Shown: positions 1 through 38,681 of the stretch, one piece after another
Layout of the letters: each line of letters opens with the position of its first letter
Position numbering within the stretch: position 1 is the first letter of the stretch
Source of the DNA: Pelagibius sp.
GTDB lineage: Bacteria > Pseudomonadota > Alphaproteobacteria > Kiloniellales > Kiloniellaceae
NCBI RefSeq assembly: GCF_028289705.1
Contig: NZ_JANQOI010000073.1
Span: 1 to 38,681, forward strand
DNA: 38,681 bases
Reading direction: 5' to 3'
The notes under the pieces: generated by a model
Database searches by the model: none
Seen by the model: the letters and a program-made list of their open reading frames with translations, nothing else
What the model was told of the DNA's origin: nothing
Made by a program: the position numbers and the translations under genes

Positions 1-1840
1 CCGGGCTTTCGTGGTAGAGGCCGCTGGTGACTCCGCCGGGCAACGCCCCCAGAGGCTCCAGAGCGGTGACCGTGGTGCTCATGTTATGGGCCTGGCGCAG
101 GCTGTCGTTGCCGTAGTAGCCCGGCGGATGCTGCGGCGAAACGCGGCGGCTGCCGACATCTTCGGGGTCCAGGGCCAAGACCGTGGCCGGCGGCGTGCCG
201 AGGCTTCCAAGCCCGTCCATCACCTCGATGGGCGGCAGCGCCTCGCCGCCGGTGCTGCCGCTGACCCCCTGGCTGACCGCCATCACCCGGCGCAGCATAT
301 CGACGAACAGCCCGGAGATTGGCAGGTTCGACCAGTCGGTGTTGGCGGTGGTGTGGAACAGCACCAGCCAGCCTTCGCCGCGGCGGTCGGCGGTCACCAG
401 CGGCGTGCCGTCGGCGAGACGCGCCCAGGTCTTGTCGGCGAGATCGAGGGAGGGTTCGGCCAGCACCTGGCGGCGGATCAGCACGTCATCCCGCAAGCCC
501 AATTCGGCGAAGGGACTGTCGTTGGCGAAGGGCGCGAACTGCGCCGGCGTGTCCCAGGTCAGGGCGCCGCCCAGCACCCGGTCGCCGCCGCGCAGCCGCA
601 CGGGCAGCAGATCGTCCGCCTCCTCCGGCGGCTGGGCCACCATGCGCGGACCGGCGAAGCGCAGCAACAGCCCGCCGCGTTCCACCCAGGCGCCGATCGC
701 TTCCTCCTCCGCGGGGCTGATGGCAACGGCATCGGCGATCACGAGAACCGCGAGCTGGCGTTGCAGCAGTTCCTCGACGGTGCCCCGGCGCAGTTCGGTG
801 AAGGGCTCCAGGGCACGCTGCAGGTAGTAGCCTTCGCTGAGCAGTGGCTGGCCTTCCTGCTGAGAGCCCGGGTTCACGAGGCCGACGGGGCGGCGGCGCC
901 AACGCTCGTCCAGTAGCACCACGGCGCCGGCGGTGGTTTCCCCTTCAATGGCGATGCGGGCGATCCGATTGCGCATTTCCGTCGGCAGATCGAGCAGGCT
1001 GCGCGCCTCCTTCTCGCCGGGTGCGAAGATCAACGGCGCCTTGGCGATGATCCGCCCGTCGGCGGACAGCGCCAGGGCCTCGGCCCGCCCGCCGGCACCG
1101 CTATCAGCGCGCAGCGCCCGGGCGACAAGGTCGACCCCTTCGGAATCCGGCGGCAGGGCGAGATGGGGCAGCGCGCTGCCCTCCTCGCGCAGCACATGCA
1201 GGCTGCCCAGCCTTTGCAGCGCCGCGGCGAAGGCCTCGCTCTCGTCATCGCGCAGCCCGTCGGACAGCCAGACCACATGGGCCGAGCCTTCGAACGTCAG
1301 CTCCTCCAGGGCGGCCAGGGCGGAGGCGCGGTCGTTGGGCCAGGGCTTGGGGCGGATACCCTGCAGCAGCCGTTGCGCCTCGGCCGCCGGCAGCAGCCCG
1401 GAGGTTGTCGGCGGTTCGCCCTGGGCGTCGCGGGCGGTGGTCACGATGATGACGGTGCGGCCCTCCCGTTCGGCCTGGGCCAGCAGCTTGCCGCCGATGA
1501 TCTGGCGCGCCTGCCAGAAGCGCGCCGCCGACCAGCCGTCGTCGACCACCAGGATCATGGGGCCGCTGCCGGAGAGCTGAGCCGCGGGGTTCAGCAGCGG
1601 CTGTGCCAGTCCGAGGATGATCAGCGCGGCGATCAAGAGCCGCAGCAGCAACAGCCACCAGGGAGTCCGAGCCGGGGTTTCTTCCGGCACGCGCAGACCG
1701 GTCAGCAGGCGGATAGCAGGAAAGGCCAGGCGCCGCGGTGCCGGCGGCGTCAGGCGCAGCAGCAGCCAGAGGACCGGCAGTCCGAGCAGCGCGAGCAGCA
1801 GCCAGGGATGGGCGAAGGCGAGCAGACCGAAGTTGATCAT
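1..1840 (-). CDS. BatA/DUF4159-type membrane protein (3' end beyond window)
   Basis: This frame is open from an ATG at 1838-1840 to the left edge of the window, so about 613 codons are present and the C-terminus is missing. The N-terminus has a hydrophobic segment at about residues 5-30 (FAHPWLLLALLGLPVLWLLL) and a second at about 58-75, the double-membrane-segment arrangement of BatA-type proteins. A von Willebrand-like strand follows near residue 93 (MILVVDDGWSAARFW). Residues about 310-400 include a glutamine-amidotransferase-like stretch (LAVLVIADAVAISPAEEEA, then ERGGLLLRFAGPR). Family members of this layout usually end in a DUF4159 domain, which would lie outside the window; that part is inferred. 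The gene starts 40 bp after the DUF58 stop, in the same operon as MoxR. The role is unknown; a part in MoxR-assisted assembly or envelope maintenance is a guess from the operon. Confidence 0.8.
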   Translation of the reverse strand, partial: MINFGLLAFAHPWLLLALLGLPVLWLLLRLTPPAPRRLAFPAIRLLTGLRVPEETPARTPWWLLLLRLLIAALIILGLAQPLLNPAAQLSGSGPMILVVDDGWSAARFWQARQIIGGKLLAQAEREGRTVIIVTTARDAQGEPPTTSGLLPAAEAQRLLQGIRPKPWPNDRASALAALEELTFEGSAHVVWLSDGLRDDESEAFAAALQRLGSLHVLREEGSALPHLALPPDSEGVDLVARALRADSGAGGRAEALALSADGRIIAKAPLIFAPGEKEARSLLDLPTEMRNRIARIAIEGETTAGAVVLLDERWRRRPVGLVNPGSQQEGQPLLSEGYYLQRALEPFTELRRGTVEELLQRQLAVLVIADAVAISPAEEEAIGAWVERGGLLLRFAGPRMVAQPPEEADDLLPVRLRGGDRVLGGALTWDTPAQFAPFANDSPFAELGLRDDVLIRRQVLAEPSLDLADKTWARLADGTPLVTADRRGEGWLVLFHTTANTDWSNLPISGLFVDMLRRVMAVSQGVSGSTGGEALPPIEVMDGLGSLGTPPATVLALDPEDVGSRRVSPQHPPGYYGNDSLRQAHNMSTTVTALEPLGALPGGVTSGLYHESP

Positions 1841-1880
1841 GCCCGCGGCCCCCGAACCGAATGGCGCTGCCGGCGATCCG

Positions 1881-2756
1881 TCATGCCAGCACCTGGGAGA
1901 GGGTGGTGTAGAGGCGCAGCAGGGCCGATTGCGGCGGCTGGTCGCTGCGGTGGAAGGCGCAGCCCCAGCCCAGCGCACGGGCGATATCCTGCAGGCCTTC
2001 GCGCTGGTCCCTGAGGCGTTTGGCATAGTCGCCGCGCACCGCCTCGACCCGCGAAACCAGCCAGGGCGCTTCCTGTTCCAATCCTTCGAACCTCACCCGT
2101 CCGTCATAGGGCAGACTCTCCTCGGCCGGGTCGAGCACCTGCAGCAGGGTGCCGCGCACACCGCTCTCGCCATAATAGCGCAGGGCCCTGTCGATCTCCG
2201 GCAGAGGCGCAAGAAAGTCGCCTATGAGAACAAGTTGTGCGCTGCGCGGCAGCGGCAAGGTCGGCGGCAGCTCTTCGGCGGGCTGGTTGGCGCTTTCCAG
2301 CAGCACGGCAATGCGCGACAGGGTGGCGCGGCTGTTGGAGGGTCGCAGGCCCGAGCCCAACAGGGCGACATGCTCGCCGCCGCGCATCAGCAGCACCGAC
2401 AGCGCCAGGGTCAGCAGGTCGGTCCGGTCGCGCTTGGTCTGGTGGTTGCGGTCCGAGGTCCAGGCCATGGAGGCCGAGGTGTCGCGCCAGATCCAGACCG
2501 ACTGCGCGGCCTCCCACTCCATCTGGCGGACGAAGACCATGTCCGACTTCGCGGATTGCCGCCAGTCGATGGACTGTGGCTGATCGCCCATGTCGTAGTG
2601 GCGGAACTGCCAGAAGGTCTCGCCCTGGCCGACGCGGCGGCGCCCGTGGACGCCCTGGGCAACGGTGGCGGCGACCCGCTCGGCAGCGACCAGCAGCGGC
2701 GGCAGCGTGGCCGCCAACTGTTCGGCACGGTGCCGAAGCGGAAGGGTTGTTGTCAT
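1881..2756 (-). CDS. DUF58 domain-containing protein
   Basis: The 291-aa product has the DUF58 signature at about residues 54-82 (YDMGDQPQSIDWRQSAKSD, then VRQMEWE), followed by a von Willebrand-like metal-site motif DTSASM at residues 92-97. This arrangement matches DUF58 proteins encoded next to MoxR ATPases. No membrane segment is seen, so it is probably cytosolic or peripheral. It lies between the MoxR gene upstream (78 bp gap) and the BatA/DUF4159 gene downstream (40 bp gap). That order is common in alphaproteobacteria. The MoxR ATPase is presumed to remodel or load metal into partners with vWA domains, of which this is a likely one. The exact function is not known for the family. Confidence 0.9.
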   Translation of the reverse strand: MTTTLPLRHRAEQLAATLPPLLVAAERVAATVAQGVHGRRRVGQGETFWQFRHYDMGDQPQSIDWRQSAKSDMVFVRQMEWEAAQSVWIWRDTSASMAWTSDRNHQTKRDRTDLLTLALSVLLMRGGEHVALLGSGLRPSNSRATLSRIAVLLESANQPAEELPPTLPLPRSAQLVLIGDFLAPLPEIDRALRYYGESGVRGTLLQVLDPAEESLPYDGRVRFEGLEQEAPWLVSRVEAVRGDYAKRLRDQREGLQDIARALGWGCAFHRSDQPPQSALLRLYTTLSQVLA

Positions 2757-2834
2757 CGGCGCCCGGGTACCCCGCGTCCCGCCCCGCTTGGCGCCGGCCC
2801 CTTCGCGGCCGCTTTCATGGTGACCAGGAACCGC

Positions 2835-3848
2835 TCAGGCATAGGGCGCCGTGAGATGCGCGATGATGTGGTCCAGCGTCACCCCGTCGGCGCGGGCCGC
2901 GAAGCTGAGGGCCATGCGGTGCTTCAGCACCGGCCGGGCCAGGGCGACCACATCGTCGACCGAGGGGGCCAGACGCCCGTCGAGCAGCGCGCGGGCGCGC
3001 ACTGCCAGCATCAGGGCCTGGCTGGCGCGGGGCCCGGGGCCCCAGGCGACCTGGCTGCGGACCTCGTCCAGCTCGCTGGCTTCCGGCCGTCCGTTGCGCA
3101 CCAGGGCGAGAATCGCCTCCACCACGCTTTCGCCCACCGGCACGCGGCGCACCAGTCGCTGCAGGGTCATCAACTCCTCGGCGTTCATCACCGCTGTCGC
3201 CTCCGCCTGTTCCGGGCCGGTGGTCTCGATCAGCATCTGCCGCTCGGCCTCCAGTTCCGGATAGCCGACGTCGATCTCCAGCAGGAAGCGGTCGAGCTGC
3301 GCCTCGGGCAGCGGATAGGTGCCTTCCTGCTCCAGCGGGTTCTGGGTCGCCAGCACGTGGAAGGGAGCCGGCAGGTCGTGGGCGTGGCCGGCCACCGTCA
3401 CCCGGTGTTCCTGCATCGCCTGCAGCAGGGCCGACTGGGTGCGCGGACTGGCGCGGTTGATTTCGTCGGCCATCAGCAGTTGGCAGAAAACCGGCCCGGG
3501 AATGAAGCGGAAGGACCGCCTGCCCGATTCGCTTTCCTCCAGCACCTCTGAGCCCAGGATGTCCGCCGGCATCAGATCCGGGGTGCACTGCACCCGCTTG
3601 TCCTCCAGCCCGAAGACGGTGCCCAGGGTTTCCACCAGGCGGGTCTTGGCCAGGCCCGGCACGCCGATCAGCAGCGCGTGGCCGCCGGACAGCAGGGTGA
3701 TAAGGGTTTGATCGACGACCTCTTGTTGGCCGAAAATGACCTGTCCGATGCTCTCGCGCACAAGCTTCAGCTTGTCGCCGAGTTCATCGATCTGTTCGGC
3801 CAGCCCGGCGGCGGCTCCATCGGTTCGCTCAGTGGGGGTCGTTGTCAC
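2835..3848 (-). CDS. MoxR-family AAA+ ATPase
   Basis: This is an AAA+ ATPase of the MoxR family with a Walker A motif GVPGLAKT at about residues 62-69 and a Walker B motif LLMADE at about 124-129, followed by NRASPRTQSALLQAM and the sensor-type strand HVLATQNPLEQEGTYPLPEA. I start it at a GTG (3846-3848) that follows GGAG by ten bases and gives a 337-aa protein of the usual length. An in-frame ATG at 3923 would add 25 residues that do not look conserved and would leave only 27 bp to the divergent gene. MoxR ATPases are chaperone-like proteins that act on vWA-domain partners, and here DUF58 and BatA-type genes follow directly. The 102-bp gap to the divergent DUF1285 gene should hold both promoters. 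Confidence 0.92.
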   Translation of the reverse strand: MTTTPTERTDGAAAGLAEQIDELGDKLKLVRESIGQVIFGQQEVVDQTLITLLSGGHALLIGVPGLAKTRLVETLGTVFGLEDKRVQCTPDLMPADILGSEVLEESESGRRSFRFIPGPVFCQLLMADEINRASPRTQSALLQAMQEHRVTVAGHAHDLPAPFHVLATQNPLEQEGTYPLPEAQLDRFLLEIDVGYPELEAERQMLIETTGPEQAEATAVMNAEELMTLQRLVRRVPVGESVVEAILALVRNGRPEASELDEVRSQVAWGPGPRASQALMLAVRARALLDGRLAPSVDDVVALARPVLKHRMALSFAARADGVTLDHIIAHLTAPYA

Positions 3849-3950
3849 CAGACAGCATCTCCAGGCTTTCGGGTGGGCGCAGGGCCGGCCTCCGCTGCTC
3901 AGCGGGTCGAACCGGCCGCTCAAACGTTAACGGTAAGGATAAGGCTTTCG

Positions 3951-4475
3951 ATGCCCGCTGACCAGTCACCTGGCCCCCTCCCGTTCCCGGTCGGCGGGGA
4001 TTTCGATATTCGCATCGCCCGGGACGGCACCTGGTTTCACGAAGGCGCGCCGATTGCCCGCAAGGCTCTGGTCAAGCTGTTTGCCTCGGTCCTGCGCTGC
4101 GATGCCGAAGGCGCTTACTGGCTGCAGACTCCGGTGGAAAAGGGGCGGATCGCCGTCGAAGACGTGCCCTTCGTGGCCGTTGAACTTTCCGTGAAGGGCA
4201 AAGGCGAGGCGCAGTGCCTGAGCTTTCGCACCAACCTGGACGAATGGGTCGCCGCCGGCGCGGCGCACCCCCTGCGGGTCGGCGCGGGGCCTGAAAAAGG
4301 GGGACCCAGCCCCTATATTCTGGTGCGGGAGAGGCTGGAGGCGCGGGTCCTCCGTCCGGTCTACTACGAGCTGGCCGATCTGGCGGTGCCTGCCCCCCGA
4401 TCGGCCGAGCAGGCTGAGGATTGCCTGGGTGTTTGGAGCGATGGCGTGTTCTTTCCTCTTGGATCTGCCGCATGA
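3951..4475 (+). CDS. DUF1285 domain-containing protein
   Basis: This 174-aa protein matches the DUF1285 family, with typical strings FDIRIARDGTWFHEGAPI near residues 18-35, then YWLQTPVEKGRI and VEDVPFVAVEL. It has no signal peptide or membrane segment, so it is probably cytosolic. The ATG at 3951 is preceded by an AAGGATAAGG-like purine stretch. A longer reading from 3678 would run back through the divergent MoxR gene and is rejected. The gene heads a plus-strand cluster with CoA pyrophosphatase, DUF6111 and the CCA-adding enzyme, an order recurrent in alphaproteobacteria. The molecular function is unknown. Confidence 0.88.
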   Translation: MPADQSPGPLPFPVGGDFDIRIARDGTWFHEGAPIARKALVKLFASVLRCDAEGAYWLQTPVEKGRIAVEDVPFVAVELSVKGKGEAQCLSFRTNLDEWVAAGAAHPLRVGAGPEKGGPSPYILVRERLEARVLRPVYYELADLAVPAPRSAEQAEDCLGVWSDGVFFPLGSAA

Positions 4476-4488
4476 CCGGAGTTGGGCC

Positions 4489-5136
4489 GTGAGAGCCGAC
4501 GATCTGTTGCGGCGCCTGGCCGACCTGCCGGCACCGGCACAGCGTGCGGCGCCGGAGTCCGCCACGGCCTTGAGCGCGCCGCGCGGCGATCACGACCTCA
4601 ACCCCGAGCTCTACGACCCCGCCTCTCCGCTGCGCGACGCGGCGGTGCTGGTGCCGATCGTCGACCGTGCGCGGGAGCTGACGGTGATCCTCACCCGGCG
4701 CAGCGACGAGCTGCCGGACCATGCGGGGCAGATCAGCTTTCCCGGCGGGCGGATCGACCCCGGCGACCGGGGCGCGGAGGATGCGGCGCTGCGCGAAGCC
4801 CACGAAGAAGTGGGGCTGCCGCGCGATCAGGTGCGCCTGATCGGCCGGCTGGACACCTACCTCGTCCGCACGGGATACTGCGTCGTTCCGGTGATCGGGC
4901 TGGTCTCGCCGCCACTTGCGCTGACGCCTGAGCAGGGGGAGGTGGAGGAGATCTTCGAAGTCCCCCTGGCGTTCTTTCTGAACGGCGCAAATCGGCAGAC
5001 CCACAGCCGGATCTTTCACGGCAAGGAGCGCTTCTTCTATGCCTACCCCTATCGCGATTACTTCATCTGGGGCGCCACCGCCGGCATGCTGTCGAACCTG
5101 GCCGAAGTGCTGCATGGCGGGGATGTGATCGGCTGA
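4489..5136 (+). CDS. CoA pyrophosphatase, Nudix family
   Basis: Nudix hydrolases of this group split coenzyme A or its derivatives into 3',5'-ADP and 4'-phosphopantetheine. The sequence shows the CoA-type signature HAGQISFPGGRID at about residues 78-90 joined to a Nudix box that ends LREAHEEVGL at about 101-110, with the catalytic glutamates in REAHEE. I choose the GTG at 4489 because it has GGAG nine bases upstream and lies just after the DUF1285 stop. Earlier in-frame starts (4429, 4441) would overlap the DUF1285 gene. The product is 215 aa, normal for the family. The stop overlaps the start of the DUF6111 gene by one base, which suggests translational coupling. Confidence 0.92.
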   Translation: MRADDLLRRLADLPAPAQRAAPESATALSAPRGDHDLNPELYDPASPLRDAAVLVPIVDRARELTVILTRRSDELPDHAGQISFPGGRIDPGDRGAEDAALREAHEEVGLPRDQVRLIGRLDTYLVRTGYCVVPVIGLVSPPLALTPEQGEVEEIFEVPLAFFLNGANRQTHSRIFHGKERFFYAYPYRDYFIWGATAGMLSNLAEVLHGGDVIG

Positions 5137-5423
5137 TGGCACGGGTTCTCTTCCTCGTTGTGTTGCCCATGCTGGTGCCCTTCATCGTCTATGGGCTCTA
5201 TGTCTGGTTCGCGCGCCGCGGACGAAGCGCTGCGACGCCGGGCGCGCGTGTGCCGCCCGACCGCGAGGCCGTTCCCTGGGCCTGGATGCTGGGCATTGGG
5301 GTCTGCCTCGCCGCCGCGGCCCTGCTGTTCTTCTGGCAGGGGCGCGGCGTCTCCCCTGGCACGAAACTCTTGCCGCCGGCGGTGGTCGATGGCGAAGTGG
5401 TCCCCAGCCGCCCGGTGGAGTAG
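5136..5423 (+). CDS. DUF6111 family small membrane protein
   Basis: The product is 95 aa with two hydrophobic helices, at about residues 4-25 (VLFLVVLPMLVPFIVYGLYV) and 48-67 (WAWMLGIGVCLAAAALLFFW), so it is an inner-membrane protein with two passes. Its start overlaps the CoA pyrophosphatase stop (TGATG), and the CCA-adding enzyme begins 36 bp downstream. This position between the Nudix and cca genes, the length and the helix layout match the DUF6111 family. No function is known, and nothing in the sequence points to one. Confidence 0.82.
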   Translation: MARVLFLVVLPMLVPFIVYGLYVWFARRGRSAATPGARVPPDREAVPWAWMLGIGVCLAAAALLFFWQGRGVSPGTKLLPPAVVDGEVVPSRPVE

Positions 5424-5459
5424 CGCCGGTCAGCAATCTTATTGGGGGTTTCATCGACC

Positions 5460-6731
5460 ATGCCGGGGTCCGACACGCCTGGGCCGGCCCGCCTTGATGT
5501 CCAGGACTGGATGACCGCGCCGGAGACGCGCGCGGTGATCGCGGCGCTGACCGCGCAGGGCAGTGCGGTGCGCTTCGTCGGCGGCTGCGTGCGCGATGCC
5601 CTCGCTGGCCGGCCGGTCCAGGACGTGGATATCGCCACTCCGGACAAGCCGGAGGCGGTGATGGCGCTGTTGCGCGCGGCCGGGCTCAAGGCCGTGCCCA
5701 CCGGAATCGACCACGGCACGGTGACCGCCGTCGCCGGACACAAGCCTTTCGAGATCACCACCCTGCGCGAGGACGTGGAAACCGACGGCCGCCGCGCCGT
5801 CGTGGCCTTCACCGACGACTGGCTGGCCGATGCCTCGCGGCGCGATCTCACCTTCAACGCCATGTCCTGCAGTCCCGAGGGGCAGCTCTACGATCCCTTC
5901 GGTGGTGCCGCTGATCTGAAGGCAGGCCGGGTGCGTTTCGTCGGCGACGCCCGGGCGCGGATCGAGGAGGACTACCTGCGCCTGCTGCGTTTCTTTCGCT
6001 TTCAGGCGCACTACGGGCGCGTCGCCCCGGAACCGGACGTCCTTGCGGTCATGGCCTCCCTGGCGCCGCAGCTCAGAAGCCTCTCCGGCGAGCGGCTGCG
6101 CCAGGAGTTCCTGAAGCTGCTCGCCGCCCCCGACCCGCTGCCGGTGCTGGCCTTGATGCGGGATCACGATATCCTCGCGGCCTTTCTGCCAGAGGCTGGC
6201 GGGCAGGAGGTGCTGCAGCGTTTGCTGATGCAGGAACAGCCCGGTTCGGAGAACCCGATCCTGCGGCTGGCCGCGCTGTTGCCGGGCGAGGCCGCCGTGG
6301 CCGAAGCGGTGGGCCAGCGCCTGCGCCTCTCCGGGGCGGAGCGGGAGGCCTTGGTCCGGCTGGCGGCGCCGGATAACGACCTCACGGCCGCCAACCGCAT
6401 GCTCGACCCTCAAGACGATCCGGAGGAGGCCCGCCACGGCCTGAGAGTGGCACTGCACCGCCGGGGGGCGGCGGCGACCCATGCGCAGTTGCTGATGGAA
6501 GGCGCCCGCCGCGCCGCCGCGGCCGACACCCTGCGGTCCGCCTTGGCCCTGGTCGAAAGCTGGCGGCCCCGGTCCTTTCCCTTGAGCGGCAGCGACGTGC
6601 TCGCCCTCGGGTTTCCTGCCGGCCCGCGGGTCGGGGCCCTGCTGCGCCAGGTCGAGGATTGGTGGATCGCCGCCGACCTCGCACCGGACCGGGCCGCCTG
6701 CCTGGACCGGTTGCGGGAGCTCGCTGGCTAA
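5460..6731 (+). CDS. cca: CCA tRNA nucleotidyltransferase
   Basis: The enzyme adds or repairs the 3' CCA end of tRNAs using CTP and ATP. The class II nucleotidyltransferase head is clear: [11 protein letters not shown] at about residues 41-51 and the metal-binding DVDIA at 55-59, then the RRDLTFNAM motif near 130 and the [15 protein letters not shown] region that selects nucleotides. Length is 423 aa from the ATG at 5460, which follows a GGGGG stretch; a TTG at 5442 is an unlikely longer start. It is the last gene of the DUF1285-Nudix-DUF6111 cluster. The stop codon overlaps the hemF stop by four bases, so the two genes converge with no room for a separate terminator. Confidence 0.95.
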
Positions 6732-7591
6732 GGCCAGGCGGCCTCTGGCGGCAGGCTCATGAGGATGGCTTCCACATTGCCGCCGGTCTGCAGGCCGAAC
6801 TTGGTGCCGCGGTCGTAGAGCAGATTGAACTCCGCATAGCGGCCGCGCCGGAAGAGCTGATGGCGGCGCTGCTCATCGGTCCAGGGGTCCGCCATGTGAC
6901 GGCGCACCAGGCCGGGGTAGATCTCCAGGAAAGCCTCGCCGACATCCCGGGTGAAGGCGAAGTCCGCCTCCCAGTCGTCGCTGTCCAGGTAGTCGTAGAA
7001 GATGCCGCCGACGCCGCGCGCCTCGCCCCGGTGCGGGATGAAGAAATACTCATCGCACCATTTCTTGAAGCGGGGATAGTAGTCCGGGTCGTGGCGGTCG
7101 CAGGCCGCCTGGAAGGCCGCGTGGAAGGCCGCCGTGTCGTCGTCGTCCGGGACCATGGGGTTGAGGTCGCTGCCGCCGCCGAACCAGCTTTTGCTGGTCA
7201 CGATGTGGCGGGTGTTCATGTGGACGGCCGGAACCAGGGGGGAGCGCATGTGGGCGACCAGCGAGATACCGCTGGCCCAGAAGCTCGGATCGTCTTCAGC
7301 CCCCGGGATCTGCTTGGCGAACTCGGGCGAGAAGCTGCCGTGGACGGTGGAGACGTTGACGCCGACCTTCTCGAAAACCCGGCCGTGCATCAGCGCCATC
7401 ACCCCGCCGCCGCCGTCTTCACGCTCCCAGGCCTTGCGCTGGAAGCGGCCGGGGGCGATCCCGGCGAAGCGCTGGGCGTTGGCGCCCTCCAGTTCGTCTT
7501 CCAGCGCCTCGAAAGCGGCGCAGATGCGGTCGCGCAGCGCCTCGAACCAGGCACGCGCGCGCGCCTTGCGGTCCTCGGTCTCCTCGGTCAT
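6728..7591 (-). CDS. hemF: Oxygen-dependent coproporphyrinogen III oxidase
   Basis: HemF converts coproporphyrinogen III to protoporphyrinogen IX with molecular oxygen during haem synthesis in the cytosol. Family motifs are present: [10 protein letters not shown], the strand [30 protein letters not shown] and the C-terminal [19 protein letters not shown]. The ATG at 7591 is preceded by GGGGGA eight bases upstream and gives 287 aa, the normal length; an in-frame extension to 7693 would run into the trmL gene and is not conserved in character. It lies 37 bp downstream of trmL on the same strand. Use of oxygen fits an aerobic organism with the bc1 complex encoded next door. Confidence 0.96.
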
Positions 7592-7628
7592 CGCTTCGTC
7601 CCCCAGCGTTCTCAGCCGTCCCCAGCGG

Positions 7629-8075
7629 TCACGGAAAGCCTGCGGTCTGCCGCAGCGCCTCGCCCAGGGCCATGGCTCCGGCCAGGGCCACATTGAGCGA
7701 GCGGCAGCCCGCGCCGACCGGGATCTTCAGGCGCGCGTCCGCCGCGTCGTGGACCTCAGCGGGCACGCCCGCCGACTCCCGGCCGAGCAGAAGATTGTCG
7801 TCCCCGGCAAAAGCGAACCCGGTGTAGGGGGCGCTGGCCCCGGTCGTCAAGAGCAGCAGTCGGCCGCGGCGCTGCTGCTGGTAGCTGTCCCAGGAGCGGT
7901 GCCGCGCGATCTGCGCCTGGGCGTGATAGTCCAGACCGGCGCGGCGCAGGCGTTTGTCGTCGAGCAGAAAGCCGCAGGGTTCGATGATGTCGAGCGGAAC
8001 CTGCAGGCAGGCGCAGAGGCGGATCAGGGCACCGGTGTTCTGCGGGATGTCGGGTTGGAAAAGTGCGAGGCGCAT
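7629..8075 (-). CDS. trmL: tRNA (cytidine(34)-2'-O)-methyltransferase
   Basis: This small SPOUT methyltransferase modifies the wobble base of leucine tRNAs using S-adenosylmethionine. The 148-aa product begins [20 protein letters not shown], the family start, and ends with the knotted SAM-binding segments [14 protein letters not shown] and [20 protein letters not shown]. Length is typical. It is transcribed away from petABC, with 272 bp between the two starts, and is followed 37 bp later by hemF. Confidence 0.95.
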
Positions 8076-8148
8076 AGTCGGGTCGAATAGTCTGTTTGGT
8101 TGCTTCGCGGAATTGGCGAATCGCGGCCTTTGGAGCCGTTCTGGGGCT

Positions 8149-8177
8149 TTGCGTTCCCCGGAAAATTATTCTATATC
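8149..8177 (+). promoter_or_regulatory. Candidate promoter for petABC
   Basis: TTGCGT at 8149-8154 and TATATC at 8172-8177 are separated by 17 bases, a fair sigma-70-like pair in an otherwise GC-rich sequence. It sits 170 bp before the petA start in the trmL-petA gap. This is a match by eye only. Confidence 0.35.
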
Positions 8178-8209
8178 GACCCTCAGAACCGAGCGACGGG
8201 GGTATTCGC

Positions 8210-8226
8210 TGCGGCAGCGTGCCGCA
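8210..8226. promoter_or_regulatory. Perfect 7-bp inverted repeat in the petABC leader
   Basis: TGCGGCA and TGCCGCA are separated by GCG, forming a perfect hairpin in the presumed untranslated leader, 122 bp before the petA start. It has no T run after it, so it is not an obvious terminator. It could be an RNA stem or an operator, or it may be chance in GC-rich DNA. Confidence 0.3.
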
Positions 8227-8347
8227 TGGTTGATATTCCCAAGCGACATAAGGTCTTAAGTAGGCTCGCTCAAACTGGGCAATCGGGGCCGCGGGGGCGG
8301 GTTGGTCATCGCCGTGGCTCCGCAAATGGGATCGTAGGGGAAATCGT

Positions 8348-8896
8348 ATGGCAGACACCGCCACAGCCGCGCCGGCCGATTCGGGCGAAACGCGGCGTGA
8401 CTTCTTGTACCTGGCTGCCGGCGCCATGGGCGCCGTCGGGACCGGCGCCGTGGTTTGGCCGCTGATCGCCTCCATGAGCCCCTCCGCCGAGGTGCTGGCC
8501 CTGGCCTCCACCGAGGTGGATCTGGAACCCATTGCCGAAGGCCAGCGCATCACCGTCACCTGGCGCGGCAATCCGGTCTTCATCGATCACCGCACCCCGG
8601 CCCAGATCAGCGAAGCCGAGGGCGCGGCCCTCGAAGACCTGCCGGACCCGGAAAGCGACGAGGCGCGGGTGCAACGGCCGGAATGGCTGATCCTGATCGG
8701 CGTCTGCACCCATCTGGGCTGCGTTCCCCTGGGCCAGAAAACGGGCCAGAACCGCGGCGAGTTCGGCGGCTGGTTCTGCCCCTGCCACGGCTCCCACTAC
8801 GACACCTCCGGGCGTATCCGCAAGGGCCCGGCCCCGACCAACCTGCCGGTGCCGCCCTACGAGTTCACCGGCGACACGACCATCGTGATCGGATAG
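8348..8896 (+). CDS. petA: Ubiquinol-cytochrome c reductase iron-sulfur (Rieske) subunit
   Basis: This is the Rieske 2Fe-2S subunit of the cytochrome bc1 complex, which takes an electron from ubiquinol and passes it to cytochrome c1. A twin-arginine motif TRRDFL at residues 15-20 precedes a membrane anchor at about 21-45, typical of Tat-inserted Rieske proteins. The cluster boxes are CTHLGC (120-125) and CPCHGS (144-149), supplying two Cys and two His ligands and the two disulfide cysteines. Length is 182 aa. AGGGGAA lies just upstream of the ATG. It is first in the petABC operon, 28 bp ahead of petB. Confidence 0.97.
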
Positions 8897-8924
8897 GCGT
8901 GATCGGCCAGGGGAGAACCAGAAA

Positions 8925-10184
8925 ATGAGCGGATTTCAGAGCAACAACGCGGTGATCAAGTGGATCGAGCATCGCATGCCGATCTTCTCCTTCATCGACC
9001 ACTCGGTGGGTTCCGGCTATCCGACGCCGAGGAACCTCAGCTACATGTGGAACTTCGGCTCGCTGGCGGGCGTCACCCTGGTGGTGATGATCGTCACCGG
9101 CATCATGCTGGCGATGCAATACACCGCCCATGTGGACTACGCCTTCGATTCCGTCGAGCGCATCATGCGCGACGTGAACTACGGCTGGCTGATCCGCTAC
9201 ATCCACATGAACGGCGCCTCGTTCTTCTTCATCGTCGTCTACATCCACATCTTCCGCGGCCTCTACTACGGCTCCTACAAGGCGCCGCGCGAACTTCTGT
9301 GGATGCTGGGCGTCGTCATCCTGCTGCTGATGATGGCCACCGCCTTCATGGGCTACGTGCTGCCCTGGGGTCAGATGAGCTTCTGGGGCGCCAAGGTGAT
9401 CACCAACCTCTTCTCGGCGATCCCGATCTTCGGTGAGGATATCGTGGTCTGGCTGTGGGGCGGATTCAGCGTCGACAACGCGACCCTCAACCGCTTCTAC
9501 GCGCTCCACTACCTCATGCCCTTCATCATCGTCGCCGTGGTGGTCCTGCACCTCTGGGCGCTGCACCAGTTCGGTTCCAACAATCCCATCGGCATCGACG
9601 CCAAGGGCCCGCAGGACAAGATCCCCTTCCACCCCTACTACACGGTGAAGGATGCCTTTGGCCTGGGCGTGTTCTTCGTGTTCTTCGCCGCGGTGGTCTT
9701 CTACATCCCCAACTACATGGGCCATCCGGACAACTACATTCCGGCCAATCCGCTCTCCACACCCGCCCATATCGTGCCGGAGTGGTACTTCCTGCCGTTC
9801 TACGCGATCCTCCGCGCCATTCCGGACAAGCTCATGGGCGTGATCGCCATGTTCGCCTCCATCGGCATCCTCTTCATCCTGCCCTGGCTCGACCGCTCGC
9901 CGGTGCGCAGCGGGCGCTTCCGGCCGCTCTTCCGGATCTTCTTCATACTGTTGATGATCGATTGCGTCGTGCTCGGTTTCGCCGGCGCCAAACCGCCGGA
10001 AGGTCTGTGGCTGATCGCCGGTCAGCTGGCCACGGCCTACTACTTCATCCACTTCCTGGTGATCCTGCCGCTGCTCAGCGTCTTTGAGACGCCCAGACCC
10101 TTGCCGACCTCGATCGGCGAACCGGTCCTGAAAGGCGGCGGCTCTATGGCCGGGGCTCCCGCCAAGCCGATGGAGAAAGCCTGA
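8925..10184 (+). CDS. petB: Cytochrome b, bc1 complex
   Basis: This is the 419-aa membrane subunit that carries the two b haems and both quinone sites of the bc1 complex. About eight hydrophobic helices can be read. The quinol-oxidation-site motif [13 protein letters not shown] is intact, as is the early motif [20 protein letters not shown], and helix histidines appear in [11 protein letters not shown] and [13 protein letters not shown]. The length fits the fused alphaproteobacterial form rather than split b6/subunit IV. Its stop shares one base with the petC start, so the two are probably translationally coupled. Confidence 0.98.
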
Positions 10185-10960
10185 TGCGCAAGGGAATGAT
10201 GTTCGGGCTTGCGGCGCTGGCCGCCCTCTCCAGCGGCACCATGGTCACCACCTCGGCCCGTGCGGCGGGGGAAGCCATCCCGCTGCCGCAGCACACCTGG
10301 TCCTTCGATGGCGTCTTCGGCAGCTTCGACCGGGCCTCGGTCCAGCGTGGGCTGCAGGTCTATCGCGAGGCCTGCGCCGTCTGTCACAGTTTGAAGTACA
10401 TCGCCTTCCGAAACTTGGCCGATCTCGGCTATTCCGAGGACGAGATCAAGGCCATGGCTGCCGAGGTGCTGATCCTCGACGGCCCCGACGACGACGGCGA
10501 GATGTTCGAGCGCGATGGCCGGCCCGCGGACTACTTCCCCTCGCCCTTCCCCAACGACAAGGCCGCGGCCGCCTCCAACGGCGGCGCCGTGCCGCCCGAT
10601 CTGTCACTGATGGCCAAGGCCCGGCCGGACGGGCCGAATTACATCCGCGCCTTGCTGATTGGCTACGAGGATCCGCCGGCCGATTTCGAGTTGGCCGAAG
10701 GCTCCAACTACAACCGCTATTTTCCCGGCCACCAGATCGCCATGGCCGCGCCGTTGTTCGAAGACGGCGTTGAGTATGCCGACGGCACGCCGGCCACCGT
10801 CGAGCAGATGGCCACCGACGTCGCCAATTTCCTGATGTGGACGGCGGAGCCCAAGCTGGAAGAGCGCAAGGGCATGGGTATCAAGGTGATCATCTTCCTC
10901 CTGGTCTTCACCGGCGTTCTCTATGCCGCCAAGCGCAAGATCTGGGCCGACGTCCACTAA
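10184..10960 (+). CDS. petC: Cytochrome c1, bc1 complex
   Basis: This 258-aa periplasmic haem protein receives electrons from the Rieske subunit and passes them to a soluble or membrane cytochrome c. A signal peptide ends at about residue 28 (TSARAA). The haem-attachment motif CAVCH is at 64-68, the likely axial methionine lies in the IAMAAPLF segment, and a C-terminal anchor (VIIFLLVFTGVLYAAKRKIW) holds it in the membrane. It overlaps petB by one base and is followed by a strong inverted repeat that probably ends the operon. Confidence 0.97.
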   Translation: MRKGMMFGLAALAALSSGTMVTTSARAAGEAIPLPQHTWSFDGVFGSFDRASVQRGLQVYREACAVCHSLKYIAFRNLADLGYSEDEIKAMAAEVLILDGPDDDGEMFERDGRPADYFPSPFPNDKAAAASNGGAVPPDLSLMAKARPDGPNYIRALLIGYEDPPADFELAEGSNYNRYFPGHQIAMAAPLFEDGVEYADGTPATVEQMATDVANFLMWTAEPKLEERKGMGIKVIIFLLVFTGVLYAAKRKIWADVH

Positions 10961-10982
10961 CGGCAACACGCTTTTCTCTCAT

Positions 10983-11025
10983 CGAAGGGCCGCTCCGGCG
11001 AAAGTCGGGGCGGCCCTTCGCGTTT
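10983..11025 (+). terminator. Hairpin terminator after petABC
   Basis: CGAAGGGCCGC at 10983-10993 and its exact complement at 11010-11020 form an 11-bp GC-rich stem, with a small inner pairing, 23 bp after the petC stop. The following bases CGTTTGG give only a weak T run. It separates petABC from the MTA phosphorylase gene. Confidence 0.7.
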
Positions 11026-11137
11026 GGTGGCTGCCGGGGATGTCCTTGGCAAGTCGCCGCCGGTCCAGTACATGAGTCCGGTGGGGCGGCGGCGAGTCGC
11101 GGCTGCAGCGCGGGAGGCAAGCAGGAAAGGGCATCCT

Positions 11138-12025
11138 ATGGCGGAAGCGGAACCGGCGCCGGTGATCGGCGTGATCGGCGGCAGCGGCATCTATCAGATC
11201 GATGGCCTGCAGAACGCCGAGTGGCGCCAGGTGACCTCGCCCTTCGGCGAGCCCTCCGATGCCCTTCTGTGCGGCGAGTTGGACGGCCAGCGCCTGGTCT
11301 TCCTGCCGCGCCACGGCCGCGGCCACAAGCTGTCGCCCACGGACCTCAATTTCCGCGCCAACATCGATGCCTTGAAGCGGGCCGGGGTCACCGAGATCCT
11401 CTCCATGAGCGCGGTGGGCTCGCTGCGCGAGGATCTGCCCCCCGGCCATTTCGTGCTGGTGGACCAGTTCATCGACCGCACCTTCGCGCGGCAGAAGTCC
11501 TTCTTCGGGCCGGGCATGGTGGCCCACGTCTCCGTCGCCGATCCGGTCTGCGGGCGCCTCGGCGATGCCTTGGAGGCGGCGGCTGGCGAGCTGGCGCTGC
11601 CGTACCGCCGCGGCGGCACCTATATCGTGATGGAGGGGCCGCAGTTCTCGACCCGGGCCGAATCCGAGCTCTACCGCAGTTGGGGCTGCGATGTGATCGG
11701 CATGACCAACATGCCGGAAGCCAAGCTCGCCCGCGAAGCTGAAATTTGTTACGCGACCGTGGCCATGGTGACGGACTATGACTGCTGGCACGACGGGCAC
11801 GACGACGTCTCGGTCGACCAGGTGATCCAGACCCTGCTCGGCAATGCCGACAAGGCAAGGGCGCTGATCAAGCAGGTGGTCCCCAAGCTCAGCGGCCGCA
11901 GCGGTCCTTGCGAAAGGGGTTGCCACCGCGCCCTCGATGCGGCGGTGATCACCCAGGCCGAAGCGCGGGACCCTGCCGCCATGGCCCGTCTCGATGCCGT
12001 CGCAGGTCGGGTGCTGGGCGGCTAG
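11138..12025 (+). CDS. mtnP: S-methyl-5'-thioadenosine phosphorylase
   Basis: The enzyme phosphorolyses methylthioadenosine, a by-product of polyamine and related synthesis, to adenine and methylthioribose 1-phosphate. Motifs of this branch of nucleoside phosphorylases are clear: GVIGGSGIY near the N-terminus, LPRHGRGHKLSP, the substrate-site strand YIVMEGPQFSTRAESELYR and MTNMPEAKLAREAEICYATV. The ATG at 11138 has AGGAAAGG upstream and gives 295 aa; earlier in-frame starts would run into the petC terminator. The gene is followed 44 bp later by a glyoxalase-like gene, probably in one transcript. Confidence 0.95.
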   Translation: MAEAEPAPVIGVIGGSGIYQIDGLQNAEWRQVTSPFGEPSDALLCGELDGQRLVFLPRHGRGHKLSPTDLNFRANIDALKRAGVTEILSMSAVGSLREDLPPGHFVLVDQFIDRTFARQKSFFGPGMVAHVSVADPVCGRLGDALEAAAGELALPYRRGGTYIVMEGPQFSTRAESELYRSWGCDVIGMTNMPEAKLAREAEICYATVAMVTDYDCWHDGHDDVSVDQVIQTLLGNADKARALIKQVVPKLSGRSGPCERGCHRALDAAVITQAEARDPAAMARLDAVAGRVLGG

Positions 12026-12069
12026 AAGGGGCGGCCAGAAAGGGCAGTTTGAAGGGAAGGGCACAGCCG

Positions 12070-12957
12070 ATGAAGCTGGTGGTCACCGACAGGGGCGTCG
12101 AGCCGGCACGGCCGATTCGCGGCATCGATCACGTGCTGGTCGGGGTGCGCGGCCTGGAGTCGGCCCACGACACCTACCGGCGCCTAGGCTTCACCCTCTC
12201 GCCGCGCGGGCGCCACATCGGCTGGGGCACGGCCAACTACTGCGTGATGTTCCCCAAGGACTACATCGAGCTGCTGGGCATCATCGACCCGGCCCAGTTC
12301 ACCAACAACCTGAACCGCTTTCTGGAGACCCGCGAGGGGTTGCTGGGCCTGGCCTTCGCCAGCGACGATGTCTCCATGGCCGCCCGCGCGCTGCATCGGG
12401 CCGGCATCATGCCCGGCGACATGCGCGATCTGAAACGCGTGCTCGAAGACCCGGAGGGGGAGGTCTGGCCGCGCTTCAAGCTGCTGCACCTGCCGCCGGA
12501 GGCGACGCCGGGCACCTCCGCCTTCGTCTGCCAGCATCTGACGCCGGAACTGGTCTGGCAGCCGGGCTGGACCGATCATGCCAACGGTGCCCTGGGACTG
12601 ATCGCCATGACCTCGGTGGTCAAGGACCCCTCGGCCCTGGCCATCCCCTACGCCGAGCTCTTCGGCTTCGACCGGGTGCGCGCCGGTGACGGCGTGGTGG
12701 AGGTCGACTGCGGCGGCACCTGGCTGCGCTTCACCACCGCGGAGATGCTGGGCCGGCTGCACCCCGGCCTCATTGGGGCACCGCGCCTTCCGACCCCCTG
12801 GTTGGCGGCGCTGCGGATCGAGGTGGCGGATCTCGCCCGCACCGCCACCCTGCTGGAACGCGCCGCGCTGCCGGTGCACTGGGACGGCAAGCAGGTACTG
12901 CGCCTGCCGCCCGCCGCCGCCTGCGGCGTGCTGCTGGAATTCTCCGAAGCGGGTTAG
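12070..12957 (+). CDS. VOC family protein (glyoxalase-like domain)
   Basis: The 295-aa product begins with a vicinal-oxygen-chelate module from residue about 18 (GIDHVLVGVRGLESAHDTYR, LGFTLSPRGRHIGWGTANYC, FPKDYIELLGI), the pattern of the Glyoxalase_3 group (PF13468). A second, weaker repeat covers about residues 170-290. No signal peptide is seen. The substrate cannot be told from sequence. It has GGGAAGGG upstream of the ATG and sits downstream of mtnP in the same direction. Its stop is only 10 bp from the convergent DUF302 stop. Confidence 0.88.
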   Translation: MKLVVTDRGVEPARPIRGIDHVLVGVRGLESAHDTYRRLGFTLSPRGRHIGWGTANYCVMFPKDYIELLGIIDPAQFTNNLNRFLETREGLLGLAFASDDVSMAARALHRAGIMPGDMRDLKRVLEDPEGEVWPRFKLLHLPPEATPGTSAFVCQHLTPELVWQPGWTDHANGALGLIAMTSVVKDPSALAIPYAELFGFDRVRAGDGVVEVDCGGTWLRFTTAEMLGRLHPGLIGAPRLPTPWLAALRIEVADLARTATLLERAALPVHWDGKQVLRLPPAAACGVLLEFSEAG

Positions 12958-12967
12958 CGGTTCTTCG

Positions 12968-13450
12968 TTACTTCACCGCGGCGTCGGTGAAGGCGTTGAG
13001 GGCGCCGCTGATTTTCTTGAAGACCTCGGCGCGGTCGCCGATGGCGTGGCGGCCGGCGAGGTAACCGGGATCGTTGTAGGCCAGATAGACGGCGCCGCTG
13101 GCGTCCTCATAGGCCAGCGCCTTCTGGGGCAGGTCGATGGCGACGCTCTGGCCGCTCTGCATCAGGGGTGTTCCCAGCTTCGGGTTGCCGAAAATCAGCA
13201 GCATGGTGGGCCGCAGGGCGAGGCCCGCCTTCTCGGCGCCGGCCTGGTGGTCAACTTTGGCGAAGACCGTCAGTCCCTTGTCCTTGAGGATGGCCTCCAG
13301 GCGATCGATGGTCTGGGCCACCGAATGGTTGCTCTTCTTGGTGATCAGCCCGTCGGCGGCCTGGGCCGGTTCGAGGAGAGGCAGCGCCAGGACCAGCAAG
13401 GCCAGGGCGCAGAGACGAAGGACTGGGCGGAGTGCAAGCAGCGTGTTCAC
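12968..13450 (-). CDS. Exported DUF302 protein
   Basis: The 160-aa product carries a signal peptide of about 32 residues (LRLCALALLVLALPLLEPAQAA) followed by a DUF302 domain (SVAQTIDRLEAILKDKGLTV, then TMLLIFGNPKLGTPLMQ and AYEDASGAVYLAYNDP). DUF302 proteins are small and of unknown function, and many are exported. The mature protein has no cysteine or metal-site motif that would suggest a reaction. It is the last of three minus-strand genes after the TetR regulator and a lipoprotein gene, but gaps of 145 and 54 bp leave it open whether they share a transcript. Confidence 0.9.
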   Translation of the reverse strand: MNTLLALRPVLRLCALALLVLALPLLEPAQAADGLITKKSNHSVAQTIDRLEAILKDKGLTVFAKVDHQAGAEKAGLALRPTMLLIFGNPKLGTPLMQSGQSVAIDLPQKALAYEDASGAVYLAYNDPGYLAGRHAIGDRAEVFKKISGALNAFTDAAVK

Positions 13451-13595
13451 GGAACGGCTCCCTGGTTGATCGTCGGTTTGGGCCGCAGGCGGCGGCTGAT
13501 CTTAGCGGCCGGAAGCGGCGAATGGCCTGGGATAAATGGGGTATGCCGCGCGCGCTCCGCTCACTTCCTCGTGTGCGGCGTGAGCCGCCAGTACC

Positions 13596-14105
13596 CTACT
13601 GACCGGCTTCCTGGGGCGGCCGACGGATTTCCTCGGCCAGGCGGTCGACCACAGCCCGGGCCTCGTGGCGCTGAAATCCCTCGCTGGGCGGGCTTCCGGA
13701 GAAGGGCTCGATGGTCAGATGGGCGCGGTAGGTGGTGGTCTCCCGCTCGATCACGTTGCTCGGGCCATAGCGATGGGCCCGGAACCGATAGCCGGAGTAA
13801 CCGAAGGGGCCATAGGTCCAGTCGCGGGTGACCCTGGTCAGGCGCTCGGTCAGCTTGTCGTGTACCACGAAGGACTCGGCGCCCAGTTCCAGGGTCAGCT
13901 CGGCGGCGCGGTAGAGGACATAGGTCTCCGCCCGTTCCCGGGAGGTCGCCAGATTGCCCTGGAAGGTGACGCGATAGAGGCCTTTGGGGAGCGTCACCTC
14001 GGCATAGCCGTCGCCGCTTTCCAAGGGCGCATAAAGGCTCGGCTGCGGCCCGGCACAGGCGGCAAGCAGAACGGCGACCAGAACGAGGCTGGCGAGCTTC
14101 GCCAT
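13596..14105 (-). CDS. Lipoprotein, CC0125/CC1285-like
   Basis: The 169-aa product has a lipoprotein signal with lipobox LLAAC and the lipidated cysteine at residue 17. The mature part reads YRVTFQGNLATSRERAETYV followed by LYRAAELTLELGAESFVV, which resembles the small alphaproteobacterial CC0125/CC1285 lipoprotein family. This assignment is from recall of the family pattern. A Tyr/Gly-rich segment (WTYGPFGYSGYRFRAHRYGP) precedes a final helix. It is probably an envelope protein of unknown function. The gene follows the TetR gene by 54 bp on the same strand. Confidence 0.82.
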   Translation of the reverse strand: MAKLASLVLVAVLLAACAGPQPSLYAPLESGDGYAEVTLPKGLYRVTFQGNLATSRERAETYVLYRAAELTLELGAESFVVHDKLTERLTRVTRDWTYGPFGYSGYRFRAHRYGPSNVIERETTTYRAHLTIEPFSGSPPSEGFQRHEARAVVDRLAEEIRRPPQEAGQ

Positions 14106-14159
14106 ACCCGCCAGATAAGCGCTGCAGCGGGCCTTGGCAAGCGTGGAGGGTTGAGGTCC

Positions 14160-14738
14160 CTAGCTTGAGTCAGCGCGCGGGACGGCGGTGGCGATGAGGA
14201 TGCCGGCGGCCCGCCGCGCCTCGACCGCCGCCTCGCTGCCGCCGCAGATCTGCGCTTGGCTGATGGCCCCGTCGATCAGCAACTGAAGCTGGGCGGCCAG
14301 TTCGGCCGGGTCCAGCGCGCCCGCCTCTCGCGCCAGCCCTTCCAGAAACGCCCGAAGCAGTCGCTTGTGCTCGGCGGCCATGGCGTGGATCGGATCCTGG
14401 GCATCGGGGTAGTCCGCGGCGGCCTTCTGGAACATGCAGCCGTTGAAGGCCGGCTCGGAAAACCAGCTTTCCAGCCGGCCGAAGACCGCCAGCAGCTTGT
14501 CCCGCGCCGAGTCTCCGGCTTTCGCAATCTCCTCGGCGAAGCGCTGGCGCGTGCGCTCATCGCCGCGCTTGAGGGCCGCGAGGATCAGCGCTTCCTTGGA
14601 CTCGAAGTTGTTGTAGAGGGTCATCTTGGCGACGCCGGCCTTGGCCAGGATGGCATCGATCCCCGTCGCCCGGTAACCGCGGGCGGTGAACAGTTCGATG
14701 GCGGTTTCCAACAGGTCGTCGCGCCGGCTCGCGGGCAT
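14160..14738 (-). CDS. TetR/AcrR family transcriptional repressor
   Basis: The 192-aa protein has a TetR-type helix-turn-helix in the first 50 residues (RDDLLETAIELFTARGYRAT, then GVAKMTLYNNFESKEALI). The C-terminal ligand domain holds a single cysteine in NGCMF at residue 101, a position where several TetR repressors carry a conserved or reactive cysteine; redox or electrophile sensing is therefore a reasonable inference. The ATG has GAGGAG upstream. Its own promoter contains a palindrome almost identical to one between the -35 and -10 of the divergent AhpD-like gene, so it probably represses itself and that gene. Confidence 0.92.
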   Translation of the reverse strand: MPASRRDDLLETAIELFTARGYRATGIDAILAKAGVAKMTLYNNFESKEALILAALKRGDERTRQRFAEEIAKAGDSARDKLLAVFGRLESWFSEPAFNGCMFQKAAADYPDAQDPIHAMAAEHKRLLRAFLEGLAREAGALDPAELAAQLQLLIDGAISQAQICGGSEAAVEARRAAGILIATAVPRADSS

Positions 14739-14759
14739 CGGCCGCTCCTCACATTGGCA

Positions 14760-14779
14760 AGACAGGTCTGTCTATAGAC
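14760..14779. promoter_or_regulatory. Predicted TetR operator in its own promoter
   Basis: AGACAG-GT-CTGTCT at 14760-14773 is a dyad with perfect 6-bp arms, and GTCTATAGAC at 14770-14779 is a second, overlapping perfect palindrome. The site is 21 bp upstream of the TetR start. Seventeen bases here match the second operator at about 14908-14924 with one difference, which is what a shared repressor site would look like. Confidence 0.72.
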
Positions 14780-14898
14780 TGGGCCCCGCAGTCCCGGGCT
14801 TCAAGGCCGCAGATGGTTCTGAGACAGGAGACAAGACCTTACGAACCAGGCGTGAGGCCAGACGTCACCCATTCACGCTTTCGTGATCATTATCGATC

Positions 14899-14926
14899 TT
14901 GTTAGATAGACCGGTCTGTCTATATG
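14899..14926 (+). promoter_or_regulatory. Promoter of the AhpD-like gene with embedded TetR operator
   Basis: TTGTTA (14899-14904) and TATATG (14921-14926) are 16 bases apart, a good promoter pair. TAGATAGACCGGTCTGTCTA at 14903-14922, a 20-bp near-palindrome with perfect core AGACCGGTCT, fills the spacer. Repressor bound here would block RNA polymerase. The sequence repeats the operator in front of the TetR gene with one mismatch over 17 bases. Confidence 0.72.
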
Positions 14927-15027
14927 GATTGAAGCGGGCCGATCCGGCACCGCTCTCATCGTTCCAACCGACGCGCTGCAGGTCCGCCGCTCCGGCGGAT
15001 GCAGCGCCCGATACAAGGAGATTTCCC

Positions 15028-15582
15028 ATGGCCCGTTTGCAAGCCCTCGACCCCGCCGTTGCCGAAGGCAAGACCAAGGCCCTGTTCGACGGCGTTCAGA
15101 AGAAGCTCGGGGTCGTCCCCAACCTGCTGCGCACCCTCGGCGCCTCCCCGGCGGCGCTGGAGTCCTATCTCTCGTTCAGCCAGGCCCTGAACGGCGCCGG
15201 GCTTGACGCCAGGACCCGCGAAGCCATTGCGCTTACCGTGGCCGGCGTCAACGCCTGCGACTACTGTGCCTCGGCCCACACCGCCATCGGCGGCAGCCTC
15301 GGCATGGCGGAGGATCAACTGGCCGAGAACCTGCAGGGCCGCTCCAGCGATCCCGGCACGGCCGCGGTGCTGACCTTTGCCGCCGCGGTCACCCGCAAGC
15401 GCGGGCTGGTGAGCGACGAGGATCTGGCCGAGCTGCGCCGGGCGGGCTTTGACGATGCCGCCGCGGTGGAGATCGTCGCCACCGTCGCCCTGAACCTGCT
15501 GACCAACTATGTGAACCATGTCGCCCAGACCGAGATCGACTTCCCGAGAGTCGAAACCGGTGCTGAAAGCGCGGCCGCCTGA
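15028..15582 (+). CDS. AhpD-like carboxymuconolactone decarboxylase family protein
   Basis: The 184-aa protein is an AhpD-fold peroxidase-related enzyme. The redox motif CDYCASAH places cysteines at 77 and 80 and a histidine at 84, the CxxCxxxH arrangement used for peroxide or peroxiredoxin reduction in AhpD. Flanking strings GVVPNLLRTLGASPAALESY and LTNYVNHVAQTEIDFP are typical of the family. The ATG at 15028 has AAGGAG seven bases upstream; a longer in-frame reading would begin inside the promoter. A TetR operator lies in the promoter, so expression is probably induced when the divergent repressor is released. A 48-codon ORF and a PNP-oxidase-fold gene follow. Confidence 0.92.
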   Translation: MARLQALDPAVAEGKTKALFDGVQKKLGVVPNLLRTLGASPAALESYLSFSQALNGAGLDARTREAIALTVAGVNACDYCASAHTAIGGSLGMAEDQLAENLQGRSSDPGTAAVLTFAAAVTRKRGLVSDEDLAELRRAGFDDAAAVEIVATVALNLLTNYVNHVAQTEIDFPRVETGAESAAA

Positions 15583-15598
15583 GGGTTGTGTGCGGAAA

Positions 15599-15625
15599 GG
15601 CCGCGGCAGTCACGCCGCCGCGGCC
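15599..15625 (+). terminator. Possible hairpin after the AhpD-like gene
   Basis: GGCCGCGGC and GCCGCGGCC form a perfect 9-bp stem with a 9-base loop, 16 bp after the stop. No T run follows, so termination may be partial and the next two ORFs may still be co-transcribed. Confidence 0.4.
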
Positions 15626-15699
15626 TCCGCCGCCCCGAAAGCGGTCTTGTTCCGGCACAATGCCCCAGGCATGAAGGGGCGCGTCAAAGGAGCGAAGCG

Positions 15700-15846
15700 A
15701 TGCACCAGAAAATCACCACTGCCGAGGCCCCGAGCGAGCTGACGGCGCTGCTTTGCCTGCTGAAGGCTTACGAGCATTACGGCGCACAGACCCCGCCGCC
15801 GGCCTGCCTCGGGCGGCTGGATGCTCGGATTGTGGCGTCGTCGTGA
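15700..15846 (+). CDS. Small protein of 48 aa, unknown
   Basis: An ATG at 15700 with AAAGGAG nine bases upstream opens a 48-codon frame, beginning MHQKITTAEAPSELTALLCL and ending with ARIVASS. The stop overlaps the GTG start of the next gene (GTGA), the arrangement seen in translationally coupled genes. That and the good ribosome site suggest it is translated. It has two cysteines, at 19 and 36, no signal peptide and no membrane helix, and an amphipathic stretch at about residues 12-27. I recognise no family. It could instead be a leader peptide that sets the translation rate of the PNP-oxidase-fold gene. Confidence 0.6.
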   Translation: MHQKITTAEAPSELTALLCLLKAYEHYGAQTPPPACLGRLDARIVASS

Positions 15847-16460
15847 CCCGGCCCAGCGATGTCGCCTTTACCGAGGCGGTGAAGGCGCAGCAGACGCGCC
15901 GCGGCTCCCGCGCCGGCTACCGGCGCATGGAGGAAAAGGGCGGCTGGCAGGATCGGGTGACCCCCGATCTCGTCGCCTTCCTCGGTGAGCGCGACTCCTT
16001 CTACTTCGCCACCGCCAGTGCCGCCGGCCAGCCCTACATCCAGCACCGTGGCGGCCCCAAGGGTTTCCTCAAGGCGGTGGACGACAAGACCCTGGGCTTC
16101 GCCGATTTCGCCGGCAACAAGCAGTACATCTCCCTCGGCAATCTCTCGGAGAACGACCGGGCGCACATCTTCCTGATGGACTACGCCAACCGCCAGCGGG
16201 TGAAGATCTGGGGCCGCGCGCGGGTGGTGGAGGACGATCCGGCGCTGCTGGCGCGGCTCGCCGATCCCGCCTATCGCGGCCGGCCGGAGCGGGCCATCCT
16301 CTTCGAGATCACCGCCTGGGATGTGAACTGCCCCCAGCACATCGCGCCGCGCTACAGCGAGGATCTGGTTGCCCTGGCGACGGAAAAACTGCGCAGCCGC
16401 ATCGCCGAGTTGGAGGCGGAGGTCACCCGCCTGAAGGGGCAAGCGAGTTCTCTGCCTTAG
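15843..16460 (+). CDS. Pyridoxamine 5'-phosphate oxidase-fold flavoprotein
   Basis: The 205-aa protein has the split-barrel fold that binds FMN or F420-type cofactors. Recognisable strings are RDSFYFATASAAGQPYIQHR, GGPKGFLKAVDDKTLGFADF, AGNKQYISLGNLSENDRAHI and DYANRQRVKIWGRARVVEDD; a C-terminal coiled coil (LRSRIAELEAEVTRLKGQ) could mediate assembly. The start is the GTG at 15843, coupled to the upstream 48-codon ORF by a GTGA overlap; a longer frame from 15753 lacks a ribosome site. True PdxH function is unlikely, because this subgroup has a different N-terminus. Context suggests a redox role under TetR control. Substrate unknown. Confidence 0.88.
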   Translation: MTRPSDVAFTEAVKAQQTRRGSRAGYRRMEEKGGWQDRVTPDLVAFLGERDSFYFATASAAGQPYIQHRGGPKGFLKAVDDKTLGFADFAGNKQYISLGNLSENDRAHIFLMDYANRQRVKIWGRARVVEDDPALLARLADPAYRGRPERAILFEITAWDVNCPQHIAPRYSEDLVALATEKLRSRIAELEAEVTRLKGQASSLP

Positions 16461-16519
16461 GCGCAGGTCCGAAATAAATTATCTGATTTCAATAATTTGC
16501 CAACGCGGTCCCTCTCCAA

Positions 16520-16609
16520 ATCGTCACCCTCGGGCTTGTCCCGAGGGTCCATGTAAAGAGCGAGTCTCGGACCTCGATGGATTGCCGGAACAAGTCCGGC
16601 AATGACGAT
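16520..16609. repeat. Double-hairpin intergenic repeat, copy A
   Basis: ACCCTCGGG/CCCGAGGGT and ATTGCCGGA/TCCGGCAAT form two 9-bp hairpins with 5-base loops, enclosed by an outer pairing ATCGTCA/TGACGAT. Two more copies are at 29944 and 33529. It lies between the convergent PNP-oxidase-fold and dienelactone hydrolase genes and could act as a bidirectional terminator. The remaining bases of this 235-bp gap hold no gene. Confidence 0.88.
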
Positions 16610-16695
16610 CAGAGGGGCTGGTGCACGGGAACCCTTTGGCGGAAAAGGTTCCGTTTCGGGCCAGGCTCTGCGGGCCAAACAGACGGCGAAACGGG

Positions 16696-17361
16696 CTAAC
16701 CGAGCAGGGGCTCCAGGAAATCGAGGGTCCGCCGTCGGGCCAGATCGGCGCTCTCGGCGTGGTAGGAGCCGCGCAGATCGCAGTTGAATCCATGGCCGGC
16801 GGGATAGGTGAAGAAGGGGCAGTCCGGATGGGCCGCCTGGACCGCCTGAGCCTGCTCCAGGGGGATGCCCTGGTCCTGCTCGCCGAAGTGAAACATCACC
16901 GGACAGTTCGGCGCCTCGTTGCGGAACTCGTAGATGTGGCCGCCGTAAAAGCAGACGGCGGCGGCGGGCGAGAGGCGGCAGGCCGCCAGCCAGGCGATGG
17001 AGCCGCCCCAGCAATAGCCAACCACGCCGACCGCGCCGGCTTCCGCCGCGAGGCTCATGGCCGCGGTGACGTCATAGACCGTGGCCTCCCAGCTCACCTG
17101 CGGCCGCAGGGCGCGGCCCTCGGCAACGCCGGCCTCGTCGTAGCCGAGTTCGATGCCCGGGCGGATCCGGTCGAAGAGGGCCGGAGCCACCGCCAAATAG
17201 CCTTCGGCGGCGAAGCCGTCGGCGACGGCGCGGATGTGCGCGTTGACCCCAAAGATCTCCTGAACGATCACCAGCCCGCCGCGGACCTCTCCCTCCGGAC
17301 GTGCCACATAGGCCGCCAGTTCATGGCCGTCGCCGGCCGTGATTTGCGCTCTCTCCCCCAT
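16696..17361 (-). CDS. Dienelactone hydrolase family protein
   Basis: The 221-aa alpha/beta hydrolase has the dienelactone hydrolase triad: Cys117 in GYCWGG, Asp163 in FGEQDQGIP and His190 in PAGHGF, plus the family glutamate in VQEIFGVN near residue 35. A cysteine nucleophile is the mark of this family, as opposed to serine esterases. There is no signal peptide, so it is probably cytosolic. No other chlorocatechol or aromatic-ring degradation genes are nearby, so the true substrate is unclear and may be another lactone or ester. Confidence 0.92.
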   Translation of the reverse strand: MGERAQITAGDGHELAAYVARPEGEVRGGLVIVQEIFGVNAHIRAVADGFAAEGYLAVAPALFDRIRPGIELGYDEAGVAEGRALRPQVSWEATVYDVTAAMSLAAEAGAVGVVGYCWGGSIAWLAACRLSPAAAVCFYGGHIYEFRNEAPNCPVMFHFGEQDQGIPLEQAQAVQAAHPDCPFFTYPAGHGFNCDLRGSYHAESADLARRRTLDFLEPLLG

Positions 17362-17595
17362 GATCCTTCCCCGTACGGCTTCGCTTGCCGGGGAACCACG
17401 CGGCGAAGGGTTGCCCGCAAGCCGGTTTCGACTCCTGCGATCATGCCTCGATTCGCCAGGGCGAAGCAGCCCCTGATTGGCCGGCGGCGTTCTCTTTCTC
17501 GTGAATTCCCTGGCGCCGTGCCGGAGGCTGCTAGATTGTTGAACGAGATGCGTGGTCGACCAAATTTGGAGCGACCGCGTTAAACGCTGGCAGCA

Positions 17596-18543
17596 ATGGG
17601 TCCTTCATTGATTCCCGCGCTACAAAAACTTGAAGAGTCTAACCGGGTGTTGGTTGTCGGCTGCGGCGGTGGCTTCGATGTCTATGCGGGCATTCCTATC
17701 GCAACCCGGTTGCTCGCCAGTGGTAAGACCGTGGTCCTGGCCAATCTGTCTTTTGCAGCCCTGCCAAGGAGTGGTGCGGAGAAAGTTTTACCGTCGATCT
17801 GGCGCATCGACAGGCAATGCCGCGATCTGCCCTACTTTCCGGAGAAATGGGTTTCAGAATGGCTCGCCCGGCGCGACCTCGCGCTCCCGATCTATGCGTT
17901 TGAAAGATCAGGGCCGAGAGAGCTTTCAGCAGGCTACCGGCAGATTATCTCCGAGCACGAAGTCGACCTCGTGCTGCTGATCGATGGTGGCACTGACAGC
18001 GTTATTTTTGGCGATGAACCCGGGCTTGGCACCGTGGTGGAGGACGCTGTTTCGGTCGTTGCCGCGAGTGCTGCTACCGAAAAATTCATCATGCTCGCTT
18101 CGATTGGCTTCGGGATCGATCATTTCCACGGAATTTCCCATCACTCGTTCTTGCAGAACACAGCACATTTGATCCGTGACGGCGGATTTCTGGGAACGTT
18201 CTCGCTGACGGCCAACACGGATGAAGCCAATGACCTGATGGACCTGGTTGAGCATGCGAACCGGCGGCAGCCCGCACATCGGAGTATCGTCATGAACTCC
18301 ATTGTCAGTGCAATGCGGGGTGAATTCGGCGACTATCACGCGACGGATCGAACATCCGGTTCGGAATTGTTTATTAATCCGCTTATGGCTCAATACTGGT
18401 TCTACAGTGCCCATCATCTGGTTCGGCGAATGGCCTATGCGACGGAGCTCCTGGAGGCTCAATCCTGGGAGGAGGCGCAGGCGATCATTGAAAGAACCAG
18501 CCAAGCGATGACACGCCGCCCGCGCCTGCCTATTCCTCTCTAG
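17596..18543 (+). CDS. DUF1152 domain-containing protein
   Basis: The 315-aa product matches the DUF1152 family: a glycine-rich start VVGCGGGFDVYAGIPIATRL (residues about 20-39), the acidic motif LIDGGTDSVIFGDEPGLGT (about 128-145) and IGFGIDHFHGISHHSF. The histidines and aspartates in these motifs suggest a metal or nucleotide site, but no reaction is established for the family. No Shine-Dalgarno is obvious before the ATG. The coding DNA is visibly poorer in G and C than the genes around it, with many A/T-ending codons, which hints at horizontal acquisition. Confidence 0.85.
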   Translation: MGPSLIPALQKLEESNRVLVVGCGGGFDVYAGIPIATRLLASGKTVVLANLSFAALPRSGAEKVLPSIWRIDRQCRDLPYFPEKWVSEWLARRDLALPIYAFERSGPRELSAGYRQIISEHEVDLVLLIDGGTDSVIFGDEPGLGTVVEDAVSVVAASAATEKFIMLASIGFGIDHFHGISHHSFLQNTAHLIRDGGFLGTFSLTANTDEANDLMDLVEHANRRQPAHRSIVMNSIVSAMRGEFGDYHATDRTSGSELFINPLMAQYWFYSAHHLVRRMAYATELLEAQSWEEAQAIIERTSQAMTRRPRLPIPL

Positions 18544-18583
18544 ACGCTGTTCAATGATTGCAGTCCGAGCGCTTGGGTGCCGG

Positions 18584-18742
18584 CTAAGCGATGACGGCGG
18601 CCAGGACGGCGAAGACTGCGGCCCAGAGGCCGGCCAGCGCGCCCGCGATCACGCACAGCGACCGCTTCAGCGACGATCTGATGAGGCGCACGTTGCGCGG
18701 TTGTTCTGCGTCCGGTTTGAAAGGGAACGCCGGTTCCGACAT
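18584..18742 (-). CDS. 52-aa single-pass membrane protein, paralog 1
   Basis: The frame codes for 52 residues starting MSEPAFPFKPDAEQPRNV and ending in a hydrophobic helix (SLCVIAGALAGLWAAVFAVL). The start is preceded by CGGGTGAGCAG, identical to the leader of a second 52-codon frame at 18951-19109. The two proteins align without gaps and share 18 residues, including the RSL and AGLW motifs at the start of the helix. The likely topology is a cytosolic basic N-terminus and one C-terminal membrane helix. I recognise no family. Paralogy with equal length argues that it is a real gene. Confidence 0.68.
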   Translation of the reverse strand: MSEPAFPFKPDAEQPRNVRLIRSSLKRSLCVIAGALAGLWAAVFAVLAAVIA

Positions 18743-18823
18743 CTGCTCACCCGACCCCTGTGACGACCCCTGAAGGATCAGGGTCAAGGGGCGCCATGGC
18801 CAATCGGCAGTGCCGAACTGGTG

Positions 18824-18838
18824 ATAGGAAATTCCTAT
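18824..18838. promoter_or_regulatory. 15-bp palindrome between the twin 52-aa genes
   Basis: ATAGGAA-A-TTCCTAT has perfect 7-bp arms around one base and stands out in a GC-rich context. It lies 82 bp upstream of paralog 1 and could be an operator for it. No second copy was noticed in the window. Confidence 0.35.
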
Positions 18839-18950
18839 GAAGGAGCTGTTTTGTGGGAGGGCGGGGATTTCGATCCAGGGGGCCGACCTGCCTTACCCAG
18901 GCCGGTCCGGCTGCCGGAAACCGATGGGCCCGCTGAGCGGGAAACCCGGT

Positions 18951-19109
18951 TTACGGGATGATCGCGGCCGCGCCGGCGATGATAGCGCCCCAGAGGCCCG
19001 CGCTCGCCGTGCCGATAAACAGCAAGGAGCGTCTGCGTGACCACTTCTCCAAGGCCGGCGCCTGGCTGTGTTGACCGGCCTGTTCAAAGGAAAGCGAAGC
19101 GTCTGTCAT
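18951..19109 (-). CDS. 52-aa single-pass membrane protein, paralog 2
   Basis: An ATG at 19107-19109 opens 52 codons, MTDASLSFEQAGQHSQAPAL at the start and a membrane helix at the end (SLLFIGTASAGLWGAIIAGA followed by AAIIP). Its length, helix position, RRSL/AGLW motif and ribosome-site leader CGGGTGAGCAG match paralog 1, 208 bp further along the same strand. DNA identity is modest, so the duplication is old and both copies have been kept, a sign of selection on the protein. No known family was recognised. The short size and single helix fit a regulatory or structural small membrane protein. Confidence 0.68.
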   Translation of the reverse strand: MTDASLSFEQAGQHSQAPALEKWSRRRSLLFIGTASAGLWGAIIAGAAAIIP

Positions 19110-19485
19110 CTGCTCACCCGCCTGTTGGTCGCTGCCTTCCTTTGATCTAGGGCGATTGCGCGGAAAACCAATCGGGAGATGCCGGGAATTTGATAGAGGG
19201 TCCCGATGTCGTGAAGCGGCCTGTCGGATCGGCGCCGGCGGTTGGCGCGGAACCCGGGGGGCGATCGAGGGAGGCGCGCGCCCTCCGCCAGCGGGTTCGA
19301 AATGCGCCTAATCCGCGAATTATCTCTTCCAAATATCCGCTCTGCGCGATAGCGTTGCCGGCAGGACGAAGGACGCAGATCCGTAGCGAAGCAGCAGGCC
19401 CGACGGGGCACGGTTCATGTCTCAGTCGCCCGCCGCCGACTGCGGTTGGGGTCATCAATCGATTGAAAAATATAGAGGATATGAG
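19110..19485. other. Intergenic stretch with no recognised gene
   Basis: This 376-bp gap separates divergent genes, paralog 2 (minus) and a YajG-like lipoprotein gene (plus), so it should hold both promoters. The part near 19315-19350 is locally AT-richer. Open frames across it show no protein-like pattern. No repeat or RNA gene was seen. Confidence 0.5.
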
Positions 19486-20079
19486 ATGAAGGGTTGGTTT
19501 TCGGTCTGCCTTGCGGGTCTTTTGCTCTCCGGTTGCGCGTTCGGCAACCGCGATGCCGACCTCAGCTATCCTCCGCCCACGCAAAGCGGCGTTGTCTCGG
19601 CGGCCGAGGCCAGCACCGCCCCGGAACCGCGCGGGGTGATCTACCTGGAGGACTTTGAGGATCTGAGGCCCGACAAAGAGGTCGTCGGGCATGTCAGGAA
19701 CGGGTTCGGCATGAAGACCGCCGAAGTCATTGCGACTCGCGACGTGACCGAATGGGTTCGGGAAGCCTTGTCGCATGAACTGGAAGCAGCGGGGTATCGC
19801 GTCGAGGATGCCGGTGGGGCGTCAGCAGATGCGATGACGCTCTCCGGCGACGTCATCCGTGTCTACTGTGATGCCTATCTCAGCTACGACGGCGAGGTGA
19901 CCTTGCGGGTCGAGGCCACGAAGGCGGGAGAGGGTCTTATCGACCGCAGCTACTCAGGCAGCGGATCGGCGGGCCTGAATCTTGCCGCAACCGGTGATTC
20001 CTACTCGCAGTCCCTGTCCTTGGCCCTGCGCGAGGCGCTCCAAGAACTTATCTCCGATCTCGCCGCCCAGGGAGCCTGA
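19486..20079 (+). CDS. YajG-like lipoprotein
   Basis: The 197-aa product has a lipoprotein signal with lipobox LLSGC and the lipidated cysteine at residue 17. The mature part resembles the YajG family of envelope lipoproteins: IYLEDFEDLRPDKEVVGHVR, NGFGMKTAEVIATRDVTEWV, then REALSHELEAAGYRVED and a beta-rich C-terminal half. The match to YajG is by pattern and is moderate. The start at 19486 has GAGG upstream; an in-frame extension to 19417 would displace the signal peptide. Its stop is 33 bp from the convergent stop of another lipoprotein gene. Function unknown. Confidence 0.8.
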   Translation: MKGWFSVCLAGLLLSGCAFGNRDADLSYPPPTQSGVVSAAEASTAPEPRGVIYLEDFEDLRPDKEVVGHVRNGFGMKTAEVIATRDVTEWVREALSHELEAAGYRVEDAGGASADAMTLSGDVIRVYCDAYLSYDGEVTLRVEATKAGEGLIDRSYSGSGSAGLNLAATGDSYSQSLSLALREALQELISDLAAQGA

Positions 20080-20112
20080 CCCCGCGGGCTCCCGTCCGCG
20101 GCGCGACGCGGT

Positions 20113-20751
20113 TCACAGGGTATCGGCCAGTCCTGCGGCTGCGCGCCTTTCTTCCAGGCGTGCCAACTCTTCATCGCGCGCGTCTGCCAGGTCCTTGCCG
20201 CTGTCCTCGCAGGAAATCTCTCTTTCGCGATCCTCGCAGCGGCGAACGGCCGCATCGATCTGCTCTTGCCAGCGCGCCTCGATTTCCTGCCGGCGTTCAC
20301 CGAACCAGGCATCCCTGGCATCGACCGAGTCGAAGACCAGCGGTTCCATGGGCAGGAAGAGCCGTTCCGGGTAGACCTGTCCGGCGCCGCTGGCACCGTC
20401 GATCAGGATGCCGATGCTCCCACCGAGCAGGATATTGCCGAAGATCCAGCCGTCGGCCTCCGTATCGAGGTAGGCGACATGGCGGTGATAGTCCTCGGCC
20501 TCGCAGATCACCGTGATGGGTGCGGCCTTGGCCGGCAGGTTCACCATGGCCGGAGTCAGCACCTGGTGGATGTAGTGATGCCCGTAGAACTTGCAGACCA
20601 CCGCGGGGGGGTCGGTTTCGATGTTGGTCTCGGTGACGTTGGTGCTGGCGATGCTGGCGCAGCCGCCGGGCAGGAGCAGACCGGCAAGCACCAGCGCCTC
20701 TCGCAGCCGCGATGTCACAGCCGTCGCGAAAAGGGTCTCTTTCCTGACCAT
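20113..20751 (-). CDS. Lipoprotein with glycine-rich membrane-like segment
   Basis: The 212-aa product has a signal peptide with lipobox LLPGGC, cysteine at about residue 31. The middle carries WIFGNILLGGSIGILIDGAS followed by GAGQVYPERLFLPM, a pattern common in small proteobacterial lipoproteins that follow a PEGA-like beta domain (GHHYIHQVLTPAMVNLPAKA). The C-terminal third is a charged helix rich in Glu and Arg with two cysteines, probably a coiled coil. It likely sits at the cell envelope. It converges on the YajG-like gene with 33 bp between stops. No specific role can be given. Confidence 0.78.
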   Translation of the reverse strand: MVRKETLFATAVTSRLREALVLAGLLLPGGCASIASTNVTETNIETDPPAVVCKFYGHHYIHQVLTPAMVNLPAKAAPITVICEAEDYHRHVAYLDTEADGWIFGNILLGGSIGILIDGASGAGQVYPERLFLPMEPLVFDSVDARDAWFGERRQEIEARWQEQIDAAVRRCEDREREISCEDSGKDLADARDEELARLEERRAAAGLADTL

Positions 20752-21095
20752 CCGTCTGCCTGACCTCCTGTTTGCTTCCCGGTCGTTCGCCGCGCCGCCG
20801 GGTGACGCTAGGCTAGCGGGCAGCGGCGGGAAAATCCATTGCCGGCATAAAACCCCAGCGTTTGTACTGCGCCGATGCTCGGGGTGAGCCGGCAGCTTGC
20901 GTGCCCCTGGGCTGTCCCAGCTCCGGGCTCATCCTCTGCCGCCCGCCGCCGCTTGCTTTCGCTCCTGCGAAGAAGGTGAGAAACTGGGCCTATCCGGACA
21001 CGAATTGCCTGCTGTCCGGACACCGAAATCCTTGGAATCCCGGCGCATTTCCCTCATGTCGCGGGGCGGTGAGCCGCGAGAAAGCATATCGAGCT
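20752..21095. other. Intergenic stretch before the RHH/EF-hand gene
   Basis: This 344-bp gap lies between a minus-strand lipoprotein start and the RHH/EF-hand start, so promoters for both should lie here. Two overlapping open frames cross it without protein-like character. No convincing promoter, repeat or RNA was found by eye. Confidence 0.5.
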
Positions 21096-21908
21096 ATGAG
21101 CAAGAAAACCGAAACCATCGAACTGCGGGTCTCCCCCGAGCTCAAGTCCGACCTGGGCGCGCTGAGCCGGGACCGAGGCCAGCCGATGAGCGAGACCATT
21201 CGCCAGCTCATTGCCCGCGAGGTCGCAGCCACCGCTCAAGGCAAGACAATCCAAGGAGATTTTGGAATGAGCACCAGGGCACAAGGGCGCCGCCTCGCGA
21301 CGGCCGGCGCGGTCGCATTGACGCTGGCCGGCGTGGGTTTCGCAATCGCGGCCCAGTCCGATGCCTACGCACAGGCGGAGGCGCGCCGGACCTTCGCGGA
21401 GTTCGACGTCAACGCCGACGGCAAGGTCACGCGCGACGAGGTCGGGCAGGTCATGCAGGAGATGATCGGCGAATTCAGGGCCGCGGCGCCGTCCGGCGGT
21501 ACGCCGGCCTGCCAGGCGGCGCTGAAGGACTTCGAAGCGTCGCTGGAGGCGATCGCCGGCGCCGAGTTTTCGGACATGGATGCCAACGGCGACGGCGAAG
21601 TGGTCTATGCGGAGGTGCGCGCCGCCATGGTCGCGGACCGCCAGGCGGAGTTCACCAGCCTGGACGAAAACGGCGACGGCGCGATCGCGTTCGCCGAGTT
21701 CTCGAAGATCGACGCGCTGTTCGAGGACGAGGACGAAACGGCAGAGGACGACCTCTTTGCGGCCGGCGAGGCGGCCTGCTTTGCCGAAGACGAGGGTCTG
21801 GAGCCGCTCGACAGCGCGTTCGAGGCCCGCATCCTGCGGATCGAGTTCGCCGAACTGGACCAGAACATGGACGGCAGCCTGACCCGTTCGGAGTTCGTCT
21901 CAAACTGA
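21096..21908 (+). CDS. Ribbon-helix-helix / membrane segment / four EF-hand protein
   Basis: The frame from ATG 21096 codes for 270 aa. Residues 5-45 look like a CopG-type ribbon-helix-helix DNA-binding domain: strand TIELRV, helix SPELKSDLGALSRDRG, helix PMSETIRQLIAREVA. A hydrophobic segment follows at about 67-87 (LATAGAVALTLAGVGFAIAA) and ends in AYAQA, which could be a signal-peptidase site. The rest holds four canonical 12-residue EF-hand loops: 104-115, 162-173, 190-201 and 255-266, each with Asp1, Asn3, Asp5, Gly6 and Glu12. A second start at 21267 (residue 58) has a perfect AAGGAG eight bases upstream and would give a plain secreted EF-hand protein. The gene may therefore make two products, or one start may be unused. 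Confidence 0.78.
   Translation: MSKKTETIELRVSPELKSDLGALSRDRGQPMSETIRQLIAREVAATAQGKTIQGDFGMSTRAQGRRLATAGAVALTLAGVGFAIAAQSDAYAQAEARRTFAEFDVNADGKVTRDEVGQVMQEMIGEFRAAAPSGGTPACQAALKDFEASLEAIAGAEFSDMDANGDGEVVYAEVRAAMVADRQAEFTSLDENGDGAIAFAEFSKIDALFEDEDETAEDDLFAAGEAACFAEDEGLEPLDSAFEARILRIEFAELDQNMDGSLTRSEFVSN
21253..21269 (+). promoter_or_regulatory. Internal Shine-Dalgarno and start codon
   Basis: AAGGAG at 21253-21258 is followed after eight bases by ATG at 21267, in frame with the upstream RHH reading. It is a stronger ribosome site than the one before 21096. It decides whether the EF-hand protein is made alone with its own signal peptide. Confidence 0.6.
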
Positions 21909-21918
21909 AGCGGTGAAG

Positions 21919-21946
21919 GCGCGGGCCACGGCGGCCCGCGCATTTC
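21919..21946. terminator. Terminator between convergent EF-hand and ychF genes
   Basis: GCGCGGGCC and GGCCCGCGC form a perfect 9-bp stem with loop ACGGC, followed by ATTTCT on the plus strand. It is 10 bp after the EF-hand stop and 24 bp before the ychF stop, so it may serve both. Confidence 0.72.
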
Positions 21947-21970
21947 TCCCGGCCGCCCGCGCGGCAGCGT

Positions 21971-23068
21971 TCACACGTTGAAGCGGAAGTGGAAGACGTC
22001 GCCGTCGGCGACCACGTAGTCCTTGCCCTCGGCGCGCATCTTGCCGGCGTCCTTGGCGCCCTGCTCGCCGTTGCAGGCCACGAAGTCGTCGTAGGTGATG
22101 GTCTCGGCGCGGATGAAACCGCGCTCGAAGTCGGTGTGGATGACACCGGCGGCCCTGGGGGCGCGGCTGGTCCGCCGCACGGTCCAGGCCCGCGCCTCCT
22201 TGGGCCCGACGGTGAAAAAGGTGATGAGGTCGAGAAGCTCGTGGCCGGCGCGGATCACCCGGGCCAGGCCGGTCTCCTCCAGGCCGAGGCTCTCCAGGAA
22301 CTCCCGCTTCTCCGCCGGGTCGCCGAGGGCCGCCACCTCGGCCTCGATGGCCGCGGAGATGACGACGCAGGCGCCGCCGGTTTCCGCCGCGCGCTGCGCC
22401 ACCAGGGCCGAATAGTCGTTGCCGTCCGCCGCCGAGTCTTCATCCACATTGGCGGCATAGAGCACCGGCTTGGCGCTGAGGAGCTGCAGTTGGCGAAAGG
22501 CCGGCTTCTGGTCGTCGCTGACGGCCACGCTGCGCGCCGGCCTGCCGTCTTCCAGGGCGGCGATCACCGGCTCCAGCACCGCGAGGCGTTCCTTTGCCTC
22601 TTTGTCGTTGCCGCGGGCCCGTTTGACCGCGGCCTCGCGCTGCTTTTCCGCCGACTCAAGATCCGCCAGCAGCAGCTCGGTCTCCACCGTCTCGGCATCG
22701 CGGATCGGGTCCACGGAGCCGTCCACGTGGGTCACCTCGCCCTCGAAGCAGCGCAGGACGTGGACGATGGCGTCGACCTCACGGATGTTGGTGAGGAACT
22801 GGTTGCCCAGGCCCTCACCCTTTGAGGCGCCGCGCACCAGCCCGGCGATGTCGACGAACTCCAGATAGGTGGGGATCACCTTGGCCGATTTGCCGATTGC
22901 CGCCAGCCGGTCGAGGCGCGGGTCGGGCACCGGCACCCGGCCCACGTTGGGCTCGATGGTGCAGAAGGGATAGTTCGCCGCCTCCGCCGCCGCGGTCTCG
23001 GTCAGCGCGTTGAAAAGGGTGGACTTGCCGACGTTGGGCAGCCCGACGATGCCGCAGTTGAAGCCCAT
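21971..23068 (-). CDS. ychF: Redox-regulated ATPase YchF (OLA1 family)
   Basis: This 365-aa P-loop protein of the Obg/OLA1 group hydrolyses ATP rather than GTP and is linked to ribosomes and stress responses. The P-loop GLPNVGKST is at residues 9-17, followed by [20 protein letters not shown] and the switch region [16 protein letters not shown]; the base-specificity segment reads YAANVDE. The C-terminal TGS domain ends [17 protein letters not shown], as usual. It follows pth by 3 bp, the common alphaproteobacterial order rplY-pth-ychF, and so shares their transcript. Confidence 0.97.
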
Positions 23069-23071
23069 GGA

Positions 23072-23737
23072 TCAGCCGCCCTCGCCGGCGGAAGAGGAGG
23101 GCGCGGTGTCCTCGGCAGCCTCATCGTCCTTGACGGCACCGTCCTTGCGCTTCGGCGGCTTGGGGCGGGGGGGATTGATGGCCTCGGCGACCCGCGACAT
23201 GAATCGCGGGGCATCGCCGGCGCAGAGGCTGGGGATCTCCGCCGCCACGGCGTCCAGCAGCTTCTCCACCCAGGCTTGGTCGGACTTGCCGAAGTCGTTC
23301 AGCACATGGCTGTGCACCAAATCCTTTTCGCCGGGATGGCCGACCCCCAGGCGCACCCGCCAGAAGTCGCGCCCGATGTGGGACTCGATGCTGCGGATGC
23401 CGTTGTGGCCGCCGCTGCCGCCGCCGCATTTGACCCGCAGCTTGTTGGGCGCCAGGTCGATCTCGTCATAGAGAACGATGACGTCTTCCGGCTCCAGTTT
23501 GAAGAAGCGCAGCGCCTCTCCAACGGCCCGGCCGGACTCGTTCATGTAGGTCTGGGGCTTCATGGCCAGGACTTTCCCGTTGGCGAGGCGACCCTCGGCG
23601 GTTTCCGCCTGGAAGCGTTTGCGCCAGGGCTGAAAGCCATGGCGGCGGACGATTTCGTCCACCGCCATGAAGCCGATGTTGTGCCGGTTCTGCGCGTAGC
23701 GGGGGCCCGGATTGCCGAGCCCGACAAGCAGCAGCAT
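23072..23737 (-). CDS. pth: Peptidyl-tRNA hydrolase
   Basis: Pth releases peptides from peptidyl-tRNAs dropped by ribosomes. The family start [20 protein letters not shown] carries the catalytic histidine (His19 or His20 region, NRHN), and [14 protein letters not shown] and the [12 protein letters not shown] segment are intact. At 221 aa it is longer than the enterobacterial form because of a low-complexity charged tail after about residue 187 (Pro/Lys then Glu/Asp/Ser rich), which is frequent in alphaproteobacteria. It lies 42 bp after rplY and 3 bp before ychF. Confidence 0.96.
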
Positions 23738-23779
23738 GCGGGCCTCCCGTCTCGCTGGGTCGGAGTCTCGGCCGGAGCG

Positions 23780-24475
23780 CTAGCTTTCGCTGCTCTCGCC
23801 CTCGCCGGAAGGCTCGGCCGGGGTCTCGCCCTCACCCTCGGGTGCCGCCTCGCCTTCGCCTTCGCCCTCAGCCGCCGCCTCGGCAGCCTCGAGGGCCTCG
23901 TCGCGCACCACGGTCGGGGCGGCGATGGTGGCGATGGTGAAGTCGCGGTCGGTGATGGTCGGCTCCACGCCGTCCGGCAGGCTCACCATGGAGATGTGTA
24001 CGCCGTCGCCGATGCTGAGACCGGTGAGGTCGACCTCGATCTGCTGGGGAATGGCGTCGGCCCGGCAGGACAGCTCGATCTCGTAGCGCACCACGTTCAG
24101 GACGCCGCCTTCGGTGAGGCCCGGGCAGTCCTTTTCGTTGAGGAAGCTCACCGGCACCTGGACGGTCACGCTGGTGGCCGCCGAGACGCGCAGGAAATCA
24201 ACATGCACCGGCTGGTCGGTCACCGGGTCGAACTGCACGTCGCGGGGCAGAACGCGCTCGGCCTTGCTGCCGACCTTGACGTCGAACAGGGTGGAGAAGA
24301 AGCTACCGCTGTTCAGCAGCTTGTTCAGCGCCCGGTTCTCCAAGGAAATCATCACGGGGTCCTTTTTGGCACCATAGATCACGCCGGGCACCTGGCCGGC
24401 GCGACGTGCTGCCCGGGCTGGCCCCTTCCCGGCCCGTTCCCGCTCGGCGGCGGGAAGCTCGATCACGTCAGACAT
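23780..24475 (-). CDS. rplY: 50S ribosomal protein L25 (TL5/Ctc type)
   Basis: The 231-aa protein has the N-terminal 5S-rRNA-binding L25 domain (GKGPARAARRAGQVPGVIYG, then ALNKLLNSGSFFSTLFDVKV) and the C-terminal beta domain of the long TL5/Ctc form (GDGVHISMVSLPDGVEPTI). The tail is rich in Glu, Ala and Gly and looks disordered. It is first in the rplY-pth-ychF cluster. Upstream, a GCCCC/GGGGC hairpin separates it from prs, so it may have its own promoter in the 160-bp gap. Confidence 0.95.
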   Translation of the reverse strand: MSDVIELPAAERERAGKGPARAARRAGQVPGVIYGAKKDPVMISLENRALNKLLNSGSFFSTLFDVKVGSKAERVLPRDVQFDPVTDQPVHVDFLRVSAATSVTVQVPVSFLNEKDCPGLTEGGVLNVVRYEIELSCRADAIPQQIEVDLTGLSIGDGVHISMVSLPDGVEPTITDRDFTIATIAAPTVVRDEALEAAEAAAEGEGEGEAAPEGEGETPAEPSGEGESSES

Positions 24476-24494
24476 CTCTGTCGCTCCTCAGATC

Positions 24495-24511
24495 AAAGCC
24501 CCTCTCGGGGC
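24495..24511 (-). terminator. Short terminator-like hairpin between prs and rplY
   Basis: Read on the minus strand, GCCCC-GAGA-GGGGC is followed by TTTGAT, a small intrinsic-terminator shape 125 bp after the prs stop and 23 bp before the rplY start. It could also be part of the rplY leader. Confidence 0.5.
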
Positions 24512-24635
24512 AGATGGGCGCCGGCTACCGTGGCCCCGCCCGCTTGTCCGACCCGGCCTCCAGGGGTGCCGGCGTCGGGTCTCATGAAACGCGTTTCCCG
24601 CGGCCCGATGACGGCCGCACCGTAATTTCCTCCGG

Positions 24636-25580
24636 CTACATCGCCGGCACGTTGAAGAGGCTCGAAACCGAGCGCTCGTCGCTGATCCGCTGCATGGCAT
24701 CGCCGATCAGCGGGGCGATGGAGATCTGGCGGATGTTCTGGGCCACCCGCACCGCCTCGGTCGCCTGGATGCTGTCGGTCATGACCAGCTCCTCCAAGGG
24801 GGAGGAGCTGACCCGGGCCACGGCCCCGCCGGACAGCACGCCATGGGTCACGTAGGCCGAAACCGCCGTGGCGCCGGCCTGCTTCAGGGCGACGGCGGCG
24901 TTGCACAGCGTGCCCGCCGAATCGACGATATCGTCCACCAGGATGCAGCGGCGGCCCTTCACGTCGCCGATGATGTTCATCACCTCGGAAACGCCGGCCC
25001 GTTCGCGGCGCTTATCGATGATCGCAAGGTCGGCGTCAAGCGGTTTGGCGATGGCCCGGGCCCGCACCACGCCGCCCACATCGGGGGAGACGATGGTCAG
25101 GTTGTCCTTGCCGTTGTGCTCCATGATGTCCTTGGTGAAGACCGGGGTGCCGAAGAGGTTGTCGGTGGGAATGTCGAAGAAGCCCTGGATCTGCCCGGCA
25201 TGGAGTTCCAGGGTCAGCACCCGGTCGGCCCCGGCGGAGGTGATCAGGTTGGCCACCAGCTTCGCCGAGATGGGGGTTCGGGGCGCCGACTTCCGATCCT
25301 GGCGGGCATAGCCGAAGTAGGGCAGGACCGCCGTGATGCGCCGCGCCGAGGCCCGCTTCAGGGCGTCGAGGGCGACCAGCAATTCCATCAGGTTGTCGTT
25401 GGCCGGGTAGGAGGTGGACTGGATGATGAACACATCCTCGCCGCGGACGTTCTCGTGGATCTCGACGAAGATCTCCATGTCCGAGAAGCGGCGCACGCTC
25501 GCCTTGGTCAGCTCAAGGTTCAGGAAAGCGGAAATCGCTTCGGCCAGCGGCCGATTGCTGTTTCCGGTCATGATTTTCAT
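24636..25580 (-). CDS. prs: Ribose-phosphate pyrophosphokinase
   Basis: Prs makes PRPP from ribose 5-phosphate and ATP for nucleotide, histidine and tryptophan synthesis. Class I motifs are intact: [20 protein letters not shown], the ATP-loop string [20 protein letters not shown] and the PRPP-binding loop [14 protein letters not shown]. The ATG at 25580 gives 314 aa, the normal length, with AGGGA upstream; an in-frame extension to 25679 is rejected as non-conserved. A gap of 241 bp separates it from the small 22-codon ORF upstream. Confidence 0.97.
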
Positions 25581-25821
25581 AGCGGTATCCCTAGGGGCCT
25601 TTCGCAGGGAGCGGACGGGCGGGCACGGGACAGAGGAGCGCCAGACAACCATCCCCCGCGGCCCAGGCGGCGGGACCATATCAACGCCTCCGGGCCCTGT
25701 AAATCACCTTGGCGGGAGTTTGTGACGCTGCTTGAAAGCGCCGCAGATCACGCGAGGAGTTGCGCTTTTTCTTCGCCCTCAGGCTGCAGAAGCTGCCGCG
25801 TCCGAGGGGCTTTCCAAGCCC

Positions 25822-25890
25822 TCACATGAAAAAGCAGCTCGCCAGCAGGCCGAGCAGCAGGAACATCACGAAGAAGGCCAGGTGGGGCAT
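25822..25890 (-). CDS. Putative 22-aa membrane peptide
   Basis: An ATG at 25888-25890 with GAGAGGGAG shortly upstream opens 22 codons, MPHLAFFVMFLLLGLLASCF plus two residues, then TGA. Almost the whole peptide is one hydrophobic helix, and LLASC resembles a lipobox, although no mature part would remain. It lies 48 bp after the creatinase-like M24 gene in the same direction. The good ribosome site and clean hydrophobic reading suggest a real small membrane protein, but chance cannot be ruled out without homologs. Confidence 0.5.
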   Translation of the reverse strand: MPHLAFFVMFLLLGLLASCFFM

Positions 25891-25938
25891 CTGTCGCTCC
25901 CTCTCAGCGCGGGTCGGCGGCGGCCGCGAAAGACGGCG

Positions 25939-27090
25939 CTAGCGGCTTTCCAGCTCCAGGCCTGCCTTGGACAGCGGCTCGGGGCCCTGCTCGGTGACCA
26001 GGGAGGTCCGCCCCAGGGTCATGGCCACCCCGGCCTCGGAGTTGAAGATGATCATATGGCAGAAAACCACCATGCCCGGCGTGAAAACCGTGGGGTTGCC
26101 GGCATAGAGCATGGGCCAGTCCATCCAGGTCGGCGCGAAGGTGGTGCCCAGGGAGTAGCCGCAGGCATTGAGGCGGTATGCGGCATAGCCGGCCGCGTCC
26201 ATCACCCGGCCATGGGCGGCGAAGGCCTCGCCGTAGGTCTCGCCGGGGCGCAGCCGGTCTTCAACCGCCAGCAGGGCGTCCCGGGCGACGGCATGCATCT
26301 CCCGGTGCAATGGCAGCGGTTCGCCGATAGGCAGGGTGCGCATCATGGCGCCGTGGTAATGGCGGTAGGTCCCGGCCCATTCCAGGGTGAGCTGGTCCTG
26401 TGGGTCCAGGTGCCGCCGCCCCGAGTAGTAGCGGCAGAGCAGGGCGCCGGGGCCGGAGCCGATGATGAACTCGTTGCCCGGGTCGTCGCCGCCGCCGGCG
26501 AAGATGGCGCCGTGCATGGCCGCCAGGATGTCGCCCTCAAAAGCGCCGGGCCCGGCGGTCGCCAGCGCCGCCGCCCAGGCCGCGTCGGCCAGCTCCGCCG
26601 CCTTGCGGGCGTAGGCGATCTCCGCCGTGCTCTTCACGGCACGCAGCGCGGTCACCAGGGCAGAGGCGTCGTCGAGGCGGCAGAAGCCGTCGAGGGCGGC
26701 GTCCAGGCGCTTGCCGTTGGCGGCGGTCAGGCCATAGGCCTCGTACTCGACCCCCAGGCGTTTGCCGCGGCAGCCGGCCTCCTCGAGGATCGCGCGCAAT
26801 TCCTCGAAGGGCTTGGCCTCCGGCCCGTCCACCCAGATGCGGATGTCCTCGATCATCGAGGTCACCTGGGCCTGGCGCAGATCCGCGGAACGGGTCAGCA
26901 GGATCAGCCGGCCGTCGCCGCCCAGGTAGAGGCACTGGGCGAAGCAGTAGCCGAAAGTGTCGTAGCCGGTCAGGTAGTACATGGACTCCTGGCGGAACAT
27001 CAGCAGCCCGTCCAGGCCCTGCTCCTCCAGCAGCCGGCAGGTCTTGGCGCGGCGCTCGGCCAGTTCCTCTTCGGAAAAATGCAGGGGCAT
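25939..27090 (-). CDS. M24-fold protein, creatinase-like, metal ligands absent
   Basis: The 383-aa product has the two-domain layout of aminopeptidase P, prolidase and creatinase: an N-terminal creatinase domain (LLMFRQESMYYLTGYDTFGY, about residues 29-48) and a pita-bread domain from about 165. The five metal ligands of M24 peptidases appear replaced: the first Asp is Glu237, the second Asp is Ala248, the His is Tyr312 (CGYSLGTTF), and the two Glu are His345 and Gly360 or a neighbour. Creatinase and ectoine hydrolases also work without metal, so a C-N hydrolase on a small amide or guanidino compound is more likely than a peptidase. It lies 8 bp after pgeF. Confidence 0.85.
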   Translation of the reverse strand: MPLHFSEEELAERRAKTCRLLEEQGLDGLLMFRQESMYYLTGYDTFGYCFAQCLYLGGDGRLILLTRSADLRQAQVTSMIEDIRIWVDGPEAKPFEELRAILEEAGCRGKRLGVEYEAYGLTAANGKRLDAALDGFCRLDDASALVTALRAVKSTAEIAYARKAAELADAAWAAALATAGPGAFEGDILAAMHGAIFAGGGDDPGNEFIIGSGPGALLCRYYSGRRHLDPQDQLTLEWAGTYRHYHGAMMRTLPIGEPLPLHREMHAVARDALLAVEDRLRPGETYGEAFAAHGRVMDAAGYAAYRLNACGYSLGTTFAPTWMDWPMLYAGNPTVFTPGMVVFCHMIIFNSEAGVAMTLGRTSLVTEQGPEPLSKAGLELESR

Positions 27091-27098
27091 GGGGCGGG

Positions 27099-27866
27099 TC
27101 AGGGTTCCAGATAGATGGTGGAGAGGCCCCGGCCGTAGTCCCGCTCTTCGCGGTGGCAGGCGCGGCGGTAGCTGAAGAAGCGGTCCTCTTCGGCGCAGGT
27201 GTCGCAGGGCAGCGTATGGATCTCGCTGAGGCCGGCGGCGCCGAGGCGGCGGGCGACGTAACCCTTGAGGTCGAAGTGAAAGTGGCCCTCGCGCTTGCCG
27301 GGACAGAAGAAGTCGCCGTTGCGCGGGTCCTGCTCCAGGAAGGGGGTCGGAAACTCCGGCCCCACCTCGTAGGAGCGCTGGGAGATCGCCGGGCCGATGC
27401 CGGCGAGGATACGGGCGGGTTGGGCGCCCAGGGCGGCCATGGCGGAGACGGTGGCCTCCAGCACCCCGGTGAGGGCGCCTTTCCAGCCGGCATGGGCCGC
27501 CCCGACCACACCGGCCTCGGCGTCGGCCAGCAGCACCGGCACGCAGTCGGCGGTGAGGATGCCGAGGGCCAGACCCGGCTCGCGGGTCACCATGGCATCG
27601 GCCTTCGGCGCTTCGTCGCGGGCCCAGGGCTGGCGCACCTCCACCACATCGGGGGAGTGGACCTGGTAGGCGGTGACCAGACGGCCGTCTTCCAGATCGA
27701 TGCGGGCCATGGCGCGGCGGCGGTTCTCCGCTACATGGCCCTTGTCGTCGCCGGAGCCGAAACCGCAGTTCAGGCTGGCGAAGAGGCCTTCGCTCACCCC
27801 GCCGTTGCGGGAGAAGAAGGCATGGCGGACGGAGGGGGTTTCATTGAGGGCAGCAACGGTCAACAT
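27099..27866 (-). CDS. pgeF: Peptidoglycan editing factor / polyphenol oxidase family
   Basis: The YfiH/PgeF family hydrolyses wrongly built muropeptide precursors (L-Ser in place of L-Ala) and has been called a laccase-like oxidase. Metal ligands are visible as His in YQVHSPDVV, Cys in LTADCVPVLL and His in GAAHAGWKGAL. The start RHAFFSRNGGVSEGLFASLN is typical. The ATG at 27866 gives 255 aa; a GTG three codons earlier is possible, and no clear Shine-Dalgarno decides. It follows the MidA-like gene by 54 bp and precedes the M24-fold gene by 8 bp. Confidence 0.93.
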   Translation of the reverse strand: MLTVAALNETPSVRHAFFSRNGGVSEGLFASLNCGFGSGDDKGHVAENRRRAMARIDLEDGRLVTAYQVHSPDVVEVRQPWARDEAPKADAMVTREPGLALGILTADCVPVLLADAEAGVVGAAHAGWKGALTGVLEATVSAMAALGAQPARILAGIGPAISQRSYEVGPEFPTPFLEQDPRNGDFFCPGKREGHFHFDLKGYVARRLGAAGLSEIHTLPCDTCAEEDRFFSYRRACHREERDYGRGLSTIYLEP

Positions 27867-27920
27867 GGCCGGCACTCTAACGTCACGTCTGTTCGGGCGA
27901 TAGGGGGATTGCGGGCCTCT

Positions 27921-29030
27921 TCAATCGGCGCCGAAGCCCGCCGGCGGCGACAACCCGGGCGCAAGGCTTTCCGGGCTGACGAGGGCGAGGGCCTTGAACA
28001 GAGCGCCCATCTGCTGGGGCTCGACCAGCCGCTTCAAGGCCGCGTCGACCGTGGCGGCTTGCTCCGGCGCGGCGGCGGCCAACTGGGCGGCGCGCGTTTC
28101 GATCCCCAGCGCCTGCAGGAAGGGGCCCTGGTTCAACGGTCCGAAGGCGCGCGCGCCCTTGGCGGTCGCGGCTTCGGCGAGACTCTGGAAGTCGACGTGG
28201 GCGGTGAGATCGGCCCATCCGGGCTCCTGCAGGACGTCCTGCCGCTGGTGTCGGTGCAGCGCCTGCAGGGTCGGACCCGGGCGCGACTCGGCGGGACCGT
28301 AGTCGACGATCAGCGCCGCGCCGGGATGCCGCGCCAGGTGGTCGCCCAGAAAGGCCGCCAGGCTGAGGCCGGCCGGGCAGATCTCCACCAGACTGCCGGT
28401 CGCGGCCTCGCGCAGCGGGGCCGGGACCAGGGCCGCATTGAGGGGGCTGGGCGGCGCCAGGCCGAAGGCGAGGGAGCGGCCGTCCTCCCCCAGGACCACC
28501 AGGCGCTCGGCCCAGCCGTCCTCCCTGCGTTCGAACTGGCGCACCGGCAGGGCGTCGAAGAACTCGTTGGCGATCAGCAGCAGCGGGGCCTCCGGCAGTT
28601 CGGCCAGGGATTCGATCCAGGTGACCTCGTGGGCGCCGAGCGCCCTGCCCTGGGCGTCGCGCAGCGCGGGGCTCGCCTCCAGCAGATGGAGGTCCATGGC
28701 GGCGGGAAAGCCGGGGACCCTGGCGGTGGCGCGCAGGGCATCGGCCATCAGGCTGCCGCGCCCCGGGCCCAGCTCCACCAGCAGGCAGGGGGAGGGGCTG
28801 CCCAGGCGCTGCCAGGCATCGGCGCACCACAGGCCCAGCAGTTCGCCGAACATCTGGCTGATCTCCGGCGCCGTGACGAAGTCGCCGCCCTGCTCCGAGG
28901 GGGCGCCGAAGGGATCGCCGGTCATGTAGTAGCCGTGGACCGGATGGGTCAGGCAGAGGCGCATGTAGTCGGCGACGGTCAGCGGGCCCTGTTGCCCGAT
29001 CCGCCTCACAAGCTCTTCGGTCAGGGACAT
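27921..29030 (-). CDS. Class I SAM-dependent methyltransferase, MidA/NDUFAF7 family
   Basis: The 369-aa product belongs to the DUF185 family; the mitochondrial relative NDUFAF7/MidA methylates an arginine of complex I subunit NDUFS2. Family strings are DYMRLCLTHPVHGYYMTGDP near residues 21-40, GDFVTAPEISQMFGELLGLW (49-68), and the SAM loop LLVELGPGRGSLM. Later, YGPAESRPGPTLQALHRH is also typical. A complex I role here is inferred from the eukaryotic homolog. It sits 13 bp after lgt and ahead of pgeF, the usual alphaproteobacterial order. Confidence 0.93.
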   Translation of the reverse strand: MSLTEELVRRIGQQGPLTVADYMRLCLTHPVHGYYMTGDPFGAPSEQGGDFVTAPEISQMFGELLGLWCADAWQRLGSPSPCLLVELGPGRGSLMADALRATARVPGFPAAMDLHLLEASPALRDAQGRALGAHEVTWIESLAELPEAPLLLIANEFFDALPVRQFERREDGWAERLVVLGEDGRSLAFGLAPPSPLNAALVPAPLREAATGSLVEICPAGLSLAAFLGDHLARHPGAALIVDYGPAESRPGPTLQALHRHQRQDVLQEPGWADLTAHVDFQSLAEAATAKGARAFGPLNQGPFLQALGIETRAAQLAAAAPEQAATVDAALKRLVEPQQMGALFKALALVSPESLAPGLSPPAGFGAD

Positions 29031-29043
29031 GGGCGGCGGAGCG

Positions 29044-29874
29044 TCAGGCGCGGCGCCGCAGCGCCCAGATCGTCACCCAGAGCCCGACCAGGAACATGGG
29101 CAGGGAGAGCAACTGGCCCATGGTCAGCCCCTGGATGATGAAACCCAGGTAGCTGTCCGGCTCCCGGAACAGCTCGGCGGTGCTGCGGGTGACGGCATAG
29201 CCCATCATGAAGACGCCGGAGATGAGGCCGGTGCGCTGCAGGGCGCCGCGGCGCACCATGATGTAGAGCACCAGGAACAGCAGCAGGCCCTCCAAGAGGG
29301 CCTCGTAGATCTGGCTGGGGTGGCGCGGGATGGGGCCGGCTTCGGGATGGGGAAAGACCATGGCCCAGGGCACGGAGGAGGCATCGGCGGGGCGGCCGAA
29401 AAGCTCTCCGTTGATGAAGTTTGCGATGCGCCCGAGGAAGAGGCCGATGGGGGTGGCGGCGCCGACGATGTCGGAGAGGGTGAAATAGCTGACCCCGCGG
29501 CTGCGGGTGAACAGCAGGATGGCGGCCAGCACCCCCAGCATGCCGCCGTGAAAGCTCATGCCCCCTTGCCAGATCACCAGGATCTCCAGGGGGTTCTGCA
29601 GGTAGTAGCCGGGCTTGTAGAACAGCACGTAGCCGAGGCGCCCGCCGAGCACCACGCCCAGTGTCGCCCAGAGCAGGAAGTCGTCGAAATCGACGGGCTT
29701 CAGGCGCTGCGGCGGCAGCTTGGTCATCCAGCGGCAGTAAAGCCAGGCCAGCAGCAGCCCGGCGATATAGGCCAGGGCGTACCAGCGGATGTCGAAGATC
29801 CAGATGCTGAAGGCCACATCGTCGAAATTCGGGAACTGCAGCACCAGAAAGGCGGAAAGCTCGGACAGCGCCAT
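29044..29874 (-). CDS. lgt: Prolipoprotein diacylglyceryl transferase
   Basis: Lgt moves a diacylglyceryl group from phosphatidylglycerol to the lipobox cysteine of prolipoproteins, the first step of lipoprotein maturation in the inner membrane. The 276-aa protein has about seven hydrophobic helices, the motifs GGRLGYVLFY and MSFHGGMLG and the Lgt signature GRIANFINGELFGRP, and a normal length. It heads the lgt-MidA-pgeF run. Several probable lipoproteins in this window (at 13.6, 19.5 and 20.1 kb) would be its substrates. Confidence 0.97.
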   Translation of the reverse strand: MALSELSAFLVLQFPNFDDVAFSIWIFDIRWYALAYIAGLLLAWLYCRWMTKLPPQRLKPVDFDDFLLWATLGVVLGGRLGYVLFYKPGYYLQNPLEILVIWQGGMSFHGGMLGVLAAILLFTRSRGVSYFTLSDIVGAATPIGLFLGRIANFINGELFGRPADASSVPWAMVFPHPEAGPIPRHPSQIYEALLEGLLLFLVLYIMVRRGALQRTGLISGVFMMGYAVTRSTAELFREPDSYLGFIIQGLTMGQLLSLPMFLVGLWVTIWALRRRA

Positions 29875-29943
29875 GAAGCCTCAGAGTCTGACTCGAAACG
29901 AGTGATGTGAATTCGATGGTTTGCCGACGCCGCCCCGCCCCGC

Positions 29944-30033
29944 ATCGTCACCCTCGGGCTTGTCCCGAGGGTCCATGGATAGAGCGAGACCGGGACCGCC
30001 ATGGATTGCCGGAACAAGTCCGGCAATGACGGC
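29944..30033. repeat. Double-hairpin intergenic repeat, copy B
   Basis: Same orientation and almost the same sequence as copy A: ACCCTCGGG/CCCGAGGGT, then ATTGCCGGA/TCCGGCAAT. Similarity to copy A extends weakly about 50 bp to the left and 30 bp to the right (GGGAACCCTTTGGCGGA versus GGGGACCCTTTGTCGGA). It lies between hldD and lgt, both on the minus strand, close to the lgt start. Confidence 0.88.
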
Positions 30034-30092
30034 TTGGGGGGCCGGAGAGCGGGGACCCTTTGTCGGACAAAGTCTCATTTGAGATCGGATGT

Positions 30093-31076
30093 TCAGCAGT
30101 AGGGGTCCGGTTTGACCAGGAAGTCTTTCACGTAGCGGGCCACGCCGGCTTCCAGGTCGGTGAAGGGCTTGTCGTATCCGGCGGCCCGCAGGCGCGCCAT
30201 CTTGGCTTCGGTGAAGTACTGGTACTTATCACGGATGGCTTCCGGCGTCGGCACGTAGCGGATGTTCTCCGGGCGCTCCATGGCGGCGAAGACGGCGCGC
30301 GCCAGGTCGGCGAAGCTGCGCGCCTGGCCGGTGCCGACGTTGAAGAGACCGTTGACTGCGGAATTGTCCAGCAGCCAGAGCATCACATCCACACAGTCGC
30401 CGACCCAGATGAAGTCGCGCAGCTGCCCGCCGTCGGGGTAGTCGGGGTGGTGCGACTGGAACAGCTTGGCCGGCTCGCCGCGACTGAGCTGGCCGTAGAG
30501 GTGCCAGGCGACGCTGGCCTGGCCGCCCTTGTGATACTCGTTGGGGCCGTAGACGTTGAAGAACTTGAGCCCGGCCCACTGCGGCGGCGCGGGGGAATCC
30601 GTGGCGAGGCGGCGCGCGACCCAGCGGTCGAAGAGGTGCTTGCTCCAGCCATAGCCGTTCATCGGCCGCAGGCGCGCCAGGTGGCCGCGCCCGGCGTCGT
30701 CGTCGAAGCCCTCGGCGCCGTCGCCGTAGGTGGCCGCCGAGGAGGCGTAGATCAGCGGAATCTCTTCACGGCTGCAGTGGTCCCAGAGCACCTTGGAGAG
30801 GCGGAAGTTGTTGGCCAGCAGGGCGTCGCCGTCGCTCTCCGTGGTGGTGGAGATGGCGCCCATGTGGAAGACGCCGGTGAGGCGCCCCTCGGCCCAGCGC
30901 AAGAAGTCCGGCATCTCCTCAGGCGGGATCACGTCCTCGACTTCGTGGTGGGCCAGGTTGCGCCACTTGTCCCCGGTCCCCAGGCGGTCGCAGACGATCA
31001 CCGCCTCGCCGCGCTCGGCCAGCGCCGCGACCAGATTGGAGCCGATGAAACCGGCACCGCCGGTGACCAGGAGCAT
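30093..31076 (-). CDS. hldD: ADP-glyceromanno-heptose 6-epimerase
   Basis: HldD (RfaD) converts ADP-D-glycero-D-manno-heptose to the L-glycero form for the inner core of lipopolysaccharide. The extended SDR features are clear: TGGAGFIG at residues 5-12 for NADP binding, and the catalytic YGWSK at 142-146. FFNVYGPNEYHKGGQASVA and LRDFIWVGDCVDVMLWLL are typical of the family. The start at 31076 has AAAGGAC upstream and gives 327 aa; the long in-frame extension to 31382 overlaps the PstS-like gene and is not protein-like. Confidence 0.95.
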   Translation of the reverse strand: MLLVTGGAGFIGSNLVAALAERGEAVIVCDRLGTGDKWRNLAHHEVEDVIPPEEMPDFLRWAEGRLTGVFHMGAISTTTESDGDALLANNFRLSKVLWDHCSREEIPLIYASSAATYGDGAEGFDDDAGRGHLARLRPMNGYGWSKHLFDRWVARRLATDSPAPPQWAGLKFFNVYGPNEYHKGGQASVAWHLYGQLSRGEPAKLFQSHHPDYPDGGQLRDFIWVGDCVDVMLWLLDNSAVNGLFNVGTGQARSFADLARAVFAAMERPENIRYVPTPEAIRDKYQYFTEAKMARLRAAGYDKPFTDLEAGVARYVKDFLVKPDPYC

Positions 31077-31194
31077 CTGCGGGGCGTCCTTTGCCGCGAA
31101 ATCAAAGCCCCACCGAAGGGAAGGGCGCCTCCTTATAGGGGGGCGGCGGAGCGCTCTGCAAGTCCGCCCAGAGCCCAGCCCGCGGCGCGGTGGC

Positions 31195-32244
31195 CTACAT
31201 CTGCAACGCCGACAGGCGGGCCGCCGCGTCGGCCAGGATTGCCCGTTCGGGCGGCGGCAGCGGCACCAGGCCGCGCCTGACGAGATAGCCGCCGGGCCCC
31301 GCTGCCGTCTCGCCCGCCAGTTCCTTGGCGTAGTCGCGAAGTCCCGGAATGACGCCGAGGTTCTCCCGCTTGACATAGGCATAGACGGGCCGCGCCAGCG
31401 AGTAGCGGCCCGCGGCGATGCTCTCGGCGCTGGGCGCGATACCGTCGATGGCGATGCCCTGCAGGAGAGCGGCGTTCTGCTGCAAGAGGGTGAACCCGAA
31501 GAGGCCCAGGCTATCCGGCCTGGCCTGCAGCATTTGCAAGCCCGCCTCGTCCATGGCCGCCACTTCGGTGAAGCCGCCGTCGGCCCGCAGGCTCTGGCCG
31601 AAGGCGGAAAGCGCGTCCCCGCTCAGGGACCGAAGCCCCGGAAACGCGCGCGCCGCCGGGACCATCGCCATCTCGCCGAAGGCGCTGCGCACGGCGCTGA
31701 TCGCCGGCGGTCCGTAGACCTGGATGGCCTTGACCGGCAACGAGAAGTCGATGTCGCTCCACAGTCTGTAGGGATTGTCCGTGAGCTGCCCGTTGATGGG
31801 GACCTGCCGCGCGAGGGCGAGGAAGATCTGCCGGCGTGTCAGGGCCAGCGATGCGCCGCGGCGCGCCTTCGCCAGGACCACGGCCTGATGGCCGAGCTTC
31901 AGCTCGCTCAGGGTGATGCCGCGGCGCCGGCAGGCCTCATACTCCGCGCGCGTCATCCGCCGGGTGGCGGTGGCGATGTCCGGATGCTCCGGCCCAACGC
32001 CTTCGCAGAACAGGGCGAAGCCGCGCGCGGCTTCGCTGCGTTCGACCACCGGCGTGACGAAGGCGGTTGTTTGACTGAAGGTTTCGGACACCGCCACGGC
32101 CAGCGGAAAGACCGCCGCCGGGCTTACGACGTGGATGCGCTGGCGCTCGCCGGCCATGGCGCTCGCGGCGCTGCCGGTAAGCGCCAGCAGGGCCAGGAAA
32201 ACGCGCCAACACGGCCTACGTTTGCGGATTCCCCCCTTGGTCAT
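31195..32244 (-). CDS. PstS-like substrate-binding protein, orphan
   Basis: The 349-aa protein has a signal peptide of about 31 residues (RVFLALLALTGSAASAMA) and reads as a PstS-type periplasmic binding protein: HVVSPAAVFPLAVAVSETFS, ATATRRMTRAEYEACRRRGI, VYGPPAISAVRSAFGEMAMV and, near the C-terminus, RYSLARPVYAYVKRENLGVI. The SxA/ETR-type phosphate contact pattern is not clearly conserved, so the ligand may not be phosphate. No pstCAB or phoU genes are in the window. It is divergent from the UbiK-like gene with 161 bp between starts. Confidence 0.8.
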   Translation of the reverse strand: MTKGGIRKRRPCWRVFLALLALTGSAASAMAGERQRIHVVSPAAVFPLAVAVSETFSQTTAFVTPVVERSEAARGFALFCEGVGPEHPDIATATRRMTRAEYEACRRRGITLSELKLGHQAVVLAKARRGASLALTRRQIFLALARQVPINGQLTDNPYRLWSDIDFSLPVKAIQVYGPPAISAVRSAFGEMAMVPAARAFPGLRSLSGDALSAFGQSLRADGGFTEVAAMDEAGLQMLQARPDSLGLFGFTLLQQNAALLQGIAIDGIAPSAESIAAGRYSLARPVYAYVKRENLGVIPGLRDYAKELAGETAAGPGGYLVRRGLVPLPPPERAILADAAARLSALQM

Positions 32245-32405
32245 GCTCTGCCTTGTCTTTCCCCCAAATGCGGCCCTAGATGCGGCCCCCGGTGCGGCAA
32301 AGTGAAGCCTTTACCGGGGCGCTGCGCAAGGCGGCGGTTGTGGCGGCCCGGGGCGGCGGTCATAGTGGGTGGACGGTTCGACCCTTGCGCTGGAAGGACT
32401 CCGCA

Positions 32406-32765
32406 ATGCAAAGCCAGACCAAGATCCTCGACGACTTCGCCCGCGTGGCCAGCGGCGCCATGGGCGTGGCCGCGGGTGTACGCGGCGAGGTGGAGGCGCG
32501 GATCCGCGAACAGCTCGAACGCCTGTTGACGCAGATGGACGTGGTGCCGCGCGAGGAGTTCGACGCCATGAAGGCCGTGGCGGTGGCCGCGCGCGAAGAG
32601 CAGGAGGCCCTATCGGCCAAGGTCGCGGCCCTCGAAACCCGCCTGGCGGCCCTGGAAGCGGCAGCGAAGAAAACCGGCGGCGGAGGCAAGGCGAAGGCGG
32701 CTTCCAAGCAAGCGGCCGAAAGCGAGTCCAAGGACAGCAACGGCGCCGAACGGGCCGGCGGCTGA
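32406..32765 (+). CDS. UbiK-like accessory factor (BMFP domain)
   Basis: UbiK binds UbiJ and lipids and is needed for efficient ubiquinone synthesis under air. This 119-aa protein has the short BMFP/DUF526 helix pair: KILDDFARVASGAMGVAAGV, then MDVVPREEFDAMKAVAVAAR and the coiled coil LSAKVAALETRLAALEAAAK. The tail after about residue 90 is Lys/Ala/Ser rich and looks disordered, making it longer than enterobacterial UbiK. GGAAGGA lies upstream of the ATG. It is the only plus-strand gene near 32.4 kb, with the YbjN and proC genes downstream after a 204-bp gap. Confidence 0.85.
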   Translation: MQSQTKILDDFARVASGAMGVAAGVRGEVEARIREQLERLLTQMDVVPREEFDAMKAVAVAAREEQEALSAKVAALETRLAALEAAAKKTGGGGKAKAASKQAAESESKDSNGAERAGG

Positions 32766-32969
32766 CCGGCACCGGCCGCCCGCCGGATCGGCGCCGCTCT
32801 CGTCCACAGCTTTCTGTTTTCCACACCGCATTGCGGGAATTCCCTTGTTGCACAGCGGAATCGAATAAGGCACGCTATATCTGGTAGCGGCGGCGTCGCA
32901 TAATTCCATATATCGGGGCGCGTGAGGCGCTGGAGCCCTGCCACTGCCAACCGAAGAGGCTGCGTCGAC

Positions 32970-33470
32970 ATGGTAGAACTCGTTCAAGAATCCCGCCATC
33001 CGATCAACCCCCTCGACCTTCTCGAAGAGCTCGGCAGCGCCAATGACTGGACCTGCGACCGCCACTCTGAGTCCGAGCTGCTCATCGAAATGTCCGGTCA
33101 CTGGTGCGAGTACCACATGTATTCCGTCTGGCAGGAGCAGGTGAGTTCCATGTTCTTTTCCTGCCACTTCGACCTCAAGGTCCCCAAGGCCCAGCACAAG
33201 GATGTTTGCGCCCTGCTGGCCCAGGCCAACGAACGGCTCTGGCTCGGTCACTTCGACCTGATGGCCGAGGAAGGGGCCCTGATGTACCGCCACACCATTC
33301 CCCTGCGCGGCCTGCCCGGCGCCTCCGTCGAACAGTTGGAGGACTTGGTGGAGGCGGCGCTGATGGAGTGCGACCGGGTCTATCCGGCGCTGCAGATGGT
33401 GATCTGGGGCGGTGCCACAGTGAAAGACGCCTTGAGCGCAGCCCTGATGGAGACCGTCGGCGAAGCCTGA
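32970..33470 (+). CDS. YbjN domain-containing protein
   Basis: The 166-aa protein belongs to the YbjN family: INPLDLLEELGSANDWTCDR, ELLIEMSGHWCEYHMYSVWQ, FFSCHFDLKVPKAQHKDVCA and the final VYPALQMVIWGGATVKDAL. It has no signal peptide. YbjN proteins have been connected with motility and stress in E. coli, but their activity is unknown. In many alphaproteobacteria the gene lies directly before proC, as here (342 bp apart, with repeat copy C between). The ATG at 32970 has AGAGG upstream; an in-frame GTG at 32922 is less likely. Confidence 0.9.
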   Translation: MVELVQESRHPINPLDLLEELGSANDWTCDRHSESELLIEMSGHWCEYHMYSVWQEQVSSMFFSCHFDLKVPKAQHKDVCALLAQANERLWLGHFDLMAEEGALMYRHTIPLRGLPGASVEQLEDLVEAALMECDRVYPALQMVIWGGATVKDALSAALMETVGEA

Positions 33471-33528
33471 GAGTCTAACCCGAACTGAATCCGATCCGTC
33501 AGAGGATTCCCCTGTTCTGATCTCTCCA

Positions 33529-33618
33529 ATCGTCATTGTCGGACTTGTTCCGACAATCCATTGACGTACGAGTCTCGGACCTTCCATGGACCCTCGGGAC
33601 GAGCCCGAGGGTGACGAT
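33529..33618. repeat. Double-hairpin intergenic repeat, copy C (inverted)
   Basis: This copy runs in the opposite direction to A and B. On the reverse strand it reads ACCCTCGGG/CCCGAGGGT, then ATTGTCGGA/TCCGACAAT, where a C-G pair of copies A and B is replaced by T-A on both arms. It lies in the 342-bp YbjN-proC gap, which otherwise holds no gene. Confidence 0.88.
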
Positions 33619-33812
33619 GGGGGAGGGATAACGTTGGTAGGCCATTGACACCATGCCATTCATTTCGAGCCAGACTGTGAACCCATATGACCTGACTCAG
33701 GCCTGTTCCGGCGCGGCAACCCGGTGGTAGATTGCCGCCGGAGGCCGGGTGCCCGCGCATTTCGGTTGCGCGCCCGCCTCAGAGCGTTCGGTGCCTGGCG
33801 GGGGAAGGCGGC

Positions 33813-34628
33813 ATGAAACTTTCCGGTCCTTTGCTTCTGGTCGGCTGCGGCAAGATGGGCGGCGCCCTGCTGGAGGGCTGGCTTCACCGCGGCCTGGAGG
33901 CCGGGGAGGTGTGGATCGTCGAGCCGAACGCAGCCCCGGTGCAGCACTTTCTGGACCGTGGCGCCCACCATGCCGAGGGCGCCGCCGAGCTGCCGCCGGA
34001 GATCCGTCCGGCGCTGATCGTCTTTGCCGTAAAACCGCAGATGCTGGCCGAGACCCTGCCACACTACCGCGGCTTCGCGGCGGCGGGGGCGGCGGTGGTG
34101 TCCATCGCCGCCGGCTGGCGGATCGCTGCCTTCGAAGAGGTTCTGGGCGCGCAGACCCCGGTGGTGCGGGCCATGCCCAACACCCCGGCGGCGGTGGGCC
34201 GGGGCATGACCGTGCTCTGCGCCAATCCGCATTGTGGCCAGTCCTTGCGGGATCTTGCCGGCGAGCTGCTCTCCGCCGTCGGGGCGGTGGCCTGGATCGA
34301 CAGCGAGGCGCTGATGGACGCGGTGACCGCAGTTTCCGGCAGCGGCCCCGCCTATGTCTTCCTGCTGATCGAATGCCTGGCCGAGGCCGGGGTCGAGGCC
34401 GGACTGCCCGCCGATCTGGCCATGCAACTGGCCCGGGTCACGGTGGCCGGCGCAGGCGCCCTGGTGGACCAGTCGGCGGACCCGGCCGCGACCCTGCGCA
34501 AGAACGTCACCTCCCCCGGCGGCACCACCCAGGCGGCGCTGGAAGTGCTGATGGCCGAGGACGGCCTGCAGCCCCTGATGACCAAGGCCATCGCCGCCGC
34601 CGCCGCCCGCAGCCGGGAGCTGGGGTAG
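33813..34628 (+). CDS. proC: Pyrroline-5-carboxylate reductase
   Basis: ProC reduces pyrroline 5-carboxylate to proline with NAD(P)H, the last step of proline synthesis. The 271-aa protein has the nucleotide-binding start LLVGCGKMGGALLEGWLHRG, the mid-domain strings FAVKPQM and RAMPNTPAAVGRGMTVL, and the family signature VTAVSGSGPAYVFLLIECLA followed by TSPGGTTQAALEVL. The ATG at 33813 has GGGGAAGG upstream; the in-frame extension to 33732 is rejected. Length is normal. Confidence 0.97.
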   Translation: MKLSGPLLLVGCGKMGGALLEGWLHRGLEAGEVWIVEPNAAPVQHFLDRGAHHAEGAAELPPEIRPALIVFAVKPQMLAETLPHYRGFAAAGAAVVSIAAGWRIAAFEEVLGAQTPVVRAMPNTPAAVGRGMTVLCANPHCGQSLRDLAGELLSAVGAVAWIDSEALMDAVTAVSGSGPAYVFLLIECLAEAGVEAGLPADLAMQLARVTVAGAGALVDQSADPAATLRKNVTSPGGTTQAALEVLMAEDGLQPLMTKAIAAAAARSRELG

Positions 34629-34716
34629 CCCCCGTCTCGTTCGCGCCGGCGGCGGTGCTTTCATCAATCTTGGTGTATGATCGCCTTTCCAATTCGCGCA
34701 ATCGGTGTGCTGGAAA

Positions 34717-35514
34717 ATGGACGAGGCAGCCCTTCGGGCATTCTGGCAGGAGATGAAGGAAACGGTTCGGTGCTTCCGCAAGGAGGACCGCGACCGCATC
34801 GTTTTTGGCGCGCGTCGAAAGCGTTTCGCGCGCATTCTGGGACAGCCGACCGGCGGGCATGACTACAGGATTTTGCCCACTGTTGCGGACAAGGTCCTGC
34901 TCGACTTTGAGCGACAGAACAAAACCGCCCTGCCGCCGGCCTACCGCACCTATCTCCAGGTATTCGGAGCCGGGGGAGCCGGACCGAATTATGGAATTGA
35001 CGATTTCGCCAAGGTTCCGCCCGGTCATGATTTCTCGACGCCGTTCCCCTATCGCGAATCGCTGCTGGATGATGACTACTACGACTGGCCGACTTATGAA
35101 GACGGGTGGGGTTTTCCGGGACTTTTGCACATCAGCGATCTTGGATGCGCCTGCGATGCTCTGCTCGAATTGAATGGGCCTCAACCGGGCACGGTGTGGC
35201 ACGAGACCGAAGACGGTTTTCTCAAGCAGGGCCGCTTTGCCGACTACTACAGAGAATGGGCAAGGGACACGCGCCGATATATCGACAGCCATGCGACCCT
35301 GCGATCCTTTGCGAATAGGGTCGATTGGTGGGGTCGCTACTCCCACCTCAAGCTCGATGAGATCCTGGAAGCGGTCGACTGCGAACACCATAGTTCGGAG
35401 GACTGGAGCATAATGCAGGTTCCGGAGGGTGAAGTTTGGGTGATGTTCCATGGAATTCCCGGGAAGGTCGTCGTCAATGACGCAGGTGCGATTCAACGGA
35501 TCGATCTCACATAG
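34717..35514 (+). CDS. SUKH (SMI1/KNR4) family protein
   Basis: The 265-aa protein looks like a SUKH-superfamily member: a helix and strand reading TVADKVLLDFERQNKTALPP, then YRTYLQVFGAGGAGPNYGID, the usual motif where an acidic helix meets a G-rich turn, and WGFPGLLHISDLGCACDALL later. SUKH proteins commonly serve as immunity proteins against polymorphic or contact-dependent toxins, but some are orphan or have other roles. No toxin gene is adjacent. GC is lower than in proC, which supports recent acquisition. The ATG at 34717 is chosen over a start four codons earlier. Confidence 0.75.
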   Translation: MDEAALRAFWQEMKETVRCFRKEDRDRIVFGARRKRFARILGQPTGGHDYRILPTVADKVLLDFERQNKTALPPAYRTYLQVFGAGGAGPNYGIDDFAKVPPGHDFSTPFPYRESLLDDDYYDWPTYEDGWGFPGLLHISDLGCACDALLELNGPQPGTVWHETEDGFLKQGRFADYYREWARDTRRYIDSHATLRSFANRVDWWGRYSHLKLDEILEAVDCEHHSSEDWSIMQVPEGEVWVMFHGIPGKVVVNDAGAIQRIDLT

Positions 35515-35557
35515 CGCAGGGCTTTGAATTCCGGCGTTCCGGCGCCATGTTTGACTT

Positions 35558-36478
35558 ATGACGAGATCTTCCCAGACGACCCGCCGCGCGGTGCTGGGCG
35601 GTTTGGCGGCGCTGCCGTTTGCAGGGCGGCTGGGCAGCGCCTACGCTAGCGCGCCGATAACGCGGGCAATCCCCGGCACCGGCGAACACCTGCCGGTTAT
35701 TGGCATGGGGACCTGGATCACCTTCAACGTCGGCTCCAGTGGGCGCCTGCGCGATGCCCGCAGCGCGGTGCTGCGGACCTTCTTCGAAGCCGGCGGCGGC
35801 ATGATCGACTCCTCGCCGATGTACGGCTCCTCCGAGGCGGTGATCGGCCATGGGCTGAAACGGACGGGCCGGCCGGCCTCCCTGTTCTCGGCCACCAAGG
35901 TCTGGACCTGGGGCCGGGCCGACGGGGTCGAGCAGATGGAAGAGTCCCGGCGGCTCTGGGGACTGGAGCGTTTCGACCTGCTGCAGGTCCACAACCTGCT
36001 GTCCTGGGAGGACCACCTGGAAACCCTGCGCGCCATGAAGGCCGAGGGGCGGCTGCGCTACATCGGGATCACCACCTCCCACGGCCGCCGCCACGGCGAC
36101 TTCGAGGCGATCATGCGCCGCGAGGACATCGACTTCGTCCAGTTCACTTACAACCTGGTGGACCGGGAGGCGGAGCGCCGCCTGCTGCCGCTGGCGGCGG
36201 AGCGGGGCCTGGCCGTGATTGTCAACCGCCCGTTCCGCCGCGGCGCCCTCTTCGACCGTTTCGCCCATCTCCCCCTGCCGGGCTGGGCGGCGGAGATCGA
36301 CTGCGCCAACTGGGCCCAGGTCTTCCTGAAGTTCGCGGTCTCCCACCCGGCGGTCACCTGCGCCATCCCGGCCACCAGCCGGGTCGACCACATGACCGAG
36401 AACATGGGGGCGCTCCACGGCCGTCTGCCGGACGCGGCGTTGCGCCGGCGCATGGTGACGGACATCGAAGCTGCGTAG
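35558..36478 (+). CDS. Tat-exported aldo/keto reductase
   Basis: The 306-aa protein begins with a twin-arginine signal, TTRRAVLGGLAALPFAG, followed by a probable cleavage near residue 31, so it is predicted to be exported folded with its cofactor. The aldo/keto reductase core shows the catalytic tetrad in order: Asp and Tyr in MIDSSPMYGSSEAV, Lys in SATKVW, His in LLQVHNLL. The final IPATSRVDHMTENMGAL is the usual cofactor-end motif. An NAD(P)H-using enzyme outside the cytoplasm is unusual, and the substrate is unknown. No Shine-Dalgarno is clear. It converges on the next gene with 48 bp between stops. Confidence 0.9.
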   Translation: MTRSSQTTRRAVLGGLAALPFAGRLGSAYASAPITRAIPGTGEHLPVIGMGTWITFNVGSSGRLRDARSAVLRTFFEAGGGMIDSSPMYGSSEAVIGHGLKRTGRPASLFSATKVWTWGRADGVEQMEESRRLWGLERFDLLQVHNLLSWEDHLETLRAMKAEGRLRYIGITTSHGRRHGDFEAIMRREDIDFVQFTYNLVDREAERRLLPLAAERGLAVIVNRPFRRGALFDRFAHLPLPGWAAEIDCANWAQVFLKFAVSHPAVTCAIPATSRVDHMTENMGALHGRLPDAALRRRMVTDIEAA

Positions 36479-36526
36479 TGGGTTTTCGACTGGCGTCGAG
36501 CCGGTGCCGTCAAAACCTGAAACACG

Positions 36527-37063
36527 CTAGCGGTCGAAGGGGGCGGGCCAGGCCTCCAACAGTTTGCCGCTTTCGATGTCGAAGGCCATGCGGCGGTCTT
36601 CCACGGTGTGCACCAGGAAGCGTCCCTGCCCATCGATCCCCAGGGTGCGGCCCCAGCGAAAGTGGGAAACCGTGAGTTCGAGATTGTCGGTGTCCTCGAT
36701 CACTTCCGACAGCGGCACCCGGCGCAGCAGGCGGCCGCGTCGCCAGAAGGTGATCAGGGTGGTCTGGGGCCGGTAGTCCCACTGCAGCAGCCCGAGGCCC
36801 TGATAGCCGACCACCAGATGCTCGCCGTCGTCGGCCAGATGGGCGTCGCGGAACCAGCCGGGCATGCTCCAGAGCACCTTGCCGTCCTTTACGACGTTGG
36901 TTCGCACGGACCCGGCGTCCATGACCGCACAGAAGGCGCCGTTCTGCGAGCAGACCGTCTTGTCCTGCGGCGGCGGCAGGGGCGCGTCGGCCTTGGCGTG
37001 CGGAACCGCCAGCCCGGCGGCGGTCAGCATCGAAACGGCAAAAAGGCATGTCGGAACGCGCAC
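36527..37063 (-). CDS. Exported protein of unknown function
   Basis: The likely start is the GTG at 37061-37063, with GGAGAAGG five bases upstream, giving 178 aa and a signal peptide (CLFAVSMLTAAGLAVPHAKA). An in-frame reading to 37204 adds 47 residues that run through the divergent promoter area. The mature protein contains two cysteines (VCSQNGAFCAVMD) and repeated beta strands such as HLVVGYQGLGLLQWDYRPQT and LGIDGQGRFLVHTVEDRRMA, which could be blades of a small beta structure. I recognise no family. It is divergent from the GFA gene, 139 bp away. Confidence 0.72.
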   Translation of the reverse strand: MRVPTCLFAVSMLTAAGLAVPHAKADAPLPPPQDKTVCSQNGAFCAVMDAGSVRTNVVKDGKVLWSMPGWFRDAHLADDGEHLVVGYQGLGLLQWDYRPQTTLITFWRRGRLLRRVPLSEVIEDTDNLELTVSHFRWGRTLGIDGQGRFLVHTVEDRRMAFDIESGKLLEAWPAPFDR

Positions 37064-37202
37064 GCAGCCTTCTCCCAGGGGGTCCAACCACCATAAACTA
37101 GCGAAAAGGACGAAAGTGGCAAAAGCATGGGCGTAGGGGCCTTTGGAACCGGAGACTCTCCGCGACCGAGGCCCCGGGCACAAAGATCGACAAGGAGGTC
37201 CC

Positions 37203-37655
37203 ATGACGACGCTGTCCGGCCGCTGCCTCTGTGGTGCCGTGCGCTTCGAACTGCACGGCGCGCTCAGCGCGCCCCATGCCTGCCACTGTACCGAATGCCG
37301 CCGCCAAAGCGGCCACTACGTGGTGGCCAGCGAGGTCGCGCGCGCCGGCTTCGCGCTGACGGAGGATCGGGGCCTCAAGTGGTACCGCTCCTCGGACTCT
37401 GCGCGCCGCGGTTTCTGCGGCGACTGCGGCGCGGTGCTGTTCTGGGATGACGGCGGCGAAGCCGTCAGCATCAACCTCGGCTGCCTGGAGGGACCCACCG
37501 GCCTCACCCTCCAGCGTCACATCTTCGTCGACGAGAAGGGCGACTACTACGCCCTCGACGACAGCCTGCCGAAGTTCGCCGGCTACGACCGCCCGTTGGA
37601 AGCGGAGGGGACAGCAAAGTCTGACACAACAAAGGCCCCGTCACCCTCCCGCTGA
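37203..37655 (+). CDS. GFA family (CENP-V/GFA domain) zinc protein
   Basis: The 150-aa protein has the glutathione-dependent formaldehyde-activating fold with zinc cysteines: Cys8 and Cys10 in GRCLCGAVRF, Cys27, Cys29 and Cys32 in HACHCTECRR, and Cys72 and Cys75 in GFCGDCGAVLFW. Few members of this family truly act on S-hydroxymethylglutathione, so the reaction is unknown. AAGGAGG lies six bases before the ATG at 37203, so the longer in-frame reading from 37143 is rejected. The tail after about residue 130 is not conserved in character. A strong hairpin with a T run follows the stop. Confidence 0.92.
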   Translation: MTTLSGRCLCGAVRFELHGALSAPHACHCTECRRQSGHYVVASEVARAGFALTEDRGLKWYRSSDSARRGFCGDCGAVLFWDDGGEAVSINLGCLEGPTGLTLQRHIFVDEKGDYYALDDSLPKFAGYDRPLEAEGTAKSDTTKAPSPSR

Positions 37656-37659
37656 CGCG

Positions 37660-37696
37660 GACCCCTCCCTCTTCCGCGCCGAGGAGAGGGTCTTTT
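37660..37696 (+). terminator. Intrinsic terminator after the GFA gene
   Basis: GACCC-CTCC pairs with GGAG-(A)-GGGTC, a 9-bp stem with one bulged base and a 14-base loop, followed directly by TTTTGTT. It starts 5 bp after the GFA stop. Confidence 0.7.
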
Positions 37697-37700
37697 GTTG

Positions 37701-37723
37701 CCCTCGCCCCTGGTGGGAGAGGG
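37701..37723. repeat. CCCTC/GAGGG inverted repeat
   Basis: CCCTCGCCC and GGGAGAGGG pair except for one base across a 5-base loop. Together with GGGTGAGGGG near 37770 it resembles a dispersed intergenic element of proteobacteria. Only one copy is in the window, so the call is tentative. Confidence 0.4.
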
Positions 37724-37804
37724 CTGCGCAGGCTTGGCGAGATCGTAGATCGCGCTTAGCCGGAGCTGGGTGAGGGGGAATCGGGTGCCGGTGATGACTC
37801 CGCG

Positions 37805-38659
37805 CTAGCTTGTCTCCCCCGCCTGCTTGAGATAGCGGCCCGGGGTGTCGCCGAGGCGGCGGCGGAACATGGCGATGAAGGCGCTGGGGCTCTGGTAGCC
37901 GAGGTCGTAGGCGACGGCGGTGACGGCCTCGCCCTCGGCCAGACGCGCGACGGCGGCCATGAGGCGCAGGCGCTCGCGCCACTCGCCGAAGGTGAGGCCG
38001 GTCTCCTTCACGAAGAGCCGCGCCAGGGTGCGCTCGCTGGCCCCGGCAGAGCGCGCCCAGCCGCCCAGCGAACGGCCGTCCGCCGGGTCGTCGGTCATCG
38101 CCCGGGTCACCTTCAAAAGGCGCGGATCGCGCGGCTGCGGCAGGTGCAGCGGTTCCGGCTCCAACGCCCCCAGCTCGTCAAGGATCACCGCCATGATGCG
38201 CGCCTCCGGCCCCTCGGGGCCGTAGTCCGTGCCGATCTCCACGGCGCGCAGGATCAGCGCGCGCAACAGCGGCGGCACCGCCAGCACGCAGCAGTCCCCC
38301 GGCAGGCCCGCGGCCACCACCGGGTCGATGTAGAGGGTGCGCATGGCGATCGCCTGTTGGTGGATCACCTGGTGTTCGACCCCCGGCGGAATCCAGACCG
38401 CCTGTTCCGGCGCCACCACCCAGGTGCCGGCGGCGGTATCGACGGTCATCACCCCCGCCGAGGCGTAGAGCAGTTGGCCGCGGGTGTGGTGGTGCCAGTC
38501 GCGCCGGCTGGGCCCGGCGTAGTCGCGGGCCAGCGGCGCCACCGGGCGCGCGGCATCAGCCAGTTCCCCGGGATGGCCCATAGGATCGTCGGCGGGAGGG
38601 TCGACGGGGCGGATGCGCCAGGACCCGGCCGCCTGTTGAGTTTGTCTGATTCTCGGCAT
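37805..38659 (-). CDS. AraC family transcriptional regulator with cupin sensor
   Basis: The 284-aa protein has an N-terminal cupin-like sensor domain (RDWHHHTRGQLLYASAGVMT, then VVAPEQAVWIPPGVEHQVIH) and a C-terminal pair of AraC helix-turn-helix motifs (LGGWARSAGASERTLARLF, then VTAVAYDLGYQSPSAFIAMF, ending RRRLGDTPGRYLKQ). The cupin histidines suggest metal or small-ligand binding. The ATG at 38659 is near the window edge, so its promoter and any divergent target gene lie mostly outside. No target can be named from this window. Confidence 0.93.
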   Translation of the reverse strand: MPRIRQTQQAAGSWRIRPVDPPADDPMGHPGELADAARPVAPLARDYAGPSRRDWHHHTRGQLLYASAGVMTVDTAAGTWVVAPEQAVWIPPGVEHQVIHQQAIAMRTLYIDPVVAAGLPGDCCVLAVPPLLRALILRAVEIGTDYGPEGPEARIMAVILDELGALEPEPLHLPQPRDPRLLKVTRAMTDDPADGRSLGGWARSAGASERTLARLFVKETGLTFGEWRERLRLMAAVARLAEGEAVTAVAYDLGYQSPSAFIAMFRRRLGDTPGRYLKQAGETS

Positions 38660-38681
38660 CGACTGGCATTCTATAGCAAGA

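Follow-up and report, generated by a model that had tools for sequence, protein, structure and literature searches.

A ribbon-helix-helix head, a signal sequence and four EF-hands in one alphaproteobacterial frame with a predicted operator on its own gene

A single frame in a 38,681-nucleotide stretch of Pelagibius sp. DNA (the window, by which we mean the whole stretch) joins a ribbon-helix-helix (RHH) DNA-binding head, a membrane segment and four EF-hands. The frame (table 1) encodes 270 amino acids, is stop-free across all three parts in its ORF translation and is kept fused in its relatives, which bears out the one-frame composition put forward in the earlier note on this DNA. We think it fairly probable that the gene encodes a self-regulated exported Ca2+ binder, whose own regulator would precede the signal sequence and face the cytoplasm.

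Table 1. Features of the fusion gene and its upstream region, with positions in the window
Feature	Position	Strand	Evidence
Tandem operator, TATCCGGACA (20991-21000) and TGTCCGGACA (21013-21022), period 22 bp	20991-21022		Motif search
Weak -10-like TGGAAT, 42 nt after the start of site 1	21033-21038	+	Offset scan, inferred
Full frame: RHH, membrane/signal segment, four EF-hands, 270 aa	21096-21908	+	ORF and relatives
RHH head, residues 1-46; beta strand KKTETIELR; residue 7 is Thr	21096-21233	+	Profiles, conservation, selection
Internal Shine-Dalgarno AAGGAG	21253-21258	+	Anti-SD pairing -8.0 kcal/mol
Internal ATG, residue 58; start of probable short exported EF-hand form	21267-21269	+	Conservation
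Membrane segment / signal-peptide h-region, residues 67-87	21294-21356	+	Hydropathy 1.96 over 18 residues
Signal-peptidase I motif DAYA, residues 89-92, predicted cut after A92	21360-21371	+	Conservation
EF-hand loop 1, DVNADGKVTRDE	21405-21440	+	Pfam, loop conservation
EF-hand loop 2, DANGDGEVVYAE	21579-21614	+	Pfam, loop conservation
EF-hand loop 3, DENGDGAIAFAE	21663-21698	+	Pfam, loop conservation
EF-hand loop 4, DQNMDGSLTRSE	21858-21893	+	Pfam, loop conservation

Pfam recognizes four EF-hands in the window protein (EF-hand_1, E 3.3e-17, 61.1 bits against a cut-off of 25.4), and its loops follow the canonical 12-residue pattern D-x-[DN]-x-[DNS]-G-x5-E four times. Across a set of 15 members that includes the window protein, position 1 is Asp in 15/15 in all four loops, and position 12 is Glu in 15/15 in loops 2 to 4 and in 14/15 in loop 1, where Asp occurs once. 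The RHH_1 match at residues 8-43 of the window protein scores 17.1 bits, below the Pfam cut-off of 20.5, so that the case for a real head rests on conservation; eight of the 15 members, window included, match RHH_1 at E <= 0.1. Compared with the PDB, a profile of the heads matched RHH antitoxins at E 4.6e-4 to 0.011, and the winged-helix family was absent from the Pfam matches of the window protein and the 15-member set. The structure model is of moderate quality (mean pLDDT 64); its RHH helices (residues 14-27 and 31-47) reach about 63-72, whereas the membrane helix (64-85) stays below 50. Calmodulins ranked first for the EF part of this moderate model in a fold search (4cln, E 2.9e-5), which gave low target-normalized TM-scores of 0.16-0.44 among the matches listed. 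Two named EF-hand assignments were considered and rejected, namely lanmodulin (NCBIfam LanM, 23.4 bits against a cut-off of 135) and the type III effector XopAW (50.7 bits against an NCBIfam cut-off of 120, with the match limited to residues 85-204).

The first relatives to be found, all near full length, belong to Cochlodiniinecator piscidefendens (L008), a Paracoccaceae MAG (L009) and an uncultured Roseicyclus (L010); they are 37, 34 and 32% identical to the window protein in the best segment, and each has RHH, membrane segment and EF-hands in a single frame. A homolog search for both parts in one ORF, as the earlier note had suggested, led to 40 alphaproteobacterial members (window included), with RHH and membrane segment fused in all of them. 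These comprise the 15-member set and 25 members from the order of genome G205, and they include second genes at three loci (L107b, L108b and L110b). Duplicates were dropped (L032 and L033, the same proteins as L009 and L008; L094 and L118, the same genes as L014 and L098; and L119, the same as the L107 pair), as was L116, a 111-codon frame ending in the first EF-hand and lacking an upstream site. The second tandem gene of G1050 and the second match of G1384 are outside the counts, as are L136-L142, which were found after the 40-member counts were made.

The gene is scattered across the Alphaproteobacteria and absent from the window's sampled kin. Within the window's own family the RHH part was found in one of 23 genomes, the window's own, four others matching the EF part only; within its order it was again the window's own genome alone out of 61, seven genomes having any match and the other six matches beginning at position 41 or later. 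RHH and EF parts occur together in 5/385 genomes of the class (any match in 16), in 10/394 of the family of G274 (any match in 26) and in 24/299 of the order of G205, where all 26 matches begin at position 2 or 3. The last figure is a lower bound, since three genomes (G831, G835 and G844) caught by an RHH-only profile were missed by the full-length search of that order. Most members came from full-length matches, which favor fusions, and the RHH-only searches therefore matter. In 13 fusion genomes they recovered a single such head apiece, namely the fusion itself, with no further RHH paralogs at E <= 0.001 in these genomes. Among the 385 class genomes they gave five strong matches (E <= 3.4e-18), all of them the fusion, and nine weaker rows (E 4.7e-9 to 6.7e-7) that we do not claim as members. 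In a phylum sample the RHH-only profile matched 12 of 398 genomes at E <= 1e-9, all in the window's class, and the seven newly fetched loci all pass from RHH into a hydrophobic segment, six extending into an exported part and one (L142) stopping there. Plasmid records gave no match.

RHH is the best conserved part of the protein in the 15-member set, and K3, K4, T5, E9, R11, P14, E15, K17, S32 and R36 are invariant in 15/15 in the alignment (window included in both). The earlier note had held that its reading would fail if the codons upstream of residue 58 showed no purifying selection. RHH pN/pS is 0.047 and 0.116 in two close pairs, whose linkers give 0.35 and 1.1, and it ranges over 0.33-0.39 among four distant ones; it is the lowest of any gene part in all six pairs, which speaks for purifying selection on the RHH codons. 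In the close pairs (L012/L036 and L010/L034) the pS of the RHH, linker and signal codons is also below that of the EF part (0.21-0.36 against 0.57 in one pair and 0.28-0.41 against 0.74 in the other), the distant pairs being too diverged to judge such a gradient. This low-pS stretch corresponds by homology to positions 21096-21377 of the window, and it looks as if RNA-level signals constrain the stretch from RHH through linker to signal codons.

The search for an RHH operator upstream of the gene that the earlier note recommended turned up a palindrome pair at the expected place (table 1), and the site is common to most members. An exact TGTCNNGACA, usually as TGTCCGGACA, lies within 300 nt upstream in 31/40 members, against a background elsewhere in the same loci of three exact TGTCNNGACA in 181,760 bases, which amounts to 0.005 per 300 nt. 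The other nine comprise three close kin with TGTGGGGACA, four members with 7-of-8 near-matches, and L098 and L109 with neither; four of six later-found members have the site, and L137 and L138 are without one in 260 nt. Aligned on the first site, 22 of the 31 rows have a second copy at +22 with at least five of eight half-site letters, a count favored by the anchoring, which chose the register fitting the second site best and was also used in the -10 scan described below. Roughly one in three of the 31 has a weak second copy or none, L107 having no real partner, and in the consensus CGAA(T) follows both copies.

With at most two mismatches, the tandem pattern, which was derived from the fusion-gene sites themselves, is found at the fusion gene in 11 of the 14 genomes that carry this gene, the exceptions being G205, G240 and G514. 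A wider regulon defined by this operator was rejected, as the 14 genomes gave seven off-gene matches, all with two mismatches, against six for the reversed control. Exact copies of TGTCCGGACA as a single site were counted in the window's genome alone, which has three; apart from the one at the fusion gene, both are internal to ORFs. What the tandem operator indicates is regulation of the gene that carries it, not a wider Ca2+ response. A scan for TATAAT-like hexamers in the 31 members gave a mean of 2.26 of 6 at the best of 50 offsets (overall 1.32, sd 0.34), the next-best being 2.10 at offset 32, and scans with the sigma-70 consensus found no promoter in the window. Operators placed just before this weak -10-like position suggest that the head may repress its own gene. 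In a literature search with the palindrome string, the titles among the matches listed concern p53 and its relatives or unrelated work. On the other side of the operator, an ORF at window positions 20113-20751 (minus strand), which we take from resemblance to be lipoprotein-like, is divergent from the fusion gene, the operator lying in their common intergenic region.

In known RHH proteins the strand on which residue 7 would sit contacts DNA bases, and in this family the center of the site co-varies with that residue. All five members with Lys7 have TGTCATGACA upstream and none of the 35 without Lys7 does (Fisher 1.5e-6); in the 26 of these 35 that have exact sites, the centers are CG 26 times and GG, AG and CT once each. 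Lys7 requires at least three changes (gains or losses) on a protein tree whose columns include residue 7, and the pairing of Lys7 with TGTCATGACA is therefore not one inherited pair. A sixth Lys7 member found later (L141) again has TGTCATGACA upstream. Leu7 occurs in three members, which are close kin and all have TGTGGGGACA, and both members lacking E9 lack the site, which is present in 31 of the 38 with E9. The co-variation is strong evidence for binding of the head to its own promoter, which is very probable. As the relatives share the joined layout, most with the site upstream, autoregulation of the gene by the protein is probable.

A linker Met, situated between the head and the membrane segment, occurs in 36/40 members, the exceptions being L013, L096, L105 and L107b. 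At the first ATG of the window gene anti-SD pairing is +0.2 kcal/mol, against -8.0 at the internal start, and with no Shine-Dalgarno sequence at its first ATG the long form may be made poorly in this organism. Pairing of -4.4 kcal/mol or stronger precedes 31 of the 36 linker Mets, as compared with 33 of the 174 that lie in the EF part (Mann-Whitney p 1.6e-10), in a comparison that used the Met nearest the membrane segment and a threshold set after the values were known; the linker Mets with weaker pairing are those of L014, L095, L103, L107 and L112. In six of the 36 the nearest Met coincides with the edge of the membrane segment or falls within it, which leaves almost no n-region and makes a poor export start. 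Gly codons just 5' of the start are GGA in 11/12 cases and 15/235 elsewhere in the 15-member set, for which internal starts were picked by eye, and in 13/20 and 53/595, respectively, in the larger set, for which the linker Met with the best Shine-Dalgarno was taken, a choice that favors GGA. This bias suggests that nucleotides, beyond the residues alone, are kept. Given an in-frame ribosome-binding site and ATG in most members, a short exported form is probably made from the internal start, plausibly as a second way to a free EF-hand protein besides cleavage, one that the earlier note had not mentioned.

Small residues at -3 and -1 are the established mark of signal-peptidase I cleavage. In the 15-member set the residue equivalent to A92 (-1) is Ala in 15/15 and -3 is Ala, Val or Ser in 15/15. 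In the 40 members, net positive charge lies ahead of the hydrophobic core in 39 and an AxA-like motif follows the core in 38 (not in L108 and L117). The features of a Sec/signal-peptidase I substrate (n-region charge, core and -3/-1) are all present in the sequence. Members without an internal Met, for example L013, keep the cleavage motif, suggesting that the long form itself is probably cut by signal peptidase. The earlier note had proposed two outcomes, a tethered chain or release by cleavage, and either would be plausible. Two or four Cys are found in the exported part in 14/15 members of the smaller set and none in 18 of the other 25 members; two conserved Cys columns were considered and rejected, the column count giving none owing to alignment gaps.

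The EF-hands are not an obligatory partner of the head, as seen at L108b, L139, L141 and L142. The same head is joined to a TonB_C domain at L139 (1063-1656, minus strand; Pfam E 1.2e-7, above the cut-off), with TGTCCGGACACGAAAA upstream. The second head at L108 (L108b, 2388-2939, minus strand) is followed by a part that is weakly TonB_C-like (E 0.011, below the cut-off), and at L141 (1027-1638, minus strand) the head precedes a domain without a Pfam match beyond the head. The swapped cargo suggests that the head may be a module for exported proteins, mostly EF-hand ones. We tentatively raise the possibility, which we would not yet favor, that an RHH plus signal-sequence head is a general self-regulation module of exported proteins with swappable cargo, by which export, cleavage or ligand state could be reported to the promoter without any other protein. 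RHH-EF genes also stand side by side in tandem in G1050 (L098/L118), G1066 (L107/L119) and G895 (L110). Several further observations concern these loci. TGTCCGGACA is found upstream of both TonB_C-type fusions, and some tandem RHH-EF pairs have differing operator-like sequences; in one gene of the L098 pair Lys replaces Glu at residue 9 and TGTCNNGACA is absent. The minus-strand frame of L142 has 138 codons that encode RHH and membrane segment only, followed by an immediate stop, with TGTACGGACACGAAA near the frame start and another same-strand frame just downstream, presumably for an exported rhodanese judging by resemblance.

The computational support covers the fused frame and the selection on it, the operator and the way it co-varies with the head, the signal for an internal start, and the cleavage motif; DNA binding itself, repression, internal-start use, cleavage and any Ca2+ input are inferred. 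We predict that the 270-residue long product would span the inner membrane with its N-terminus inside, and that its RHH head would dimerize and bind the pair of TGTCCGGACA-like sites on its own promoter, most likely repressing it. The start at codon 58 and probable cleavage after A92 would give a mature periplasmic EF-hand protein. Synthesis would then deliver the exported Ca2+ binder plus a membrane-tied copy of the autoregulator, and as the two would be made together, feedback would hold the output. In turn, the dimerization or lifetime of the tethered head may depend on whether the EF part is loaded with Ca2+, exported or cleaved. The earlier note had read the gene as a route from periplasmic Ca2+ to transcription; the conserved fused frame and an upstream operator stand, and an effect of periplasmic Ca2+ on DNA binding would be a further, hypothetical step.

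A different reading of the same layout is an uncleaved Ca2+ sensor of the ToxR/CadC kind, in which periplasmic EF-hands would alter RHH dimerization and thereby control the gene itself and perhaps others, the internal start and cleavage being minor. The order of parts is the same (an N-in DNA-binder, one membrane helix and a periplasmic sensor), and the roughly 20-residue linker, the Asp at position 1 of all four loops in 15/15 and the presence of an operator on the gene itself all agree with it. Against it stand the signal-peptidase motif, found in 15/15 and also in L013, which has no internal Met, making cleavage of the long form probable, conservation of the internal start signal in most members, and a tandem operator no more frequent elsewhere than in the control; we consider such a sensor possible but rather unlikely. 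A two-step release seems improbable to us, in which signal peptidase would free the EF-hand protein and an intramembrane protease would then free the RHH stub, the head reporting the amount exported, although it would accommodate both a cleavage motif after the membrane segment even where the internal Met is missing and L142, with RHH and membrane segment alone and a stop directly after.

The remaining explanations deny the link between head and operator or between head and cargo. If the palindrome were the site of another regulator and the RHH head acted otherwise, for example in partition or antitoxin-like binding, the lack of an exact site in 9/40 members would be easily understood; the co-variation of the site center with head residue 7, and a tandem site no commoner elsewhere than in the control, make this very unlikely. 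Still harder to credit are two separate genes with accidental read-through, or a mis-called start, for which the strong Shine-Dalgarno at codon 58 of the window gene and its lack at codon 1 could be cited. The earlier note had named a stop codon between the parts, or homologs that consistently begin at residue 58, as grounds for giving up the fusion. The frame is open from RHH to membrane segment in 40/40 members and the RHH-only searches agree, on which grounds separate genes or a missed stop were rejected; purifying selection on the RHH codons and the four members without an internal Met also speak against them. RHH-bearing relatives start earlier than residue 58, although distant exported EF-hand proteins without RHH do exist (eight were inspected).

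Membrane-tethered one-component regulators of the ToxR/CadC type (compare PMC5430869) have an N-terminal cytoplasmic DNA-binder, a single membrane helix and a periplasmic sensor in one chain, an arrangement that the fusion would share, judging by its hydropathy, charge and domain order. The fusion differs in having RHH rather than a winged helix, plus four EF-hands, and in its signal-peptidase motif, internal start and operator apparently on its own gene. RHH autoregulators of the CopG/Arc/MetJ fold bind palindromes on their own promoters, and the head profile matches DinJ (9lew, E 4.6e-4) and VapB26 (5x3t, E 1.1e-3), with plasmid ParG (1p94) at E 0.43. RHH antitoxins and ParG are soluble proteins with a toxin or partition protein as partner, whereas the head of the fusion is joined to a signal sequence and an exported domain. 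Calmodulins share the EF-hand fold; the fusion is bacterial, probably exported and has long inserts between the loops.

Caulobacter CaBP, a protein of 133 aa with three EF-hands and a Sec signal that acts with a separate sigma factor, SigV, is like the fusion an exported EF-hand protein in a regulatory loop; its regulator is a separate protein, and RHH is not mentioned in the accessible part of that report (PMC13171946). EfhP of Pseudomonas is a periplasmic EF-hand protein linked to regulation in the accessible parts of two reports (PMC9132961, PMC4053335). CaBP-SigV is the nearest reported circuit that we saw among the literature matches, which were available in part. A literature search that covered few subscription papers returned none with both ribbon-helix-helix and EF-hand, and none with ribbon-helix-helix, EF-hand and transmembrane either; searches on membrane-tied regulators, EF-hand regulation and in-frame internal starts gave no such system among the matches listed, as far as their accessible text goes. 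New here are the operator and its co-variation with residue 7, the internal start, the conserved cleavage motif and the TonB_C-like cargo.

Little is understood of how bacteria convert Ca2+ outside the cell or in the periplasm into gene control. In the fusion family a single chain holds both a Ca2+ binder and a DNA-binding head and comes with a predicted operator, a system testable with one gene and one promoter, in which Thr, Lys and Leu at residue 7 form a natural specificity-change set. It suggests that a signal sequence can carry an autoregulator, which may match the synthesis of an exported protein to its export.
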